A DNA stretch of 64,000 bases, taken from positions 310,001 to 374,000 of the forward strand of contig NZ_VTWU01000003.1 in the NCBI RefSeq assembly GCF_008727865.1. Direction: 5' to 3'. Origin of the DNA: Hymenobacter busanensis. GTDB lineage: Bacteria; Bacteroidota; Bacteroidia; Cytophagales; Hymenobacteraceae. The notes beneath the pieces are model-generated. The model saw nothing but the letters and a program-made list of their open reading frames with translations, searched no databases and was not told the origin of the DNA. Both the position numbers and the translations under genes were made by a program. Positions 1-64,000 of this stretch are shown here, piece after piece; within the stretch, counting starts at the first letter, position 1; every line of letters starts with the position of its first letter.

Positions 1-1459
1 CGCCCAGCAGTTCGGGCGCCGCCAGGGTGCGCACAAAGCGGCCGTCCAGGTTCCGCAGCTCCGCCGATACCACTTGGGGCGCGGGCAGTTGCAGGGCCAC
101 GTTTAGGTAGCTGGTGGCGGGAGTAGGGTACACCTGAATCTGCTCGACCAACGGCTGGGCTTTGCGGCCGGCCAGCACGTTCACGTCAATCAGGGCCGTC
201 CACACGCTGGTTTGGGTGCCGTCCATTCGCGTCCACACCGGGCGCACCACGTTGTTGTGGGCCGTGATGTTGCTGTAGTCGCCGAAAAACTCGGTTTCGG
301 AGGGCGAGAAGGGCGACTGGCTGAGGCGGAAATTCTGGAACGTGAGGCCGCCGTCGGTGCTGCGGGCGCCGTACACGTCGGTGCGCACATCGGCGGGAGC
401 GGCGGTGTAGTTGCGGCGGTCGTAAAACACAAACCAGAGGTGGCCAGTGGCCTGGTCGACGGTCATCCAGGTAAAAAACTGCTGGCGGCCGGGCGGGTCG
501 TTGTTTACCCGAATGGGCGCGCTCCAGGTAGTGCCGCCGTCGGTGCTGCGGGCCAGCCACACGTCGGTGTCGGAGGGGCCGTTGCGCTGGTCGCTCCAGT
601 TCACGTAGATGGTGCCCCGGTGCGGGCCGCGGCTCACGTCGCAGGCCGTAATGGGCAGGCCGTTGGCGCGGTAGATGCCGGGCACGGCAAAGTCCCAGCC
701 GCCGGGCTGGGCCACAATCAGCCGCTCGCGCGGCAGCCAGGTGGCGCCCGCGTCCAGACTGCGGTTGAACACAATGCCTTGCGGCCCGGCCCAGGCGCAG
801 TACACCTCGTTGTTGGGGCCGGCGGCGGGCACGGCGCCTTCCACGGTGTTGTCTTCGTCCACGGCGTCGCCGCCCTGTTTGCTGATGCGCCGCGGCGCGG
901 TCCACGTGAGGCCTTGGTCGACCGATTTGGTGAACAGAATGCGGCTGCTGTCGCGGGCCGAAAGGCTGCCGTAGGTGTCAAACTCCGACCACGTGGCGTA
1001 GAGCGTGTTGGTGCGCCGGTCCACGTTCACCCATTCCTTGTCTTGCTGCTTAGGCGGATTCAGCCCGAAAAAGCTGCGGTAGGCAAAGGGCGCCCCGGCC
1101 GAAGCCGTACGCTGCACCAGTAGCCGGTCAATAAACGGGAATGGGCCGAAGACGCCGCTGGGGTTGGAGAGGTGAAAGTAGTAGAACGCCCCGGTGGTGT
1201 CCACGGCCACGCACGGGTCGCCGTACACGCTGTAGGGCGAGGTGAGGGTGCGCCACGTCCAGGTACGGCCACCATCGGTCGAGGAGTATTGGTTGTTGAG
1301 GTTGGCCCCGGCCACCAGCTCGTTGGTGTTCTTGGGGTTGATGCAGATGGCCGTTTCGTTGGGCCGGTTTTGGGTGCTCACCAGCACGTTCGGGTGCGGC
1401 GACTGAGCCAGCAACGACAACGGCAGAAGAAATAGGACGAGTAGAAAAAGTTGCTTCAT
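1..1459 (-). CDS. Exported BNR/Asp-box sialidase-like protein with T9SS tail (partial)
   Basis: The frame runs open from ATG at 1459 to the window edge, so the C-terminus is missing. It begins MKQLFLLVLFLLPLSLLAQS, a signal peptide. The body carries repeated Asp-box motifs (SSTDGGRTW, SVDQGLTW, SLDAGATW, STDGGTTW, STDGGLTF), the mark of BNR-repeat beta-propellers as in sialidases. After about residue 440 comes VEQIQVYPTPATSYLNV, the start of a T9SS type A sorting domain, so the protein is expected outside the cell or on its surface. Asp boxes also occur in non-sialidase propellers, and I did not identify the catalytic Arg triad, so enzymatic activity is not shown. It is the last gene seen on its strand at this edge. 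Confidence 0.85.
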   Translation of the reverse strand, partial: MKQLFLLVLFLLPLSLLAQSPHPNVLVSTQNRPNETAICINPKNTNELVAGANLNNQYSSTDGGRTWTWRTLTSPYSVYGDPCVAVDTTGAFYYFHLSNPSGVFGPFPFIDRLLVQRTASAGAPFAYRSFFGLNPPKQQDKEWVNVDRRTNTLYATWSEFDTYGSLSARDSSRILFTKSVDQGLTWTAPRRISKQGGDAVDEDNTVEGAVPAAGPNNEVYCAWAGPQGIVFNRSLDAGATWLPRERLIVAQPGGWDFAVPGIYRANGLPITACDVSRGPHRGTIYVNWSDQRNGPSDTDVWLARSTDGGTTWSAPIRVNNDPPGRQQFFTWMTVDQATGHLWFVFYDRRNYTAAPADVRTDVYGARSTDGGLTFQNFRLSQSPFSPSETEFFGDYSNITAHNNVVRPVWTRMDGTQTSVWTALIDVNVLAGRKAQPLVEQIQVYPTPATSYLNVALQLPAPQVVSAELRNLDGRFVRTLAAPELLG

Positions 1460-1481
1460 AGATGGAGCTGGTAGAGAAACG

Positions 1482-1580
1482 GCGGAGGCGCAGCCGCCGA
1501 ACCTGGCCGCCGCAGCACGAATTGGTTGTTACCCAATCGTTTTACGAGTGACAAGGTCCTGCGGCTGCGCCTCCTGATGA
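1482..1580. repeat. Degenerate copy of dispersed hairpin repeat
   Basis: The arms ggaggcgcagccgccgaacct (about 1482-1503) and aggtcctgcggctgcgcctcc (about 1554-1574) pair with a few mismatches. They match, in decayed form, the arms of the better preserved element at 32027-32132. It lies between the convergent-spaced ends of the BNR gene start and the HMG-CoA reductase stop. Confidence 0.55.
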
Positions 1581-1597
1581 GGGCGTAGGGAATTGCC

Positions 1598-3157
1598 CTA
1601 CCGGTTGCGGCCGTACTGCTCGTGGCTGCTCACCCAGTCGCTGCTGCTGATGGCGGAGGCCAGGCTCAACTCACCGGCCAGCACCACGCCGGCCACAATT
1701 TCGGCGAACTTGTTGACCGTACCGCGGCCTACGCAGTTCATCATGCGCAGGCACTCGTTTTGGGTAGCCAGGCCGGTACCGCCGCCGTGGGTAGCCACAA
1801 TCAGCGACGGAATGGTCATGCTCAGGTACAGGTCCTTCTCGGGCGTTACCTCCGAGTAGATGACGCCCGCCGACGACTCCGCTACGTTGGCCACGTCTTG
1901 CCCGGTGGCAATGAACACGGCCGTAATGCCGTTGGCCGAGTGCGCACCGTTGTTGTTGGCCCCGCTCAGAAACGCGCCCACGTTGCTCACCTGCCCGTGG
2001 TAGGCCAGCTGCTCGGGCGTCACGCGCATGCGCTGCTGCAGAATATCGCGCTTGATGACGGCCTCGGCCACCACGCGCTTGCCGCGGGTGCGCATCACGT
2101 TAATCTGCGAGGCCTTTTTGTCGGTGGCGAAGTTCGACTCCAGGTAGAAGTGCCGGATGGGCGCGCCGCGGTAGTTCTCCAGAATCCAGGAGCAGGCGGC
2201 GAAGGTGGCGCGGCCCACCATGTTCTGCCCGGCTGCGTCACCGGTGGAGAAGTTGAAGCGCAGGTAAGCAAACTTGTTGGCCAGGTAGGTATCGATGTAC
2301 TGCAGCTTGGCCACACGGGAGGTGCTTTCGGCTTCGGCCCGAATGGGCGTCATGGTTTCCTCCACCCACCGGCCAAAGTCGCGGGCGCCGCGGGCGTCGT
2401 CGAACACGAACACCGGGGCGCGCTGCATGGCGTCGCCGATGACGGTGCACTTCACGCCGCCGCAGAGGTTGAGCAGCTGCATGCCGCGGTTGTAGCTGGC
2501 CACCAAGGTGCCCTCGGTGGTTGCCATCGGAATGAGGAAGTCGCCCTGGGCATGCTCGCCGTTCACGCGTAGGGGGCCGGCCAGCCCAATGGGAATCTGG
2601 GCCACACCGGTAAAATGCTCGCAGTTGCCCTGCAGCATGTGCGGGTCGAAGGAGTACTTGTGCAGGTGCTCGAACTGCTGGCCCGAAAAATCGGCGGCGA
2701 AGCGCTGCCGGGCCTGAATGGCGGCTTCGGAGTAGTCGTCGCCGTCTTGGCGGGGAATGCGCACCCGCGAATCCTGCTGCACAATGGCGTCTTCCACCTC
2801 CACCGTCAGCTCGCCGAATGGGTCGGCCGAGAACTGCAGGCTTACCGGGTGCATGCCCTCGGGCAGGGCCTCGGTGTGCAGGCGCACCGTAATGCTGCGG
2901 CCTACTTCAAACTCCACCCCGCCGTCTTCGGTGCTCAGCTCGGTGGCGGGGCGCACGTCGCCGTCGCCCAGGTCGAGGGTAATGCTTTCGGGCCCCAGCG
3001 TGCGGCCGTCCACCTGCACGTGGTCGATGCGGGTGAGGCGCACCGTGTCGAGGCGGTTTTTCAGGGAAAAGGCAACGCCGCCGTTGTCGGGCAGGTTGTG
3101 CAGGCTGCCGCGGGTGTAGAGCAGCTTGAGCAGCATGGGGCTGGGCGTGAAAATCAT
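1598..3157 (-). CDS. Hydroxymethylglutaryl-CoA reductase, class I
   Basis: Reduces HMG-CoA to mevalonate, the committed step of the mevalonate route to isoprenoids. All four class I catalytic residues can be placed by motif: Glu215 in PMATTEGTLVAS, Lys347 in TDKKASQIN, Asp421 in TGQDVANV and His512 in SSHEQYGRNR at the C-terminus; the DAAGQNMV and GGGTGLATQ cofactor motifs are present. Residues 1-125 form an extra N-terminal domain, rich in beta-strand pattern, with no membrane anchor, unlike eukaryotic enzymes. ATG at 3157 gives 519 residues; ATG at 3136 (MLLKLLYTRG) is an equally good start. No other mevalonate gene is adjacent. Confidence 0.93.
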   Translation of the reverse strand: MIFTPSPMLLKLLYTRGSLHNLPDNGGVAFSLKNRLDTVRLTRIDHVQVDGRTLGPESITLDLGDGDVRPATELSTEDGGVEFEVGRSITVRLHTEALPEGMHPVSLQFSADPFGELTVEVEDAIVQQDSRVRIPRQDGDDYSEAAIQARQRFAADFSGQQFEHLHKYSFDPHMLQGNCEHFTGVAQIPIGLAGPLRVNGEHAQGDFLIPMATTEGTLVASYNRGMQLLNLCGGVKCTVIGDAMQRAPVFVFDDARGARDFGRWVEETMTPIRAEAESTSRVAKLQYIDTYLANKFAYLRFNFSTGDAAGQNMVGRATFAACSWILENYRGAPIRHFYLESNFATDKKASQINVMRTRGKRVVAEAVIKRDILQQRMRVTPEQLAYHGQVSNVGAFLSGANNNGAHSANGITAVFIATGQDVANVAESSAGVIYSEVTPEKDLYLSMTIPSLIVATHGGGTGLATQNECLRMMNCVGRGTVNKFAEIVAGVVLAGELSLASAISSSDWVSSHEQYGRNR

Positions 3158-3239
3158 GAGCAGGCGTGTGGTGGGATGAGGCGTTTAAGGTAAATATTTC
3201 CCGCGCTTCTCCTAGGTAAGGCTCTTTCGGTGCGGCGAG

Positions 3240-4028
3240 CTATTGCCGTGGCGCCGCCCCGTGGCTGGGCTTCCGCTTCGGTGGAGCTGCCGAGGCTTCT
3301 TCCCGAATGAACGTAATCGGCAGGGTATAGCTTACGGCCGCCGCTCGGTCGTTTTGTGTGCCCGGCTTCCAGGACGGCATCAGCCGCACCACGCGCAGCA
3401 CTTCGGCATCAAGCACCGGCTCCAGGCCTTTCATCACCTTGGCGTCGGTTACCCGCCCCGATGCTTGCACCGTGAAATCGACGAAGACCTTGCCTTGCAA
3501 AGTAGCGGCATCGGGATACCGCAGGTTGGTTTTCAGGAAATGAACCAAGGCGGCCTGCCCGCCTTGAAACTCAGGCATTGGCTCCAATATCATCCCAACA
3601 TACACGGTTTGAGGAAAGGTAGCCGCTGCTGGATTACGTACTGGGTACTGCCCAGGTAACACGTAGAGTGGAACGGCTTTGTTGGGTTGAGCGAAGGGCG
3701 GGCGCGAACAAGAAACCTGCGCCCACGCTTGCTGCGCACTCAGCCCCTGCACCATTACCAGCACCAGCGCCGCCAGAAACCACCGCAGCCGCAGCCGCAA
3801 CGGCCGGCTCTCCGGTGCCAATTGCCCGGCCCTAAAACGCCCGCACAGCCGGCCATCGGGTGCGGCAGCGCGGGCCTGCTCTAAATCGGCGGCGGTGCTG
3901 TGCGTGAAATCGACCACCTGCCGATTGCAGCTGGCGCAGTGCCGACCCTGCGCGGAGGGTGTCATCTGCTGCCAGTCTTCGTGGCAGGCGTGCAGGTGCA
4001 CATTGCGAATGGGCAGGGCGTGAAGCAT
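3240..4028 (-). CDS. TonB C-terminal domain protein with N-terminal Cys motif
   Basis: The protein has 262 residues. The N-terminal 60 residues contain CHEDW and HCASCNRQVVDFT, a Cys-bearing motif seen at the head of many Bacteroidota TonB-type and carboxypeptidase-like proteins. A single membrane helix follows near residues 82-102 (RWFLAALVLVMVQGLSA), then a periplasmic part ending in a TonB C-terminal domain (residues about 155-245, with FLKTNLRYPDAA, GKVFVDFTV, LPITF). It probably passes proton-motive energy to an outer-membrane receptor, but no ExbB/ExbD or receptor gene is beside it. The trailing 15 residues are basic and likely disordered. Confidence 0.85.
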   Translation of the reverse strand: MLHALPIRNVHLHACHEDWQQMTPSAQGRHCASCNRQVVDFTHSTAADLEQARAAAPDGRLCGRFRAGQLAPESRPLRLRLRWFLAALVLVMVQGLSAQQAWAQVSCSRPPFAQPNKAVPLYVLPGQYPVRNPAAATFPQTVYVGMILEPMPEFQGGQAALVHFLKTNLRYPDAATLQGKVFVDFTVQASGRVTDAKVMKGLEPVLDAEVLRVVRLMPSWKPGTQNDRAAAVSYTLPITFIREEASAAPPKRKPSHGAAPRQ

Positions 4029-4115
4029 AAACAGACGCGGACAGACAACAAGGGAAACGCAGAACCCCGAGCAACCGATATGCAGCGCAGCAAGCCAGTG
4101 CCGGAAGCTACGTAG

Positions 4116-4892
4116 CTACTCGAAATATTCCCGGCCGGCTTCGTCGATGTAGCCCGGCAGGCCGTCGGGCGTGAGCACACGGGCTACGCCGGCCACAAAA
4201 GGCTCGGCTGCTTTGTACTTGAGGGGCGTGAGCAGAGTTCCGGCGGGCGAGAGGTAACCGAAGCGGCCGCGCTGCTCCACCACGGGCAAGGCAAAGCCGT
4301 TGGCCTCGGTGGCCCGAATGGCGTCGTATTCAAGCGGCAAGGTCAGGCGGCCCTCGGCGTTGAGCACGCCCCATCTCGGGCCCTGGCGCACCAGCAGCAG
4401 GCCGTCGTGATACAGGTCGTGCAGCTCGTCGAACTGGGCGGGCACCACGGCGTTGCTGCCCACCGAGAAGCGGAAGCCCACCTTGCCGCCCTGCCGCACC
4501 GGGTCGCCCTGGGCCAGGAAATCTTCCTCGGGCGGGGCGGGTGTGGGCCCGGTCAGGCGCAGCCCGTTGCGGTCGATATCGAAGGTTTCGCCCGCGAGCT
4601 GCACCGTGGCCCGGCCCCGGGCAAAGGTGCCGGCGCGCTCGTACTGCACCGGCGTGAGCGGGTGGCCGCCGCCGTCGATGTAGCCATAAAGCGGGCCCTG
4701 GCGCACCCAGGCCACGCCCTCGGCAAAAGGACCGGCTTCGTCGTAGCGCAGCGGCAGCACCAGCTGGCCGGGTGCGGTGGCATAGCCCCAAAGCGCGCCC
4801 TTGCGGTAGGGCACCAGCCGGGCGGCCGTGGCCTGGGCACGCAGGCCGGCAGGCCAGGCCATCAGCAGGAGCACAACCAGCAGCTTGTTCAT
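4116..4892 (-). CDS. Exported WG-repeat protein
   Basis: The start at 4892 gives MNKLLVVLLLMAWPAGLRAQ, a signal peptide; the longer open frame upstream of it has no leader-like sequence and was not used. The mature 240 residues are about five WG/KWG-like repeats of about 45 residues (ALWGYATAPGQLVLPLRYDE, PLYGYIDGGGHPLTPVQYE, RWGVLNAEGRLTLPLEYD, RFGYLSPAGTLLTPLKY, GLPGYIDEAGREYF). Such repeats make extended binding scaffolds; no enzyme activity is implied. It follows the TonB-domain gene's upstream region by 87 bases on the same strand, and could be co-transcribed with it. Confidence 0.85.
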   Translation of the reverse strand: MNKLLVVLLLMAWPAGLRAQATAARLVPYRKGALWGYATAPGQLVLPLRYDEAGPFAEGVAWVRQGPLYGYIDGGGHPLTPVQYERAGTFARGRATVQLAGETFDIDRNGLRLTGPTPAPPEEDFLAQGDPVRQGGKVGFRFSVGSNAVVPAQFDELHDLYHDGLLLVRQGPRWGVLNAEGRLTLPLEYDAIRATEANGFALPVVEQRGRFGYLSPAGTLLTPLKYKAAEPFVAGVARVLTPDGLPGYIDEAGREYFE

Positions 4893-5093
4893 GGGGCGAG
4901 GGGGCAGCGGTTTTCGGCAGCTTGGCGAAAATACGCACTCGGGCGCATTCCCGCGCCGGGGCCGGGGCTTCACTCCGCCTTCATTCGGCGGCCACAACCT
5001 TTCACCTTGTCGAGCGAACAACGACGACATCGGTGGTATATTCGCTGGCCGCTCCACTCGGTTTCTTTCCGATCAGTTATCAGCTATTTCGCC

Positions 5094-5912
5094 ATGCGAC
5101 TCTCCGCTGATTACCCCCGCTTCGCCCTCACGACGGGCCAGCTCTCCGCTGAGCAGCGCGCCTTTTTTCAACGCTACGGCTTTCTGCATTTTCGGCGCTT
5201 CATCGAGCCCGATACCGTGCGCGCCCTCTTGCGGGCCACCGAAGACGTGCAGCGCCGCTGGCTGGCCGACGGCGTGACGAAGGTAAACGGGGTGCCCATT
5301 AAATACGGCCACGACGTGGACGGGGCGCCCATTGTGCAGCGCTTTGCCTTTGCCTCGCAGCACAGCCCGGTGCTGCACCAGTTTCTGCAAGACCCGCGCT
5401 TCGCGGCCCTCTTTGAGCTGCTGGAAGCGTCCGGCGGCCGCATCGGCGAAAACGAGAAAGACGGCCTCGTGGTGAACCACTACGTGAACGTACCCGGCTC
5501 GGCCTTTTCGCAGATGGGCTGGCACACCGACTCGCTGCGCGACGTGTTTTACGGCCGGCGCATCGGGCCCATGCTCAACGTGGGCGTGCACCTCGACGCG
5601 ACACCCGCCACCAACGGCGGCCTGCGCGTGCTGCCTGGCACCCACCACCAGGGCCTGGGCGAGATGCTCTTCCGCAAGCGCTACTTCCGCGACAACGACG
5701 CCGACCCCAACGAGGTAGCCATCGAAACCGACGCCGGCGACCTGACCGTGCACGACGGCCGCATGTGGCACCGCGTGGCCCGCTCGCCGCTCGTGGGCGA
5801 GGTCTCGCGCCGCCGCGTGATGTACGTGCCCATTGTGGCGGGCAAGTACCAACCCAAAGACGCCCACAGCCCTACGCCTTTCTACCTGCGGTTTCTGCAC
5901 TTGGTCAGATGA
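5094..5912 (+). CDS. Phytanoyl-CoA dioxygenase family protein
   Basis: A 272-residue Fe(II)/2-oxoglutarate-dependent oxygenase of the PhyH family. The iron ligands fit H144 and D146 in MGWHTDSL and H226 in GRMWHRVAR; the Arg cluster at 239-241 (SRRRVMY) supplies the likely 2-oxoglutarate-binding residue. There is no signal peptide, so it is cytosolic. The ATG at 5094 was chosen because the family fold starts there; the frame is open further upstream but that part lies over the start of the opposite-strand WG gene. The substrate cannot be told from sequence. Confidence 0.88.
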   Translation: MRLSADYPRFALTTGQLSAEQRAFFQRYGFLHFRRFIEPDTVRALLRATEDVQRRWLADGVTKVNGVPIKYGHDVDGAPIVQRFAFASQHSPVLHQFLQDPRFAALFELLEASGGRIGENEKDGLVVNHYVNVPGSAFSQMGWHTDSLRDVFYGRRIGPMLNVGVHLDATPATNGGLRVLPGTHHQGLGEMLFRKRYFRDNDADPNEVAIETDAGDLTVHDGRMWHRVARSPLVGEVSRRRVMYVPIVAGKYQPKDAHSPTPFYLRFLHLVR

Positions 5913-5945
5913 GTTATCAGTTGCCAGGTACGGGTTGCCGGGATT

Positions 5946-6032
5946 GTCATCCTGAGCGTGCGCGAAGGACCTTTTCACCGCTGAACGAATCGTGCTGGCG
6001 TTGCAAGGTCCTTCGCGCACGCTCAGGATGAC
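5946..6032. repeat. Dispersed hairpin repeat, perfect 28-bp arms
   Basis: Left arm 5946-5973 begins gtcatcctgagcgtgcgcga; right arm 6005-6032 is its exact reverse complement, with a 31-base loop. The loop shares the segment cgttcagcggtgaa (on the minus strand) with the copy at 32027-32132, showing common descent rather than chance palindromes. It sits between two plus-strand genes and could act as a terminator or mobile REP/MITE-like unit. Confidence 0.8.
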
Positions 6033-6075
6033 GTATCATATACTCACAACTCACAAATTGGCAACTGATAACAAA

Positions 6076-6885
6076 ATGCCCTTTGCTCTCATTACCGGTG
6101 CCTCGCGCGGCATCGGCCGCGCCCTGGCGCTGGAATTTGCCCGCCGCGGCTACGGCCTGCTGTTGGTGGCTCGCTCGGCCGATACCCTGGCCGCGTTGGC
6201 TGCCGAGGCACAGGCGCAGCACGGCGTGTCTGCCGCCTTCCTGGCCCTCGATCTGACGGCACCCGACGCCGCCACCCGCGTAGCCACCTGGGCCGACACC
6301 ACGGCGGCCGGTGAGCTGAGCGTGCTGGTAAACAACGCCGGTTACGGCCTGTGGGGCCGGTTTGCCGAGCTGCCTTTAGCTGAGCAACAAAACATGCTGC
6401 AGCTAAACATGCTGCTACCCGTGAACCTGACGCACGCCCTGCTTCCCCTGCTGCGCCGCCAGCCCCAGGCCTATATTCTAAACGTGGCCAGCACGGCGGC
6501 CTACCAGGCTGTGCCCACGTTGGCCCTCTACGCCGCCAGCAAGGCGTTTCTGCTCACCTTCACCCGGGGCTTGCGCTACGAGCTGCACGAGTCGGCGGTG
6601 TCGGTGAGTTGCTTGAGTCCCGGCGCCACTGCCACCGCCTTTGCCGACCGTGCCGGTATGAACGCGGCCATGCAGGAAACCTCGGCCCGCTTCGCCATGT
6701 CGGCCGAGGAAGTGGCCCAGGCCGGCGTGGTGGGTTTGCTCAGCGGCGAGGCCGAAATTATTCCCGGCGCACTCAACAAGCTGTCGGCCAAGCTCACCGG
6801 CGTAATGCCCAAGCGCCTGACCGAAAAAATTGCCGCCGGGCTCTACGAGAAGCATTTGAAGCAAGAAACCCCTAACGGCGAGTAG
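6076..6885 (+). CDS. SDR family oxidoreductase
   Basis: A 269-residue classical short-chain dehydrogenase. It shows the NAD(P)-binding TGASRGIG at residues 7-14, LVNNAGYG in the middle, the active-site Ser of NVASTAAY and the YAASK catalytic pair. The start at 6076 (MPFALITGASRG) gives the usual few residues before the Rossmann motif. The basic residues after the first strand (VARSAD) suggest NADPH preference by family rule. Its substrate is unknown. The gene's last 14 bases overlap the end of the convergent PAP2-like gene. Confidence 0.9.
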   Translation: MPFALITGASRGIGRALALEFARRGYGLLLVARSADTLAALAAEAQAQHGVSAAFLALDLTAPDAATRVATWADTTAAGELSVLVNNAGYGLWGRFAELPLAEQQNMLQLNMLLPVNLTHALLPLLRRQPQAYILNVASTAAYQAVPTLALYAASKAFLLTFTRGLRYELHESAVSVSCLSPGATATAFADRAGMNAAMQETSARFAMSAEEVAQAGVVGLLSGEAEIIPGALNKLSAKLTGVMPKRLTEKIAAGLYEKHLKQETPNGE

Positions 6886-7513
6886 CCAGCAGGAGTCGGC
6901 CTGCGGCCCACCACGCCAGCAGCGTAGCCGGCACGGCGGCCAGTACGTCCCAGGTGTAATGCGCGTGCTGCACCAGCAGCAGCCCGGCCACGGCTGCCGC
7001 GGCAATGGCCAATACCACGCGCCGCCAGCCGGGGCCAACTGCTACGGCCAGGAGCAGGAGCGTAGCGGTGTGGGCCGAGAAAAACAAGTCTTTGGTAATG
7101 GGTGTTGGGGCGGCGTAGAAGAACGTGTCGACCACCGGGTCGTGGAGCAGCATCAGCGCAGCGGGTGGCTCCCAGGGCACCAGCGCCAGGCTGAGCAGCC
7201 GCAGCAGGTGCAGCAGCAGAAACGCCAGCAGCGCACGTAGCAACGACTGGGGCCGGGGTAGCAGCGTAGTCAGGCCCAGCAGAATGCCGCCGTATATCAC
7301 CGCAAACGTGGCTCCTGATGCGTCGTGCGCGGGCAGTATGTCCAGCAAAGGGTCGGGCGGGAGGAAACCGGGGCGCGCTTCTACCCAGGCAAAGAAGCGC
7401 GGCAATGCCAGCGCCACCCCTGCCAGCAACGCCAGCACAATCAGCAGCCGACGGCGGAAAGACGGCTGGGCCCAGGCGTGAGGCCAGGTAGAAAAAGAGG
7501 GACTGGTGGGCAT
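6872..7513 (-). CDS. PAP2-like membrane protein (sphingomyelin-synthase-like C-terminal motif)
   Basis: A 213-residue polytopic protein with about six hydrophobic segments. Near the C-terminus are DLFFSAHTATLLLL and HAHYTWDVLAA, which match the two His-containing motifs of the PAP2_C group (lipid phosphate phosphatase / sphingomyelin synthase-like) and give a possible His-His-Asp catalytic set facing the periplasm. A lipid-phosphate or phosphocholine/ethanolamine transfer role is inferred only. It overlaps the SDR gene tail to tail by 14 bases. Confidence 0.75.
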   Translation of the reverse strand: MPTSPSFSTWPHAWAQPSFRRRLLIVLALLAGVALALPRFFAWVEARPGFLPPDPLLDILPAHDASGATFAVIYGGILLGLTTLLPRPQSLLRALLAFLLLHLLRLLSLALVPWEPPAALMLLHDPVVDTFFYAAPTPITKDLFFSAHTATLLLLAVAVGPGWRRVVLAIAAAAVAGLLLVQHAHYTWDVLAAVPATLLAWWAAGRLLLATRR

Positions 7514-7594
7514 ACGGCAGCAAAATAACGCGGCTCAACCAAGCAGCCTTCCCAGAATCGGCCGCCGCGGCACCAACAAAGGCGGGCGGCGGTG

Positions 7595-7601
7595 TACTTT
7601 G
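7595..7601 (+). promoter_or_regulatory. Possible -7 element (TAnTTTG variant) of the amidohydrolase gene
   Basis: tactttg at 7595-7601 lies 31 bases before the ATG at 7633 and resembles the Bacteroidota -7 box TAnnTTTG but with one spacer base fewer. No clear -33 TTTG precedes it. Confidence 0.3.
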
Positions 7602-7632
7602 CCGCTTCCGATACCCTTTCGCTTTGCTGCCA

Positions 7633-8952
7633 ATGCTTTCTGCTTCCCGAATTGCCCTGCCCGCTGGGCTGCTGTTGCTGACCATTACTTCCGGCTGGGC
7701 TCAAAAGAATGCGGCCTCGCCGCGTATCACCACGCTGGCCGCCAAAGTAGAGCCGCAGGTAATTGCCTGGCGCCGCGACATTCACGAGCACGCCGAGTTG
7801 GGCAACCGCGAAACCCGCACCGCCGCCCTAGTAGCCGCCGAGCTGAAGCGCCTCGGGCTGGAGGTGCAAACCGGCGTCGCCAAAACCGGCGTAATCGGAA
7901 TTTTGCGGGGCGGCAAGCCCGGTCCAGTAGTGGCCCTGCGCGCCGACATGGACGGCCTGCCCGTGACCGAGGAACGCAAAGTGCCCTTCGCCTCCAAGGA
8001 GCGTGTGCTCTACAACGGCCAAGAGGTGGGCGTGATGCATGCCTGCGGCCACGACGCCCACACGGCCATGCTGCTGGGCACGGCCAACGTGCTCAGCCAG
8101 ATGAAAAACGACCTGCACGGCACCGTGAAGTTCCTCTTTCAGCCCGCCGAGGAAGGCCCGCCCGCCGGCGAAGAAGGCGGCGCCGCGCTGCTGGTGAAAG
8201 AAGGCGCCCTCGACAACCCCAAGGTCGATGCCGTGTTCGGCCTGCACGTGAATGCCCAGACGGAAATCGGCCAGCTTAAGTACCGCGCCGGCGGCATGAT
8301 GGCCAGCTCCGACGTGTTTACGGTGCGCGTGAAAGGCAAATCGGCGCACGGCGCGTACCCTTGGCTGGCCGTCGACCCGGTAGTGGCGGCCGCCCAGGTT
8401 GTGGTGGCCCTGCAAACCATCGTGAGCCGCGAAGTAGAGCTGACCAACGACGCGGCTGTGGTGACGGTGGGCATGATTCACGGCGGCGTGCGCAACAACA
8501 TCATTCCCGAGCAGGTGGAACTGACCGGTACCCTGCGCGCGCTCAACGCCCAAACCCGCGAAAAGCTGCGCCAGAGCGTGCAGCGCGTGGTTACCCACAC
8601 GGCCGAAGCCGCTGGCGCCACCGCCGAAGTAACCATCAAGGCCGCCGCCCCCCTTACATACAACGACCCGCAACTGACCGCCCGCATGCTGCCCACGCTG
8701 CGCAACGTGGCCGGCGCGGGCAGTGTGAGCGAGATGAAAGCCGTGACGGGCGCCGAAGACTTCGGTTGCTACCAGGAAAAAGTGCCCGGGCTGTTCCTCT
8801 ACCTTGGCGCCATGCCTTTGGGCGTCGACCCGGCCACCACCGCGCCGCACCACACCGCGGGGTTCTTCCTCGACGAAGGCAGCTTTGGCTTGGGCGTGCG
8901 CACCCTCGCGCAGCTCGCCGTCGACTACCTTAATAATTCTTCGAAAAAATAA
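7633..8952 (+). CDS. Exported M20-family amidohydrolase
   Basis: A 439-residue metalloamidohydrolase of the M20D group (N-acyl amino acid / hippurate hydrolase type). ATG at 7633 gives the signal peptide MLSASRIALPAGLLLLTITS ending before AQKNAA, so it acts in the periplasm. Visible motifs are RRDIHEHAELGNRE, RADMDGLPV, the metal site HACGHDAHT (His136, Cys138, His140), QPAEEGP with the catalytic Glu pair, the dimerisation-domain GKSAHGAYPWL, and the C-terminal GAEDFGCY. Members hydrolyse N-acylated amino acids or peptides; the exact substrate is open. Confidence 0.92.
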   Translation: MLSASRIALPAGLLLLTITSGWAQKNAASPRITTLAAKVEPQVIAWRRDIHEHAELGNRETRTAALVAAELKRLGLEVQTGVAKTGVIGILRGGKPGPVVALRADMDGLPVTEERKVPFASKERVLYNGQEVGVMHACGHDAHTAMLLGTANVLSQMKNDLHGTVKFLFQPAEEGPPAGEEGGAALLVKEGALDNPKVDAVFGLHVNAQTEIGQLKYRAGGMMASSDVFTVRVKGKSAHGAYPWLAVDPVVAAAQVVVALQTIVSREVELTNDAAVVTVGMIHGGVRNNIIPEQVELTGTLRALNAQTREKLRQSVQRVVTHTAEAAGATAEVTIKAAAPLTYNDPQLTARMLPTLRNVAGAGSVSEMKAVTGAEDFGCYQEKVPGLFLYLGAMPLGVDPATTAPHHTAGFFLDEGSFGLGVRTLAQLAVDYLNNSSKK

Positions 8953-9428
8953 ACGCCCGCCAAAACGGCGCTGCCTCCAATCAGGTGCACCAAGGGCTTT
9001 CGGCTGGTGACCTGCAGGCCCGGCAGGACAAGTGGAATTGAGGAAAGAATGGATAGGGCCCAATTATGAATTTCATAATTGGGCCTTTCGGCGCTTCACC
9101 AATTTCAAGCAGGTAGTGCGCGACTGAAATGCTGGTGCGGAGCGCTGCAAAGGCGCATCGAGCCACAATACAAAAGTGCATCCACAGCGAATAGGCCGGG
9201 TGTTCTAGAAAAATAGGCTTATTCTAATGGTACGACATCTGCTTTGCGAGGGCGCGATACGAGAAGTGCAAGGAAATGGTTGAGGATAAGTGAGGTTTTT
9301 ACTGAATGAAAATTTTATTGCGAAAATGGAGTTGAAATAATCGAAGTGTTAAAAAATTTTTAATTTGGCTGCCCCGACTCCCCATCGGGAAACCGTCCCC
9401 TTCTTTTCCACAACCAAACCACCGTTTC
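8953..9428. other. Gene-free stretch with palindrome and AT-rich leader
   Basis: No convincing coding frame is seen. It holds the palindrome at 9057-9085 near its start and an AT-rich tract (about 9298-9365) just before the M4 peptidase gene, the likely promoter zone of that gene. I could not place an exact TAnnTTTG box. Confidence 0.6.
9057..9085. terminator. Perfect palindrome, probable terminator
   Basis: ggcccaattatgaa (9057-9070) and its exact reverse complement (9072-9085) flank a single base; tttc follows on the plus strand. It lies about 105 bases after the amidohydrolase stop. The near-zero loop is unusual for an intrinsic terminator, so an operator-like palindrome is possible. Confidence 0.5.
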
Positions 9429-11885
9429 ATGATCAACAAGTACCCGGCCTTGGTGCTGGCGCTGCTCGGTAGTGCCCTCACCCTACAGGCCCAAGATGCA
9501 GCGCGTGCGCCGCAAACCGTGCAAGGAGCAGATGGCCTGCCCGAACTGGTGCAGTTCCGCAAAGGCGCCACCCCCAAGCTGACCGACGCCAAACAGGCCC
9601 TCCGCACCGCGCTGGCGCTGGCCCCCGAAGCCGACATGCGCTCGGTAGGCAGCGAAGTAGACCAGCTCGGCTTCACGCACGAGAAGTTTCAGCAATTCTA
9701 CAAAGGCGTTAAGGTAGAGCACGCCACCTACAGCGTGCACGCCCGCAACGGCGCCATCGAAACCATGACCGGCGACGCCGAAGTGGTGGCCTTGGATGTG
9801 CGCCCCTCGCTGTCGGCCGATGCAGCCCTGAAGTCGGCGCTGGGCTTTGTGCGCGCCAGCCGCTACATGTGGCAGGACGCCCGCGAAGAAGCCAGCCTGA
9901 AGCAGCAGGAAAACAACCCCAACGCCTCGTACCTGCCCAAGGGCGAGCTGGTGATTGTGAACAACCAGCTGAGCATGGACGCCGCCAAAGCCGGCAAGCC
10001 CACGCTGGCCTGGAAGTTCAACGTGTATGCCCAGCAGCCGCTGAGCCGCGCCTACATCTACGTCGACGCCAACACGGGTGAGGTGGTGATGCAGGATGCC
10101 ATCATCAAGCACACGGCCGCCAACGCCACGTTTGCCACCGCCTACAACGGCACCCGTACGCTGGCCAACGAAACCACCACCGGCGGCTACCGCCTGCGCG
10201 AGTACACCCGCGGCCTGGGTATCGAAACCTACAACGCCCGCAAGAGCAACAGCTACACCGCCGCCGTTGACTTCGTGGACGCCGACAACAACTGGACGGC
10301 CGCCGAGTACAACAACGCCAACTACGACAACGTGGCCGGCGACGCCCACTTTGGCGCCCAGGCTACCTACGACTACTGGAAAGCGGTGCACAACCGCAAC
10401 TCCTACGACAATGCCGGCGCCAAAATCAAGAGCTACGTGCACTTCGACGACGTGCCCGGCGGCGCGGGCTACGAAAACGCGTTCTGGAACGGCTCGGTTA
10501 TGACCTACGGCGACGGCGCCAGCTCCTTCAAGCCGCTGACGGCCATGGACGTGTGCGGCCACGAAATCGGCCACGCCGTGTGCGAAAAAACCGCTAACCT
10601 GACCTACCAGAACGAGTCGGGCGCCATGAACGAAGGCTTCTCCGACATCTGGGGCGCCTGCGTGGAAGCCCGCGCCGTGGCCCAGTACGGCCTCACCGGC
10701 AAGTCGACCTTCCTCATCGGCGAGGAAATCATGAAAGCCGGCGGCGCGCTGCGCTCCATGAGCAACCCCAACCAGTACGGCCAGCCCGATACCTACAAAG
10801 GCTCCTACTGGTACACCGGTACCGGCGACTACGGCGGGGTGCACACCAACTCGGGCGTGCTCAACTACTGGTTCTACCTGCTGAGCCAAGGCGGCTCGGG
10901 CACCAACGACAAAGGCAGCGCCTACTCGGTCACCGGCATCGGCATTGATGCCGCCGCCAAAATTGCCTACCGTACCGAAAGCGTGTACCTGACGGCTTCG
11001 TCGACCTACGCCAGCGCCCGCACAGCCGCCATTTCGGCTGCCACCGACCTCTACGGTGCCGGTTCGGCCCAGGTAATTGCCACTACCAACGCCTGGTACG
11101 CCGTGGGCGTGGGCGCCGTGTACAGCGGCGGTGGCGGCACTACGCCGCCCTCCACCACTACTTACTGCGCCAGCAAAGGCACCAGCCAGAGCTACGAATG
11201 GATTGATCTGGTGCAGCTCGGCTCTATCAACCGCGCTTCCTCGAAAGACGCTGGCTACTACAACGGCACGGCTACCAGCACCACGGTAGCCGCCGGTTCG
11301 TCGCAGACCATCTACTTCTCGGCCGGTTTCACCTCCACGGCTTACACCGAGTACTGGAAAGTCTACATCGACTACAACCAGAACGGCGTGTTCACCGACG
11401 CCGGTGAGCTGGTCGTATCGGGCTCGTCGTCGAGCGCCGCCACGCTCAGCAGCACCTTCACGGTGCCGGCCACGGCCAAGAGCGGCGCTACCCGCCTGCG
11501 CATCATCATGAGCGACGCCTCGGCCACCACCAGCTGCAGCAGCTACAGCTACGGCGAGACGGAAGACTACACCGTCAACATCAGCGGCGGCACCATTGCC
11601 CCGGCTGGTCTGACCGGTATTCGCAGCGCCATGCCGCTGGGCAACGAAGAAGCCCGTCTGGCTCGCGTGTTCCCGAACCCGGCCACCGAGCTGCTGACCA
11701 TTTTGCTGCCCGATAACGCGCCGCTGCGCTCGGTGAAAGTGTACGACGTGCGCGGTGCCGAAATGAAGCAGGTGCGCCTGGCCGAAGACGGTGGCCTCGA
11801 CGTGAGCCGTCTGGCGCCCGGCATGTACCAGTTGAGTTTGTCGGATGGGCAGAAGTCCTTCCAGCAGCGCTTCATCAAGCAGTAA
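9429..11885 (+). CDS. Secreted M4-family metallopeptidase with GEVED-type domain and T9SS tail
   Basis: An 818-residue thermolysin-type zinc protease. In order: signal peptide (residues 1-21), FTP/PepSY propeptide (about 60-210, inhibitory and chaperone-like in the family), catalytic domain with HEIGH (His378, Glu379, His382) and the third ligand Glu402 in NEGFSD, exactly the 20-residue spacing of thermolysin, and H-N-GV in VHTNSGVLNYW; then a Ser/Thr/Gly linker and a GEVED-like beta domain (about 575-715, ending YGETEDYTVNI); finally a T9SS type A sorting domain (VFPNPATELLTI to QRFIKQ). It is expected to be secreted, self-processed and anchored or released by T9SS. It is monocistronic, closed by a strong terminator. 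Confidence 0.95.
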   Translation: MINKYPALVLALLGSALTLQAQDAARAPQTVQGADGLPELVQFRKGATPKLTDAKQALRTALALAPEADMRSVGSEVDQLGFTHEKFQQFYKGVKVEHATYSVHARNGAIETMTGDAEVVALDVRPSLSADAALKSALGFVRASRYMWQDAREEASLKQQENNPNASYLPKGELVIVNNQLSMDAAKAGKPTLAWKFNVYAQQPLSRAYIYVDANTGEVVMQDAIIKHTAANATFATAYNGTRTLANETTTGGYRLREYTRGLGIETYNARKSNSYTAAVDFVDADNNWTAAEYNNANYDNVAGDAHFGAQATYDYWKAVHNRNSYDNAGAKIKSYVHFDDVPGGAGYENAFWNGSVMTYGDGASSFKPLTAMDVCGHEIGHAVCEKTANLTYQNESGAMNEGFSDIWGACVEARAVAQYGLTGKSTFLIGEEIMKAGGALRSMSNPNQYGQPDTYKGSYWYTGTGDYGGVHTNSGVLNYWFYLLSQGGSGTNDKGSAYSVTGIGIDAAAKIAYRTESVYLTASSTYASARTAAISAATDLYGAGSAQVIATTNAWYAVGVGAVYSGGGGTTPPSTTTYCASKGTSQSYEWIDLVQLGSINRASSKDAGYYNGTATSTTVAAGSSQTIYFSAGFTSTAYTEYWKVYIDYNQNGVFTDAGELVVSGSSSSAATLSSTFTVPATAKSGATRLRIIMSDASATTSCSSYSYGETEDYTVNISGGTIAPAGLTGIRSAMPLGNEEARLARVFPNPATELLTILLPDNAPLRSVKVYDVRGAEMKQVRLAEDGGLDVSRLAPGMYQLSLSDGQKSFQQRFIKQ

Positions 11886-11911
11886 ACAGAGCCGCTTAAC
11901 TGCCGTATGAA

Positions 11912-11945
11912 ACGGCCCGGTACCGCAACGGTACCGGGCCGTTTT
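11912..11945 (+). terminator. Intrinsic terminator of the M4 peptidase gene
   Basis: A 14-bp perfect stem acggcccggtaccg / cggtaccgggccgt with a 3-base loop, followed by ttttt, 26 bases after the stop codon. Confidence 0.92.
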
Positions 11946-12012
11946 TGCGTCCCGGCTGTAGATTGCGCCGCTTTTCTGCGCCGGCACCGCCGGTTTGCCC
12001 AAACTCTCGAAC

Positions 12013-12891
12013 ATGCACGTAGCCTTGGTCACCAGCGTGGTGCTGGAACAATACGCCGCCACCAACGTGGCCAACGAAGACGATTTGCTGGCTGCGTACC
12101 TGCGTCGCCACGGTCTGCAGGTGACGCCTGCCGTGTGGTCGGATGCCGCCGTTGCGTGGGAATCGTTTGATGCCGTGGTGCTCAAGTCGCCGTGGGACTA
12201 TTTCGACCGGCCCGCTGAGTTTCACGCGTGGCTCGACGACTTGGACCGCCGCGGCGTGCGGCTGCTTAACCCGACGAGTATCGTGCGCTATAATGCCGAC
12301 AAAGCCTATTTGCTCGACTTCGAAGCCGGCGGCGTGGCCATTGTGCCCACCCAGCTGCTGAAGCGCGGAAGCCGCGTGCAGCCCGCCGCGTGGTTTGCGG
12401 GCGGAGCCGAGAAAGTAGTGTTCAAGCCCACTGTGAGCGGCGGCGCCAAAGACACTTTTGCCCTCACCTTAGCCGAGGCCGAAGCAGCTGCGCCGCAGCT
12501 GCAGGCCTTGCTCGACGAGGCCGACTTTCTAGTGCAGCCTTTCGTGCCGCAAATCCAGACCACCGGCGAATGGTCGCTCGTCTTCTTTGGCGGCGAACTG
12601 AGCCATGCGGTGCTGAAAACGCCTAAATCGGGCGACTTTCGGGTGCAGCACTACCTCGGCGGCGGCATTCAGCCGGTAGAAGCCCCCGCGCCCATAGCCG
12701 CCGTTGCCCACGCCGTTGTGCAGCGCTTTGCCCCCGGCTGCCTCTACGCCCGTGTCGATGGGGTGGACGCGCCCGACGGCGGTTTCTGGCTGATGGAACT
12801 GGAGCTGATTGAACCGTTTCTCTACCTCGAATCGGGCAGCGAAGCCGCGTATGCGCGCTACTACGAAGCGCTGTTGCAGCTGGCAAAGTAA
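12013..12891 (+). CDS. ATP-grasp domain protein
   Basis: A 292-residue soluble protein. Its architecture follows RimK / glutathione-synthetase-like ATP-grasp ligases: an N-terminal pre-grasp part (SPWDYFDRP near residue 58), KVVFKPTVSGGAKDTF as the nucleotide-binding strand and glycine loop, VQPFVPQIQTTGEWSLVFF in the middle, and a C-terminal metal-binding region (ARVDGV, LMELELIEPFLYLE) with acidic ligands. Such enzymes join a carboxylate to an amine or thiol using ATP; the DcsG-like cycloserine-pathway branch has a similar layout, but no pathway partner is nearby. ATG at 12013 was chosen over the TTG at 11995. Confidence 0.85.
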   Translation: MHVALVTSVVLEQYAATNVANEDDLLAAYLRRHGLQVTPAVWSDAAVAWESFDAVVLKSPWDYFDRPAEFHAWLDDLDRRGVRLLNPTSIVRYNADKAYLLDFEAGGVAIVPTQLLKRGSRVQPAAWFAGGAEKVVFKPTVSGGAKDTFALTLAEAEAAAPQLQALLDEADFLVQPFVPQIQTTGEWSLVFFGGELSHAVLKTPKSGDFRVQHYLGGGIQPVEAPAPIAAVAHAVVQRFAPGCLYARVDGVDAPDGGFWLMELELIEPFLYLESGSEAAYARYYEALLQLAK

Positions 12892-12936
12892 CTAGCATGC
12901 CCACACGCGGATGTGTGGGGCTGGCCCTTGCAGTGG

Positions 12937-13722
12937 TCAGAAGCCATTCACGACGAAGCCACCATCAACGGCCAGGGTTTGGCCGGTGACGTAGCTGGCG
13001 GCGGGCAGGCACAGAAAAGCCACGGCAGCAGCTACTTCATGCGGCTCGCCGATGCGGCCTTCGGGTGTGCGGTCGAGCACCTGCTGCAAATACGCTTCGT
13101 TGCTCAGTACCCCGGCCGCCAGCGGTGTGCGGATGTACCACGGCGCCACGCAGTTCACCCGAATACCATCGGCAGCCCATTCCACGGCCAGATTGCGAGT
13201 GAGCTGCACCAGCGCGGCCTTGGTCATGCCGTAGATGGCCCCGGTGCGTAAATGGGTGAGGCCTGCCACCGACGAAATATTGACGATGATGCCCGCGCCG
13301 CTGGCTTTCAGCAGCGGGTGCGCGAGTTGGCACAGCCCAAACGTCGATTCCAGGTTGGTGGCCATGATGTGCCGGTACTCGGCATCGGAGTACGCCGTGG
13401 TAGCCTTGCGGATGTTGGTACCCACGTTGTTTACCAACCCGTCGAGCCGGTTCCAGCGCTGCTGTACCTCGGCCAGCAGCGCCGCGCGGCTTTCAAGTTG
13501 GCTCACGTCGCCGGGTAGGGCGTGCGCGTCAAGCCCTTGCTGCTGCCACGCGGCCACGGCTTCGTATAGCGGCTCGGGGCGGCGCGCCACGGCCAGCACG
13601 GTCGCCCCGAAGCGCAGCAGCTCTTCGGCCACGGCCGCGCCAATGCCCGCCGAGGCGCCGGTAACCAGGAACACCCGGCCACGCAACGACCAGCGGGCGG
13701 TGAAATCAGAAGGAGGCAGCAT
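12937..13722 (-). CDS. SDR family oxidoreductase (tropinone-reductase-like)
   Basis: A 261-residue classical SDR with [10 protein letters not shown] (residues 19-28), NNVGTN, the catalytic Ser in VNISSVAG and YGMTK, and the C-terminal [17 protein letters not shown] typical of the FabG/tropinone-reductase branch. The ARRPE after the second strand fits NADPH. The gene is convergent with the ATP-grasp gene (45 bases apart) and 18 bases downstream of the outer-membrane protein gene on its own strand, so it may be read from that unit. The substrate is unknown. Confidence 0.9.
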
Positions 13723-13740
13723 GTTGGCGGGTCGCCGCGC

Positions 13741-14454
13741 CTAGCGCAGCTTGTACTCGACCTTCAGCTCGGCCAGGCCGTAGCCATCGTTGCGGTTGGG
13801 GTTGCCGCGCTGGCTCACGTCGTCGAGGTGGTCGGTGGTGGTGAAAAAGTAGGTGCCCTGGGCTGTCAGGTACAGGCGCCGGTTCAGCAAAAACGACAGG
13901 CCACCGCCTACGGGCGCTACCACGGCTGTAGCCGGGTAATCATTCCGCTCGGGCGTCAGGATGGCCTGCTGGTTGAGCGGCTCGGTGCCGGTGTAGAGCT
14001 TGGGGTTGTAGAGCAACAGCCCCAAACCGGCCTGCAGAAAGGGTTTGAAGCCGAGTGGATTGGCGCCGGTGCTGGAAAACTGCGCCGGGTCGTGCAGCGG
14101 CTCGAAGCGCAAAAAGCTCGTCAGCGACTGGTTGCGGCCCCGAAAAGCGAGGTTGCGCTCCGCCAGCTGGTCGATGGAGCCTACCTGAAACCAGCCGAAC
14201 TCGCCGCCCACCGACCAATGCGGCCGCCAGGGGTAAATAACGCCCACCTGCACGTCGGCGCCGGGGCGGTTTTGGGCTAGACCGGTGGTTAGGTCGCCGG
14301 TGTAAAACGCCACGCCGCCGCCGGCCGTCAGGCGCGCCGGGCCGCGGTAGTAGCCACGGCCTTGGGCGTCGAAATGGCGGCGCGGCGCTTGGGCCGTTGC
14401 CACCAGCGGGGCCGCCAGCAGCGCGGCGCCGAGCAACCAAGAAGTAATGCGCAC
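13741..14454 (-). CDS. Outer-membrane beta-barrel protein
   Basis: A GTG start at 14454 gives a good signal peptide (ITSWLLGAALLAAPLVATAQ); the ATG at 14517 would add a Trp/Pro-rich head unlike a leader. The mature part is built of alternating hydrophobic strands (LTAGGGVAFYTGDL, HWSVGGEFGWFQVG, FKPFLQAGLGLLLYN, VVAPVGGGLSFLLNRRLYLT, LAELKVEYKLR) ending in a hydrophobic C-terminal strand, as in DUF6089-like eight-stranded barrels. It is probably a small outer-membrane protein; ligand unknown. It follows the TPR gene by 68 bases on the same strand. Confidence 0.75.
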   Translation of the reverse strand: MRITSWLLGAALLAAPLVATAQAPRRHFDAQGRGYYRGPARLTAGGGVAFYTGDLTTGLAQNRPGADVQVGVIYPWRPHWSVGGEFGWFQVGSIDQLAERNLAFRGRNQSLTSFLRFEPLHDPAQFSSTGANPLGFKPFLQAGLGLLLYNPKLYTGTEPLNQQAILTPERNDYPATAVVAPVGGGLSFLLNRRLYLTAQGTYFFTTTDHLDDVSQRGNPNRNDGYGLAELKVEYKLR

Positions 14455-14522
14455 GGGTCGAAAAATCAAGTGAAACGGAACTCCGCATACGCCCGGCCAC
14501 CGCCCGGCGTTACGCACGGCCC

Positions 14523-15236
14523 TTATTTGAACACCCCTTGCGGGTCGGGCATCTTGGCCACCAGCTCACTGATAAAGCCGAAGTCTACGCCCTGCAAGCT
14601 GTGGCTGCGGCCTTTGTGCACGGCTTCCCAGGCTTTGGCGTATTCGCCCTGCAGGTAGTAAGCTCGGCCCAGCTGCTGGTAGGCGTAGGAGTTGTTGGCG
14701 TCGAGCGTCACGGCTTGGTTGAGGTGTTCCAGGGCCGTTTTCAGGTCTTTGCTTTTCTTGGTTTTCTCGTAGCGCAGCAGGTAGCTGGCGCCGAGGTCGG
14801 AATGGAGCACGGCCTGGGTGGCGCCGGCAGATACGGCCAGACCTTTTTCCAGCAGGCCAATGGATTCGTCGAGGGCGGTGCTGCTGGTCAGCAGACCCAG
14901 GCCGCGGTAGGCGTCGGCATTTTGCGGATCGAGCATCCAAGCCAGGTTGAAGCGGTAGCGGGCCGTGTCGGGCTGGCCTTCGGTGAAGTACTCGTACCCT
15001 TTGTTGGCAAAGAAGCGGCTGGCTTCGGCCCGCGAGGCAAAGTTCTGGTCGATGCCCTTCAGAAACGCTTCGCCCATGAACGCCTGCGCGGCCTCGGGCG
15101 TAACGCCGCCGAACAAGGCCAGTTGCCGGTTGACGGTGGTGGCGGCGCCTTTGGTTTTGACTTTGGTTTTCTGCGCGTGCGCCGGCAATGCCAGCAATGA
15201 GCCCAGCACGGCGGCCAGGTAAATCAGGTATTTCAT
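14523..15236 (-). CDS. Exported tetratricopeptide-repeat protein
   Basis: A 237-residue protein. ATG at 15236 yields MKYLIYLAAVLGSLLALPAHA, a clear signal peptide; a TTG six bases earlier is less likely. Residues about 70-220 are TPR-like helices (NKGYEYFTEGQPDTARYRF, ALEHLNQAVTLDANNSYAYQ, QLGRAYYLQGEYAKAWEAVH). It is a periplasmic protein-interaction scaffold; no partner is evident besides the beta-barrel gene 68 bases downstream. Confidence 0.85.
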   Translation of the reverse strand: MKYLIYLAAVLGSLLALPAHAQKTKVKTKGAATTVNRQLALFGGVTPEAAQAFMGEAFLKGIDQNFASRAEASRFFANKGYEYFTEGQPDTARYRFNLAWMLDPQNADAYRGLGLLTSSTALDESIGLLEKGLAVSAGATQAVLHSDLGASYLLRYEKTKKSKDLKTALEHLNQAVTLDANNSYAYQQLGRAYYLQGEYAKAWEAVHKGRSHSLQGVDFGFISELVAKMPDPQGVFK

Positions 15237-15445
15237 GAACAAAAAGCTTAAACGACCGCACCAACGCTGCTACACCGGCGGCACCCAGTGGGCGGCAGAG
15301 CAAAGATAGCGCCCACCGCCCGCTGTAGGCGCCACGGTAACGCCCGGCGGGGCCGCCGCAGTATGTAGCGCCGGCAATCCAAGCCAGCCCCAATGCGGTA
15401 TATAGCCGAGCCGTCGGCGGCTGCCGGCCGGTTTGTTGTTGCTAT

Positions 15446-16330
15446 ATGATGAGGGTATTGCTGCGCTGCGCGCTGATTCCGTTTCTACTGCTGCTGCTCG
15501 CAGTTGGCAGCGAGTACACGGTGGCCCGGCCCAGCCGCCGCACCGCCGATGTGCCCTACGTGCCTGCCACCGACACGGCCTACAGCGCCGAGCGGCACCG
15601 GCTGGATGTGTATGCCCCGCGCCGCAAAGCGGCTGCGTTGCGGCCCGTGGTGGTGTTCATTCACGGCGGCAACTGGGACAGCGGCAACAAGAACATTTAC
15701 GCCTTCATCGGGCGGCGGCTAGCCCGGCAGGGTGTGGTGGCACTGGTCATCAACTACCGGCTGGCGCCGCAGGTGCGCGTGCCGCAAATGGCCGACGACT
15801 GCGCCCGCGCCGTGGTGTGGGCCACCGAGCACGCGCCGGAGTACGGCGGCGATGCGCGGCGCATCTTCGTGATGGGCCATTCGGCGGGCGGCGGACTGGC
15901 GGCGCTGCTGGCCACCGACACGCGCTTGTTTCAGCGGCGCGGCCTGCGCCAGAATCCCGTGCGCGGCGCCATTCTCGACGACCCCGCCGGCCTCGATATG
16001 TACGACTACCTGCAAAAGATGCAGTACCCCGGCGACGCGCAGTACCTCGTGCCGTTCGGCCGCCACCCGGCCGTGTGGCGCGATGCTTCGGCCCTCTACC
16101 ACGTATCGGCCGCCAGCCCGCCGTTTCTCATCTTCGTCGGCGGCGAAACCTACCCGTCCATTAGCTCCAGCAGCCAGCGGTTTCGCGAGCGGCTGATAGC
16201 CGCGGGACACCCGCCGCAGTTTGCCGTGCTGCCGGGCAAAAGGCACGTGCCCATGGTGCTGCAGCTCTACTGGAAACGCAACGTGATTTACCAGGAACTC
16301 CTGAAACTGGTACATTCCCCAGCGTCCTGA
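15446..16330 (+). CDS. Alpha/beta hydrolase (esterase/lipase family)
   Basis: A 294-residue protein with an N-terminal hydrophobic leader (residues 5-22), so membrane-tethered or periplasmic. It has the HGGNW oxyanion motif (near residue 73), the nucleophile elbow GHSAGGG (Ser about 149) and the catalytic His in KRHVPM near the C-terminus, in the pattern of hormone-sensitive-lipase/carboxylesterase relatives. The acid residue is likely in the stretch FVGGETYPS. It starts 203 bases from the divergent TPR gene. Two ATG codons in tandem (15446, 15449) could serve as the start. Confidence 0.87.
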   Translation: MMRVLLRCALIPFLLLLLAVGSEYTVARPSRRTADVPYVPATDTAYSAERHRLDVYAPRRKAAALRPVVVFIHGGNWDSGNKNIYAFIGRRLARQGVVALVINYRLAPQVRVPQMADDCARAVVWATEHAPEYGGDARRIFVMGHSAGGGLAALLATDTRLFQRRGLRQNPVRGAILDDPAGLDMYDYLQKMQYPGDAQYLVPFGRHPAVWRDASALYHVSAASPPFLIFVGGETYPSISSSSQRFRERLIAAGHPPQFAVLPGKRHVPMVLQLYWKRNVIYQELLKLVHSPAS

Positions 16331-16366
16331 ATACGTAGCGCTTGGCGTTGCTTCCGGCTGCTTGCT

Positions 16367-17074
16367 TTACGCTTCAAAGGCCTGCATCTCGGCCCAAAGC
16401 TTCCCGAAAGCCTGCGCGTAGGGACGCACTGCGGCCGGGTCGTTGGTGATGAGCACGTTTTCGAGGTTGTAGCGCGCCGCCGAGCGGGTCCAGTTGTAGC
16501 TGCCGGTCAGCACCAGCGCGTCGTCGGCAACGGCAAACTTGTGGTGCATGTGGTACTCGGTGCGGTCGGTGCGCACGGGAATGCCGGCTTGGTGCAGCTG
16601 ACGCACATCGGAGCCGCCGTCGAAGAGCTTGTCGTTGTCGGTGAGCAGGCGCACGCGCACGCCACGGCGGTGCGCGGCCAGCAGGGCCTCGGTCAGGCGG
16701 TCGTCGGCCACCGTAAACACGCACACGTCCAGGGTGCGCTCGGCCTGGTTGATGAAGCGCCGAATGGCCCCGATGCACGCTTCGCCGGGGCTGAAATGCA
16801 CCTCGGTTTGCGTAATGGGCGTGGCCTCGGCCGGCAGCAGCGCCGTTGCCCCGGTCAGCCACGTGATAATGGCCTTGTCGAGCGGCGTTTCGGTCTGGGT
16901 TTTGGCAAGCTGAAACACCTGCCGCCGCAGTTGGGCCAGGTCGCCGCCCTGCTGGCCGAACGCCAACACATGCGGGCGCAGCTGCCGGGCTTCAGCCTCT
17001 GAAAGGGAAATGTCGGACAACGCCTGCCGGAAACGGTCCAGCAATACGTCGAGGTCGGCGGCGGGAGTGCTCAT
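16367..17074 (-). CDS. Phospholipase-D-like HKD nuclease/hydrolase
   Basis: A 235-residue protein with one HKD motif, HMHHKFAVADD followed by the conserved GSYNWTRSA, as in single-motif PLD enzymes (bacterial Nuc, Zucchini/PLD6) that work as dimers on nucleic acid or cardiolipin. The first 90 residues are helical with no signal peptide. The start ATG at 17074 overlaps the TGA of the upstream glycosidase gene (ATGA), so the two are translationally coupled. Whether the substrate is nucleic acid or lipid is not decidable here. Confidence 0.85.
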   Translation of the reverse strand: MSTPAADLDVLLDRFRQALSDISLSEAEARQLRPHVLAFGQQGGDLAQLRRQVFQLAKTQTETPLDKAIITWLTGATALLPAEATPITQTEVHFSPGEACIGAIRRFINQAERTLDVCVFTVADDRLTEALLAAHRRGVRVRLLTDNDKLFDGGSDVRQLHQAGIPVRTDRTEYHMHHKFAVADDALVLTGSYNWTRSAARYNLENVLITNDPAAVRPYAQAFGKLWAEMQAFEA

Positions 17075-18318
17075 GCGGGAATAGGGGCTTCGTCGACGGT
17101 ACCGCGCAGCTTGGCCGTTTTGCGGGTGAAGATGGGCGCGGGCACGGCCGCGGCTACCTGCTGCTGGGCGGCCAGCAGGGCTTCGGCGTAGGGCTGGTGC
17201 AACACGCGCTTGGGTGGGCCTTCGGGCTGCAGTTCCACGTCCCAGAGGCCGGCGCGGTGCCAGGGCCGCTCCAGAAAGTCCCAGTCGGGCCGGTCGATGA
17301 TGGGGTAGAGGCACACGCCCCACAGCGGCACGCCGGCGCGCAGCGCAAGGGCGCATTCCCGGGCCACGGACTCAATCCAGTTGGGCCGGTGCTCCTGCGG
17401 GTGGCTGGTTTCGGTGATGACGACCGGCCGCTGGTAGCGCGCATAGGCCTCCTGGAGCAGGGCGCTGAGCGGGCGCCAGCGCGGGTCGTTGGTTTCGTTG
17501 GCCCAGCCCAGGCGCTGGCCGGTGTGCAGGTCCCACTGATTGTCGTAGTAATAGTTGAAGCCCAGCAGGTCGAGGTACTCGGGCGAGCCGCCCAGCTCGG
17601 GGCACATGCGGCCGCAAAGCATGTCCACGGCCTGGTACTGGTCGCGGTGGGCACGGCGGGCCTGGGCTTTCTGCAGCTTGGTGCCCCGGAAAGGCGGCAC
17701 AATGTTCACCAGGGGCTCGGTAGTGAGGATGCGCACCGTGGGGTCGGCTTCGCGCAGGGCCGCCACGCCTTCGATGTAGGCGCGCATCAGGCCGTACTTC
17801 ACTTCCCAGCCCTGGCCCACACAGTAGGGCGAGGTGCCGCGCACGTCGCCGCCCAGCCAGCTCATAAAGCTCACTTCGTTGATGGGCGTCACAATCAGCT
17901 CGTCGTCGGGGCGCACGGAACGGTAGAAATCGACGAAGGCACGGCAGAGCGAGGCAAAGCGGCGCGCAAACTGCGGGTGCAGCGGCGTGAGGTCGTCGGG
18001 GTAGCCGAAGTGGCAGATGTCCCACACCTGTTGCACGCCGTGGCGGGTGCCGGCGGCCAGCAAATCGGCCACCACGCTCCAGTCGTAGTGGTAAGGCGTG
18101 CGCTCTACCTGGCTCCACCGAATGCCTTCGCGCACCGTGCGGATGTTGTACTGGCCCAAGCCGCGGTAGTCGTCGTCGAGCAGCTGGTAGTGGCCTGTCA
18201 GGTGCAGGAAATCGACGCGGTGCCCGAAGCAGTTGAGCTGGTCGGTGCACTCGTAGCCGCCCATCCAGAACGAGCGAAACGGGTTGGTGGGCGTAGCGGG
18301 GCGGGTGGCAGACACCAT
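17071..18318 (-). CDS. Cytosolic clan-A (GH1-like) glycoside hydrolase
   Basis: A 415-residue (beta/alpha)8 protein related to family 1 beta-glucosidases. The acid/base Glu fits TPINEVSF (near residue 149) and the nucleophile fits VVITETSH (near residue 306); the opening FWMGGYECTDQLNCFGHRVD is typical of a Bacteroidota/cyanobacterial GH1-like subgroup. It has no signal peptide, so it acts in the cytosol, which is unusual for polysaccharide breakdown and hints at glycan or glycolipid handling inside the cell. ATG at 18318 was preferred to the TTG six bases before. It is coupled to the HKD protein by a 4-base overlap. Confidence 0.8.
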   Translation of the reverse strand: MVSATRPATPTNPFRSFWMGGYECTDQLNCFGHRVDFLHLTGHYQLLDDDYRGLGQYNIRTVREGIRWSQVERTPYHYDWSVVADLLAAGTRHGVQQVWDICHFGYPDDLTPLHPQFARRFASLCRAFVDFYRSVRPDDELIVTPINEVSFMSWLGGDVRGTSPYCVGQGWEVKYGLMRAYIEGVAALREADPTVRILTTEPLVNIVPPFRGTKLQKAQARRAHRDQYQAVDMLCGRMCPELGGSPEYLDLLGFNYYYDNQWDLHTGQRLGWANETNDPRWRPLSALLQEAYARYQRPVVITETSHPQEHRPNWIESVARECALALRAGVPLWGVCLYPIIDRPDWDFLERPWHRAGLWDVELQPEGPPKRVLHQPYAEALLAAQQQVAAAVPAPIFTRKTAKLRGTVDEAPIPA

Positions 18319-18395
18319 GGTCAAACGAAGGCTGAGCGTCGGCGCAGGAGCCGACGTCGGTTCAAAATCGTTGGGCGCTTGGGAAAAAACGGCGG

Positions 18396-19364
18396 TTAGG
18401 CCGGGGTGGAGGCGGGTTGCGGCGGCGCGTCGGTGGCGTGGCGCTGGCGGTTAAGCACCGACTTGGCTTCGATGAAGATACGCTTGAACTCGGGATACCG
18501 CGCCCGAATGGCGTCCTGCAGCTGTTCGATGGCCACTTCCACTTGCTGAGCCGTCAGGTTGGGCTGAAACTGCACGTCGAGGGCCAAAATCACGTCGGCG
18601 GGCCCCAGGTACATGGTCAGCGGCGGGCGAATGGCTTCGACACCGGGCTGTTCGTGGGCAATGGTTTGGAGGGCCTGCAGGGTATCTGCATCCACGCCTT
18701 CGCCCACCAGCAGCGTGCGGGTACGGGCCACCAGAAACACGGCCACCAGCATCAGCAGCAGGCCAATGGCAATGGAGGCGGCCCCGTCGAGAAACGGGTT
18801 GTTGAGCAGGTGACCAAAAAACACGCCCAGCAGGGCCAGGAGCAGGCCCAGCAGCGCGGCCAGGTTTTCGAGCACCGAGGCAAACACCGCGGGGTCTTTG
18901 CTGGCGCGCAGTATGCCCCAGAACGAAAGGTTTTCGGCGCGGTTGACCAGCAGCGCCTTCATGGCCAGGTAAAATGCCCAGGCCTCGAACCCAATGGACA
19001 CGCCCAGCACCACGTAGTTCCAGAGCGGGTCGGTGAGGGGCTCGGGGTGTTCGATGTGCTTGATGCCCTCGTAGAACGACATGCCGCCGCCGATTGCAAA
19101 GATGAGCACGGCCACAATCAGGCCCCAGAAATACAGCTCCTTGCTGTGTCCGAACGGGTGCTGGGCATCGGCCGGCTTTTGGCTGCGGTTGACGCCGTAG
19201 AGCAACAGCACCGCGTTGCCGCTGTCGACGAGCGAGTGAATACCCTCCGACAGCATGGCCGAGCTGCGGGTAAAATACGCCGCCACAAACTTGCTGATGG
19301 CAATGCCGATGTTGGCCAACAGGCCACCGTAGAGCGCGGTTTTAGAAGAATTCGGATCAGCCAC
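18396..19364 (-). CDS. Cation diffusion facilitator family transporter
   Basis: A 322-residue CDF transporter, moving divalent metals out of the cytosol in exchange for protons. Six membrane segments are visible from residue 10 to about 215; SEGIHSLVDSGN carries the helix II His/Asp site and the second site lies in helix V (ASVLENLAALLG, with Glu-Asn in place of the usual His/Asp, so metal choice may differ). A cytosolic C-terminal domain follows (residues 220-305). A GTG at 19364 (VADPNSSKTALYGG) fits the family start; an ATG at 19427 would add 21 residues without homology. Confidence 0.87.
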   Translation of the reverse strand: MADPNSSKTALYGGLLANIGIAISKFVAAYFTRSSAMLSEGIHSLVDSGNAVLLLYGVNRSQKPADAQHPFGHSKELYFWGLIVAVLIFAIGGGMSFYEGIKHIEHPEPLTDPLWNYVVLGVSIGFEAWAFYLAMKALLVNRAENLSFWGILRASKDPAVFASVLENLAALLGLLLALLGVFFGHLLNNPFLDGAASIAIGLLLMLVAVFLVARTRTLLVGEGVDADTLQALQTIAHEQPGVEAIRPPLTMYLGPADVILALDVQFQPNLTAQQVEVAIEQLQDAIRARYPEFKRIFIEAKSVLNRQRHATDAPPQPASTPA

Positions 19365-19528
19365 GAAGCAGAAAACGGAACGGGAGTAGGTAAGAAAACC
19401 AGCGACTCGAACGCGGCCGCCGGGCATACTATACGCAAGTACGGCGGTTTGGCTGACCCCCGCCAAACCCAAGCCCGCTAAAAGCGGTTACTTCGCCCGC
19501 TGCCTTACCCGCGCCACCGCTCCGCCTC

Positions 19529-20914
19529 ATGCGCCCCGCCCAACCCACCGCCACCACCTCACCGGCTCCTGCCGAACCCCAGCTCAGCCGCGAACTGGGC
19601 CTGCTGCCCGCCACCGCGTTGAATATGATCGACATGGTCGGCATTGGCCCCTTCGTGGTGCTGCCGCTCGTCATGCAGCTCATGGGGCCGTATTTTATGT
19701 GGGCCTGGGTGGCCGGCGCGCTGCTCTCGGTGGTCGACGGGCTGATTTGGGCCGAACTGGGCGCGGCGCACCCCGAAGCAGGCGGCTCGTACCGCTTTCT
19801 GCGGCTGGCCTACGGCGAGCATACCTGGGGGCGGCTGCTGTCGTTTCTCTACGTGTGGCAGACGCTGGTGCAGGCGCCGCTGGTGCTGGCTTCGGGCAGC
19901 ATCGGGTTTGCGCAGTATTTCGGCTACCTCGTGCCGCTGGAGGCGTGGTGGCAGCCCAAGCTGGTGAGCGGTACGGTAGTGCTGCTGCTGGTGGCCTTGC
20001 TCTACCGGCGCATCGGCAGCGTGGGCAAGCTGGGCGTTACGCTCTGGGTGGGCGTGCTGGTGCTGCTGGTGGGCCTCATTGGCTGCGGCCTGTTGCTGGG
20101 CCACGAGCCGGTGCCGCTGCTGCCCGCCGCCACCGACGGCACCGTGAACTGGGCCGGGCTGCTGCTACCGGCCGCGCTCGGGCAGGCCACCGTCAAAACC
20201 ATCTACAGCTACCTGGGCTACTACAACGTGTGCCACCTCGGGGCTGAAATCAAGCAACCCGAAAAGGTAATTCCGCGGGCCATTTTCCTGAGTATTCTGG
20301 GCATTGCGGTGCTCTACCTGCTGCTCAACTACAGCGTGGCGCACGTGCTGCCCTGGCAGGTGGCGGGCAAGTCGGAATTCATCGTGAGTACCTTCATCGA
20401 GCATTTGTTTGGCCCCACGGCCGCCAAGCTGGCTACCGGACTGGTGCTGTGGGTGGCGTTTGCGTCGCTTTTCGCGGTGCTGCTGGGCTACTCGCGCATT
20501 CCCTACGCCGCCGCCGCCGACGGTGAGTTCCTGCCCGTGTTTGCCCGGCTGCACCCCACCAAACACTTTCCCTACGTGTCGCTACTGGTGCTGGGCGGGG
20601 CGGGCTTCGTGTTCAGCTTGCTCTTCAAGCTTAGTGAAGTCATCAGCGCCATTCTGGCCATGCGCATCTTGGTGCAGTTCGTGGGCCAAGCCGTGGGGCT
20701 GGTGCTGCTGCGCCGGCGGCGCGGCACGGCCGGGCTGCCGTTCAAAATGCCGCTCTACCCGCTGCCAGTGGTGCTGGCCGTAGGCATCTGGCTCTGGATT
20801 CTGTGGAGCACCGGCGTCTCGTTTATGCTCTCGGGCCTGGCCATGATTGCCGCGGGCATAGTGGTTTTTCTGCTCTGGAGCCGCAGCCGGGGCCGTTGGC
20901 CGTTTGCGCGGTAA
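19529..20914 (+). CDS. APC-family permease
   Basis: A 461-residue amino acid/polyamine/organocation permease with about 12 membrane helices. The N-terminal helix has the broken IGPFVVLPL motif typical of substrate binding in this family, followed by AELGAAHPEAGGSYRFL, which is highly conserved in APC members. GYSRIPYAAAADGEFLP in the loop after helix 8 is another family mark. It lies on the inner membrane; the substrate is unknown, probably an amino acid. It is divergent from the CDF gene (164 bases between starts). Confidence 0.88.
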   Translation: MRPAQPTATTSPAPAEPQLSRELGLLPATALNMIDMVGIGPFVVLPLVMQLMGPYFMWAWVAGALLSVVDGLIWAELGAAHPEAGGSYRFLRLAYGEHTWGRLLSFLYVWQTLVQAPLVLASGSIGFAQYFGYLVPLEAWWQPKLVSGTVVLLLVALLYRRIGSVGKLGVTLWVGVLVLLVGLIGCGLLLGHEPVPLLPAATDGTVNWAGLLLPAALGQATVKTIYSYLGYYNVCHLGAEIKQPEKVIPRAIFLSILGIAVLYLLLNYSVAHVLPWQVAGKSEFIVSTFIEHLFGPTAAKLATGLVLWVAFASLFAVLLGYSRIPYAAAADGEFLPVFARLHPTKHFPYVSLLVLGGAGFVFSLLFKLSEVISAILAMRILVQFVGQAVGLVLLRRRRGTAGLPFKMPLYPLPVVLAVGIWLWILWSTGVSFMLSGLAMIAAGIVVFLLWSRSRGRWPFAR

Positions 20915-20950
20915 GGGGTACATTCGGGCTTTTATTCAACCCTGTTTTAC

Positions 20951-21532
20951 GTGCTGCGCCTATTCTTTTCGCTTTTGCTTTTGCTGCTGATTGTCGGCAC
21001 CGGTCGTAGCCAAACCAACGCCAAAAGGCTCGACTCGGACTACGCGTATTGGAGCGCAACTCGGCGTTTACAACTCTCCGATTTCGGACTGCAGGTGAAG
21101 CCCGGCAACTACCTGAACGGCAGCAATGCCATGTTCGGGTTCGAAATGCACGGCAACGTGTATGACTTGTTCGGCAAGCAGGCCAACAACGTTATCCGCA
21201 ACCGCATGCTGCGCACCGCGTCTTGGGTCGACACGACAAGCCGAACAGATGTTGCGGCGCAAATTCGGTTTCACCAGACGCTGTTTGATATTCAAGAAGT
21301 TTACTGCCGCCGACTACGGCAGCAGATTCGCGCCAGTGCCACGAAAATCCTGCTGTTTGGTAAACCCGATATCAACGAGTTGTTCAACGAACAGATGAAA
21401 GATTCGCAACAACGCCAAGCCCTATACGTCAACGAAACCAACTACGGCACGCTGTCCGTTGAACAGGCCACTTGGGAGAAGCAGATTATGCTCGAACTGC
21501 AAAATTTGCAAGCGTTTCAGGCGTCGGAATAA
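20951..21532 (+). CDS. Exported protein, possibly a degenerate DUF922-like domain
   Basis: A 193-residue protein starting with GTG at 20951 and a signal peptide (LFFSLLLLLLIVGTGRS). The segments YWSATRRLQLSDF, TASWVDTTSR and FHQTLFDIQEVYCRRLR recall the DUF922 pattern, in which a W.DF head and an HE.GHFDI..LYAR metal-binding helix occur; here the HExxH-like part reads RFHQTLFDI, so a putative active site would be broken. This is inference from motif memory only. It follows the APC permease by 36 bases and may share its transcript. A strong terminator ends it. Confidence 0.65.
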   Translation: MLRLFFSLLLLLLIVGTGRSQTNAKRLDSDYAYWSATRRLQLSDFGLQVKPGNYLNGSNAMFGFEMHGNVYDLFGKQANNVIRNRMLRTASWVDTTSRTDVAAQIRFHQTLFDIQEVYCRRLRQQIRASATKILLFGKPDINELFNEQMKDSQQRQALYVNETNYGTLSVEQATWEKQIMLELQNLQAFQASE

Positions 21533-21561
21533 AGCCAGGTGTTGATGGCCATTCAACGAGG

Positions 21562-21626
21562 AAACCAGCCGTAACGGAAAGCCCCGCTTCTGACTGAAGC
21601 GGGGCTTTCCGTTACGGCTGGTTTTG
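21562..21626. terminator. Bidirectional intrinsic terminator with 29-bp perfect stem
   Basis: The arm 21562-21590 pairs exactly with 21596-21624 around a 5-base loop; tttt follows on the plus strand and aaa precedes for the minus strand. It separates the GTG-started exported gene from the convergent hemB gene. Confidence 0.92.
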
Positions 21627-21630
21627 TTAC

Positions 21631-22623
21631 CTATCCGCGCTTCAGCACAGCGGCCGCCTCCTTGGCGAAGTAGGTCAGAATGGCGTCAGCGCCGGCGCGC
21701 TTGATGCTCAGCAGCACCTCCAGCATCGTCCGCTCGCCGTCGAGCCAGCCGTTGCGGGCGGCGGCCTTCACCATGGCGTACTCGCCCGATACGTTGTAGG
21801 CCGTCACGGGCAGGTTGGTGTGGGTTTTCACGTCGTGAATCACGTCGAGGTAGCTCAGGGCGGGCTTCACCATCACCATGTCGGCGCCTTCCTGCTCGTC
21901 GAGGGCCAGCTCGCGCAGGGCCTCGCGGCGGTTGGCCGGGTTCATCTGGTAGCTTTTCTTGTCGCCTTTCTTGGGGGCCGAGTCCAGCGCGTCGCGGAAG
22001 GGGCCGTAGAAAGCCGAGGCGTACTTGGCCGTGTAGCTCATGATGCTCACGTGCGAGAAGGCGTTGCGGTCGAGCACCTCGCGAATCCAGGCCACGCGGC
22101 CGTCCATCATGTCGGAGGGGCCGATGATGTCGGCGCCGGCGCGAGCCTGGGCCAGGGCCATCTGGCCGAGCACTTCCAGGGTGGCGTCGTTCAGAATTTC
22201 GCCCGATTCGGGGTCCACAATGCCGTCGTGGCCGTCGGAAGAGTAGGGGTCCATGGCCACATCGGTCATGATGACCACGTCGGGGAACTGCCGCTTGATG
22301 TCGGCCACGGTTTTCAGGTACAGCCCCTCGGGGTTGGCCGATTCTTTGGCCAGGCGGTCTTTCAGCTTGTCGTTGATGCTGGGGAAGGGCGCAAAGGCTT
22401 TCACGCCCAGCTCCACGCACTGGCCGATTTCATCGATGAGGCGGTCGGCCGAAAAGCGGTTGATGCCGGGCATCGAAGCCACCTCAATAAGCTGGTTCTG
22501 GCCTTCGACAAGGAAAACCGGGTAGATAAAGTCGTGCGCGGCCAGGTGCGTTTCCTGCACCATATTGCGAATGACTTCGGACTTGCGGTTGCGGCGGGGC
22601 CGGTGAATGGGAAGTGTGGGCAT
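21631..22623 (-). CDS. hemB: Porphobilinogen synthase
   Basis: A 330-residue enzyme condensing two 5-aminolevulinate molecules to porphobilinogen in haem synthesis. Both Schiff-base lysines are present: SYTAKYASAFYGPFRDA and MVMVKPALSYLD. The metal/active-site loop reads IMTDVAMDPYSSDGHDG; the Asp/Ser set in place of the three-Cys zinc site suggests the Mg-dependent type. ATG at 22623 (MPTLPIHRPRRNRKS) is the family start; the longer open frame upstream is not homologous. A -7 box lies about 40 bases upstream. Confidence 0.96.
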   Translation of the reverse strand: MPTLPIHRPRRNRKSEVIRNMVQETHLAAHDFIYPVFLVEGQNQLIEVASMPGINRFSADRLIDEIGQCVELGVKAFAPFPSINDKLKDRLAKESANPEGLYLKTVADIKRQFPDVVIMTDVAMDPYSSDGHDGIVDPESGEILNDATLEVLGQMALAQARAGADIIGPSDMMDGRVAWIREVLDRNAFSHVSIMSYTAKYASAFYGPFRDALDSAPKKGDKKSYQMNPANRREALRELALDEQEGADMVMVKPALSYLDVIHDVKTHTNLPVTAYNVSGEYAMVKAAARNGWLDGERTMLEVLLSIKRAGADAILTYFAKEAAAVLKRG

Positions 22624-22659
22624 AGGGAAGCAAATGTCAACGGGGCAGAACAGCCGGGG

Positions 22660-22667
22660 CAAAGGTA
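22660..22667 (-). promoter_or_regulatory. -7 promoter box upstream of hemB
   Basis: On the minus strand this reads tacctttg, a full match to TAnnTTTG. A TTTG 22 bases further upstream (22690-22693) could be the -33 box, slightly wider than the 19 bases seen at rpmB and rpmG. Confidence 0.55.
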
Positions 22668-22707
22668 AAGTTGCCAGGTGGCAGTGGGGCAAATGCGGCG
22701 AATGTAC

Positions 22708-23211
22708 CTACGGCAGGTTGCCGTCGATAACAAAGCTGCCCCAGAAAGCTACCAGCAACCCGACAAGCGCACAAAGCGCAAACCACCCGAAGCCGGCCCA
22801 TCCGCCTACAGCCACGCCGAGCACGATGCCCCCAACCGCAAACACGGTCCCCAGAATTTGCAGAAAGTCGCCCTTCGTGGAAAGGAGCTGTTGGGGTACC
22901 CGCTGTTGGGCCACCCGCAGCTTGGTGGAAACCACCCTTGCTGCTCCAATATGTTGGGGCTTGTGGGTGCTTCGACTTCTACCAACGCTTTGCGTCTCGG
23001 GTCGTTGCCGGACAACTGCCAGATGCCGGCTCGCATTGGCCCCGCGCACCGCCACGGGGGCAAGAGTCAGTTCAGGTACTGGTCTTGGTGGCGCGGAAGC
23101 CAGCCGGGGCACCCGCGGCGGTGCGGGCTGAAACCGAAAAGCAGTTTGCTCACTGTAGCAGCCACCGAAAACGAGTACAAGCAACAAAGCGCAGCACCTA
23201 TACAACTTCAT
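22708..23211 (-). CDS. Small lipoprotein with C-terminal membrane hairpin (paralogue A)
   Basis: A 167-residue protein of unknown function. Residues 1-18 form a lipoprotein leader ending in VFGGC; after the lipidated Cys comes YSEQTAFRF. Residues 30-115 are Pro/Ala/Arg-rich and look disordered. Residues 117-162 hold two Gly-rich hydrophobic segments (TVFAVGGIVLGVAVGGWAG, FALCALVGLLVAFWGSF). The gene directly downstream of 23221-23769 has the same layout, so the two are paralogues. The start is the only ATG consistent with the lipobox. Confidence 0.75.
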   Translation of the reverse strand: MKLYRCCALLLVLVFGGCYSEQTAFRFQPAPPRVPRLASAPPRPVPELTLAPVAVRGANASRHLAVVRQRPETQSVGRSRSTHKPQHIGAARVVSTKLRVAQQRVPQQLLSTKGDFLQILGTVFAVGGIVLGVAVGGWAGFGWFALCALVGLLVAFWGSFVIDGNLP

Positions 23212-23220
23212 CCTCGAAGG

Positions 23221-23769
23221 CTACATGTTGAAAAATTCCTGAAAGATTTCCAGCCACGCGTGCCGGCCCCCAATACCCAGCACCAGAAAGTAATACCCGG
23301 CAATTACCACTGCCGCGCCCACGCCTAGTCCCAGCCAGCCGCCCAGCGCCAGTCCGGCTACCACCCCGCCCGCCACCAGCAGCGCCCCGAGCACAATGTG
23401 CAGCGTATCGCGCCCGGCCGCCACCTGCGTGTGCCGTGCCGCGTTGTGGTGGCGCTTCCGCAACTGGGGTACAAATATTGGGGAATCCGTAGTTCGCTGC
23501 AGCCGCGTGGGCTGCAGCGCGGCTACCCGAGGCCGTTGGGAACGGGTTCCACCGAAACGCTTTACCTGCGACAAACGCGCGGTAACTGCCGGAGTAGGCG
23601 CAACACAAGCATGAGCCTGGGCCGGTGCCACCGGCTGCGTGTCGGCCACTGCGACAGTAGGAGCCGAGAAACGAAAGGCAGCTTGCTGGCTACGGCAACC
23701 CGCGAGCAGTAAGCCTATCAGCAACAGAAAACCGGCGCGCAGCCGGAACGAGGGTACACAATCGGCCAT
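23221..23769 (-). CDS. Small lipoprotein with C-terminal membrane hairpin (paralogue B)
   Basis: A 182-residue protein; ATG at 23769 (MADCVPSFRL) precedes a leader ending LLLAGC. The mature start RSQQAAFRF parallels YSEQTAFRF of the neighbour at 22708-23211, and both end in a Gly-rich pair of hydrophobic segments (LGALLVAGGVVAGLALGGWL, GVGAAVVIAGYYFLVLG). The middle is basic and low in complexity. The genes are 9 bases apart on the same strand, which suggests a tandem duplication and one transcript. The function is unknown; a lipoprotein that also spans a membrane is odd. Confidence 0.75.
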   Translation of the reverse strand: MADCVPSFRLRAGFLLLIGLLLAGCRSQQAAFRFSAPTVAVADTQPVAPAQAHACVAPTPAVTARLSQVKRFGGTRSQRPRVAALQPTRLQRTTDSPIFVPQLRKRHHNAARHTQVAAGRDTLHIVLGALLVAGGVVAGLALGGWLGLGVGAAVVIAGYYFLVLGIGGRHAWLEIFQEFFNM

Positions 23770-23910
23770 CGGCAAGTAAAACCAGGGGTGTAGCTGCCGA
23801 AGGTAGCGGGCGGCAGTTCGCGCTACTACGCACGGACCAAAAAGCAGTTCGCCGCGCCCACCCCACAAGGGCCGACGCGGCGAACCAGATTATTCCTGCA
23901 AAAACCGCCG

Positions 23911-24153
23911 TTAGCGCCGGCGCCCCGGCAGCCGCTTGGCCGAGGTGGCCTCGGCTTCGCTGGCCGACACCGTCACGGCCGTGGGCTCGGGGCTCTGCGA
24001 GTCGTGCATGAGCACCACGGCGGTAGCGGTGGTGTCGTTGGAGGCAGCGGTGGGCAGCGGGCTGAGGTGGGCAGCCAGGGCCAGCCGGTTGCTTTGGCAG
24101 CTGCCCAACGACAGCGCGGCCAAGCCCAGCAGCAGGGCGTAACGTTTGAACAT
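23911..24153 (-). CDS. Short lipoprotein
   Basis: An 80-residue protein with a lipoprotein leader (LLGLAALSLGSC) and a mature start QSNRLALAAH that loosely resembles the heads of the two lipoproteins just downstream. The remaining 55 residues are Ser/Thr/Ala-rich and end in a basic KRLPGRRR. It could be a truncated relative lacking the membrane hairpin. It lies 141 bases upstream of paralogue B on the same strand. Confidence 0.6.
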   Translation of the reverse strand: MFKRYALLLGLAALSLGSCQSNRLALAAHLSPLPTAASNDTTATAVVLMHDSQSPEPTAVTVSASEAEATSAKRLPGRRR

Positions 24154-24363
24154 ACGGGTGGTGTGGGATGGGTGGAGTACAAACCTATGTACGTCCAGCC
24201 TGCCAAACCATTCCGTTCGCCGAAACCGTTCCGGGACGCTGTAAAAACTGTCTGTCAGTAGCTAAGCGTCTGATTCGGCGTCTATCTGACCCTGCTTATC
24301 ACTGCCCAGCTGTGCAAGTTTCCTCTGGTACATCCTGCTTGTCAGGATACGATGGAGAAACGA

Positions 24364-24395
24364 AACGGCCCCGGCGCAACCACGCCGGGGCCGTT
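24364..24395 (-). terminator. Terminator of rocD
   Basis: The 13-bp stem aacggccccggcg / cgccggggccgtt with a 6-base loop lies 23 bases after the rocD stop on the minus strand; a short T-rich tail follows. Confidence 0.75.
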
Positions 24396-24417
24396 GAGCC
24401 CTAAGCAAGGCGTTGCG

Positions 24418-25689
24418 CTAGAAGTCCATAATCGTCTGCTCAATCACGTCGCAGGCTTCGTGGATTTGCTCTTCGGTGATGACCAGCGGCGGCGCGAAGC
24501 GAATGATGTCGCCGTGGGTGGGTTTGGCCAGCACGCCGCGCTCCATCAGGGTCACGCACACGTCCCAGGCCGTGCGCCCATCGGCGTGGGGTTTGATAAC
24601 GACGGCGTTCAGTAGGCCTTTGCCGCGCACCAGCTCCACCACCTCGGGGCGCTTGGCTTGCAGGCGGCGCATCCGCTCCCGGAACACCTCGCCCAAAGCG
24701 CGGGCGTTTTCGGTCAGCTTTTCTTCGATGAGCACGTCGAGGGCCGCTACCAGCACGGCGCAGGCCAGCGGGTTGCCGCCAAAGGTGGAGCCGTGCTGAC
24801 CGGGCTTGATGGTGAGCATGATTTCGTTGCGGGCCAGCACCGCCGATACCGGCATGGCCCCGCCGCTCAAGGCCTTGCCCAGCACCAGAATATCGGCGTG
24901 CACACCGTCGTAGCACGAGGCCAGCAGCTCACCGGTGCGGCCCAGCCCGGTCTGAATTTCGTCGGCAATCAGCAGCACCTTGTGCTTTTTGCAGAGGGCG
25001 TGGGCGTGGGCCAGGTAGCCGTCCTGCGGCACCATCACGCCGGCCTCGCCCTGAATGGGCTCAACCAGGAAAGCACACACGTGCGGATCTTGCACGGCGG
25101 CTTCCAGCGCGGCGAGGTCGTCGTAGGGCACCACTTGGTAACCCGGCGTGTAGGGGCCGAAGCCGCCGGTCGAGTCGGGGTCGGTGCTGAAGGAAATGAT
25201 GCCGGTGGTGCGGCCGTGGAAGTTGTGCTCGGCCACCAGAATGCGGGCTTGGTTCGGCGCAATGCCTTTTTCTTCGTAGCCCCATTTGCGGGCCAGCTTA
25301 AGGGCGGTTTCCACGGCCTCGGCGCCCGAGTTCATCAGCAGGGCCTTGTCGTAGTTGAACAGCTCGCAGAGGTACTTTTCGGCCCGGCCCAGCTGGTCGT
25401 TGAAAAACGCGCGTGAGGTGAGGGTGAGGCGCTGGGCCTGCTCCATCATGGCCCCGATGATGCGCGGGTGGCAGTGGCCCTGGTTTACGGCCGAGTAGGC
25501 CGAAAGGAAGTCGTAGTAGTGTTTGCCCTCCACATCCCAGAGGTGCACGCCTTCGCCGCGGGTGAGGACCACCGGCAGCGGGTGGTAGTTGTGGGCGCCG
25601 TAGTGGTCTTCGAGCTGCATCAGCTCCTGGCTGCTGTGCTGGTGCGTGGCAGTGGCGGTTTCGTGGGCGGGAGGCGTGGAAACGGACAT
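24418..25689 (-). CDS. rocD: Ornithine--oxo-acid transaminase
   Basis: A 423-residue class III PLP aminotransferase, moving the delta-amino group of ornithine to 2-oxoglutarate to give glutamate semialdehyde in arginine/proline interconversion. Diagnostic stretches are YGAHNYHPLPVVLTRGEGV at the head (with the Tyr that selects ornithine's alpha-amino group), NSGAEAVETALKLARKW, EPIQGEAGV, LIADEIQTGLGRTG and the PLP lysine in LVLGKALSGG. ATG at 25689 is used; the open frame reaching 25863 is not homologous. It is monocistronic, with its own promoter box and terminator. Confidence 0.95.
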   Translation of the reverse strand: MSVSTPPAHETATATHQHSSQELMQLEDHYGAHNYHPLPVVLTRGEGVHLWDVEGKHYYDFLSAYSAVNQGHCHPRIIGAMMEQAQRLTLTSRAFFNDQLGRAEKYLCELFNYDKALLMNSGAEAVETALKLARKWGYEEKGIAPNQARILVAEHNFHGRTTGIISFSTDPDSTGGFGPYTPGYQVVPYDDLAALEAAVQDPHVCAFLVEPIQGEAGVMVPQDGYLAHAHALCKKHKVLLIADEIQTGLGRTGELLASCYDGVHADILVLGKALSGGAMPVSAVLARNEIMLTIKPGQHGSTFGGNPLACAVLVAALDVLIEEKLTENARALGEVFRERMRRLQAKRPEVVELVRGKGLLNAVVIKPHADGRTAWDVCVTLMERGVLAKPTHGDIIRFAPPLVITEEQIHEACDVIEQTIMDF

Positions 25690-25733
25690 GAGGCAGGGAA
25701 AAGTTAGGATGAGAAATCGAGCGGGGAGGTAGC

Positions 25734-25741
25734 CAAAAGTA
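25734..25741 (-). promoter_or_regulatory. -7 promoter box of rocD
   Basis: On the minus strand it reads tacttttg, matching TAnnTTTG, 44 bases before the rocD ATG. No clear -33 TTTG. Confidence 0.5.
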
Positions 25742-25880
25742 CGGAAATCGGCCTGAGTCGGTGGCTGTAGCGGGGAATTAGGGAGGACGGCAAAAGCGAA
25801 ACAATCGGGGCCGGAGCTAGGGCGCCCACGGCGCCTCTTGGAGGTGGGGCAAAGACCTGACAATTCTTACCGGCAACCAG

Positions 25881-25888
25881 TAGCTTTG
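25881..25888 (+). promoter_or_regulatory. -7 promoter box of the 496-residue membrane protein gene
   Basis: tagctttg matches TAnnTTTG and lies 31 bases before the ATG at 25920. With the minus-strand box at 25734-25741 it defines a divergent promoter region. Confidence 0.5.
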
Positions 25889-25919
25889 CCAGGCTGCCCA
25901 TTGTGTCCTCCGCCACCGC

Positions 25920-27410
25920 ATGTCTACCCCGGTTATTGCTTCGCGTTTTGGCCGCCTCGGCGGGCCCATTCTGCTGGCTGCGTTTGCCGTTTTGTGCCTG
26001 CTGCCCTTTCTGGTTTTGTGCTGGTACGCCCATCCCTCAGCCGACGATTTCCTGCAGGCTAACGACGTGCGTAAACACGGCCACTGGGGCTACATGCCCT
26101 ACATGTACCTGAACTGGACCGGGCGCTACACCTCGTTGCTGCTGTGGGGCTTGCTGCACCCAGTGGTATACGGCAATACCACCGAAGGCTACGGCTTGGT
26201 ATGCCTGGCACTGCTCGCGGCGCTGCCCTGTGCTTTCTATGCACTTTTCCGCTCGTTGCTGGCCGGTGCATTTCGCCGCTACCAGCTGTGGCTGGCAGCC
26301 GGCATAGGCACAGCACTGTTTCTGCTGCAAATGCCCAGCCCCGCCGAAGCGTTTTACTGGATTACCAGCACCTACAACTACCTGCTGCCGGCTTTGCTTA
26401 CGCTGTTGTGGCTGGCGGTTGTAGTGCGCCATGCCGTGGCCACCCAGCCCGCGGCGTGCTGCCGGTGGCTGGTCGCGGCATCCCTGCTGGCCGTGGTTAT
26501 CATTGGGGGCAACGAGACCAACGCGCTGCCCTTGGCGGTGGGCGTCACAGGTTTTACGGTGATGCGCAGCCTGCAGCGCCGCCGTATTCTGTGGCACTAC
26601 GTGGCGCTGACTGCAGTGGTGGGACTGGCCTGCGCAGCGGCGTTTCTGGCGCCCGGCAATTTCATGCGCATGGGGCAGCCTGACCAGCAATTCCCGCTGC
26701 CGCAAGCGGTCCAGCTGGCAGTTCAGTCAGCCTACCAAAGCGTAGCTAATTGGCTGGGGAATGGCGTGCTCATAGCCTTCACCGTGCTGCTGGCGCCCCT
26801 AAGCTACCGGCTGTGGCGCCTCCCCGATTTGCCGCTCAATCGGCTGGCACAAAACCCGCTTTTCATTACCCTGCTCATGCCGGTAGTGCTGGTGCTGGTG
26901 ATGTTGCTGGCGTGGTGGAGTACCCGCCAGATCTTGCCGTTCCGGGCACAGAACTCGCTCTATCTGTTTTTTCTGATCGGGTGGTTTCTCAACGCCCATG
27001 CTTGGCTGCGCTACCTCTGGCGTCGCACCGAACCCACTGCTTTTGCCCTGCCCTGGTATATTCAAACGGTGCTTATTGGCTGGATAGCCGCCCTATTTGC
27101 TGTGGGCCACACGTGGAAGTTGAGCGGCAACGAGCCGCATGAAAATGTCAACTCAACCAACAACATCGTGGAAGCTTATCACGACTGGCTCGACGGCACC
27201 GCTGCCCGCTACGATGCGCAACTCACCGCTCGCTACCAGAGCCTGCGCTACTCAGACTGGTCAGGCTCCACCGACGCCGTGGTGGAGCCGCTCCAGTCGC
27301 CGCCCCGCACGCTGCTGTTCGGCGACATTACCACCGACGTCTACGACTGGTCCAACCAAGCCTATGCCGAGTTCTTTGGCAAGAAAACCATCCGTACCGA
27401 TTGGCACTAG
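25920..27410 (+). CDS. Polytopic membrane protein (DUF6056/GT-C-like)
   Basis: A 496-residue inner-membrane protein with about ten hydrophobic helices and a soluble C-terminal tail (residues about 410-496). The acidic SADDFLQAND after the first helix and LNWTGRYTS resemble DUF6056 and GT-C glycosyltransferases, where acidic residues in the first periplasmic loop bind a lipid-linked sugar donor. NETNALP in the middle is also typical of that group. A glycosyl-transfer role is inferred; no polysaccharide genes are adjacent. Confidence 0.7.
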   Translation: MSTPVIASRFGRLGGPILLAAFAVLCLLPFLVLCWYAHPSADDFLQANDVRKHGHWGYMPYMYLNWTGRYTSLLLWGLLHPVVYGNTTEGYGLVCLALLAALPCAFYALFRSLLAGAFRRYQLWLAAGIGTALFLLQMPSPAEAFYWITSTYNYLLPALLTLLWLAVVVRHAVATQPAACCRWLVAASLLAVVIIGGNETNALPLAVGVTGFTVMRSLQRRRILWHYVALTAVVGLACAAAFLAPGNFMRMGQPDQQFPLPQAVQLAVQSAYQSVANWLGNGVLIAFTVLLAPLSYRLWRLPDLPLNRLAQNPLFITLLMPVVLVLVMLLAWWSTRQILPFRAQNSLYLFFLIGWFLNAHAWLRYLWRRTEPTAFALPWYIQTVLIGWIAALFAVGHTWKLSGNEPHENVNSTNNIVEAYHDWLDGTAARYDAQLTARYQSLRYSDWSGSTDAVVEPLQSPPRTLLFGDITTDVYDWSNQAYAEFFGKKTIRTDWH

Positions 27411-27446
27411 TCGTCGGCAGGTCCTCGCTCCCCAACCATCTGCTTC

Positions 27447-27827
27447 ATGCAACACCTTCACCACGACGACGCTCCCAAAGCCGTAGGGCCCTATTCGCAA
27501 GCCATTGTAGCCGGTGGCTTGGTATTCTGCTCCGGCCAAACCCCGCTCGTACCGGCCTCGATGCAAATCGAAGCTACCGCCATCGAAGGCCAGACCCGCC
27601 AGGCGCTGGCCAACCTGGAAACCGTGCTGTCGGCCGCTGGCCTCGGGCTGTCGGACATCGTGAAAACGACCGTGTTCCTGAAAAACTTTGCCGATTTCCA
27701 GCGCATGAACGCGATATACGCCGAAGTGTTCGGTGCCCACCGCCCGGCCCGCACCACTGTGGAGGTGTCGCGTTTGCCGCTCGATGCGTTGGTCGAAATT
27801 GAATGCATTGCCGCCCTGCGCGGTTAG
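27447..27827 (+). CDS. RidA family deaminase
   Basis: A 126-residue YjgF/YER057c/UK114 protein that hydrolyses reactive enamine/imine intermediates from PLP enzymes. The family marks APKAVGPYSQAIVAGGLVFC, LGLSDIVKTTVFLKN and PARTTVEVSRLPLDALVEIE are all present, including the Arg of ARTTVEV and the final Glu needed for activity. It forms a cytosolic trimer in relatives. It follows the membrane-protein gene by 36 bases. Confidence 0.95.
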   Translation: MQHLHHDDAPKAVGPYSQAIVAGGLVFCSGQTPLVPASMQIEATAIEGQTRQALANLETVLSAAGLGLSDIVKTTVFLKNFADFQRMNAIYAEVFGAHRPARTTVEVSRLPLDALVEIECIAALRG

Positions 27828-27837
27828 TAGCCTCTGT

Positions 27838-28002
27838 ATGCCCGCTCAACCCCAGCCGCTCCAGCCCGGCGACTACTACTTCACGCCCGAAGGCTACATG
27901 GTCTTCACCGAACAGTACCACCGCCGCCGCGGCACGTGCTGCGGCAGCGGCTGCCGCCATTGCCCGTGGCGCTCGAAAAAAACCGCGTCGACGGGCCAGT
28001 AA
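27838..28002 (+). CDS. DUF5522 family small Cys-rich protein
   Basis: A 54-residue protein. It contains GDYYFTPEGYMVFTEQYH and the Cys cluster CCGSGCRHCPW, the signature of DUF5522, which is likely a metal-binding site. The function is unknown. It starts 10 bases after the ridA-like stop, so it is probably co-transcribed with it. Confidence 0.85.
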   Translation: MPAQPQPLQPGDYYFTPEGYMVFTEQYHRRRGTCCGSGCRHCPWRSKKTASTGQ

Positions 28003-28033
28003 TGCGCTAACGAACTGTTTTTTAGCCTAGCGG

Positions 28034-28064
28034 TTTGTCTTCTTCAGACTTTTGCCGATATTTG
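28034..28064 (+). promoter_or_regulatory. rpmB promoter, TTTG-N19-GATATTTG
   Basis: A -33 box tttg at 28034-28037, a 19-base spacer and a -7 box gatatttg at 28057-28064 (one mismatch to TAnnTTTG). Transcription would start near 28071, giving a 5' leader of about 37 bases. Confidence 0.75.
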
Positions 28065-28107
28065 CGCCCCTGTTTCCTGCATAGTCACTTCAAGTACACA
28101 CATAGCC

Positions 28108-28347
28108 ATGGCCCGAGTTTGTGATCTGACCGGCAAGCGCACCCGCGTTGGTAACAACGTGTCGCACGCCAACAACAAGACCAAGCGCAAGTTCTTCCCG
28201 AACCTGCAGAAGAAGCGCTTCTACATCCCCGAAGAGGATGCTTGGGTAACGCTGAAAGTGGCCACGTCCACCATCCGCACGATCAACAAGAACGGCATCA
28301 TGGCCGTGTTGAAGAAAGCCAAGCAGCAAGGCTTCATCGTGTACTAA
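28108..28347 (+). CDS. rpmB: 50S ribosomal protein L28
   Basis: A 79-residue ribosomal protein of the large subunit. [20 protein letters not shown], followed by [17 protein letters not shown], is the standard L28 head; the length matches the family. It stands apart from rpmG by the M24 peptidase gene, whereas in many Bacteroidota rpmB, rpmG, DUF4295 and ftsY are contiguous. Confidence 0.97.
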
Positions 28348-28383
28348 GCATACCGTGCCGGGCCACTAGGCCAGCGCAAGCAC

Positions 28384-28413
28384 AAGGCCCGCTTCTGAAT
28401 AGGAGCGGGCCTT
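28384..28413 (+). terminator. Terminator of rpmB
   Basis: Stem aaggcccgct / agcgggcctt with a 10-base loop, 36 bases after the L28 stop; only a weak T tail follows. Confidence 0.6.
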
Positions 28414-28586
28414 GCTGCGTTGTGGAAGATAGGATTGTGGCCCGAAAAAGTTACCAAAGCAAGCCAAAACAATTACCTTTTGGCAGCAACCCTGCAACTG
28501 TTTCCGGTTTCCTTTCGCCGACCTTGAAACAGGCCGTTTCGGGGCTCACTCACCAAGTGGCAGTAGCTACTGTTTTTCGCGTTGTT

Positions 28587-30239
28587 ATGAATGTACGTCG
28601 TCTCGTTGCGGCTACTCACTGGCCCGTGGCGCTGCTTGCCTTGGCCATTTCAGCCGCCGCTCCGGCCCAGGCTCAGCGACAGGCCGGCCCCGGCCGCCCC
28701 ACCGATTTTCTGGACCCCGGCTTCCACCGCGCCCGCCGCGAAGCCCTGCGCCAGCAAATGCCCGCCGGCTCGGTGGCGGTGCTGTTTGCGGCCCCCGTGC
28801 GCAACCGCGCCAACGACGTGGACTTCATCTACCACCAAAGCCCCGATCTGTACTACCTCACCGGCTACGACGAGCCACAGGCCGTGCTGGTGCTCTTCAA
28901 AGAGTCGCAGAGCATTGGCGGGCAGGCCGGCGTAACCGAGGCCATGTTTGTGCAGCCCCGCAACCCGAAAGCCGAATCCTGGACCGGGCGCCGCCTCGGT
29001 ACCGAGGGCGCCAAGCAGCAGCTCAAGCTGCAGTATGTGGCCGACAACAAGGAATTTGCCACCGCCGCCATTCCGTGGAGCAGCTTCAGCCAGGTGCTGT
29101 TTACCGAGTTGCCCACCGACGTGCGCGACGACCCCCGCGACCCCGCCGACCTCTACAACCTGATAGCCACGTTCCGGCAAAAATCCAGCATCCCCGCCGA
29201 TTACAGCCCCGACCTGGCCCAGGCGCACCAGCTCATTCAGAAGTACGGCGTGCAGGCTGCGTCCAACCTGCGGCCGATGCTCACCAACATGGCCAGCTCC
29301 CAGCCGCAGGTGGCGGCCGATGCCTATGTGCAGGCCTACCTGAAAGCCGAAACCGACGACGCCCGCCAAAAAGTAATGGCCACTCGTCCCGCCCCATCGC
29401 GCTACGATGGCACGACGCTGAACGCGGCCCTCGACGAGCTGCGGGCCGTCAAGACGCCCGAGGAGCTGAAGCTGCTGCGTCGGGCCATCCGCATTTCTAC
29501 CGTGGGCCAGCAGGAAGTGATGAAAGCCCTGCGCCCCGACATGGCCGAAAACGAGGTGCAGGCCCTGCACGAGTACGTGTACCGCCGCTACGGCGCCGAG
29601 TTTGAAGGCTACCCCAGCATTGTGGGTGCCGGCGCCAACGGCTGCATCCTGCACTACGAAACCAACGACAAACCCCGCATCGGCAACGACCTGATTCTGA
29701 TGGACTGCGGCGCCGAATACCACGGCTACTCCGCCGACGTGACGCGCACCGCACCGCCCTCGGGTAAGTTTTCGCCCGAGCAAAAGCAGATTTACGAGCT
29801 GGTGCTGGCCGCGCAGGATGCCGGTATTGCCGCCTGCAAGCCCGGCGCCGAGTTTCAGGCGCCCGACAAAGCCGCCCGCAAAGTGGTGGAAGACGGCCTG
29901 CTGAAGCTCGGCCTCATCAAAACGGCCGCCGAAGCCCGCCAGTACTTCCCGCACGGGACTTCGCACTACCTCGGCCTCGACGTGCACGACCGCGGCAGCT
30001 ACGGCCCGCTCAAGGCCGGCAACGTGATTACCGTCGAGCCCGGCATCTACATTCCCGAGGGCAGCCCCTGCGACAAAAAGTGGTGGAACATCGGCGTGCG
30101 CATCGAAGACGACATCCTTATCACGCCCAGTGGATGGGAAAACCTCTCGAAAGACGCGCCGCGCACCGTGGCCGAGGTCGAAAGCCTGATGGCCAAGCCC
30201 AGCCCCATCGACAACTACAAGCTGCCCGAACTGAAGTAA
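28587..30239 (+). CDS. Exported M24-family (aminopeptidase P-like) peptidase
   Basis: A 550-residue Xaa-Pro aminopeptidase relative. ATG at 28587 gives a leader (VALLALAISAAAPAQAQ); the frame is open upstream but that part overlaps rpmB out of frame. The N-terminal AMP_N domain (residues about 45-190) has DFIYHQSPDLYYLTGYDEP. The catalytic pita-bread fold has all five metal ligands: two Asp in LMDCGAEYHGYSADVTRT, His in FPHGTSHYLGLDVHDRG, Glu in VEPGIYIP and Glu in GVRIEDDIL. It should remove N-terminal residues before proline in the periplasm. It is inserted between rpmB and rpmG. Confidence 0.93.
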   Translation: MNVRRLVAATHWPVALLALAISAAAPAQAQRQAGPGRPTDFLDPGFHRARREALRQQMPAGSVAVLFAAPVRNRANDVDFIYHQSPDLYYLTGYDEPQAVLVLFKESQSIGGQAGVTEAMFVQPRNPKAESWTGRRLGTEGAKQQLKLQYVADNKEFATAAIPWSSFSQVLFTELPTDVRDDPRDPADLYNLIATFRQKSSIPADYSPDLAQAHQLIQKYGVQAASNLRPMLTNMASSQPQVAADAYVQAYLKAETDDARQKVMATRPAPSRYDGTTLNAALDELRAVKTPEELKLLRRAIRISTVGQQEVMKALRPDMAENEVQALHEYVYRRYGAEFEGYPSIVGAGANGCILHYETNDKPRIGNDLILMDCGAEYHGYSADVTRTAPPSGKFSPEQKQIYELVLAAQDAGIAACKPGAEFQAPDKAARKVVEDGLLKLGLIKTAAEARQYFPHGTSHYLGLDVHDRGSYGPLKAGNVITVEPGIYIPEGSPCDKKWWNIGVRIEDDILITPSGWENLSKDAPRTVAEVESLMAKPSPIDNYKLPELK

Positions 30240-30293
30240 GCTCACCACCTGCGGCTTTGCGGCCGCAAAGTTCTGACGACTATTATTCAGGAG

Positions 30294-30324
30294 TTTGTCA
30301 AATCCAAAAAGCTGCGTACCTTTG
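30294..30324 (+). promoter_or_regulatory. rpmG operon promoter, TTTG-N19-TACCTTTG
   Basis: The best promoter in the window: tttg at 30294-30297, a 19-base spacer and tacctttg at 30317-30324, a perfect Bacteroidota consensus. Transcription would start near 30331, about 33 bases before the rpmG ATG. Confidence 0.85.
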
Positions 30325-30363
30325 CAGTCCTGAAATCGAAATCCACGCCCTGTCACTACCACG

Positions 30364-30546
30364 ATGGCCAAAAAAGGAAACCGGGTGCAGGTGATTCTGG
30401 AATGCACCGAGCATAAAAACTCGGGTCAGCCGGGCACCTCGCGCTACATCACCACGAAGAACCGCAAGAACACGCCCGAGCGCATTGAGCTGAAGAAATT
30501 CAACCCGGTGCTGAAGAAGATGACCGTTCACAAGGAAATCAAGTAA
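30364..30546 (+). CDS. rpmG: 50S ribosomal protein L33
   Basis: A 60-residue L33 protein. [19 protein letters not shown] and [20 protein letters not shown] are diagnostic. It lacks the two CxxC pairs, so it is the zinc-independent form. It is the first gene of the rpmG-DUF4295 pair that leads to ftsY, an order widely kept in Bacteroidota. Confidence 0.97.
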
Positions 30547-30554
30547 GCTGAACC

Positions 30555-30716
30555 ATGGCTAAGAAAGTAGTAGCTACCCTGAAAACCCCGGGCGGCAAAG
30601 ACTGGGCGAAAGTGATTCGCGCGGTCCGCTCGCCCAAAACCGGCGCCTACACCTTCAAGGAGGAAATGGTGCCCGTTGACAAGGTGCAAGAGTTCATCGC
30701 CACCGGCGTTAAATAA
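30555..30716 (+). CDS. DUF4295 family small basic protein
   Basis: A 53-residue protein, MAKKVVATLKTPGGKDWAKV onward, matching DUF4295, a Bacteroidota-specific basic protein always found between rpmG and ftsY. The neighbourhood and charge suggest a ribosome-associated role, but this is inference. It begins 8 bases after the rpmG stop and should share its transcript. It is too short to be picked up by many gene finders. Confidence 0.92.
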   Translation: MAKKVVATLKTPGGKDWAKVIRAVRSPKTGAYTFKEEMVPVDKVQEFIATGVK

Positions 30717-31028
30717 GCTCTTTGCGGGCGTGCCGAGTCGAATCGTTGGTTCAGCCCAGGTTCGATTTTTCTACGGGTTGTTCCGTAGCTCGCCCGTTAT
30801 GTAAAAGAAAAAGTCCCGCCGAACCGTGGGACTTTTTTGCGTTGTACCACGCCGTACTGGCTGCGCTGCCAAGGCGGTGCCCAACTACATCCGGCGCGCT
30901 TCGTTAGCTTCGCTGGCATTTCGTTTAACGTCCCGCGACGTGGAAGCCGGCTCAACGGCCTGGTTCCGGTTCGCGTTACCCTCTACGTTCCCGGCGGCGG
31001 TTGCTGGCCGAGATTGAAGCCCGACTGC
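30717..31028. other. Gene-free stretch before ftsY
   Basis: Contains only the terminator at 30808-30837. The remaining 190 bases before ftsY are GC-rich, without a coding frame of family type and without a full TAnnTTTG box that I can place. Confidence 0.5.
30808..30837 (+). terminator. Terminator of the rpmG-DUF4295 unit
   Basis: aaaaagtccc / gggacttttt with a 10-base loop and a T run of six; the A tract on the other side would also let it work on the minus strand. It separates DUF4295 from ftsY. Confidence 0.85.
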
Positions 31029-32009
31029 ATGGGACTGTTTGATTTTTTCAAAAAGGACAAAGAAGCCCCCGAACAGCGCGAGTCGCTGGACAAAGGCCTG
31101 GAGAAAACCAAAACCAGCTTTTTCGACCAGCTGAGCAAGGCGGTGGTCGGTAAAAGCACCGTCGACGAAGCGGTGCTCGACGACCTGGAAACCATGCTCG
31201 TGCACGCCGACGTGGGCATCGACACCACGGTGAAGGTGATTGACCGCATTGAAAAGCGCGTGGCCCGCGACAAGTACGTGAGCACCTCGGAGCTGGACCG
31301 CATTCTGCGCGAGGAGATTACCGAGCTGCTGCAGCGCCCCGATTCGGGCTCGACGGCCGTGCTGGAGCGCCCCGACCGCGGCGCCAGCGGCCAGCCCTTC
31401 GTGATTATGGTGGTGGGCGTGAACGGCGTGGGCAAAACCACAACCATCGGCAAACTGGCCCACCGCTTCCACTCGGCGGGCAAGAAAGTGGTGCTGGGGG
31501 CGGCCGATACCTTCCGCGCCGCCGCCGTCGATCAGCTCATCATCTGGGGGCAGCGCGTGGGCGTGCCGGTTATTTCGCACGGCATGAACACCGACCCGGC
31601 CTCCGTGGCCTACGACGCGGTGCAGAAAGGCGTGGACATGCAGGCCGACGTGGTCATCATCGACACGGCCGGACGCCTGCACAACAAGGTGAACCTGATG
31701 AACGAGCTGAGCAAGATCAAGCGCGTGATGCAGAAGGTGATTCCCGATGCCCCGCACGAGGTGCTGCTGGTGCTCGACGGCAGCACCGGCCAGAACGCGT
31801 TTCTGCAGGCCAAGGAATTCACGAAAGCCACCGAGGTATCGGCGCTGGCCATTACCAAGCTCGACGGCACGGCCAAGGGCGGGGTGGTCATTGGCATCAG
31901 CGACCAGCTGAACGTGCCGGTGCGCTACATCGGCGTGGGCGAGAAAATGACCGACCTGCAGCTCTTCGACCGCCGCACGTTCGTCGATTCGCTGTTTTCA
32001 AAAAAGTAA
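31029..32009 (+). CDS. ftsY: Signal recognition particle receptor FtsY
   Basis: A 326-residue SRP-type GTPase that docks ribosome-SRP complexes at the inner membrane. The start MGLFDFFKKDKEAP is a short amphipathic membrane-targeting helix with almost no acidic A domain, as usual in Bacteroidota. G1 is GVNGVGKTT (130-138), then AADTFRAAAVDQL, DTAGR (212-216) and TKLDGTAKGG (276-285). ATG at 31029 is clear. Confidence 0.97.
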   Translation: MGLFDFFKKDKEAPEQRESLDKGLEKTKTSFFDQLSKAVVGKSTVDEAVLDDLETMLVHADVGIDTTVKVIDRIEKRVARDKYVSTSELDRILREEITELLQRPDSGSTAVLERPDRGASGQPFVIMVVGVNGVGKTTTIGKLAHRFHSAGKKVVLGAADTFRAAAVDQLIIWGQRVGVPVISHGMNTDPASVAYDAVQKGVDMQADVVIIDTAGRLHNKVNLMNELSKIKRVMQKVIPDAPHEVLLVLDGSTGQNAFLQAKEFTKATEVSALAITKLDGTAKGGVVIGISDQLNVPVRYIGVGEKMTDLQLFDRRTFVDSLFSKK

Positions 32010-32026
32010 AACAGAAGTAGATTAAC

Positions 32027-32132
32027 TGTCATCCTGAGGCGCAGCCGAAGGACCTTACCACATTAGAGCAGGGCGTTGCTACGTCACTCGTTCAGCCGTG
32101 AGAAGGTCCTTCGGCTGCGCCTCAGGATGACA
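32027..32132. repeat. Dispersed hairpin repeat, perfect 30-bp arms
   Basis: Arms 32027-32056 (beginning tgtcatcctgaggcgcagcc) and 32103-32132 are exact reverse complements around a 46-base loop. The loop end cgttcagccgtgag matches the loop of the copy at 5946-6032 in inverted orientation, and a decayed copy lies at 1482-1580. Placed 17 bases after ftsY, it may also terminate its transcript. Confidence 0.85.
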
Positions 32133-32206
32133 AGTTGTATACAGGCATTGGCTTGCCCTACAAATCTGCGGAACGTTCGGCCTAGGAAAAGGCGTTGGCT
32201 CCTGCG

Positions 32207-32214
32207 TACCTTTG
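32207..32214 (+). promoter_or_regulatory. -7 promoter box upstream of rimO
   Basis: tacctttg, a full TAnnTTTG match, 111 bases before the rimO ATG. No -33 TTTG at 19 bases; a ttgg lies nearer. Confidence 0.45.
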
Positions 32215-32325
32215 CGCTCCAATTTTCGCCCGCGGCGGAAGTGAGACAAAATGTTCAGTATTAGGTGCTTTCCGCAAGGAGGCGCCGCTCAACGATACGC
32301 GAAGTGAAACTTTGCGCTACTGCAG

Positions 32326-33651
32326 ATGAAAGTAAAAGGCAATCGGGCCAACAAGGTCAACGTCATCACGCTGGGCTGCTCCAAAAACCTGGTCGACTCG
32401 GAAGTATTGATGGGCCAGCTGCGCGGCAACGGCTACGATGTGACGCACGAATCGACCAAGGACGAGTCGGGCATTGTCATCATCAACACCTGCGGCTTCA
32501 TCGACAACGCCAAGCAGGAAAGCATCGACACCATTCTGCAATACGCCGACGCGAAGGAAGCCGGCAAGGTGGATAAGGTGTATGTGACGGGCTGCCTCTC
32601 GCAGCGCTACAAAGACCAGCTGGAAGTGGAAATTCCGCAGGTCGACGCCTACTTCGGCACCCTGGAGCTGCCCCAGCTGCTCAAGACGCTGAACGCCGAC
32701 TACAAGCACGAGTTGGTGGGCGAGCGGCTGCTGACCACGCCCAAGCACTACGCCTACTTCAAGATTGCCGAGGGCTGCAACCGCCCCTGCTCGTTCTGCG
32801 CCATCCCGCTGATGCGCGGCAAGCACGTGGACAAGCCCATGGACGACTTGGTGACCGAAGCCAAAAAGCTGGCGGCCTTGGGTACCAAAGAGCTGATTCT
32901 GATTGCGCAAGACCTGACCTACTACGGCCTGGAGAAATACGGCGAGCGGAAACTGGCCGAGCTGGTGCGCCGCTTGTCGGACGTGAATGGCATCGACTGG
33001 ATTCGCTTGCAGTACGCCTACCCCTCGCAGTTTCCGATGGAAGTGCTGGACGTGATGCAGGAGCGCGAAAACGTGTGCAAGTACCTGGATATGCCCTTGC
33101 AGCACATTTCCGACAATATGCTCAAGACCATGCGCCGCGGCATTACCAAGCGCCGCACGCTGGAACTGGTCGACCAGATTCGGCAGCGCATGCCCGACAT
33201 TGCCCTGCGCACCACCCTCATTGCCGGCCACCCCGGCGAAACCGGCCAGGACTTCGCTGAGCTCTACGACTTCGTGGAGCAGGCCCGCTTCGAGCGCCTC
33301 GGCATCTTCACCTACTCGCACGAGGAAAGCACCCACGCCTACACGCTGGAAGACAACGTGCCCGACGAGGTGAAGCAGGAGCGCGCCGACGCCATCATGG
33401 AGCTGCAGCAGGGCATTTCGATGGACTTGAATGAGGCCAAAGTAGGCCAGACCTACAAAGTGCTCTTCGACCGCAAGGAAAGCGGCTACTGGGTGGGCCG
33501 CACGCAGTACGACTCGCCCGAAGTAGACAACGAAGTGCTGGTGCCCGCCACCGAGCAGTACGTGCGAGTGGGCGACTTCGCGCAGGTGCGCATCACCAGT
33601 GCCTCCGACTTCGACCTGTACGGGGAAGTGGTGGGCGCGGCGGGGCACTAG
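32326..33651 (+). CDS. rimO: Ribosomal protein S12 methylthiotransferase RimO
   Basis: A 441-residue radical-SAM methylthiotransferase that modifies an Asp of ribosomal protein S12. The N-terminal UPF0004 domain supplies Cys18 (TLGCSKNLVDSE), Cys56 (NTCGFIDNA) and Cys90 (TGCLSQRY) for the auxiliary cluster; CNRPCSFC (151-158) binds the SAM cluster; the TRAM domain is at the C-terminus. TLGCSKNLVDSE distinguishes RimO from MiaB. The stop overlaps the convergent acyltransferase stop by 3 bases. Confidence 0.96.
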   Translation: MKVKGNRANKVNVITLGCSKNLVDSEVLMGQLRGNGYDVTHESTKDESGIVIINTCGFIDNAKQESIDTILQYADAKEAGKVDKVYVTGCLSQRYKDQLEVEIPQVDAYFGTLELPQLLKTLNADYKHELVGERLLTTPKHYAYFKIAEGCNRPCSFCAIPLMRGKHVDKPMDDLVTEAKKLAALGTKELILIAQDLTYYGLEKYGERKLAELVRRLSDVNGIDWIRLQYAYPSQFPMEVLDVMQERENVCKYLDMPLQHISDNMLKTMRRGITKRRTLELVDQIRQRMPDIALRTTLIAGHPGETGQDFAELYDFVEQARFERLGIFTYSHEESTHAYTLEDNVPDEVKQERADAIMELQQGISMDLNEAKVGQTYKVLFDRKESGYWVGRTQYDSPEVDNEVLVPATEQYVRVGDFAQVRITSASDFDLYGEVVGAAGH

Positions 33652-34832
33652 TGCTCGGTTGCGGCTAGCAAAGGCGTTTCACCTGCTGCTTCACTTTCGG
33701 AAGAAACCGGCGCTTTCCAGCGCCGGTTTTTTAGCTTCAGAAAAGGGTGTTCGAGGTAATGGTAGCTCAGCCAAGCCAGGGCGGCGCTCAGCGGCAACGA
33801 CAGCGCCGTGAGCAAGAGCACCGTGCTCAGGGAATGATGAAAGCCCAGCCGGTCGAGACTGAAGCCAACCAGCATGCTGGCAATGGGGTGGAGGCAGTAG
33901 AGGCCGTAGGTGAAGGTGCCCCAGTACGTAAGCCAACGGATGCGGCCAACTTTCACGATGGACCGCGGAGCGTAGTTCTGCTCGAGAATGACGAAGGCGA
34001 AAAACAGTGCCCGAAACAACCGCTGGCAGGTGATGTTGAACGCGTCGGTGCCCCATTCTTTCTGCAAAACCAGCAGCGCGGCCCCGCCCGCGTACCCTAC
34101 TACAATGGCCCACAGCGGCCACCGCCCAACCCAGTGGCAGAAGGCCGGGTAGCGAAAGCACACCCACCCAACCGCACCACCCACGGCCAAGTCGCCGATG
34201 ACGGAGAACGTATGGCTGTATAGCATGGCATCGTAGTGCACATGGGTGTAGCGAAACCACAGCGAAAAGCCGATGACCAGCAGAAACGCGCCGGGGCGCC
34301 ACCACCGAAACAGCCCCGCCAGCAGCAGCGGCCACAACAGGTAAAACTGCTCTTCTACCGACACCGACCAAAGCACCGCCAAGTTGAAAGCGCTAGGTGG
34401 CAGGTCGTGGTGGCGGAAGAGGTCGAGGTTGGCCAGAAACGCGACGAACAAGCGCGGGTCGGCGGTTTCGTGCCACGGCGCGTGGGCCAGGTGCATCCAG
34501 AAGGGAACGATGACAAACCCAAAAACCACGCTTGCGAAGTATAGCGGCCAGATGCGCAGTACCCGCCGCAGGTAAAACGCCGGGGTATTGATGCGGCCGG
34601 TGGTGTGCTCTTCGTGCAGCAGCAAATACGTGATGAGGAAACCCGACAGCACGAAAAAAAAGTTGACACCCTCGGCCCCGTGCCCCAGCAGGCTGAGCCC
34701 ATAGCGGTACACCGGCGCATCGTGGGAAGTCCACATGAACGCGTAGAGGAATAGGGTATGGAAGAAGAATACACCCAAGCAGGCGAGAGTTCGGAGGCCG
34801 TCGAGGTTGGGGAAGTAAACAGAGCGCGACAT
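33648..34832 (-). CDS. Acyltransferase family 3 (OafA-like) membrane protein
   Basis: A 394-residue inner-membrane protein with about ten helices. The head FPNLDGLRTLACLGVFFFHT is the standard start of acyltransferase 3 proteins, with the catalytic His, and RRVLRIWPLYFASV carries the second conserved Arg-containing motif. Such enzymes O-acetylate surface sugars or lipids. No polysaccharide cluster is adjacent, so its acceptor is unknown. It converges on rimO with a short overlap of the two stop codons. Confidence 0.9.
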   Translation of the reverse strand: MSRSVYFPNLDGLRTLACLGVFFFHTLFLYAFMWTSHDAPVYRYGLSLLGHGAEGVNFFFVLSGFLITYLLLHEEHTTGRINTPAFYLRRVLRIWPLYFASVVFGFVIVPFWMHLAHAPWHETADPRLFVAFLANLDLFRHHDLPPSAFNLAVLWSVSVEEQFYLLWPLLLAGLFRWWRPGAFLLVIGFSLWFRYTHVHYDAMLYSHTFSVIGDLAVGGAVGWVCFRYPAFCHWVGRWPLWAIVVGYAGGAALLVLQKEWGTDAFNITCQRLFRALFFAFVILEQNYAPRSIVKVGRIRWLTYWGTFTYGLYCLHPIASMLVGFSLDRLGFHHSLSTVLLLTALSLPLSAALAWLSYHYLEHPFLKLKNRRWKAPVSSESEAAGETPLLAATEH

Positions 34833-35160
34833 TGTGCATTACTATCTGTGTATGGCTAAATGTATATTTTTTATTGAAAGATTAAAATAATTTTAATGTG
34901 CTTAAGCGTCCAAACAGGCCCTGCCCTTATTGTGCAAGTCAAACCCTAAACTTGCCGGAGTGCGGCAGGAAAAGACGGAGCAAGTGCGCGCCCAGCGCTA
35001 GGCGGCAATTAGGAAAAGGCGCCGATAGGCCGGTCACTACCCCGGTGCTGTAAACTTGTGCCGGCGTTTCGGGTTTGGTTGGGAATTCGGGCTGCTGCCG
35101 GCTGCGTCGTCGCTCCGCTTTTTTTGCAAACCTTGCAGCCCCAACGTTTCCTCCCCGCCC
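34833..35160. other. Divergent intergenic region, AT-rich on the acyltransferase side
   Basis: About 34845-34910 is strongly AT-rich (runs of A and T), unlike the GC-rich surroundings, and probably holds the acyltransferase promoter. The half next to bshC is GC-rich; no coding frame or exact promoter consensus was found. Confidence 0.5.
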
Positions 35161-36741
35161 ATGCCCGCTCGTTGTATACCCTACGGTACCACCGGTTCGT
35201 TTAGCGCATTCCTGCTCGATTACCTGGCTCAAAAACCCGAGCTGCAAGCCTTCTACCACCGGTTTCCGACGCTGGAAGCCTTTGCCGAGCAGCTGCAGGA
35301 AAAGCAGGCCGCCTATTCCCCCGAAGCCCGGCAACGACTCGTCGACACGCTGAAACGCCAGTACGCTGGTCTGGCCGATGTGCCCGCACCCGTGGCCGCC
35401 AACATTGACCTGCTGGCCAAGGATACCACTTTCACCATCACCACCGGGCACCAGCTGAACTTGTTTACCGGCCCGCTGTACTTCGTCTACAAGATTGCCA
35501 CGGCCCTCAAGCTGTGTCGGCAGTTGAAGGAAGCCTACCCGCAGTACGATTTCGTGCCGCTGTATTGGATGGCCAGCGAAGACCACGACTTCGCCGAAAT
35601 CAACCACTTCCACCTCTTCGGTAAGCGCCACGAGTGGCAGGCCGAAGGGGTGGGCGGCCCCGTGGGCCGCTTGCCGCTTGCTGGCCTGGCCGAGCAGGTG
35701 CTCAGCCAGTTGCCCGCCGATTTGCCGGCCGGTTTCCGCGAAGCCTACGAGCAAAGCACCACCCTGGGCGAAGCCACCCGCCGCCTCACCACGGCCCTGT
35801 TCGGCCAGTACGGCTTGGTGAGCCTCGAACCCGACGACGCCGAGCTGAAAAAGGCCTTAGTGCCGGTGCTTACCCAGGAACTGCAAAGCCAGCCCGCCTA
35901 CCACGCCGTGCAGCAGGCCAATGCGCAGCTAGAAGCCGCCGGCTACAAGCCGCAGGTGTACACGCGGCCGCTGAACCTGTTTTACCTCGCTGCCGACAGC
36001 CGCCGCGAACGGCTGGAAATGGAAGGCGGCCACGTGGTGGTGCGCAACACCGACCTGCGCTGGACTACCGCCGAAGCCATAGCTCAGGCCGAAGCCCAGC
36101 CCGAGAATTTCAGCCCGAACGTGGTGCTGCGGCCCCTCTACCAGGAGCTGGTGCTGCCTAACCTGTGCTACATCGGTGGCGGGGCCGAGGTGGCCTACTG
36201 GTTTCAGCTAAAGGGCGTGTTCGACCACTACCACGTGCCCATGCCGCTGGTGCTGCTGCGCAACTCGGCGCTGTACGTGGGCCGCACCCACACCGGCAAG
36301 CTGCGCAAGCTGGGCCTCACCGTCGACGAGCTGTTCCGGCCGTTGCCCGAGCTAAAAAAGCAGGTGGCCGCCACGCTGGGGCAGGAAGACGTGAGCCTGG
36401 CCGAGCAGCAGCAGCAGCTGGCCGCCGCGTTTGCGCAGGTAACCGAGCTGGCCCAACGCCTCGACCCGACCTTGGTGAAAACGGTAGCCGCCGAGCAGCA
36501 GAAAATCAGCGGCATTGTGAGCGGGCTGGAAAAGCGCCTGAGCAAAGCCGCCGAAGCCAAGCACGAAACGGCCTACAGTCAGCTGACGGGCCTCAAAGAC
36601 AAGCTCTTTCCCGACGGCGGCCTGCAGGAACGCACCGACAACGTGCTCAGCATCCTGATCAACAACCCCGCTTTCATCGATCAGCTGATAGAGGCTTTCG
36701 ACCCGCTGGCGCTGCAATTCACCATCATCGAAGAAGAGTAG
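35161..36741 (+). CDS. bshC: Bacillithiol biosynthesis cysteine-adding enzyme BshC
   Basis: A 526-residue enzyme taken to add cysteine to glucosaminyl-malate in the last step of bacillithiol synthesis. Family marks are [20 protein letters not shown] near residue 95, [35 protein letters not shown] and a long coiled coil (residues about 400-480, with [18 protein letters not shown]). ATG at 35161 ([15 protein letters not shown]) fits the family. BshA and BshB are not in the window. The folate cyclo-ligase gene follows 4 bases after the stop. Confidence 0.95.
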
Positions 36742-36745
36742 CGCC

Positions 36746-37336
36746 GTGCTGAAAGCCGACCTGCGCCGCGCCATGCTGGGTTGCCGCCGGGCCTTGCCGG
36801 CGGCCGAGCTGGCCGCGCGCAGTGCCCAGGTGGCCGACCAGTTCTTCCGCGCATTTGAGGTGGCCGCGTGGCGTGCGGTGCACGTGTTTCTGCCCATTCT
36901 GCGGCAGCACGAGCTGGATACCTGGCTGATCATCCGGCGACTGTGGGCCGAGTATCCCGCCCTGCGCGTGGTGGTGCCCGTGACGCAGCCCAATGGCCGC
37001 TTGAGCCACCAACTGCTAACGCCCGACACGGCGTTGGTTGAAAACGCCTGGGGAATACCCGAGCCCGTAGAGGCACCGGAAGTGGACCCAGTTGAACTTG
37101 ATGCTGTGCTGGTGCCGCTGCTCGCGTTTGACGAGCAGGGCCAGCGCGTGGGCTACGGCAAAGGCTTCTACGACCGGTTTCTGCTCGATTGCCGCCCCGA
37201 TGCCCTGCGCATTGGCCTGAGCCTGGAGCCGCCCGTGCCGCGCATTGCCGATGCCTGGCCGGGCGACGTACGCCTGCACGCCTGCGTAACGCCGACGGAC
37301 GTGTGGCGCTTCGCGGGAGCCGATATGCCGCAGTAG
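36746..37336 (+). CDS. 5-formyltetrahydrofolate cyclo-ligase
   Basis: A 196-residue enzyme that converts 5-formyl-THF to 5,10-methenyl-THF with ATP. It shows [17 protein letters not shown] at the start, [16 protein letters not shown], the substrate loop [20 protein letters not shown] and the closing VCxTPTD-like [11 protein letters not shown] at 36746 is the start; it lies 4 bases after bshC, so the two genes form one unit. Confidence 0.94.
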
Positions 37337-37414
37337 AAAAACCGCGCAATAAGGTCCAGGTTGGTGCCGTTGGTTGAAGTAGAGTGCATTTCCACCTTCA
37401 ACCACCATTGCATC

Positions 37415-37924
37415 ATGGCCGAAATTCAAGCCGCTGCCGCCCCGAGCCGCAGCAACAAGCCCCGCGCAAAGAAGCACGCTTTTCGCCTCGACATGACGCC
37501 GATGGTGGACCTGGCGTTTCTCCTGCTCACGTTCTTCATGCTCACAACTACTTTCGCCAAACCCGCGGCCATGCAGCTGACCATGCCCGCCAACGGCGAC
37601 CCCACCAGTACGCCCGCCAGCAAGTCGCTGACGCTGATTCTGGGGAAGAACAACCAGGTTTTTTACTTCGAAGGCCTGAACGAGGACGCCAACCCCGCCC
37701 ACTTGCGCACCACTGGGTTTGGTGCTGCCGGCCTGCGCCAAGTGCTGCTCCGCCAGCTGCAGCGCCAGCCCTTAACTACCGTGCTTATCAAAGCCAGCGA
37801 CGAGGCCTCCTACCAAAACCTGGTGGACGCCCTCGATGAAATGACCATCACCGGGCAGAAGAAATACGCCTTGGTAGACCTCGACGGTGCCGACCGGGCC
37901 TTGCTGCAGAAGCAAGTGATGTAG
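37415..37924 (+). CDS. ExbD/TolR-family biopolymer transport protein
   Basis: A 169-residue protein with a short basic cytosolic head, one membrane helix containing the proton-path Asp (LDMTPMVDLAFLLLTFFMLT), and a periplasmic domain. ATG at 37415 (MAEIQAAAAPS) places the helix at the normal distance. It would pair with an ExbB-type protein, but none is nearby, so it is an orphan in this window. The region upstream has a longer open frame that is not homologous. Confidence 0.9.
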   Translation: MAEIQAAAAPSRSNKPRAKKHAFRLDMTPMVDLAFLLLTFFMLTTTFAKPAAMQLTMPANGDPTSTPASKSLTLILGKNNQVFYFEGLNEDANPAHLRTTGFGAAGLRQVLLRQLQRQPLTTVLIKASDEASYQNLVDALDEMTITGQKKYALVDLDGADRALLQKQVM

Positions 37925-37949
37925 CTCTATTATAAAGCGCCGTTCAAGT

Positions 37950-38504
37950 CTACCGCTCCGCCACTTCCGTAATGCGCGACTGACCCCAGGGGGCAATGTT
38001 CACCCGCACCAGCAGCGGGCGGCTGCCGGTTCGGCGCTCCAGGCGGGCTCCGGTGCCTTCGGGCACATAGTAGCGCTCCAGACCATACCGAATGCGCAAG
38101 GCCGTGCGCCAGTTGCTTTGCACCCAGCCGCGCAGCACCGCATGGCTGGCGGGGATATGGGGCGGGTTTTCGGGGTAGATGGCCACGGCCGCGTAGCTGC
38201 CATCGGGCGTGGGCCGAAGCTCTACGTACACGGGCTGGTGCACACGCGGCGGCTGGGCGCCGCGCCACTGCTTCACGTCGAGCTGGCTGATGGTGAAGTT
38301 GAGCACCACGTAGTCGCCGTAGAGCAAGTCGCGCGGGTCGACGGGCATGGTGCGCAGGGCGATGGTGCGGCCGAAGTGGCCTACCGCGTAGCCCGCCACG
38401 GCCACCAGCAGCAGAAACGCCACCTGAGCGGCTACGGCCAGCTGCAGCCCACGCCGGTGGGGCTTGGGCAAAAGAGGCGTGCGCGGGTCGAAAAAGCCAG
38501 GCAT
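37950..38504 (-). CDS. GDYXXLXY-motif membrane protein
   Basis: A 184-residue protein with one N-terminal membrane helix (residues about 22-44) and a periplasmic domain carrying LLYGDYVVLNFTIS, the motif that names the GDYXXLXY family. Its gene overlaps the DUF2157 gene stop by 1 base (TAATG), the usual pairing for both families. The joint function is unknown, perhaps membrane stress handling. Confidence 0.88.
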   Translation of the reverse strand: MPGFFDPRTPLLPKPHRRGLQLAVAAQVAFLLLVAVAGYAVGHFGRTIALRTMPVDPRDLLYGDYVVLNFTISQLDVKQWRGAQPPRVHQPVYVELRPTPDGSYAAVAIYPENPPHIPASHAVLRGWVQSNWRTALRIRYGLERYYVPEGTGARLERRTGSRPLLVRVNIAPWGQSRITEVAER

Positions 38505-39718
38505 TAGCGTTGGTCAGAAGGTGGAAGGGTGCGCACGGCCCGGCGGCGCAGGTACCAGCTCAGGCCCAGCAGCAGCACGCCGCCGAGCAGGAAAAACAAC
38601 GACTTGTCGAGAAATTCCCAGGTCAGCTTGAAGTAGGCTACCATCGTGGTCAGCACAAACAAAGCCGTGCCCAGATTAATACGGTCGGCCGACTGCTCGT
38701 AGTTGCCGCGCCAGAGCACCGCGCCGGAGTAGGCGTAGAGCACCACCAGCGCCGCAATGGCCAAGGGCAGGCCGCCGGGAAAGTAGAAGCCCGGCAGCAG
38801 CAGCAGCCAGTCGGTGGCGCTGCTGAAGTGGCCACGGGCGCGCTTGCCCGCCACCGACAATCCGAATACCAGCAGCAACGCACCAAGGTAGGCCGCCAAA
38901 TGTGGGCGGAGCATGTCGGTATAACTGCCGGCCTCGCCGAACATGGCCAGCCCCAGCATGAACAGGAAGCCTGCTACCAGCGGTGGGGCCTGCAGCGCGC
39001 GGGCCGCCGGGCGGTTGGGTTGCCAGTCGCCGGCGGCGTACACCAGCATGGCAGGCACAAAGAACCACGTGATTTTGATGTGCAGGTAGCCGATGAGCAG
39101 CCCCGCTTGCCAGAGCAGCCCGCAGGCCAGCACTGCGCCACACAGCGAATCGGGCCGGCGCCACCAGTAATAGCCCAGGCCGGCGGCGGTAAGTACCAAG
39201 GTGGCGTAGCTGTAGGTGCTCAGCTCGGCATAGCTGTAGCCTTGTGCCAGCGCGCCAATGGCCACCGCAAGCAGCAGCAGAAAGCGGCTGCGGTACAGGT
39301 AAGTGAGCAGCACGCCGGCTACCACCCACGCCAGCAGGCCCGTCACGTCGTAGCCCACGAGCTGGTACATCTGGCTGGTGAGAACAATACCCGCTCCGAA
39401 GAGAATCAGCCCCAGGCCTGCCAGCCCGGTGCCCAGGCTGCGTTGCCCGTGCCGCAGGAAATACTCGCTGGCCGCGTAGGCCGCTACCAATGCCCCAATG
39501 AGCACTGCCAGCCGCAGCCACTCCGGCAGGGCCTGCCAGTTGGCCGCAATCAGGCTGAGTGCGCTTAGGCCCACCAGCAGGCTGCCCAGCAGCGGCAGCA
39601 GGCCAATGGCGCGCGGCTGCTCGGGATATAGTGCCCGCAGCTGCTGTAGTTGCTCGGCGCTGATGATGCCCTGCTCGACCCAGCCAGGGCCTTCGGTTTC
39701 GAGGAATTTCTGGCTCAT
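38504..39718 (-). CDS. DUF2157 multi-pass membrane protein
   Basis: A 404-residue protein. The head WVEQGIISAEQLQQLRALYP is the DUF2157 cytosolic domain; the rest is about 11-12 hydrophobic helices. ATG at 39718 (MSQKFLETEGPG) was chosen as the first in the homologous region. It is translationally coupled to the GDYXXLXY gene downstream. The function is unknown; the constant pairing suggests a shared inner-membrane complex. Confidence 0.88.
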   Translation of the reverse strand: MSQKFLETEGPGWVEQGIISAEQLQQLRALYPEQPRAIGLLPLLGSLLVGLSALSLIAANWQALPEWLRLAVLIGALVAAYAASEYFLRHGQRSLGTGLAGLGLILFGAGIVLTSQMYQLVGYDVTGLLAWVVAGVLLTYLYRSRFLLLLAVAIGALAQGYSYAELSTYSYATLVLTAAGLGYYWWRRPDSLCGAVLACGLLWQAGLLIGYLHIKITWFFVPAMLVYAAGDWQPNRPAARALQAPPLVAGFLFMLGLAMFGEAGSYTDMLRPHLAAYLGALLLVFGLSVAGKRARGHFSSATDWLLLLPGFYFPGGLPLAIAALVVLYAYSGAVLWRGNYEQSADRINLGTALFVLTTMVAYFKLTWEFLDKSLFFLLGGVLLLGLSWYLRRRAVRTLPPSDQR

Positions 39719-39764
39719 AATGCTCCCCCAACTTACGCTGAAAGGAAGGATGATGGACACAAAA

Positions 39765-39801
39765 GCCGCCTTGCCGAGCTGGGGCAGCTTGGCAAGGCGG
39801 C
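39765..39801 (-). terminator. Terminator of mnmD
   Basis: A 16-bp stem gccgccttgccgagct / agcttggcaaggcggc (one G-T pair) with a 5-base loop; on the minus strand cttttgtg follows. It lies 63 bases after the mnmD stop and before DUF2157. Confidence 0.85.
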
Positions 39802-39864
39802 TCGTGCGGCACGCACTTCGGGCCTAGGTGCGCCGAAAAGCAGCAGGCGCTTCTTCGCCTAAAA

Positions 39865-40542
39865 TCACCGCTTCCACGCGCGCGTCATTTCGCGCTTGCC
39901 CTGCGGGCCGGGCAACGACTCCACCACCCAGCCGGCGGCTTTCAGACTGCGCTTGAACGAGCCTTTAGCGCAGTAGCTCACCAGGCAGCCGCCGTGCGCC
40001 GCTGCTTCGTAGAGCTGCCGGAACACGTCGTCGGTCCACATGTCGGGCTGCTTCTCGGGGGCGAAAGCGTCGAAGTAAATAACCTGGTAAGTGTCTTCGC
40101 ACAGCGACATATTCTGCAGCGCGCCCGACATTTTGTGCAGCGCAAACTGCGGCGTGAGGGCCACGGGCACGCCCCAGTTTGCCGTGTGCAGTTGCTGGTA
40201 GCAGTCGAGCAGCTCGGGGCAGGCGATGTAGCGCTCGGCCCCGAGCTGCGCAATTACGCCCGCCGACAGCGGGTGCTTTTCGATGGTGTCGTAGAAAATA
40301 GGTTGCTCCGCCGTCAGGCTGCGTTGCAGCGTCAGCAGCGCGTTCAGGCCCGTACCAAACCCAACCTCCAACACCCACAGCGGCGTTGAAGTAGCCTCAG
40401 TCAGGGCGGGCTCCAGCCCCGCATTCAGGTACACGTGCTGGGCTTCCTGCACCGCGCCGTGGGTGGAGTGGTAGTGCTCGTCGAGGGCCGGGACGTAGAG
40501 CGTGCTCGAGCCATCGGCGGTAGTGCGGACTTCAACTTTCAT
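39865..40542 (-). CDS. mnmD: tRNA 5-methylaminomethyl-2-thiouridine-34 methyltransferase MnmD
   Basis: A 225-residue SAM-dependent methyltransferase equal to the N-terminal domain of MnmC, which makes the last methylation of wobble uridine 34. Marks are DEHYHSTHGAVQEAQHVYL, the SAM motif LEVGFGTGLNALLTL, YFDAFAPEKQPDMWTDDVF with the catalytic Asp, and YCAKGSFKRSLKAAGW. The oxidase half of MnmC is absent, as usual in this phylum. Confidence 0.93.
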   Translation of the reverse strand: MKVEVRTTADGSSTLYVPALDEHYHSTHGAVQEAQHVYLNAGLEPALTEATSTPLWVLEVGFGTGLNALLTLQRSLTAEQPIFYDTIEKHPLSAGVIAQLGAERYIACPELLDCYQQLHTANWGVPVALTPQFALHKMSGALQNMSLCEDTYQVIYFDAFAPEKQPDMWTDDVFRQLYEAAAHGGCLVSYCAKGSFKRSLKAAGWVVESLPGPQGKREMTRAWKR

Positions 40543-40684
40543 AGCTTAACGGTGGGTTGGGTTGTGGTGGGGAAACGAACGGGGAGCGTACAAATGGGCT
40601 TATTGAGCGGCAGATGCGTAGTTGCGTACGAATAGACCGAACCCAGTACCTGCAACCTACTACTCAGCGCGCAATTTCTTGCCC

Positions 40685-41119
40685 ATGGCTCGTATAAAAG
40701 TAACGCTGCCCGAAGCGTTTTCCATTACCATCGAACTGCCCGTACGCATTACCGACCTCAACTACGGCGCCCACCTCGGCAACGACGCCCTGGTGAGCGT
40801 GTTGCACGAGGCCCGGGTGCAGTTTCTGCGCCAGATGCAGCTCACCGAATTCGACCCCGCCACCAAGCAGGGCCTCATCATGGCCGATTTGGCCGTCGAA
40901 TACAAAGGCGAGGGGTTCTACGGCGACGTGCTGCGCATTCACATGGCTGCCACCGACCTCCACAAATACGGCTTCGATGTGGTGTACCACGTGCAAACCA
41001 CCGCCGGCCGCGACATTGCCCGTGCCAAAACCGGCATGCTTTGCTTCGACTACAACACGCGCAAGCTGGCCCCCCTGCCCGCCGACGCTGCGCAGCGCCT
41101 TGCGGCACCAGTTGAGTGA
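40685..41119 (+). CDS. Hotdog-fold thioesterase family protein
   Basis: A 144-residue hotdog-fold protein of the 4HBT/YbgC type. VRITDLNYGAHLGNDALVS holds the catalytic Asp and the conserved helix start. DLAVEYKGEGFYGDVLRI is the central strand. It probably hydrolyses acyl-CoA or acyl-ACP; substrate unknown. ATG at 40685 was chosen because family homology starts there; a longer open frame exists upstream. Confidence 0.87.
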   Translation: MARIKVTLPEAFSITIELPVRITDLNYGAHLGNDALVSVLHEARVQFLRQMQLTEFDPATKQGLIMADLAVEYKGEGFYGDVLRIHMAATDLHKYGFDVVYHVQTTAGRDIARAKTGMLCFDYNTRKLAPLPADAAQRLAAPVE

Positions 41120-41241
41120 GAAGACTGCCGGTTACGGGCTCGGGCAACGAAACCTATGGCGTAAAATTCATACAAAAAACACAATAAATGTATTGATATG
41201 AAGTACATAATCGACGAATTTTACCATTATGCCTTTATGCT

Positions 41242-41661
41242 ATGCCTGACGCTGCCGTTGTTCCTGCGCACGTATATTTTCGCAACGCCGTGGGGTGGGT
41301 GAGTGCGGAAGACGACGCCTATGTGCGCATGGCGTGGACGGGCATGGCCATGAGCAGCCGCGAACTGCGGGCCCTGTTTGAACAAGCTCTGAGCCTACTG
41401 AAGCAGCAGGGGTTGACCAAAATTCTGAGCGACCACCGCCTCATGCCCTCCATTGCACCGCTCGACCAGCAGTGGCTGGCGCAGGAATGGGTGCCGCGGG
41501 CCATGAGTGAGGCCGATTACGCCTGCTGCGCCGTGGTGCAGTCGCAAAACGTGTTCAACCGCTTGGGCACCGCGCAGGTGGTTATGCAGCTGACCACGCC
41601 GCTCGTGGTCAAGTATTTCGACGACCTGCCGGCCGCCGATGCGTGGCTGCGGCGGCAATAG
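41242..41661 (+). CDS. Uncharacterised protein, STAS/SpoIIAA-like fold suspected
   Basis: A 139-residue soluble protein I do not recognise by name. The pattern (YFRNAVGWVSAEDD, a helix FEQALSLLKQQGLTKILSD, then PLDQQWLAQEWVPRAMSEAD and a C-terminal KYFDDLPAADAWLRRQ) resembles the small SpoIIAA-like/STAS-related proteins common in Hymenobacter, which end in a helix of the form F.d...A..WL. No catalytic residues are evident. It is preceded by an AT-rich patch (41160-41240) that may be its promoter, and rlmN follows 55 bases after its stop. Confidence 0.7.
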   Translation: MPDAAVVPAHVYFRNAVGWVSAEDDAYVRMAWTGMAMSSRELRALFEQALSLLKQQGLTKILSDHRLMPSIAPLDQQWLAQEWVPRAMSEADYACCAVVQSQNVFNRLGTAQVVMQLTTPLVVKYFDDLPAADAWLRRQ

Positions 41662-41704
41662 GCCGGCCCAAGCCAGCGCGGGAACCTAAGCGGCTGTTTG
41701 GTTG

Positions 41705-41712
41705 TACCTTTG
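41705..41712 (+). promoter_or_regulatory. -7 promoter box at the rlmN start
   Basis: tacctttg matches TAnnTTTG and ends 4 bases before the ATG at 41717. Transcription 7 bases after the box would begin at or next to the start codon, implying a leaderless mRNA. Confidence 0.55.
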
Positions 41713-41716
41713 TGCT

Positions 41717-42802
41717 ATGATTACGCTGCCCGTTATTGCCACCACCGCCACCCGGCGCGACATTCGCAAACTCACCCTCGACGAACTCAAGACGTTCTTC
41801 GTGGAGCACGGCGAAAAGCCCTTCCGCGCCAAGCAGGTGATGGAATGGCTCTGGCGTAACGTGGCCACCAGCTTTGCCGAGATGAACAACCTCTCGCTGA
41901 GCACCCGCGAGCTGCTCGACGCGCACTTCAGCATCAACGCGGTGCAGATTCATACCCAGCAGCAAAGCTCGGACGGCACCATCAAGTACGCCTTCCGCCT
42001 GCACGACGGCCACCTTGTCGAGGGCGTGCTCATCCCGAAGGATGAGCGCATGACGGCCTGCATTTCCTCGCAGGTGGGCTGCTCGCTCACGTGTAAGTTC
42101 TGCGCCACCGGCTACATGGAGCGCAAGCGCAACCTCGACACGGCCGAAATCTTCGACCAGGTCGCCATCATCGCCCAGCAGGCGCAGGAGCACTTCGGCA
42201 CCCCGCTCACCAACATCGTGTACATGGGCATGGGCGAGCCGCTGCTGAATTACGCCAATGTGCTCAAGAGCGTGGAGCGCATCACCGACAACAAGGAAGG
42301 CTTGGGCATGGCCGCCCGCCGCCTCACCGTGAGCACCGCCGGCATCTCCAAGATGATCAAGAAGCTGGCCGACGACGGATTTAAGGCCAACCTGGCGCTG
42401 AGCCTGCACGCGCCCACCGACGAGAAGCGCAACACCATCATGCCCATCAACGAGTCGAACTCCTTGCCGGTGCTGAAGGAGGCGCTGCAGCACTACCACC
42501 AGGTAACGGGCCGCATGGTGACCTACGAGTACATCGTGTTCGACAATTTCAACGACTCGATTCAGGACGCCAAGGACCTACTGGAAATTACCAAGTGGAT
42601 TCCCTGCAAGGTCAACCTGATCGAGTACAATCCCATCGCGCCGGCCGCTTTCCTCAACGCCCAGGAAGACCGCCTCGTGCCCTTCATGAAGTACCTGGCC
42701 GACCGCGGCGTGCAGGTGAACGTGCGCCGCTCGCGCGGCAAAGACATCGACGCGGCCTGCGGGCAGCTGGCCACCAAGGAAGGTCAGCCGCAACCGGCGT
42801 AA
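41717..42802 (+). CDS. rlmN: 23S rRNA (adenine2503-C2)-methyltransferase RlmN
   Basis: A 361-residue radical-SAM methyltransferase acting on A2503 of 23S rRNA and A37 of some tRNAs. The cluster motif is CSLTCKFCATGYMERKRNL (Cys122, 126, 129). The methyl-carrying pair is Cys115 (TACISSQVG) and Cys348 (DAACGQLA); both are present, so it is RlmN and should be active. GMGEPLLNY and ALSLHAPTDEKR are also diagnostic. It is closed by a strong terminator. Confidence 0.96.
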   Translation: MITLPVIATTATRRDIRKLTLDELKTFFVEHGEKPFRAKQVMEWLWRNVATSFAEMNNLSLSTRELLDAHFSINAVQIHTQQQSSDGTIKYAFRLHDGHLVEGVLIPKDERMTACISSQVGCSLTCKFCATGYMERKRNLDTAEIFDQVAIIAQQAQEHFGTPLTNIVYMGMGEPLLNYANVLKSVERITDNKEGLGMAARRLTVSTAGISKMIKKLADDGFKANLALSLHAPTDEKRNTIMPINESNSLPVLKEALQHYHQVTGRMVTYEYIVFDNFNDSIQDAKDLLEITKWIPCKVNLIEYNPIAPAAFLNAQEDRLVPFMKYLADRGVQVNVRRSRGKDIDAACGQLATKEGQPQPA

Positions 42803-42826
42803 GCTAGCTTCGGCCGGAAAAGTAAG

Positions 42827-42865
42827 ACGGCCCGCCGTGCAGCAGTGCACGGCGGGCCGTTTCGG
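42827..42865. terminator. Terminator between rlmN and the convergent duplicated-domain gene
   Basis: A perfect 15-bp stem acggcccgccgtgca / tgcacggcgggccgt (42827-42841, 42846-42860) with loop gcag; a weak T tail follows on the plus strand. It lies between two convergent genes. Confidence 0.85.
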
Positions 42866-42882
42866 TTTGTGTTGGAGTAGGG

Positions 42883-43572
42883 TCACTTAGTGCCGAACGC
42901 GTCGGCGAACGACGCGCAGTGGTCGCCGGCCAGCAGGCCTACCTTAGCTCCTAGGGCATTCTGCCGCGCCGGGTCAGTGAGGATTTCGGGGCCGTACTGT
43001 GAGCTGATTTCCTTGGCGTAGGTCTTCAGAACGCGTTGCTTGGCCTGCTGAATCAGGTGCAGCTTTTGCTGGAGCGGCTGGCTGGCCAGCTGCGCGGGCG
43101 TGGTAACGGTAGACAGGTCCGCGCACATGCTCCGCGCCATCTTTTCCAGCAGGGGGCGTTCGGCGGCCGTAACCGTTAAATCGGGCGGGGCCGTGGCGGC
43201 CGTTGCCGGCTGGTTGGTGAGGCGCATGAATAGCGGCATGGCGGCGGGACAATCGGCTACCAGTTTGACGGCCACGCGCTGCCCCAGGTCTTGCATGGCC
43301 GCCTGGGTTGTGCTGCCGCTAGCCTTCAGCAGCTGTTCTACCTCGTCCGGGTGCCGCATCATCACCTGCATCATCGACTGCTGCAGGGTGCTCATGGCTT
43401 CTTCTTGGCTGAGCTGAACGAAGGGCTTGGCCGCGTTTAGCTTGTCGAAATCCTGGCAGATTTCGGCCGTGAGCTGGCTTTCCAACTGCTCGGTGGCGGG
43501 CTGGGTCTTAGTCTGGCCGAAGGAACAGAGCGGGAGCAGCGACGCCGCAACAACGAGGAAATAACGGGTCAT
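42883..43572 (-). CDS. Exported helical protein with two Cys-bracketed repeats
   Basis: A 229-residue protein of unknown function. ATG at 43572 gives the signal peptide MTRYFLVVAASLLPLCSFGQ. The mature chain consists of two similar all-helical units: residues about 34-117 (AEICQDFDKL ... LVADCPAAMPLF) and about 144-225 (ARSMCADLST ... LAGDHCASFADAF). Each is bracketed by one Cys near either end, and the spacing is 69 residues in both (Cys39-Cys108, Cys150-Cys219), so each unit may be closed by a disulfide in the periplasm. It lies 53 bases downstream of nothing on its strand but beside a Spondin-type lipoprotein gene upstream. Confidence 0.8.
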   Translation of the reverse strand: MTRYFLVVAASLLPLCSFGQTKTQPATEQLESQLTAEICQDFDKLNAAKPFVQLSQEEAMSTLQQSMMQVMMRHPDEVEQLLKASGSTTQAAMQDLGQRVAVKLVADCPAAMPLFMRLTNQPATAATAPPDLTVTAAERPLLEKMARSMCADLSTVTTPAQLASQPLQQKLHLIQQAKQRVLKTYAKEISSQYGPEILTDPARQNALGAKVGLLAGDHCASFADAFGTK

Positions 43573-43625
43573 ACTGGAAAGCGTATTCCCCAAAGGTAAG
43601 CGGCGGCGCAAAACGGGCGACTTGG

Positions 43626-44294
43626 CTACTTAATGCGGTCGAGGTGAAACACGCCCAGTGGTGCTACCGTGCCGTTGCGGGCCAGCGGCCCGGTGCTGAT
43701 GAGCGTGACGGGTTGCGCGGGGCTGGTGGCTTGGTCGGGGGAGGTAAAGTTGGGGCCGCTGTCGGTGCCGGCATCGTAGGCACGGGCCTCCACCACGGCG
43801 TGGGTACGCCAGCGGCCGGTTTCGTCGAGCAAGTTCTCGCTTTCGAGGGCCACAAACCAGTCGGGGCTGGGCGCAATCATCGTTACGGCACTCAGCAATG
43901 GAAATTTGCCGTTGACGGTGACCGTGTCTACCAATTCGCCGGGGGAGGAAGTGGATGTAGCCCGGCTTTCGAGCAGTTCGCCTACCGTAGCGGTACCGGC
44001 TTGCAAGCTCAGTATCTGCGCACGCAGCGCGGCGTTGTTGCCTCGCTCGGCCATGTCTTTGATGCCCGCGCTGGCCAAGGCACCGGGCCCAAACAGTGCA
44101 GCCGCCGGGCTGTGCGCGGCCCCGATAAGCCGCGAGAAGTGGGCATCGGCGGGAAAGTCCTGCGGGTGGGTGGTGGCACTCCAGGTAGCTTCGAAACGCA
44201 CCCGGTACACGGCCGAACCGGGGTCGGTGGGTTGGCTGGTTTCGGTTTCGCAGGCCAGCAGCGGCAGCAACAACAGGGCGGCAAGGTATTTCAT
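43626..44294 (-). CDS. Spondin-domain lipoprotein
   Basis: A 222-residue lipoprotein; leader MKYLAALLLLPLLACETE with the lipobox LLAC. The mature part has the Spondin_N pattern: YRVRFEATWSATTHPQDFP, HFSRLIGAAHS, LFGPGALASAGIKDMAERG, and PSPDWFVALESENLLDE with the acidic residues that bind calcium in F-spondin. It is expected on the outer membrane, perhaps in calcium-dependent adhesion or matrix binding. The upstream open frame running to 45359 is not part of it. It precedes the duplicated-repeat gene by 53 bases on the same strand. Confidence 0.85.
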   Translation of the reverse strand: MKYLAALLLLPLLACETETSQPTDPGSAVYRVRFEATWSATTHPQDFPADAHFSRLIGAAHSPAAALFGPGALASAGIKDMAERGNNAALRAQILSLQAGTATVGELLESRATSTSSPGELVDTVTVNGKFPLLSAVTMIAPSPDWFVALESENLLDETGRWRTHAVVEARAYDAGTDSGPNFTSPDQATSPAQPVTLISTGPLARNGTVAPLGVFHLDRIK

Positions 44295-44371
44295 GAACGG
44301 CGCGGGTGGATGAGCTACAAACGTAACGCCTACGCCCGCCGGATTGGTGCAGATGGCTGCTAAAAAAGGGG

Positions 44372-45340
44372 CTACGCCCGCCAGCGGCCCTCGGCGTGGG
44401 GGCGGCCGGTGTTCAGTTCTTCTTTGCTTTCGCCGGGCGGCACTTCGCGCACTTCGATGCGCACGGCGTGGGCTTTGGGCTGCACGTGCTGGCCGTAGCA
44501 GTCGGCGTACTGCTGGGTGAATTCGGCGCCGAAGAAAATGACCAGCGAGGTGTAGTAAATCCAGACCAAGAGCACGATGATGGAGCCAGCGGCACCAAAG
44601 GCCGAGCCGGGGTCGGACTGTGCGATGTAGAAGGTGATGAGAAACTTGCCCAGCACAAACAGCAGGGCCGTGATGAGGGAGCCCGTCCACACGTCGCGCC
44701 ACCGAATGATGGCATCGGGCAGGAAGCGGTAAATCATGGCAAAGAGCACGGTGGTAACGCCGAGCGACAACACGAAATCCACGAGGCGAATGAACACCAC
44801 AGCCACATCGGGCAGCTTGCGCTGGAGGTAGTCGGTAAACACGCTCAGCAGGGCGCTGACGACGAAGGAAATGAGCATGAGCAGGGCCACGCTCAGGATA
44901 AGGCCGAACGAGAGAAACCGGTCGCGCACGAACTGCCACATGCTGTTGCGCGGCTTCACCTTCAGGTTCCAGATGCTGTTGATGCTTTCCTGCAGGGTGA
45001 CGAAAAATGTGGTGGCCGCAAAGATGAGCGTGCCAATACCGATGGCGGCCGCCATGCCGCCTTGCTGCTGTTTGTGGAAGTTGCTGACCGATTCCTGGAT
45101 GGTTTTGGCGGCATCGGGGCTTACCAGGCCGCTGAGCTGGGCAAACAGCTTGCCCTGCACGGCTTCTTCGCCAAACAGCGCCCCGGCGGCGGCAATGACG
45201 ATGAGCAGCAGTGGGGGAATGGAGAAAATGGCATTGTAGGCCAGGGCTGCCGCCAAGCGCAGGGAATTGTTTTCCATGAACTGATCGGCGGTGACTTTGA
45301 ATAGGCCCGGCAAATGGGCGAAGCGAAACTCGGACGGCAT
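44372..45340 (-). CDS. YihY/BrkB family inner-membrane protein
   Basis: A 322-residue protein with six membrane helices and the family marks NNSLRLAAALAYNAIFSIPP, FAATTFFVTLQESINSIWNL, YRFLPDAIIRWRDVWTGSLI and GAAGSIIVLLVWIYYTSLVI with GAEFTQQYA. The function of YihY is unsettled; it was once wrongly called RNase BN. ATG at 45340 was chosen by homology. A 30-residue charged C-terminal tail faces the cytosol. Confidence 0.92.
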   Translation of the reverse strand: MPSEFRFAHLPGLFKVTADQFMENNSLRLAAALAYNAIFSIPPLLLIVIAAAGALFGEEAVQGKLFAQLSGLVSPDAAKTIQESVSNFHKQQQGGMAAAIGIGTLIFAATTFFVTLQESINSIWNLKVKPRNSMWQFVRDRFLSFGLILSVALLMLISFVVSALLSVFTDYLQRKLPDVAVVFIRLVDFVLSLGVTTVLFAMIYRFLPDAIIRWRDVWTGSLITALLFVLGKFLITFYIAQSDPGSAFGAAGSIIVLLVWIYYTSLVIFFGAEFTQQYADCYGQHVQPKAHAVRIEVREVPPGESKEELNTGRPHAEGRWRA

Positions 45341-45434
45341 AGCGTAGAAAACGAGGCAACAGAAAAGCAACTCAGCCCGCGGCACGGCCCAATGCCTCCT
45401 CCTACGGCCTGCATGCGGTTTGCGTTGGCCGGGG

Positions 45435-46166
45435 CTACGGCCGGCGCAGCTCCCAGCGCAGCGTTTCCACGGGGGCTTGGCGCAGCGCCTCGCGCAGCTC
45501 GTCGTCGTGGGCGAACTGCAACTGTCGCAGCACGCTGGCCTCCACCGACACCTCAAACTGCTCGGCGGCAAAGGGCCACGGCGTTACGGTTACGGCTTGG
45601 TCGGCGGTGCGTTGGGCTACGTGGTAGCGCCTCCCGTCGGGCCCGGTGCTGATTTCGAGGGCGCGCTCCATTTCGGGCAGCTCGTGCCGGCACAGAATGA
45701 GGGACAACCGGTCGCACCACTGCAGCAGGTCGTAGGCACGCTGGGCGTCGGCTTTCAGCACCTTCAGCTCGCGGCGCCAGCGTTGTTGTGCGCTGCGCTG
45801 CTCGTCGAGAAACGCGTCGATGGGTTTCTGCTGGCCGCGCAGCTCTTCGTACAGAAAGCTCAGGTGCATGCTGGTGAGCAAGCTGCGCCACCGCCCCTGA
45901 AACTTGGCCTGCCGCATCACTTCCTGGGCCTGGTCCAGCGAAAACGCCTTCATGGTAAAATCGGCCGGGGCACCGGCGGGCGTGAGGGCGTAGCGGCCGT
46001 CCCAACGGCGCTGGCCGTCGTCGTGCTGCGCCACGGCGGCCAGCAAGCCCACCCACTGGTCGGTGGGCAGAAACGCAGGCCACTGGTAGAGCAGCTGCGC
46101 AGCCAGCAGGGCGTGGGCTTGCTGGTAGATAATCTGCCAGCCGGCGGGCGTGGGGTTTACGATCAT
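45435..46166 (-). CDS. DUF3891 family protein
   Basis: A 243-residue soluble protein matching DUF3891: WQIIYQQAHALLAAQLLYQW near the head, VAQHDDGQRRWDG with a possible metal-binding His-Asp-Asp, and WCDRLSLILCRHELPEME. The HDD and CD motifs resemble HD-type phosphohydrolases, but the activity is unknown. ATG at 46166 (MIVNPTPAGW) is the family start. It lies 94 bases upstream of the YihY gene on the same strand. Confidence 0.87.
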   Translation of the reverse strand: MIVNPTPAGWQIIYQQAHALLAAQLLYQWPAFLPTDQWVGLLAAVAQHDDGQRRWDGRYALTPAGAPADFTMKAFSLDQAQEVMRQAKFQGRWRSLLTSMHLSFLYEELRGQQKPIDAFLDEQRSAQQRWRRELKVLKADAQRAYDLLQWCDRLSLILCRHELPEMERALEISTGPDGRRYHVAQRTADQAVTVTPWPFAAEQFEVSVEASVLRQLQFAHDDELREALRQAPVETLRWELRRP

Positions 46167-46256
46167 GCGACGAGGGTTGCGGGCGGTGTCCGGCAAGGGT
46201 AGGGCTTTGCGTGTACTTCGCGCCGCGCCGGATGGGTTACGGCTAGCTACAAAAAA

Positions 46257-46289
46257 GTAGTGCCACGACTGCAAGAGTCGTGGCACTAC
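46257..46289 (-). terminator. Terminator of the threonine dehydrogenase gene
   Basis: A perfect 14-bp stem gtagtgccacgact / agtcgtggcactac with a 5-base loop; read on the minus strand it is followed by a run of six T. It lies 25 bases after the gene's stop. Confidence 0.92.
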
Positions 46290-46314
46290 GTCGTGCTGCG
46301 TCGGCTTTTGGCTG

Positions 46315-47310
46315 CTACTTCACTGCAGCGGCCAGCGGCGCGAGGTACTGCGGCTCGGTTTGCAGGTGGTGCAGCATGTCGGCGGTCATGCGGTCGAGGT
46401 CGAACTGCGGCGTCCAGCCCCAGTCCTGGCGGGCGTGCGAGTCGTCGATGCTTTTGGGCCAGCTGTCGGCAATCTGCTGGCGCGAATCGGGCTGGTAGGT
46501 CACCTCGAAATCGGGCAGGTGCTTTTGGATGCTGGCCGTGATTTCAGCCGGCGAGAAGCTCATGGCGCCGAGGTTGTACGAGGTGCGGATTTTTACCTGC
46601 TCGGCCGGCGCGTGCATCAAGTCCAGAGTGGCTTTGAGCGCGTCGGGCATGTACATCATGGGCAGGTAGGTGTCTTCGCTCAGGAAGCATTGGTAGGGCA
46701 AGCCCTGCGCGGCGTGGTGGTAAATGTCCACGGCGTAGTCGGTGGTGCCGCCGCCGGGCAGGCTCTTGTAGCCGATGAGGCCCGGGTAGCGCAGGCTGCG
46801 CGTGTCGAGGCCGTGTTTGCGGAAGTACCAGTCGGCCCACAGCTCGCCGGCCTGCTTGCTGATGCCGTACACCGTGCCGGGGTCCATGGTGGTGTATTGC
46901 GGGGTGTTGTCGCGGGGCGTGTTGGGGCCAAACACGGCAATGCTGGAGGGCCAGTACACCTTGGCGGTTTTGTGCTCCACGGCCGCGTTCAGCACGTTGA
47001 AGAGGCCGTCCATGTTCAGCTGCCAGCCAAACTCCGGGTTTTTCTCGGCCGTGGCCGACAGCAGGGCCGCCAGGTGGTAAATCTGCTTGGGCTTGTGGCG
47101 CTGCATCACGTCGGCCAGGCCGGCGCGGTCGAGCACATCGAGCTGCACGAAGGGGCCGCTTTCGGTGAGTTCGGGATGCTTGGGCAGGCGCACGTCGGCG
47201 GCTAGTACGTTGGCGGCGCCGTAGAGCTGGCGGAGTTCCTGGGTGAGTTCGAAGCCCAGCTGGCCGCCGGCGCCGATAACCAGGATTGTGTCGCTGTCGG
47301 ATGTGCTCAT
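46315..47310 (-). CDS. L-threonine 3-dehydrogenase, SDR (epimerase-like) type
   Basis: A 331-residue extended SDR that oxidises threonine to 2-amino-3-ketobutyrate with NAD. The Rossmann motif is IGAGGQLGFELTQELRQLYG (about residues 13-32), the catalytic pair is in GTVYGISKQAGE, and SFSPAEITASIQKHLPDFEV is typical of the non-zinc bacterial threonine dehydrogenases that resemble UDP-galactose epimerase. ATG at 47310 is used. The kbl gene 2.7 kb away would process its product. A UDP-sugar epimerase is the main alternative, judged less likely. Confidence 0.85.
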   Translation of the reverse strand: MSTSDSDTILVIGAGGQLGFELTQELRQLYGAANVLAADVRLPKHPELTESGPFVQLDVLDRAGLADVMQRHKPKQIYHLAALLSATAEKNPEFGWQLNMDGLFNVLNAAVEHKTAKVYWPSSIAVFGPNTPRDNTPQYTTMDPGTVYGISKQAGELWADWYFRKHGLDTRSLRYPGLIGYKSLPGGGTTDYAVDIYHHAAQGLPYQCFLSEDTYLPMMYMPDALKATLDLMHAPAEQVKIRTSYNLGAMSFSPAEITASIQKHLPDFEVTYQPDSRQQIADSWPKSIDDSHARQDWGWTPQFDLDRMTADMLHHLQTEPQYLAPLAAAVK

Positions 47311-47448
47311 GGGGAAATCGGGGAGGGGAAAAGTGGGGGAGCAGTTCGGCCCAAAGATACCGCCCCGGCGGCGCATGTGGCGCGGCAGCCGTCGGGTTTC
47401 GGGCGCTTATACGCAGCCCGCGGCCGGGCTGGCAAAGTGCCGCCGCTT

Positions 47449-47456
47449 TATCTTTG
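47449..47456 (+). promoter_or_regulatory. -7 promoter box at the patatin gene start
   Basis: tatctttg matches TAnnTTTG and ends 4 bases before the ATG at 47461, the same geometry as at rlmN, implying a leaderless transcript. Confidence 0.5.
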
Positions 47457-47460
47457 GCCG

Positions 47461-48546
47461 ATGCTGTTTCGCCGCTGTTTTTTCCTGCTCGCACTGTTTT
47501 CGAGCCTGCTGAGTGCGCCCGGCCTGGCCCAAACCACTCCCGCGCCCACCTACCGCAACCTGGTGATGGAAGGCGGCGGCATTCGGGGCATTGCCTACGG
47601 CGGGGCCTTGCAGGAGCTGGAGGCGCGGGGCGTGCTCGGCGGTATTCAGCGCGTGGGCGGCACTTCGGCCGGGGCCATTCAGGCCGCGCTGCTGGCCGTG
47701 GGCTACGCGCCGCAGGAAATTATTGCGGTGGTGAACCGCACGCCCGTGCAGCGCCTCAACGACGGCCGCTTCATCTTTTTCGGCGGCTCGCACCGGCTGG
47801 TAAAGCAGTACGGCTGGTACCGCGGCGACCAGTTTTCGAAATACCTGAGCGAACTGGTGGCCCGCAAAACCGGCAACGGCAACCTCACCCTGGGGGAGCT
47901 GCACACGCTGGCCCAGCAGCAGCCCGGCCGTTACCGCGACCTGTACACCACCGGCACCAACCTCACCGCCCAGCGCGTGCAGGTGTTCAGCTACGAAACC
48001 CACCCGCACCTGCGCGTGGCCGATGCCGTGCGCATCAGCATGAGCATTCCGCTGTACTTCCGCGCCGTGCTGCTCGATGCCGAAGGCCGCGTGGTGCACG
48101 GCAAGCCCGCCGAAAGGCAGCACGTGGAAGTGCTGGTGGACGGCGGCTTGCTGGCCAATTACCCCATCGATTTGTTTGATGATGCGCGCTATCTGGGTGT
48201 ATCGGCTTCCGATACGCTGCCAGCTGCCGGCCCGTTCGTCAACCCCGAAACCCTGGGCCTGCGCCTCGACCGCGCCGAGCAGATTGCCCTCGATACCCTG
48301 GCCAACGGCCGGCAGGCGCTGGCGCCTTATGACATCCATTCGTTCGGCTCCTACATGGGCGCGCTCTACACCGTGGCCATCGAAAACCTGAACCCCGCGC
48401 AGCCACAGGACTGGCGCCGCACGGTGAGCATCAACACGGCCGGCTTCAACCCGAAAATCAAGCGGCTGAGCGACGAGCAGAAGCAGACCCTGGTGAGCAG
48501 CGGCCGGCAAGGCGTGCAGGCGTTTATGCAACGGGCACAGCGGTAG
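47461..48546 (+). CDS. Exported patatin-like phospholipase
   Basis: A 361-residue lipid acyl hydrolase with a signal peptide (LLALFSSLLSAPGLAQ). It shows the oxyanion loop MEGGGIRGIAYGGAL (near residue 36), the nucleophile GTSAGAI (Ser about 69) and the catalytic Asp of VDGGLLANYPIDLF, so the Ser-Asp dyad is complete. It probably cleaves fatty acyl chains from membrane lipids in the periplasm. There is no POTRA or barrel domain, unlike PlpD. Confidence 0.9.
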   Translation: MLFRRCFFLLALFSSLLSAPGLAQTTPAPTYRNLVMEGGGIRGIAYGGALQELEARGVLGGIQRVGGTSAGAIQAALLAVGYAPQEIIAVVNRTPVQRLNDGRFIFFGGSHRLVKQYGWYRGDQFSKYLSELVARKTGNGNLTLGELHTLAQQQPGRYRDLYTTGTNLTAQRVQVFSYETHPHLRVADAVRISMSIPLYFRAVLLDAEGRVVHGKPAERQHVEVLVDGGLLANYPIDLFDDARYLGVSASDTLPAAGPFVNPETLGLRLDRAEQIALDTLANGRQALAPYDIHSFGSYMGALYTVAIENLNPAQPQDWRRTVSINTAGFNPKIKRLSDEQKQTLVSSGRQGVQAFMQRAQR

Positions 48547-48562
48547 GCCAATCAATAGGTAT

Positions 48563-49171
48563 ATGCGAGGACTATTTCTGGGCGCAATTCTCATTTGGGC
48601 CGCAGGCTGGCTGGCGTTCCATTGGCTGGAGCTGAACCAGAAATCCGACCAGAAGCGGGTGGTAATTCGCTGGACGCCCCTGCGAGAGGTGCACCGCTTG
48701 GCAATGGGCTTACTGTTTCTGGTATTGGGGCTCGTGGTGCTGTTGACTGACAAGGGGGAACCGATTGCCAAACTGCTGATAAGCGGCCTTTTCGTAGCGG
48801 TGGCAGGTGTATCGGCTTGGCTAAGCTGGCAGTACCGCCGGCACGACCGCGCGGCCCGCCTCTACGTGTACCCCGCCGAGCGACGCTTCCGGTACACCAA
48901 TTATGGCCGCGTCTTACGCTTCGAAGCGGCCGATGTAAAGCGTATTACCATCCGCCGCAGCAGTGTGTACAAAGCTCCATGGGCATCTTATCAGTACGCC
49001 TGCCTCGCATTGCGCAACGGCCAGACGCTTTCCATCACTTCGCTGCTGGTACTGCCGGAAACCTTGGCGGAGCTTTTCCCCAAAGCCACGGTACACTGTG
49101 AGTTCTGGTGGATTTGTTGGTTTGACCCCAAGCAGGCCAAAGCCCAACTTCTGGCCGGCCCTATGACCTGA
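48563..49171 (+). CDS. Uncharacterised membrane protein with PH-like domain
   Basis: A 202-residue protein I do not recognise. It has three hydrophobic segments (residues about 3-20, 47-63 and 71-88) and a C-terminal soluble half with alternating strands (ARLYVYPAERRFRYTNYGRV, LRFEAADVKRITIRRSSV, SYQYACLALRNGQTLSITSL), a pattern seen in PH-like bPH domains of small membrane proteins. It begins 16 bases after the patatin stop and may share its transcript. Confidence 0.7.
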   Translation: MRGLFLGAILIWAAGWLAFHWLELNQKSDQKRVVIRWTPLREVHRLAMGLLFLVLGLVVLLTDKGEPIAKLLISGLFVAVAGVSAWLSWQYRRHDRAARLYVYPAERRFRYTNYGRVLRFEAADVKRITIRRSSVYKAPWASYQYACLALRNGQTLSITSLLVLPETLAELFPKATVHCEFWWICWFDPKQAKAQLLAGPMT

Positions 49172-49244
49172 GTTCAGTCGTGAACAGGACTTAGCAGCGC
49201 GTGCAGATGTTTTCGGGCGTGGGAAGGGGTGGAAGCAGAATCCG

Positions 49245-49733
49245 TTATGCAGTTATCAGCACCCGCTGAGCTTTCCACTCGGCTTCCACAAACGTTTTGA
49301 ATTGTTGCTGGCTCTGCTTGGTCAGCTTGTCGAAGTAGCCACCAAACCACCGTTCAATGAACGGCCCCACCAAGGGCAGTGCGGCACTAAATACCAGCTT
49401 GGTTGTCCAAGTGGTGCGGCCGGAGTGCTCTTCGGCCAATTGCCAGCTTCCCGTGGTGGCACTACGAAACGCGTCGCGGTTTATAGTGCGCATGGAACTG
49501 CGGTAGGGCGGTTTCCAACTCAGATACTCCAGCTGACTAACGATGGGAAAGGCGCCCAGATCGATGACGACTTCCATCTGTTTGCCCTTGCCAAATGGGG
49601 CGGCAGGGTCGAGAAAACGTGCTGACGTGACGCGGGCGTCCCAGCTCGTGCGCAGATCGGGGTTCTGGATAATATCCCAGACAAACTCAATGGGGGCGTC
49701 GACGGTGACGCTGTGCTCGATGCGGTAGGGCAT
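49245..49733 (-). CDS. SRPBCC (START-like) family protein
   Basis: A 162-residue polyketide-cyclase/dehydrase-type protein. MPYRIEHSVTVDAPIEFVWD is the classical SRPBCC head, followed by a long hydrophobic-pocket sheet (TTGSWQLAEEHSGRTTWTTK) and a closing helix (GGYFDKLTKQSQQQFKTF). It binds a hydrophobic ligand or has a lyase activity; nothing more can be said. ATG at 49733 was chosen by homology. Confidence 0.87.
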   Translation of the reverse strand: MPYRIEHSVTVDAPIEFVWDIIQNPDLRTSWDARVTSARFLDPAAPFGKGKQMEVVIDLGAFPIVSQLEYLSWKPPYRSSMRTINRDAFRSATTGSWQLAEEHSGRTTWTTKLVFSAALPLVGPFIERWFGGYFDKLTKQSQQQFKTFVEAEWKAQRVLITA

Positions 49734-49994
49734 GGGAGGGGTGAATGGCTGGTGACAAAACGACCGAACAAATGTCTGTGGGTAAGCCACACGGCGCCAT
49801 CACATATTCCGGGCGGAGCGGTAGAAACAGCCGTATTCAGAGCCCTTGCGTATTCTTCGCTGCGCTTTTTCCCCTCTTCATGTGATGTTGCGCAACAACG
49901 AACGGGCTAGCACCGCATGTTGCGGATACACTTTACCTTCGTCGTAGAAGTAGAGCAGGCCGTAGCGGCCAATTTGTAGCCTAGCCATTTCCCC

Positions 49995-51242
49995 ATGTAC
50001 ACTACCCTCCAACCCGACCTCCAGCAGCAGCTCCAGGAAATCAAAGACGCGGGCCTCTACAAGAAGGAGCGCATCATCACCAGCCCGCAGGGGGCCGAGA
50101 TTGAAACCACCGAGGCCGGCGAGGTGCTCAACTTCTGCGCCAACAACTACCTCGGCCTCTCGTCGCACCCCGAGGTCATTCGGGCCGCCAAAGAGGCCAT
50201 CGACACCCACGGCTACGGCATGTCGTCGGTGCGCTTCATCTGCGGCACCCAGGACATTCACAAGGAGCTGGAGGCCAAGCTGGCCGAGTTCCTGGGCACC
50301 GAGGATACCATTCTCTACGCCGCGGCCTTCGACGCCAACGGCGGGGTGTTCGAGCCGTTGTTCAACGAGCAGGACGCCATCATCAGCGACGCGCTCAACC
50401 ACGCCTCCATCATCGACGGCGTGCGCCTGTGCAAAGCGCAGCGCTACCGCTACAACCACAACGACATGGCCGACCTGGAAAAGCAGCTCCAAGACGCCCA
50501 GGCCAAGGGCACGCGCCACCGCATCATCGTCACCGACGGCTCGTTCTCCATGGACGGCACCATCGCGCAGCTCGACAAAATCTGCGACTTGGCCGACAAG
50601 TACCAGGCCCTCGTGATGATTGACGAATGCCACTCAATGGGCTTCCTCGGCAAAACCGGCCGCGGCACCCACGAGTACCGCAACGTGCTGGGCCGGGTCG
50701 ACATCATCACCGGCACGCTGGGCAAGGCACTGGGCGGGGCCATGGGCGGCTTCACCTCCGGCCGCAAGGAAATCATCGACATGCTGCGCCAGCGCAGCCG
50801 CCCGTACCTGTTCTCGAACACCCTGGCCCCGGCCATCGTGGGCGCGTCGCTGCGGGTGCTGGAGCTGCTCACCGAAAGCACCGAGCTGCGCGACCGGCTG
50901 GAGGAAAACACCAAGTACTTCCGCGAGAAGATGACCGCCGCCGGCTTCGACATCAGGCCCGGCGAGCATCCCATCGTGCCCGTCATGCTCTACGACGCCA
51001 AGCTGGCCCAGGAATTTGCCGCCAAAATGCTCGACAAGGGCATTTACGTGGTGGGCTTCTACTTCCCGGTGGTCCCCAAAGGCCAGGCCCGTATTCGGGT
51101 GCAGCTGAGCGCCGCCCACACCCGCGCCCACATCGACAAAGCCATTCAGGCGTTCATCGAAGTCGGCCGCGAGCTGGGCACCATCAAGGAGCCCTCGGCC
51201 CAGCAGCCCGAAGCCGGTCAGGTGGTCACGAACACGCCGTAA
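49995..51242 (+). CDS. kbl: Glycine C-acetyltransferase (2-amino-3-ketobutyrate CoA ligase)
   Basis: A 415-residue PLP enzyme of the alpha-oxoamine synthase family that splits 2-amino-3-ketobutyrate with CoA to glycine and acetyl-CoA. Marks are [65 protein letters not shown] and the PLP lysine in [28 protein letters not shown] favours Kbl over serine palmitoyltransferase or BioF. A Gln/Pro-rich tail of 20 residues is extra. With the threonine dehydrogenase at 46315-47310 it completes threonine breakdown. Confidence 0.94.
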
Positions 51243-51262
51243 GCAGTCCACTGAACTGCGTA

Positions 51263-51304
51263 AACGAGAAGGTCCGCCGAAGCTTCGGTGGACCTTCTCG
51301 TTTT
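51263..51304. terminator. Terminator of kbl
   Basis: A 20-bp stem with no loop spacer beyond the turn (aacgagaaggtccgccgaag / cttcggtggaccttctcgtt, one G-T pair), followed by tttt. It lies 20 bases after the kbl stop and before the convergent GH43 gene. Confidence 0.9.
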
Positions 51305-51320
51305 GGGGTAAGCCAAGCAG

Positions 51321-52454
51321 CTACTCCTTGCGCATCGGCTCAATGGGTTCGGTCCGGCCGTCGGGGCGGTGCCTGAGTTCGGTGACTTTCACGTTGCGCA
51401 GGTACGACTTGCCCGACAGTTGGGTGTCGTGGTAAAAAAGATACCACTTACCCTTGTGTTCGATGATGGAGTGGTGCGTAGTCCAGCCCTGCACGGGGTT
51501 CAGGAGGATGCCTTGGTACTTGAAGGGCCCGTAAGGCTGGTCGCCCACGGCATAGACAAGCAGGTGCGTGTTGCCGGTGGAGTAGGAGAGGTAATACTTG
51601 CCTTGGTACTTGTGCAGCCAAACGCCCTCGAAAAAACGCCGCTTGGTGTCGCCAGCCAGCAAGGGCTTGCCGTTTTCGTCCAGTATCTGCACTTCCTTCA
51701 CCGGCTCGGCCAAGGAGCGCATGTCGTTGCTCAGGCGCGCCACCCGCGGCCCCATAGCCACTTCCTGGTCTGGCAAGTTGGGCGCGGCGGTGCTGTCGTA
51801 CTGGCCGGTGCGCCAGCGCTGCAGCTGCCCGCCCCAGATGCCGCCAAAGTACAGGTAGCTCCGGCCGTCGGTATCGGTATACACCGCCGGGTCGATGCTG
51901 TAGGAGCCGGTAATCGGCTGCGGCTCGGCCTTGAAGGGGCCGGTGGGAGAAGTGCTGGTGGCCACGCCCAGGCGAAATACGTCGTGCTTGTCCTTCACCG
52001 GGAAGTAGAGGTAATACAAACCGTTTTTAAATTCAGCGTCGGGGGCCCACAGCTGGCGGCGGGCCCAAGGAATATCCTGCACGTCGAGGGCGACGCCGTG
52101 GTCGGTTACCGGGCCGCCAACGCTGTCCATCGACAGCACGTGGTAGTCGCGCATGGCGAAATGGGCCCCGTTGGCACCTTCGGTGACGCCCGACTCGATG
52201 TCGTGCGAGGGGTAAATGTAAATCCGGCTGTTGAACACGTGCGCCGACGGATCGGCGGTGTAGATGCCGCTCACCAGCGGCTGCGACAGGTAATGGAGCT
52301 GGGTTGCTGGCGTGGGCGTGGCAGCAGCAGGTGCCGGGGCAGCCGAAGTAGCCGACCGTGGCGCGTGGCTGATCTGGCAGGCGCCGGCCAGCAACAAGGC
52401 GGTGGTCCAGCCGAAAAGGCCACGTTGCACACTGGAGAGAAAAAAAATACCCAT
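51321..52454 (-). CDS. Glycoside hydrolase family 43 lipoprotein
   Basis: A 377-residue five-bladed propeller glycosidase. The leader ends LLLAGAC, a lipobox, so the enzyme is anchored in a membrane. Family residues: the base Asp in GIYTADPSAHVF, the pKa-tuning Asp in GSYSIDPAVYTDTDGRSYLY and the acid Glu in KRRFFEGVWLHKYQGKYYL. It probably removes arabinose or xylose from plant polysaccharides; no SusC/SusD pair is near, so it is not in a typical utilisation locus. The Ala/Pro-rich segment after the lipidated Cys (residues 30-50) is a linker. Confidence 0.9.
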   Translation of the reverse strand: MGIFFLSSVQRGLFGWTTALLLAGACQISHAPRSATSAAPAPAAATPTPATQLHYLSQPLVSGIYTADPSAHVFNSRIYIYPSHDIESGVTEGANGAHFAMRDYHVLSMDSVGGPVTDHGVALDVQDIPWARRQLWAPDAEFKNGLYYLYFPVKDKHDVFRLGVATSTSPTGPFKAEPQPITGSYSIDPAVYTDTDGRSYLYFGGIWGGQLQRWRTGQYDSTAAPNLPDQEVAMGPRVARLSNDMRSLAEPVKEVQILDENGKPLLAGDTKRRFFEGVWLHKYQGKYYLSYSTGNTHLLVYAVGDQPYGPFKYQGILLNPVQGWTTHHSIIEHKGKWYLFYHDTQLSGKSYLRNVKVTELRHRPDGRTEPIEPMRKE

Positions 52455-52561
52455 GCTGGCCTAAAAACGAACCTGTATCGTAGCACAAGAAACAAACCGG
52501 CGGAAGCATTCTGGCTACTCCTGCCTAGTCGGCAGGGCTACGGTTTCCCGGCCATGACGAT

Positions 52562-55500
52562 TCAGGCGGCTTCTTTAAGTTCGGCCCGTCCGCGACTCAG
52601 GGAATGGGGAATGGCTGCGAACAGGCGTTCGATGAGGGGCAACAAGCCCACAATAGCCGCCAAGACAGTTTGCAACTCGCTCAGGAAAGTGCGTTGGGTG
52701 GTGAAAATAAACAAGGCGCCCGCCGATAGCAGCAGCAGCAAGGGCACCCGCTGTTCGGCCCAGGAGGTGTTTTCCTCCTCGTCCTGCTGCTCGTAGCGCA
52801 GGGCTTGCTGGCGCGGCACAGCCGATATGATGTGGTTGCGGAAGCTCTCGTTGACGACCCGCAGGCGGCCGTGCTTGTCGACCCGCACAAATCCTTTTTG
52901 CAGCAGCGAATCGAGGGCCTCCACGTTTTGCCAGTTCACCAAGCCGTCCTGCGCCAGGTCGAACAGCAAGTGCTGCTCGTGCGGGGTAAGCATGCGCCAC
53001 AGGCTGCGGAAATAAAACTGCGCCATCCGTTCAATGGTAAGTACCACGTTTTCGCGCTCCATGCGCTGGCCGCTGGCCAAGCGGGCCTGCAATGCTTGGC
53101 TCAATTGGGGCTGAATGGCTTGCAAAAACGGCATGGAGTGGCATTCCCGCTCAAAAAATGCGGTGACATCGTCGGAAATAGGGGGCACAGAGGCTTGGTC
53201 GGGAGCGGGCGATGTGAGCGGCAGGTATTCGGTGCGGAAATACGCAAGGCAGTCGAGCAGGTCGATGCCTGCCTGCCGCTGCGCTTGGTGGGCCGCGTCG
53301 TCGCAATCCGCCTCGGTACCGTGGGCGCAGGTAGCCAATGCCACCGGGTGCACCCGCGACAGAATATGTACCGGGGCGCCGCGCTGCACCAAGTATTCCA
53401 CCAGCAGGCGTTTGCGCAGCGTCAGGGGCGCATCATGAAAACGGTAGTCGAAGTGTTCGACCACCACGGGAAGGGCCGCGTCGGCGGAGGCAAGGTGGTT
53501 CACCCAGGCGTTTATGTCCTTGGCGTCTAGGGGCAGCAGTTCGGCATCGAGCCGGTTGGCGCCGGTGAGCGAAGCCTGCAAATCAGCCGGTAAATCGGCC
53601 ACGCGGCTGCCGTTGGGCGCAATCAGCACGCGGTGTTGGCAGACGCCACTTGTGCATGGGGGTTGCACAAGCGGGGTTTGGGCTTCGGAGCGGTGGGTGC
53701 GGAAAGTAGGCAGAAACAACCGCCGCAGGGCGTACAGCACCAGCGCGTACAGCGCCACCAGCACGCCCACCGTCATTAGCTGCAGCCCCAGCCGCCAGGA
53801 AATAGGATGCTGGAAAAAGCTGGTGGGCCGCATAAACCAGTGCGTACCCGCGTACAGACCATCGATGCGCGCCGCTAGGCCGGCGGGCGCCTCGGGGTAT
53901 GGGCTTCGAATGCGGATAACGTCGTTGAGCAGCGGGCGGCCCGTGCCGCTCATGCCCGTGAAGGCGTATTGCCAGTCGGGGTCGATGCGCGGCGGCGCGG
54001 CCGTAGCCGTGGCGGGCCGGTCCAGGGCCAGTTGGTCGGGGCTGCTGGCCGATTCTACCAGTTGGTGCAACAGTTGGGTAAAGGCCAAGTTGTTCTGCGC
54101 CGCTACGTCGCGCTGCGCGTTCAGCTGCCGAGTAAGCCACTCGACCACCGGGCGGGCCGAGGCGGAGGGCGCCGCCGACGTAGGAGCCGAAAACGGGCGA
54201 GTTTCAAAGAAAAACGTGTAGTAATGATTCACCGACGACCAGCCCGCCGCCGGCGGCCGCACGTTCTGGGAAGCATTGATGCGCTGTAGCAGCTCGGTGT
54301 GCGCATAGTGTACCTGGTAGGCTCGCTCGATGCCGTAGGCTATCTGGTAGCAGTATACCGCCGGCAAAATTCCCAGAATCAGGATCCAGCCGAGCGTCAT
54401 GGCCACGTAGGTGTACTGGTAGGTGCTGATGCCCCAGTAGCGCGCCAGCCCCCGCAGGTTCTTGATGGCTTGGGGAATGAGGGCCTTGGTCCAGGTCTTT
54501 TCGGCCGCGCGGTGTATCGGCTGCAAATGCTTGTGGGTGCGAGCCTGCAGGCGTTTGGCCCAGGCCGGCAGCCAGCCGTGTTCTTGCCCCAGGCGCCACA
54601 CCACGCTGCCCAGCGCCGCTTGGTAAATAAGGGCATAGCAAGCATGCACCGCGCCGGTATAAAGCACAATCAGCAAATTGATAACGGTCAGCGTAGCCAC
54701 CAGCAGGTACAGGATAGCCCGCGACTCGTTGCGCGTTTCCTGCTGCAGCCGCAGCAACCGGAAGGTGAGGGCGTAGACGTAGAGTGGGAGCAGCAGTAAC
54801 AGGTACAGCTGCAGCACCGGACTCACAAAGCACCCGGTGAAGAAAAAGCCCACAATGCCGAACGCCTGTGCTAATGCAATGCGGGCGTAGCGTTTGGCAT
54901 AGGAACGGCGCGGCCACAGGCTGGGAAAACTGTTACGCGAGGTGCTCAGCAGCCGCGACGTAGGCCGGAACAAGCGCCGCAGCAACCCAAACATGCCCAC
55001 GCACATCCAGAAGCCACCCAGCAACAACGCCCCACCCCACAACGACTGCACCTGCCGCTCGCGCACCGGCTGCAACGACGCAAACGTGGCCAAAAACATG
55101 CGCAAACCCGGCAGCGGCTCTATGTGCAGCAAGTGCGGCTGGCCCTGGTAGTGCACCTTGGTGGTAGTGGCCCGCTGGCTGAACATGGCCGAACGCAACG
55201 CACCCGGCGAGTCGCAGTCCTGGAGCAGGTTTTCGCTCAGGTTCAGGTTCCGGTCGGAGTGCAGCAGCACCTGCCCGGTGTGGTCGAGCAGGCAGAAGCC
55301 GTAGCCCGGTGGCAGCACCGGTTGGTCGAGGCTGCGCAGCCGGGTATCGACGATGCACACGCTGGGCGAAGTATCTGCCGTTGCCGAATCGGGTTGCCAC
55401 CGACTGCGCCGCGCCAGCACGGCACTGGGCCGCGCATCTTTATAGGAAATAATGGCTTGGAAGTAGAATGCAGAATCCCCCGCTGCCGGAGTCCGCCAAA

Positions 55501-56938
55501 CGCCGGTGGAGGTAGAGCGGGTAGTGGGCAGCGTGTGGTACTGGCCCGCCTGGGTTGCCTGAAAATAGGGCCGTTGAGCTAGGTTGGGTACGTACAGCGG
55601 GGCTTGTCGTCCGGCGGCGAAACACACGTACCCGTTTCTGTCGATCCACAGCGCGTGGTTGCCGACGTGCTGGAAATACCGCGCAGCGGCCGTGCCGGGT
55701 AACGAATCGTAAGCCACCTTGCGCACAAAGCCCGCTGGGTAGTCTTGCGCATTTCGCAGGGTCGGGTGGGTAGAAAAGTGGTCGTCCAGGCCCTGGGCCA
55801 ACTGATTTAGCGAGTCCAACTCGCCGTACAAATTGGTTTGCACTTCGGTGTTCAGTTGGGTGAGCTGCTTGGTCAGCAGCCGTTGTTCCAGCGCCTGCCG
55901 GCCAATGCCCGATTGCAGCGCCAGCAGTACAATGCCGGAGCCCAGCACCAACGACGCCGCGCAGCGAATCACATCGGCCCGGTTCAGCCGTTCGCGGGAG
56001 CCCATGAGGGCCAGCTTCAGAAACGGCAGGCTCAACAAACCCAGCAGCAACAGCAGCAGCGCCAGTTCCACCACCTGCGGGGCCACCGCCCGCTGTTCGG
56101 CCGTAAACGTATCCATCGACACCGCACCGCACAGCAGCAGGGTGTTGGCATCGAGCCGGAGCGGCTGTACAAACAGTCGGTACGAACGCCCGGCCAGCAG
56201 CACGTCGGCGGTGCGCCCGGCGTGCAGGGCCGCGGTGTCGCCCAACCACGCCGGCAGTTTGCTGCTGCCGGCTACCGAGAGGATGCTGGGAGTGGTGCCG
56301 TAGAGCAGCCGTTGGCTTTTCAGGTCGCAAATGAAAAAATGCTGGAAGACCTCGGGGCGGGTAAGGCCGCGCGCGAAGCTGTCGATAGGTACGGCCGTGA
56401 GCAGCTCCAGGCCGCTGGTACGTGGTGCCTGCCCCGGGGCATTGCCCCATTTCCAATCCTGCAGCCGCAAACTCGGCGGCGGAAAATCGTGGAAAGCCAG
56501 GCGGTTGTCGTGCACTTCCACCGTCGGGGCCGTGCGCTGGGGCAGTCTGGCATACCGCACCACCGAGAGCAGCTCGTTGCTGGCCTCGGGGCTGAAACGC
56601 TCCCAAGTCGGCGTTATGTAGGCTCGCAGATCTTCTTTCCCAGCAGTGTCGGCGGCCGGTTTTGCGGTCCATTGCACCGCGGGCGCACTGGCCTCGCCCC
56701 AATCCTGCCGCGCAATGCGCGCAGCCAGGCCTTCGTTGATTTTGTGGTGGGCCGTTACCTTCTCCATGAAGTTGTGGCCTACCTGCTCCAGAACCCGGAA
56801 ATAGCGGGCATTGAGGCGTTCGGTTTGCTGCGGAATGTACCCGTAGGTATAGCCCATCAGCAGCAGAAAGATGAAACCCGACAATCCCAGAGTCCCCAAG
56901 TGCCGCTTGAGAGCCTGCACGAACGATTGTTTTGGCAT
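52562..56938 (-). CDS. 1458-residue multi-sensor membrane protein of unknown class
   Basis: ATG at 56938 (MPKQSFVQALKRHLGTLG) starts a frame with no stop to 52562. Layout by hydropathy: helix at about 16-34; extracytoplasmic region 35-287; helix 288-310; helix 325-343; extracytoplasmic region 345-630 that looks Cache-like (IDRNGYVCFAAG, LAQRPYFQATQ, AFYFQAIISY, LLDHTGQVLLHSD); helix 633-652; helices 687-782 (about four); helix 846-868; third extracytoplasmic region 869-1045; helix 1050-1075; cytosolic region 1076-1397; two C-terminal helices 1397-1436. The cytosolic part has a Cys/His cluster (1095-1102, 1204-1212), VVVEHFDYRF and VHILSRVHP (Walker-B- and sensor-like without a visible P-loop) and a winged-helix-like stretch 1317-1372. 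There is no kinase, GGDEF, HAMP or chemotaxis domain. Monocistronic; function unknown. Confidence 0.85.
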   Translation of the reverse strand: MPKQSFVQALKRHLGTLGLSGFIFLLLMGYTYGYIPQQTERLNARYFRVLEQVGHNFMEKVTAHHKINEGLAARIARQDWGEASAPAVQWTAKPAADTAGKEDLRAYITPTWERFSPEASNELLSVVRYARLPQRTAPTVEVHDNRLAFHDFPPPSLRLQDWKWGNAPGQAPRTSGLELLTAVPIDSFARGLTRPEVFQHFFICDLKSQRLLYGTTPSILSVAGSSKLPAWLGDTAALHAGRTADVLLAGRSYRLFVQPLRLDANTLLLCGAVSMDTFTAEQRAVAPQVVELALLLLLLGLLSLPFLKLALMGSRERLNRADVIRCAASLVLGSGIVLLALQSGIGRQALEQRLLTKQLTQLNTEVQTNLYGELDSLNQLAQGLDDHFSTHPTLRNAQDYPAGFVRKVAYDSLPGTAAARYFQHVGNHALWIDRNGYVCFAAGRQAPLYVPNLAQRPYFQATQAGQYHTLPTTRSTSTGVWRTPAAGDSAFYFQAIISYKDARPSAVLARRSRWQPDSATADTSPSVCIVDTRLRSLDQPVLPPGYGFCLLDHTGQVLLHSDRNLNLSENLLQDCDSPGALRSAMFSQRATTTKVHYQGQPHLLHIEPLPGLRMFLATFASLQPVRERQVQSLWGGALLLGGFWMCVGMFGLLRRLFRPTSRLLSTSRNSFPSLWPRRSYAKRYARIALAQAFGIVGFFFTGCFVSPVLQLYLLLLLPLYVYALTFRLLRLQQETRNESRAILYLLVATLTVINLLIVLYTGAVHACYALIYQAALGSVVWRLGQEHGWLPAWAKRLQARTHKHLQPIHRAAEKTWTKALIPQAIKNLRGLARYWGISTYQYTYVAMTLGWILILGILPAVYCYQIAYGIERAYQVHYAHTELLQRINASQNVRPPAAGWSSVNHYYTFFFETRPFSAPTSAAPSASARPVVEWLTRQLNAQRDVAAQNNLAFTQLLHQLVESASSPDQLALDRPATATAAPPRIDPDWQYAFTGMSGTGRPLLNDVIRIRSPYPEAPAGLAARIDGLYAGTHWFMRPTSFFQHPISWRLGLQLMTVGVLVALYALVLYALRRLFLPTFRTHRSEAQTPLVQPPCTSGVCQHRVLIAPNGSRVADLPADLQASLTGANRLDAELLPLDAKDINAWVNHLASADAALPVVVEHFDYRFHDAPLTLRKRLLVEYLVQRGAPVHILSRVHPVALATCAHGTEADCDDAAHQAQRQAGIDLLDCLAYFRTEYLPLTSPAPDQASVPPISDDVTAFFERECHSMPFLQAIQPQLSQALQARLASGQRMERENVVLTIERMAQFYFRSLWRMLTPHEQHLLFDLAQDGLVNWQNVEALDSLLQKGFVRVDKHGRLRVVNESFRNHIISAVPRQQALRYEQQDEEENTSWAEQRVPLLLLLSAGALFIFTTQRTFLSELQTVLAAIVGLLPLIERLFAAIPHSLSRGRAELKEAA

Positions 56939-57340
56939 AAAAATCAACGAAGTCGCGTAAGGCGGCTGTCCGACTGCCGGGGCTATAAAGCTCCGCAGCA
57001 GGCAAAAGCTGCCATTCAGAAAAGCCAACGATGGCAGCACCCAGGTGCGAGGTACTGGTAAGCGACGGAGCGTAGTATGGAATAAGGCGGGCTGGGTAGT
57101 AGATAAAAGCCCTGTTAGCCAAGGGCTAACTTGCTAAACATAGCAAAATAGGCGTAGAACGGAAAACAGTTGAATTATAAATTTTCAGTAGTGAAACGGC
57201 TGCCGGTCAATGACTACTTGATGTAGCTCTTTGGGCAGCCCGTTATGCAGTCAGCGTTCTGCTCCTTCCCTGCAACAGCAAGCCCCGAAGCGTGACGCAC
57301 TCCGGGGCTTGCTGTTGCAGGGAAGGAGCTGCCAGCCGGA
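56939..57340. other. Intergenic region between the 1458-residue protein gene and cdaA
   Basis: About 57120-57200 is AT-rich and likely carries the promoter of the large minus-strand gene; the box cannot be placed exactly. The long hairpin at 57261-57329 ends the cdaA transcript. No coding frame is seen. Confidence 0.55.
57261..57329 (-). terminator. 27-bp perfect hairpin after cdaA
   Basis: Arm 57261-57287 (gctccttccctgcaacagca onward) pairs exactly with 57303-57329 around a 15-base loop. It lies 11 bases after the cdaA stop. No T run follows on either strand, so it may act as an RNA 3' stabiliser or a factor-dependent end rather than a classic intrinsic terminator. Confidence 0.7.
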
Positions 57341-58189
57341 TTACGCCGCTACCTCCTCGGCCGAGGAGCGGGCTGAGGCGGCCGACGAGGCCGGCTTGGC
57401 TTGCACGTCGAACAAGAACTCGTTGAGCTTGCCGCGCAAGTCGCTGGTCGAGAGGTTGCGGTACACTTCGCCGCCGTGCACGAGCGAAATCTGCCCGGTT
57501 TCTTCGCTCACTACCAGCACCACGGAATCGGTCATTTCACTCAAGCCGATGGCGGCGCGGTGGCGCAGGCCCATAGAAGCCGGCACGTCGGGATTCTCGC
57601 TCACGGGCAGAATGCAGCGTGCCGCCTTGATGCGGCCGTTGCTGATGATAACCGCGCCGTCGTGCAAGGGCGAGGTTTTGTTGAAGATGCTCATGAGCAG
57701 GCGCTTGCTCACGGCCGCATCGAGCAGGTCGCCCGACTCGGCGTAGAACTTCAAGTCGGAGGCTTGCTGAAAGGCAATGAGCGCGCCGGTGTTCTTGCTG
57801 GCCAAGCTTTTAGCAGCCTCTACGAACGGCGTTACGCTCATGCGCTGCTGGGGCTGCTCGCGCCGCCACGAAAACATGCGCATCCGCTCGAAAGCCGTGG
57901 CCTTGCCGATGTTGAGCAGAAACCGCCGGATTTCCTGCTGGAACAGGATGATACCCGCCAGCACGCCCACCGACATAAACTGCCCCAGAATCATCGTCAG
58001 CAGCTCCATGCCGGCGGCCTTCACAACCAAGTACACGAGGTACACCGATAGAAAACCCAGGAAAATGCGCAGCGCCACCGAGCCCGTCAGCAACTTGTAA
58101 ATCTGGTAGAACAGCGCCGTCACCAATACCACGTCGACGACGTCGATCCAGCCGATGCGCAGGAAGCCGATGTTGACGGGGTTGAACAT
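57341..58189 (-). CDS. cdaA: Diadenylate cyclase CdaA
   Basis: A 282-residue enzyme making c-di-AMP from two ATP. Three membrane helices (residues about 15-32, 38-58, 66-86) precede a short coiled linker and the DAC domain with the DGA motif (177-179, in LHDGAVII) and RHR motif (209-211, in MGLRHRAAIGLSE). The C-terminal 25 residues are Ala/Ser-rich. It follows folP by 5 bases, an order common in Bacteroidota; in Firmicutes cdaA sits with glmM instead. Confidence 0.95.
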   Translation of the reverse strand: MFNPVNIGFLRIGWIDVVDVVLVTALFYQIYKLLTGSVALRIFLGFLSVYLVYLVVKAAGMELLTMILGQFMSVGVLAGIILFQQEIRRFLLNIGKATAFERMRMFSWRREQPQQRMSVTPFVEAAKSLASKNTGALIAFQQASDLKFYAESGDLLDAAVSKRLLMSIFNKTSPLHDGAVIISNGRIKAARCILPVSENPDVPASMGLRHRAAIGLSEMTDSVVLVVSEETGQISLVHGGEVYRNLSTSDLRGKLNEFLFDVQAKPASSAASARSSAEEVAA

Positions 58190-58194
58190 GGTAC

Positions 58195-59076
58195 TCAGGA
58201 GCTAAGGACGGACTGAACGAGCTGCACGGTTTGGTGGGCTTCGGCTACGTCGTGCACGCGCAGCAGGCGGGCGCCGCCCAGCAGGGCCAGCGTGTTGAGG
58301 GCAATGGTGCCGGGCAAAGCCGCTTCGGGCGCGAGGCCCAGCGGTTTCCATACGAGCGTTTTACGGGAAAGTCCAACCAGCAGGGGCAAATCCAGCACCG
58401 TACGCAGCTCGGACAGGCGCCGAATGATTTCGTAGCCCTGCTGCGGGGTTTTGGCAAAGCCCACCCCGGGGTCGAGCACCACGCAGGCATCGGGCCAAAG
58501 GGCGCGCAGGGCCGTGAGCTGGTCGCGGAAGAAGCGCGTCAGCTCCAGCAGCAGGTCGCCCTCGTAGGTGGTGTGCTGGGTCATGGTTTGCGGCGTGCCG
58601 CGCATGTGCATCAGAATGTAGGGTACCCGCAAACGCGCCACGGTGGCAAACATTGCCTCGTCGAGCTGCCCGCCGCTGATATCGTTGACGATGTCGGCGC
58701 CGGCCTGCACGGCCTGCTCGGCCACCGCTGCCCGGAACGTATCGACCGACAGAAACGCCTCGGGAAAGGTGCGGCGCAAGGCTTCGAGGGCGGGCACCAC
58801 GCGGCGCAGCTCCTCGTCGGCGGGCACGTCGTCGGCGCCGGGGCGCGAGGAGTAGCCGCCTACGTCGAGCACGGCAGCACCGGCCTGCAGCATCTGCTCG
58901 GCTTGGCGCAGTAGGGCGCTTTCGTCGGGCAGGCGGCTGCCGGCGAAGAACGAATCGGGCGTCACGTTCAGGATGCCCATCACGCGCGGTTGGCTCAAAT
59001 CGAGCATGCGGCCGCGGGCACACCGCAGCGTTTGCCTGACCTGAAAGAGCGTATCTTGCGCGGCTTCGCCCAGCAT
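58195..59076 (-). CDS. folP: Dihydropteroate synthase
   Basis: A 293-residue enzyme joining p-aminobenzoate to 6-hydroxymethyl-dihydropterin diphosphate in folate synthesis; it is the sulfonamide target. Visible marks: VMGILNVTPDSFFAGSR, DVGGYSSRPGADDV, SVDTFRAAVAEQAV, VNDISGG, LMHMRGTPQTMTQH, LDPGVGFAKT and GLSRKTLVW. ATG at 59076 (MLGEAAQDTLFQ) was preferred to the far upstream in-frame start at 59181. It is the first gene of the folP-cdaA unit. Confidence 0.95.
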   Translation of the reverse strand: MLGEAAQDTLFQVRQTLRCARGRMLDLSQPRVMGILNVTPDSFFAGSRLPDESALLRQAEQMLQAGAAVLDVGGYSSRPGADDVPADEELRRVVPALEALRRTFPEAFLSVDTFRAAVAEQAVQAGADIVNDISGGQLDEAMFATVARLRVPYILMHMRGTPQTMTQHTTYEGDLLLELTRFFRDQLTALRALWPDACVVLDPGVGFAKTPQQGYEIIRRLSELRTVLDLPLLVGLSRKTLVWKPLGLAPEAALPGTIALNTLALLGGARLLRVHDVAEAHQTVQLVQSVLSS

Positions 59077-59206
59077 GGGTACAGCGTGTTTAGTGACGTT
59101 GAGCGGGTGCTTGGTACGCGCCAAAAGCGGCGCGAGAAAAGACTCTTTTCTGCAACCTGCTAAGCAATAAGTACTAAGCACCTAGCCCTGTCTTAAAAAT
59201 AGCCTT

Positions 59207-59767
59207 TTGACGTTGAACGACCAAACCCAGCTTCAATACGACCGCGTGATTGGGCGCTGCCGGGCGCTGTTTCTGGCCAAAACCCACGACTACGGCACGG
59301 CCTGGCGCATCCTGCGCCTGCCCAGCATCACCGACCAGCTTTTCATCAAAGCCCAGCGCATCCGCTCCATTCAGGAGAAGGGCACGCAGCTCGTCAACGA
59401 GCCCATCGACGACGAGTTTGTGGCCATCGTCAACTACTGCGTCATTGCCCTGATGCAGCTGCGCCTGCCGGCCGAGGCGCCGCTGGAGCTGGAGCCTGCA
59501 GCCGTGGCCGCCGCTTACGACGAAGAGGTGGAAGCCAACCGCCGCCTGCTGTTCGCCAAAAACCACGACTACGGCGAAGCCTGGCGCCAGATGCGTGTGT
59601 CGAGCATCACCGACATTATTCTGATGAAGCTGCACCGCACCAAGCAAATCGAGGACCTGCACGGCCGCACGCTGGCCTCGGAAGGCGTGGAAGCCAACTA
59701 CCGCGACATGCTCAACTACGCCGTGTTTGCCCTGATTCTGCGCGGTGCCGCCGAACAAGCGGGGTAG
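59207..59767 (+). CDS. DUF1599 family protein
   Basis: A 186-residue soluble protein built of two similar halves: CRALFLAKTHDYGTAWRILR ... SITDQLFIKAQRIRSIQE, and RRLLFAKNHDYGEAWRQMRV ... SITDIILMKLHRTKQIED. The repeated KxHDYGxAWR and RxxxI motifs are the DUF1599 signature, related to all-alpha NTP pyrophosphatases, so a nucleotide-cleaving role is possible but not shown. There is no ATG at the head; TTG at 59207 or 59213 is the start. It is divergent from folP and lies in the conserved folP-DUF1599-DoxX neighbourhood. Confidence 0.88.
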   Translation: MTLNDQTQLQYDRVIGRCRALFLAKTHDYGTAWRILRLPSITDQLFIKAQRIRSIQEKGTQLVNEPIDDEFVAIVNYCVIALMQLRLPAEAPLELEPAAVAAAYDEEVEANRRLLFAKNHDYGEAWRQMRVSSITDIILMKLHRTKQIEDLHGRTLASEGVEANYRDMLNYAVFALILRGAAEQAG

Positions 59768-59793
59768 GGGTGGCGTTAAGCGCCTAGAATGCC

Positions 59794-59889
59794 GTCATGC
59801 CGGGCATGCCGAAGCAGCGTTGCCGATTCGCGGATGGAAATTTCTGTCTGGCAAAGCGGGAGAGATGCTTCGACTTCGCTCCGCATGAC
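59794..59889. repeat. Second-type dispersed hairpin repeat (gtcatgc...)
   Basis: Begins gtcatgccgggcatgccgaa and ends cttcgacttcgctccgcatg-ac; the ends gtcatgc/gcatgac and gaagca/tgcttc pair while the middle does not, so it is a degenerate inverted repeat of about 96 bases. It differs in sequence from the gtcatcctgagc family. Confidence 0.55.
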
Positions 59890-59953
59890 GTTCTTTGTAT
59901 GACAGTGACTCGTCCGTCGAGCCACTGCCTCAAGCCCTCCACTACTCATACTC

Positions 59954-61057
59954 ATGCGTCTGTTCGTTCGAATTTGCTGGCTGCTGCTCGGCGGGTTGTT
60001 CATTTTTTCGGGCCTGGTAAAGCTCAACGACCCCGTGGGCACGGCCTACAAGCTGGAAGAATACTTCGAGGTATTTGCCATCGACTTCGCCTCGTTTTTT
60101 CTGGTGTTTAAGAGTGCCGCCCGCACGCTCAGTATTTTCCTGAGTACCCTGGAAGTAACGCTGGGCGTGGCCCTGCTGCTACGCTGGCAAATGCGCTTTA
60201 CGCTGCGGGCGCTGCTGGTGCTGCTGGTGTTCTTCGGCTTCCTTACGTTCTATTCGGCTGCCTTCAACAAGGTGACGGACTGCGGCTGCTTCGGCGACTT
60301 CATCAAGCTCACGCCCTGGACGTCGTTCTTCAAAGACCTGTTTCTGCTGGGCTTGTGGGCGGTGGTGTTCTTCAACCAACGCTACCTGCGCCGGGTGTTT
60401 GCCAAAGGCACGCTGGGCACCATGTACATCACCTTTGCGGCGGCCGTGGCGGCGGGCATTGGCGTGTACGCCTTGGGCCACATGCCCTACTTCGATTTTC
60501 TGCCCTACAAAGTGGGTAACGACATTGGCGCACTCATGAAGCCCTCGGCCCCGCTGCGCTACAAGTACGTGATGGAGAAAAACGGCACCACACAGGACTT
60601 CGAAGAATACCCTACCGATACGCTCTGGAAGTTCAAGCAGATGGTGCCGCTGAACCCCGAAGCCGGGCCGAAAATCACCGATTTTAAGGTGTGGGGCGCT
60701 CAGCAGGAAGACGTGACGCAGGAGGTGCTGAAGGGCAACAAGCTGCTGCTGATTGTGCAGGGCGTGGAAAAAGCCGACCGGGACCGGTTTGCGCAAATCA
60801 ACCAACTGTTGGCTTCCATCGATTCATCAAAGAAGAAAGTCGAGCCGTTCATCGTCACCAGCGCCAGCCCCAATGAGTTCGATGTGTTCCGCCACGAAGT
60901 GAACCTGGCCGGACCGTACTACTTTGCCGATGCCACGGTCCTCAAGTCGATGATTCGCTCGAACCCCGGCTTTCTGCTGCTGAAAGACGGCGTGGTGAAG
61001 GGCAAATACCATTACCACGACATTCCCACCCGCGCCACGCTGGAAGAGGCTCTTTAG
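59954..61057 (+). CDS. BT_3928 family DoxX/MauE-like membrane protein
   Basis: A 367-residue protein. Residues 1-150 are four membrane helices of the DoxX/MauE type with LFIFSGLVKLNDPVGTAYKL and the redox-like KVTDCGCFGDFIKLT. A fifth helix (about 155-175) leads to a periplasmic C-terminal domain (residues about 190-367) of thioredoxin-like pattern but without an evident CxxC. It matches the BT_3928 family of Bacteroidota. A role in disulfide or quinone chemistry is inferred from the CGCFGD motif. Confidence 0.88.
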   Translation: MRLFVRICWLLLGGLFIFSGLVKLNDPVGTAYKLEEYFEVFAIDFASFFLVFKSAARTLSIFLSTLEVTLGVALLLRWQMRFTLRALLVLLVFFGFLTFYSAAFNKVTDCGCFGDFIKLTPWTSFFKDLFLLGLWAVVFFNQRYLRRVFAKGTLGTMYITFAAAVAAGIGVYALGHMPYFDFLPYKVGNDIGALMKPSAPLRYKYVMEKNGTTQDFEEYPTDTLWKFKQMVPLNPEAGPKITDFKVWGAQQEDVTQEVLKGNKLLLIVQGVEKADRDRFAQINQLLASIDSSKKKVEPFIVTSASPNEFDVFRHEVNLAGPYYFADATVLKSMIRSNPGFLLLKDGVVKGKYHYHDIPTRATLEEAL

Positions 61058-61061
61058 TACT

Positions 61062-61136
61062 TAGTTGTTGGTGCTTAGTGCATGGTCAGTTTTGAAAGAC
61101 CTGGAGCCCATCCCAAGCACTAAGCACCAACAACTA
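61062..61136. repeat. 20-bp inverted repeat with 35-base loop
   Basis: tagttgttggtgcttagtgc (61062-61081) and its exact reverse complement at 61117-61136. The gcactaagcac core recurs at 61143-61150 in part and near 59169-59182 (gtactaagcacctag), so it belongs to a short repeated tract in this locus. It may terminate the DoxX gene transcript. Confidence 0.7.
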
Positions 61137-61152
61137 GGCACCAAGCACTACA

Positions 61153-62214
61153 ATGCTCCTGTTCATCTTTCGCCGGCTGCTGCACGGTATTCTGATTCTG
61201 GCGGGCGTGGCCCTCACCGTGTTTGTGCTGTTTCAGGTGCTGCCCGGCGACCCGGTGGCCCTGCTGGCTGGCCAGCGCAGCGACGTGGCCACCCGCGCTG
61301 CCATTGCCGCCGACCTCGGCCTCGACCAGCCCGTGCCCGTGCAATTGGCCGGCTACCTCAACGACGTGTCGCCGCTGGGCGTGCACCCGCGCGACTCGGC
61401 CGGTACGGCCCGCTACGGCGGCGTGGCGCTGCTGCCGCTGGGCGGCCAGCGGGCCCTGGTGCTGAAAAAACCGTACCTGCGCCGCTCGTTTCAGTCGAAC
61501 AAAGACGTGCTCGATATTCTGCTCGACCACTTCACCGGTACCGTGTGGCTGGCGCTGGCGGCCATGCTGCTGGCGGCGGTGCTGGGCATCGGCTTTGGCG
61601 TGGTGGCGGCCCTCAAGGCCCATACCTGGCTCGACCGCGCCCTGCTGACGGTGTCGGTGCTGGGCATTTCGGTGCCGTCGTTTGTGGCCGGTATTCTCAT
61701 TGCCATGGCCTTTGGCTTCTACTGGAGCCACTGGACGGGCCTGAACCTGACCGGTCAGCTCTTCGAAACCGACCCGTTTACGGCCGAGCCGCACGTGGTG
61801 CTGCGCAACCTGCTGCTGCCGGCTTTTGCGCTGGGCGTGCGGCCGCTGGCGGTTATCGTGCAGCTCACGCGCTCGGCCATGCTGGAAGTGCTCAGCCAGG
61901 ATTTCATTCGCACGGCCCGCGCCAAGGGCCTCTCGTACCCCCGCACGGTGTGGCACCACGCCCTGCAAAACGCGCTAAACCCGGTGGTTACGGCCGTATC
62001 GGGCTGGCTGGCGTCGCTCATGGCGGGCGCGTTTTTCATCGAGTTTATTTTCAACTGGAAAGGCTTGGGCACCGTGACGTTGCGGGCCGTCGAAAACCTC
62101 GATTTTCCGGTGGTCATGGGCTCCACACTGTTCGTGGCCTTCCTGTTCGTGGTCATCAACATTGCCGTCGATGTGCTCTACGCCGTGCTCGACCCGCGCG
62201 TGAAGCTGGGGTAG
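61153..62214 (+). CDS. ABC transporter permease (DppB/OppB type)
   Basis: A 353-residue inner-membrane permease of a binding-protein-dependent transporter. The head MLLFIFRRLLHGILILAGVA and VLPGDPVALLAGQ are typical of peptide/nickel permeases; the EAA loop reads IRTARAKGLSYPRTVWHHAL, needed for contact with the ATPase. Six helices are visible. The partner permease, ATPase and binding protein are not adjacent, so it must work with genes elsewhere. Confidence 0.93.
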   Translation: MLLFIFRRLLHGILILAGVALTVFVLFQVLPGDPVALLAGQRSDVATRAAIAADLGLDQPVPVQLAGYLNDVSPLGVHPRDSAGTARYGGVALLPLGGQRALVLKKPYLRRSFQSNKDVLDILLDHFTGTVWLALAAMLLAAVLGIGFGVVAALKAHTWLDRALLTVSVLGISVPSFVAGILIAMAFGFYWSHWTGLNLTGQLFETDPFTAEPHVVLRNLLLPAFALGVRPLAVIVQLTRSAMLEVLSQDFIRTARAKGLSYPRTVWHHALQNALNPVVTAVSGWLASLMAGAFFIEFIFNWKGLGTVTLRAVENLDFPVVMGSTLFVAFLFVVINIAVDVLYAVLDPRVKLG

Positions 62215-62276
62215 CGCAGCGCCCGGGCAGTTTTTCCAATTCGGTCAGCTTATTCCCCTTCAACCCATCCGCGGTC

Positions 62277-62798
62277 ATGCGCCTTTTCCTTATCGGCATG
62301 CCGGGCTCGGGCAAAACCACCCTGGGCCGCGCGCTGGCCGCGTACTACAGCCTGACCTTCGTCGATTTAGACGAGGTGATTGTGCAGCGCGAAGGCCGCA
62401 GTATTGTCGACCTGTTCGCCGCGGAAGGCGAAGCGTACTTCCGCAGCGCCGAAGCCAAAGCGTTGCGCGCTGTGCTGGCCGATTACCCGGCGGTGGTGCT
62501 GGCTACCGGTGGCGGCACGCCCTGTTTTCACGCCAATGCCGAGCTGCTTCGGGCCAGCGGCCTCACGCTATGGCTCGATGTACCGGTCGAAGAGCTGGTG
62601 CGCCGGCTCGTGCAGCAGGCTGCGCACCGGCCGTTGCTGGCCGGTTTGCCCGACCCCGAAGCCCTAAAAAACCGCTTGGCCGAAACCCTACAGGCCCGGC
62701 GGGAGTTTTATGCCACGGCCGCACTGCGCTGCCAGGCATCCGTGTGCAGCCCTGAGGCCGTTGTGCGGCTCATTGCGCAGTACACGGCCACGGCGTAG
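62277..62798 (+). CDS. aroK: Shikimate kinase
   Basis: A 173-residue kinase phosphorylating shikimate at the 3-OH in aromatic amino acid synthesis. The P-loop is GMPGSGKTTLG (residues 7-17), the substrate-binding Asp is in FVDLDEVI, Arg in EAYFRSAEAKAL, and the glycine loop is LATGGGTPC; the lid has RPLLAGLPDP. ATG at 62277 is the natural start; a longer frame upstream is a read-through of the permease region. Confidence 0.95.
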   Translation: MRLFLIGMPGSGKTTLGRALAAYYSLTFVDLDEVIVQREGRSIVDLFAAEGEAYFRSAEAKALRAVLADYPAVVLATGGGTPCFHANAELLRASGLTLWLDVPVEELVRRLVQQAAHRPLLAGLPDPEALKNRLAETLQARREFYATAALRCQASVCSPEAVVRLIAQYTATA

Positions 62799-62834
62799 CC
62801 AAGCACTTTGGCCCGTTGTTTGGGCGCTGGTGGC

Positions 62835-62842
62835 TATTTTTG
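62835..62842 (+). promoter_or_regulatory. -7 promoter box of the fatty-acid hydroxylase gene
   Basis: tatttttg matches TAnnTTTG, 27 bases before the ATG at 62870. TTTG boxes upstream lie at 12 and 24 bases, not 19. Confidence 0.5.
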
Positions 62843-62869
62843 CGCTGCAATACTCTTCAAGCCCTCGAT

Positions 62870-63526
62870 ATGGAACAAAAGACAGCTGCCCCTCCCGTGT
62901 CGGGTCAACTCCATAAACCCAAGCACAAAGGTTCGGCTCGTTTGTTTGAGAACCCCGTGCTGGAGCGCCTCACACACACGCACATAGCCGGGCCGTTGAG
63001 CATTTTCTTCGGTGTGGCCGCGGTTAGCCTCTACTACAGCCTCAGCAAGGGCCTGCTCACCGGCCTGTCGGCTTTTGGGCTGTTTCTGGCGGGCTGGTTC
63101 GGTTTCACGCTGGTGGAGTACCTCATGCACCGCTACCTCTACCACATCAAGCCCACCACGCCAGGCCGGGCCAAGTTTCAGTACACCATGCACGGCGTGC
63201 ACCACGAATTTCCGAAGGACAAAACGCGGCTGGCCATGCCGCCCATTCTGACGGTGTTCGTGGCCTCGTTGCTGTTTTTTATCTTCCGCTTCACCTTTGG
63301 CAATGCCGGTTTCGGCATCCTGGCGGGCTTTGTGTTTGGCTACGCGCTGTACCTGTTTGTGCACTACGCCATTCACGTGTACGCCCCGCCGAAAAACTTT
63401 CTGAAAGTGTGGTGGCACCACCACGCCCAGCACCATTACCGCCAAGACGAAGTAGCCTTTGGCGTGTCGACCACCATTTGGGACCACATCATCGGCACCA
63501 TGCCCGATCGGAAACCGTCGAATTAA
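62870..63526 (+). CDS. Fatty acid hydroxylase / sterol-desaturase family protein
   Basis: A 218-residue di-iron membrane enzyme. The His clusters are LMHRYLYH, HGVHHEFPKD and WWHHHAQHHYRQDEVAFGVS, giving the eight or more His ligands of the family; four membrane helices surround them. The compact form resembles bacterial fatty acid 2-hydroxylases that act on sphingolipid acyl chains, which Bacteroidota contain. ATG at 62870 (MEQKTAAPPV) was chosen; a strong hairpin ends the gene. Confidence 0.9.
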   Translation: MEQKTAAPPVSGQLHKPKHKGSARLFENPVLERLTHTHIAGPLSIFFGVAAVSLYYSLSKGLLTGLSAFGLFLAGWFGFTLVEYLMHRYLYHIKPTTPGRAKFQYTMHGVHHEFPKDKTRLAMPPILTVFVASLLFFIFRFTFGNAGFGILAGFVFGYALYLFVHYAIHVYAPPKNFLKVWWHHHAQHHYRQDEVAFGVSTTIWDHIIGTMPDRKPSN

Positions 63527-63604
63527 CTTCTCCGCAGGAGCGCACAAAAAAGGCCGGCCGTCTGAATTGACGACCGGCCTTTTTTGTGCGCTCCTGCGGA
63601 GAAG
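63527..63604 (+). terminator. 36-bp near-perfect hairpin terminator
   Basis: Arms 63527-63562 and 63569-63604 pair with one mismatch around a 6-base loop; the inner ggccggccg / ccggcc part is bounded by aaaaaa and tttttt, so it can stop transcription on both strands. It begins directly after the hydroxylase stop codon. Confidence 0.92.
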
Positions 63605-63640
63605 GACTTTGGCTTATTAACAGACGCTGAACATAGCATT

Positions 63641-63931
63641 CGGGAGTTTATAACGATTCGGGCGAAAGGTTTGATTGTAGTGATACTGCTGCTGGTCAAT
63701 TTGTTGTGATTTATATTTCGTTACCGAATGGCTTTCTATCGGCAGCCGAGGCCCACGTGCTGCGCGGCACGGTGGTCAAAGTCGTACTGGGCGAAGTCGT
63801 GACTGGCTTTAGCGCCAGCTCTGGGTTGCGGCCGCGCATCGACCTCCGCCCGCAGCCAGTCGGTCGGGGTGTGTATCCTGCGCCTCGAAACCGCTGCCGA
63901 ACCCAGAACAGTGGGCGTGGTGAAGCAGTAA
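63641..63931 (+). pseudogene. Relic of a T9SS C-terminal sorting domain, frameshifted
   Basis: No intact gene is here. In the frame that includes the GTG at 63706, the translation reads AAGQFVV ... SLPNGFLSAAEAHVLRGTVV, then LGEVVTGFS ... RIDLRPQP. Near 63862 the similarity moves to another frame: VGVCILRLETAAEPRTVGVV, KQ, stop at 63929-63931. Together this matches the course of a T9SS type A sorting domain (P-N-P region, SLP, LDLRxxPAGVYxLRLxT, VVKQ end). The body of the parent gene is missing, and the 5' side is cut off by the hydroxylase terminator. Confidence 0.6.
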
Positions 63932-63951
63932 GCACCGGAAATGTTCTTAAC

Positions 63952-63990
63952 GCAACCGGGCGGCTCCTGCTTCAGGAGCCGCCCGGTTGC
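63952..63990. terminator. Perfect 18-bp hairpin after the T9SS relic
   Basis: gcaaccgggcggctcctg (63952-63969) and its exact reverse complement (63973-63990) with loop ctt, 20 bases after the relic's stop. It is probably the original terminator of the lost gene, or ends a minus-strand gene lying beyond the window. Confidence 0.75.
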
Positions 63991-64000
63991 ATTGAGGGAA

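Follow-up and report, generated by a model that had tools for sequence, protein, structure and literature searches.

A predicted membrane receptor of Hymenobacter busanensis with Cache-like sensors, a degenerate STAND-like module and, in part of its family, adjacent enzyme genes

The window, i.e. the whole stretch of 64,000 nucleotides of Hymenobacter busanensis DNA that was analysed, encodes at 52562-56938 on the minus strand a membrane receptor of 1458 amino acids, recognized by its reading frame and its homologues. It may be a ligand-gated, membrane-anchored degenerate STAND (NLR-like) receptor that serves as a switch for mostly lipid-attacking partner enzymes, a reading to which we assign a probability of about 0.5. 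The anatomy of the protein, comprising extracytoplasmic sensors, membrane helices, the remnant of a nucleotide-binding domain, a winged helix and a membrane hairpin, is well supported by the sequence and the structural models. All protein features described below lie on the minus strand.

The frame extends from an ATG at 56938 to the stop at 52562 over 1458 codons without internal stops, the plus-strand reading of 52562-56938 being interrupted by stop codons. An earlier note on this DNA had proposed this 1458-residue frame, which is real and intact. Intact homologues of 1187-1571 amino acids with the same order of parts in many genomes rule out an artificial fusion through a sequencing error. 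Upstream on the same strand are located cdaA (57341-58189; Pfam DAC, E 1.5e-41, and CdaA_N) and, beyond it, a folP-like gene for a pterin-binding enzyme (58195-59181; Pfam). Downstream follow a GH43 gene on the minus strand (51321-52454; Pfam) and, on the plus strand, an aminotransferase gene of the kbl type (49995-51242; Pfam), labelled kbl in this analysis. The gap of 402 bp between cdaA and the receptor gene (56939-57340) is occupied by a patatin gene in the nearest relatives; tblastn found no patatin remnant here. It contains a 30-nt inverted repeat with 97 % complementarity (57261-57329; like the gap without assigned strand), probably the terminator hairpin of cdaA, in which no T-run was found. 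A dispersed repeat was ruled out by its single copy in the genome. The gene had been described as standing between its own promoter region and terminator-bounded neighbours. The boundary holds upstream, where the repeat separates the receptor gene from cdaA, but not downstream, where 52430-52620 lacks an inverted repeat of at least 12 nt. The promoter was not confirmed: one sigma-70-like match stands against 1.1 expected, and TAnnTTTG is absent from the gap.

By a hydropathy scan the window protein has nine segments, and nine homologues have 9-12. Counting by eye on the scan combined with two AlphaFold models yielded 12 transmembrane helices, in agreement with the about 12 hydrophobic segments noticed before, the scan alone giving nine. 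The first helix (residues 12-34; 56837-56905) is part of a model helix spanning 4-81; the scan detected it in all nine homologues but missed it in the window protein. The three extracytoplasmic regions suggested from the sequence are consistent with the scan and with positive-inside loops at residues 655-685 (eight K+R, no D+E) and 761-843 (eleven K+R, two D+E). Region 1 (residues 35-287; 56078-56836) appears as a single Cache/PAS-like domain in VIA-align comparisons. Residues 32-283 of its model, some stretches of which have a pLDDT below 60, matched the YycG/WalK sensor 5is1 with Z 11.9 and rmsd 3.2 over 131 aligned residues, followed by 7dud_A (Z 11.5) and 4ywz_A (Z 11.4); as modelled, the region is similar to the WalK/YycG single sensor domain. 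Region 2 (residues 343-633; 55040-55912) has in the model the make-up of a double Cache (dCache) domain: a long helix is followed by two PAS-like subdomains, the whole being framed by two membrane helices. VIA-align placed it with 3lif_A (Z 14.0, rmsd 3.6, 232 aligned) and PctA, 5t65_A (Z 13.6, rmsd 3.3, 227 aligned), and the best Foldseek match was DctB, 3by9_A (E 2.7e-6); with the whole model, 87 Foldseek matches had E values of at most 0.001. The Cache-like look attributed to this region thus corresponds to a dCache fold in the model. The Pfam profile dCache_1 stayed below its curated cut-off of 45 bits in all proteins tested: the window protein reached 15.3 bits (E 0.015) and the best relative 41.5 bits. 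Sub-cut-off E values were 1.5e-10 in L053, 6.6e-6 in L072 and 1.5e-10 to 6.5e-9 in four of six relatives with a P-loop; L007, L048 and L056 had no match to the profile. No fold was assigned to region 3 (residues 865-1048; 53795-54346), modelled with a pLDDT below 50 from residue 913 onwards.

For the cytosolic part, an AlphaFold model of residues 1050-1458 has a mean pLDDT of 81.7 and a pTM of 0.73. Residues 1100-1241 (53216-53641) show a parallel beta/alpha order and are best described as a degenerate STAND/AAA-like nucleotide-binding domain, with a helical domain and then a winged helix following in the model. The P-loop-type fold is given by the model and by alignment coverage, Foldseek against the PDB yielding nothing at or below E 0.001; the matches it listed were AAA+ proteins, with ORC best (3.0e-3), ClpX and DnaA, and Avs4 at 0.073. 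In VIA-align, Z values were 7.5-10.5 over the 50 rows listed. Twelve of these 50 rows aligned at least 227 residues (Z 7.9-10.5), namely eleven NLR/CED-4 structures and the archaeal ATPase 2qen, which we take to be a STAND protein, and these alignments extended to model residue 323-363, i.e. they included the winged helix. Among them were the plant NLRs WRR4A (9qlv_A; Z 10.5, rmsd 5.6, 239 aligned) and RPP1 (7dfv_A; Z 9.7, rmsd 8.2, 257 aligned), CED-4 (2a5y_C; Z 8.6, rmsd 5.6, 239 aligned) and 2qen itself (Z 8.7, rmsd 6.3, 234 aligned). DnaA-type AAA+ rows had equal Z values, but aligned 113-180 residues and the first domain only. Pfam nSTAND1 matched L056 below cut-off (E 0.014) and the window protein had no match to a STAND family, nor to a kinase, cyclase or methyl-accepting output domain or a DNA-binding profile; HIG_1_N in the window protein (E 0.039) and other sub-threshold Pfam matches were set aside as chance. 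Searches of PDB sequences with the whole protein and with a cytosolic profile gave nothing usable (best E 0.16), NCBIfam and phage searches had no match, and PADLOC had none for the window protein or L056 and a single one for L058 (E 0.0064).

The place of Walker A (residues 1103-1121, RVLIAPNGSRVADLPADLQ; 53576-53632) is devoid of GxxGxGK, and GxxxxGK[ST] is absent in the window protein. A P-loop of the form G-x-P-G-[SA]-G-K is kept in 17 of 54 intact relatives; the next residue is leucine or methionine in all 17 and serine or threonine in none. It is missing from the Hymenobacter clade of the window. The strand LPVVVEHFDYRFH (residues 1156-1168; 53435-53473) resembles Walker B; its counterpart, LVIINHFEYN, has asparagine or aspartate at the usual aspartate position, the window protein glutamate. 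The sensor-like strand VHILSRVHP (residues 1190-1198; 53345-53371) follows. Both strands, noted earlier, are present and carry well conserved residues: H1162, F1163, D1164, Y1165, S1194, H1197 and P1198 are within the 40 best conserved cytosolic positions. The alignment coverage, the P-loop of the relatives, the LVIINHFEYN strand and the weak nSTAND1 match of L056 are the reasons for reading the domain as a degenerate STAND module. The earlier suggestion of a degenerate STAND/AAA-like module with a winged helix is accordingly backed by model, VIA-align and relatives. The Cys/His cluster of the note is also real and confined to the clade of the window: in the alignment, C-x-H-x(4-6)-C-x(4)-H occurs behind the sensor strand in eight of eight Hymenobacter-clade rows and in none of the 46 other rows. 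In the window protein this Cys-His-Cys-His motif, a possible metal site, reads CAHGTEADCDDAAH (residues 1205-1218; 53286-53327). The winged-helix domain (residues 1314-1390; 52769-52999), the best conserved cytosolic region, and the C-terminal two-helix membrane hairpin (residues 1391-1444; 52607-52768; model helices 342-365 and 367-393) have mean conservations of 2.54 and 2.22 bits, the nucleotide-binding domain 1.86 bits; it is therefore the output end that is kept.

The receptor family is patchy in its distribution; remote homologues built in the same way occur across the Bacteroidota. The window protein as query detected it in 3 of 58 relatives and, within the phylum, in 7 of 395 genomes; a contig scan with this protein alone found no relative. 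An eight-row profile matched 10 of the 395 genomes, three of which (G195, G287, G388) were set aside as partial profile matches with no family-like frame at those loci. In the family of the window, profile A2 matched 11 of 204 genomes in three of six genera, and one of eight genomes (G000-G007) of its own genus contained the receptor family. Across the order, a profile of the cytosolic part matched 17 of 291 genomes (15 of 115 genera). Fifteen of the 17 best frames have at least 1195 residues, and those of G010 and G643 are broken; the cytosolic module was thus never found outside a large receptor. A search of 84,980 species genomes for a single winged-helix pattern yielded 33 loci and is biased towards members with a well-kept winged helix. 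Partner counts below refer to 56 gathered loci, motif counts to the 54 intact relatives. The 56 loci leave out G643 (broken by two stops), a copy at a contig end (G447) and a Persicobacter plasmid match; duplicate records were counted once (L024=L056, L026=L066, L028=L075, L102=L046, L105=L047, L106=L049, L107=L045, L135=L061), and the near-identical L058 and L074, from different species, were both kept.

In 16 of the 56 loci an enzyme gene is adjacent to the receptor gene on the same strand, at a distance of -32 to 66 bp. Its kind, assigned by Pfam on one or more examples each, is a patatin in nine loci (L046, L047, L103, L104; L048, L057; L056, L064; L140), a Tle1-like lipase in three (L053, L025 and L133, there in two frames), a subtilase-caspase-DUF7379 hydrolase in two (L068, L072), an animal haem peroxidase in one (L131) and a GMC oxidoreductase in one (L137). 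By kind, these enzymes attack lipids or proteins or generate oxidants. The 16 loci are not independent, since four of one Hymenobacter clade share one patatin by descent. The partner patatins form four groups; from one group to another, identity does not exceed 25 % or BLASTP gives no match at 1e-3. A GxSxG pattern was not found in those of L056 and L064. The DUF7379 of the caspase protein has GxSxG, which supports, short of showing, a lipase-like hydrolase, and no PDB relative of this domain was found by sequence. In background genomes mostly chosen for having the neighbour, 34 patatins were counted in nine genomes (2-8 per genome), so that about 0.1 adjacent patatin pairs would be expected in 56 loci, as an estimate with about one gene per kb, against nine observed. 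Tle1-like genes were present in 5 of 13 genomes chosen in the same way; the receptor-adjacent copy is the sole one in G833, G264 and G826, and the copy of G193 and G547 is located elsewhere. Hence the view of a lone, one-protein signalling system describes the window, where the gene is alone, but not the 16 loci with an attack-type enzyme, the nearest same-locus relatives among them. The neighbours sought as constant companions do exist, in only part of the family.

The receptor could instead signal to an unlinked cytosolic target, e.g. an envelope or second-messenger pathway, the adjacent enzymes being incidental or late additions. Forty of the 56 loci, which have no neighbour of the partner kinds, would agree with this, and so would the position of the window gene among the housekeeping genes cdaA, folP-like and kbl-like. 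These cdaA-kbl surroundings are, however, common to Hymenobacter loci only. Sixteen loci have a partner from one of five enzyme kinds next to the receptor gene on the same strand, and the four patatin groups and three sole-copy Tle1 genes are hard to obtain by chance. We consider an unlinked target unlikely.

The window's copy differs from that of its nearest relative in lacking the linked patatin. The genes follow each other as cdaA, patatin, receptor, kbl in H. crusticola (L046), G547 and G558, and as patatin, receptor, kbl in H. metallicola (L047). The patatin gene is located 50-66 bp upstream of the receptor gene in the nearest same-locus relatives and 2 bp in a fourth. The receptor tree, calculated with a quick method and showing 10 long branches and warnings at three joins, contains an eight-row Hymenobacter clade (support 100), four members with and four without patatin, in which the window receptor groups with L046 (42 % identity, support 88). 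A counterpart of the L046-type patatin was not found in the window's genome; the best similarity, 48 % over 60 residues, was to other patatins. Within the window, tblastn similarity to the patatin is confined to another patatin (47518-48537). This second patatin (47377-48546) was rejected as partner, because a counterpart downstream of kbl is also present in H. crusticola and G547, alongside the first patatin. By eye, its N-terminus resembles a signal peptide. Four other patatin matches in the genome make a trans-acting enzyme possible; with the linked patatin absent, this copy is either an orphan or works through an enzyme whose gene lies at another locus. A relic, i.e. an orphan receptor heading for loss after the patatin went, would be in line with the missing counterpart, with the occurrence in a single genome out of eight in the genus and with broken family copies elsewhere (L008, L069, G643). 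The intact frame of 1458 codons, its retained winged-helix, hairpin and Cys-His residues and the long-lived orphans in Mucilaginibacter, where none of 10 rows of the main clade has an adjacent partner, render decay distinctly unlikely.

The neighbouring enzymes might also be toxins or lytic enzymes carried as cargo by injection systems, with the receptor regulating release or protecting the cell. Tle1-like lipases take their name from type VI effectors (Pfam PF09994), an eCIS_core protein is the upstream neighbour in L134 (248 bp), and peptidoglycan hydrolases were found close by in six loci (L047, L048, L068, L072, L132, L070; four by Pfam, two by tblastn), no signal peptides being seen by eye in the N-termini read. 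Sheath or tube genes were not noticed in the neighbour lists, read by eye within a few genes, and a sensor of 1400 residues is, to our knowledge, unlike known immunity proteins, so cargo appears improbable. A membrane-bound transcription regulator, in which the well conserved winged helix would bind DNA, is least probable: this domain is not basic (9 K+R, 12 D+E), lies between the nucleotide-binding remnant and the membrane hairpin and is positioned like the winged helix of NLRs, and the protein, as stated, matches no DNA-binding Pfam profile.

For a ligand-gated switch of partner enzymes, the reading preferred here, the following course is conceivable. A small ligand would bind to the double Cache domain in the periplasm and move the membrane helices. 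With the hairpin keeping them at the membrane, the STAND remnant and the winged helix would then either set the partner enzyme free or recruit it and switch it on. This enzyme, in most cases a phospholipase, would act at the inner membrane face and cause damage or remodelling of the envelope. Peptidoglycan hydrolases beside some members would complete the lysis. The membrane-held STAND remnant, the conserved output end and the mostly lipid-acting neighbours fit a receptor that licenses an enzyme at the membrane. The missing threonine or serine of Walker A in all P-loop members found and the missing P-loop in the window's clade suggest that NTP hydrolysis is probably not the driver of the switch, and in this clade it is perhaps not run by nucleotide at all. 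Patchy linkage, orphan copies and broken copies weigh against a single fixed mechanism. What remains of the earlier reading is the Cache receptor with a degenerate STAND/AAA-like output; the lone system with its own promoter and a downstream terminator is not supported. As a wider and tentative possibility, rather doubtful at present, the family may constitute a class of transmembrane NLRs that couple small-molecule sensing by Cache domains to exchangeable lipid-attacking enzymes, joined in some members by peptidoglycan hydrolases, and to programmed lysis, with the Hymenobacter clade run by ligand and a metal at the Cys-His-Cys-His motif instead of nucleotide.

STAND switches have chiefly been described as detectors of invaders in the cytosol, whereas Cache domains are familiar as the input part of kinases, cyclases and chemoreceptors. 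Through the receptor, a cell may respond to a signal from outside by damaging or remodelling its own membrane. If true, a Cache-STAND protein paired with interchangeable phospholipases would link the sensing of small molecules outside the cell to an output of the death or lysis type. It would also reveal how a module of the NLR kind operates once its nucleotide site has decayed. Compact pairs, e.g. in Hymenobacter crusticola, Pedobacter sp. Leaf194 and Hufsiella arboris, make the idea directly testable. A Cache-STAND receptor or this receptor-phospholipase pair was not found described among the open-licence papers listed by the literature searches. With STAND NTPases (the NB-ARC of plant NLRs, CED-4, archaeal members) the receptor shares the order of nucleotide-binding domain and winged helix, the modelled fold and, in the 17 relatives, the P-loop. 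It differs by being polytopic, by extracytoplasmic sensors in place of repeats, by an incomplete or lost Walker A, by the C-terminal membrane hairpin and by a separately encoded effector. The extracytoplasmic double Cache fold is common to the chemoreceptors and sensor kinases PctA, DctB and Mlp24, unlike which the receptor has no kinase, cyclase or methyl-accepting output. Among the enzymes, the patatin of L048 is similar to the CapV-like patatin phospholipase of CBASS (NCBIfam NF041079, 128.9 bits at a cut-off of 200; PADLOC PDLC00758, E 1.4e-47), but its neighbour in the gene lists read by eye is the receptor and not a nucleotide cyclase; patatins of the window's clade had a weak PADLOC match (E 0.0013). 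A catalytically inactive STAND, as probably in the receptor, occurs together with MoxR-vWA in the iSTAND ternary conflict systems, which are present in Bacteroidetes and some of which are predicted near the membrane, according to the accessible part of Kaur et al. 2020 (PMC7159879); a Cache receptor is not described in this part, and a search of the text did not find the terms 'patatin', 'cache' and 'lipase'. Membership of the receptor family in these systems was rejected, as in none of 14 genomes did a MoxR-type match lie closer than 100 kb to the family gene on its contig. The caspase of L072 reached 27.4 bits with a model associated with EACC1 (cut-off 140). In the EACC1/EACC2 systems, as far as the accessible sections of PMC7159879 and PMC8195603 describe them, a constant caspase part is combined with variable partner domains, and extracellular CHASE2 small-molecule sensors and STAND domains are alternative variable ends (PMC8195603); in the family described here, compared with those sections, a single protein unites sensor and STAND remnant, and it is the partner enzyme that varies.

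A Cys-His-Cys-His motif is encoded inside the receptor gene (window 53286-53327). In the family alignment, all eight rows of the Hymenobacter clade carry this motif versus none of the 46 other rows, and the clade that bears it is without the P-loop, the Walker A of the nucleotide-binding domain. Between the receptor gene and its upstream neighbour cdaA, an inverted repeat of 30 nt with 97% complementarity was located (57261-57329), which occurs in one copy only in the genome. The second patatin gene (47377-48546) encodes an N-terminus resembling a signal peptide; a counterpart beyond kbl, the downstream aminotransferase-type gene, is also present in H. crusticola and in genome G547.

Several other proteins are encoded near family members in other genomes. 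Proteins of 1842-1917 residues combining subtilase, caspase and DUF7379 are encoded at the family loci L068 (12916-18666) and L072 (2902-8427), their DUF7379 containing GTSRG or GRSRG. Peptidoglycan hydrolases of the CHAP or Amidase_2 type share the gene run of the receptor in L047 (H. metallicola), L048, L132 and L072; a signal peptide was not evident in these hydrolases. An eCIS_core protein of 1153 residues is encoded in L134 (10115-13573), 248 bp upstream of the family member. One membrane protein, roughly 414 residues long, was observed in the vicinity of six family loci: L056 (4918-6159), L132 (5269-6522), L053, L064, L134 and L070, the match in L070 being limited to 44 residues. The L056 copy was searched and gave no Pfam match.

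The receptor gene is broken into separate frames in L008 and L069, as is the Tle1-like gene of L133. Two genomes possess two family members each, G264 (L025, L109) and G826 (L132, L133), and in both a Tle1-like lipase gene adjoins one of the two.
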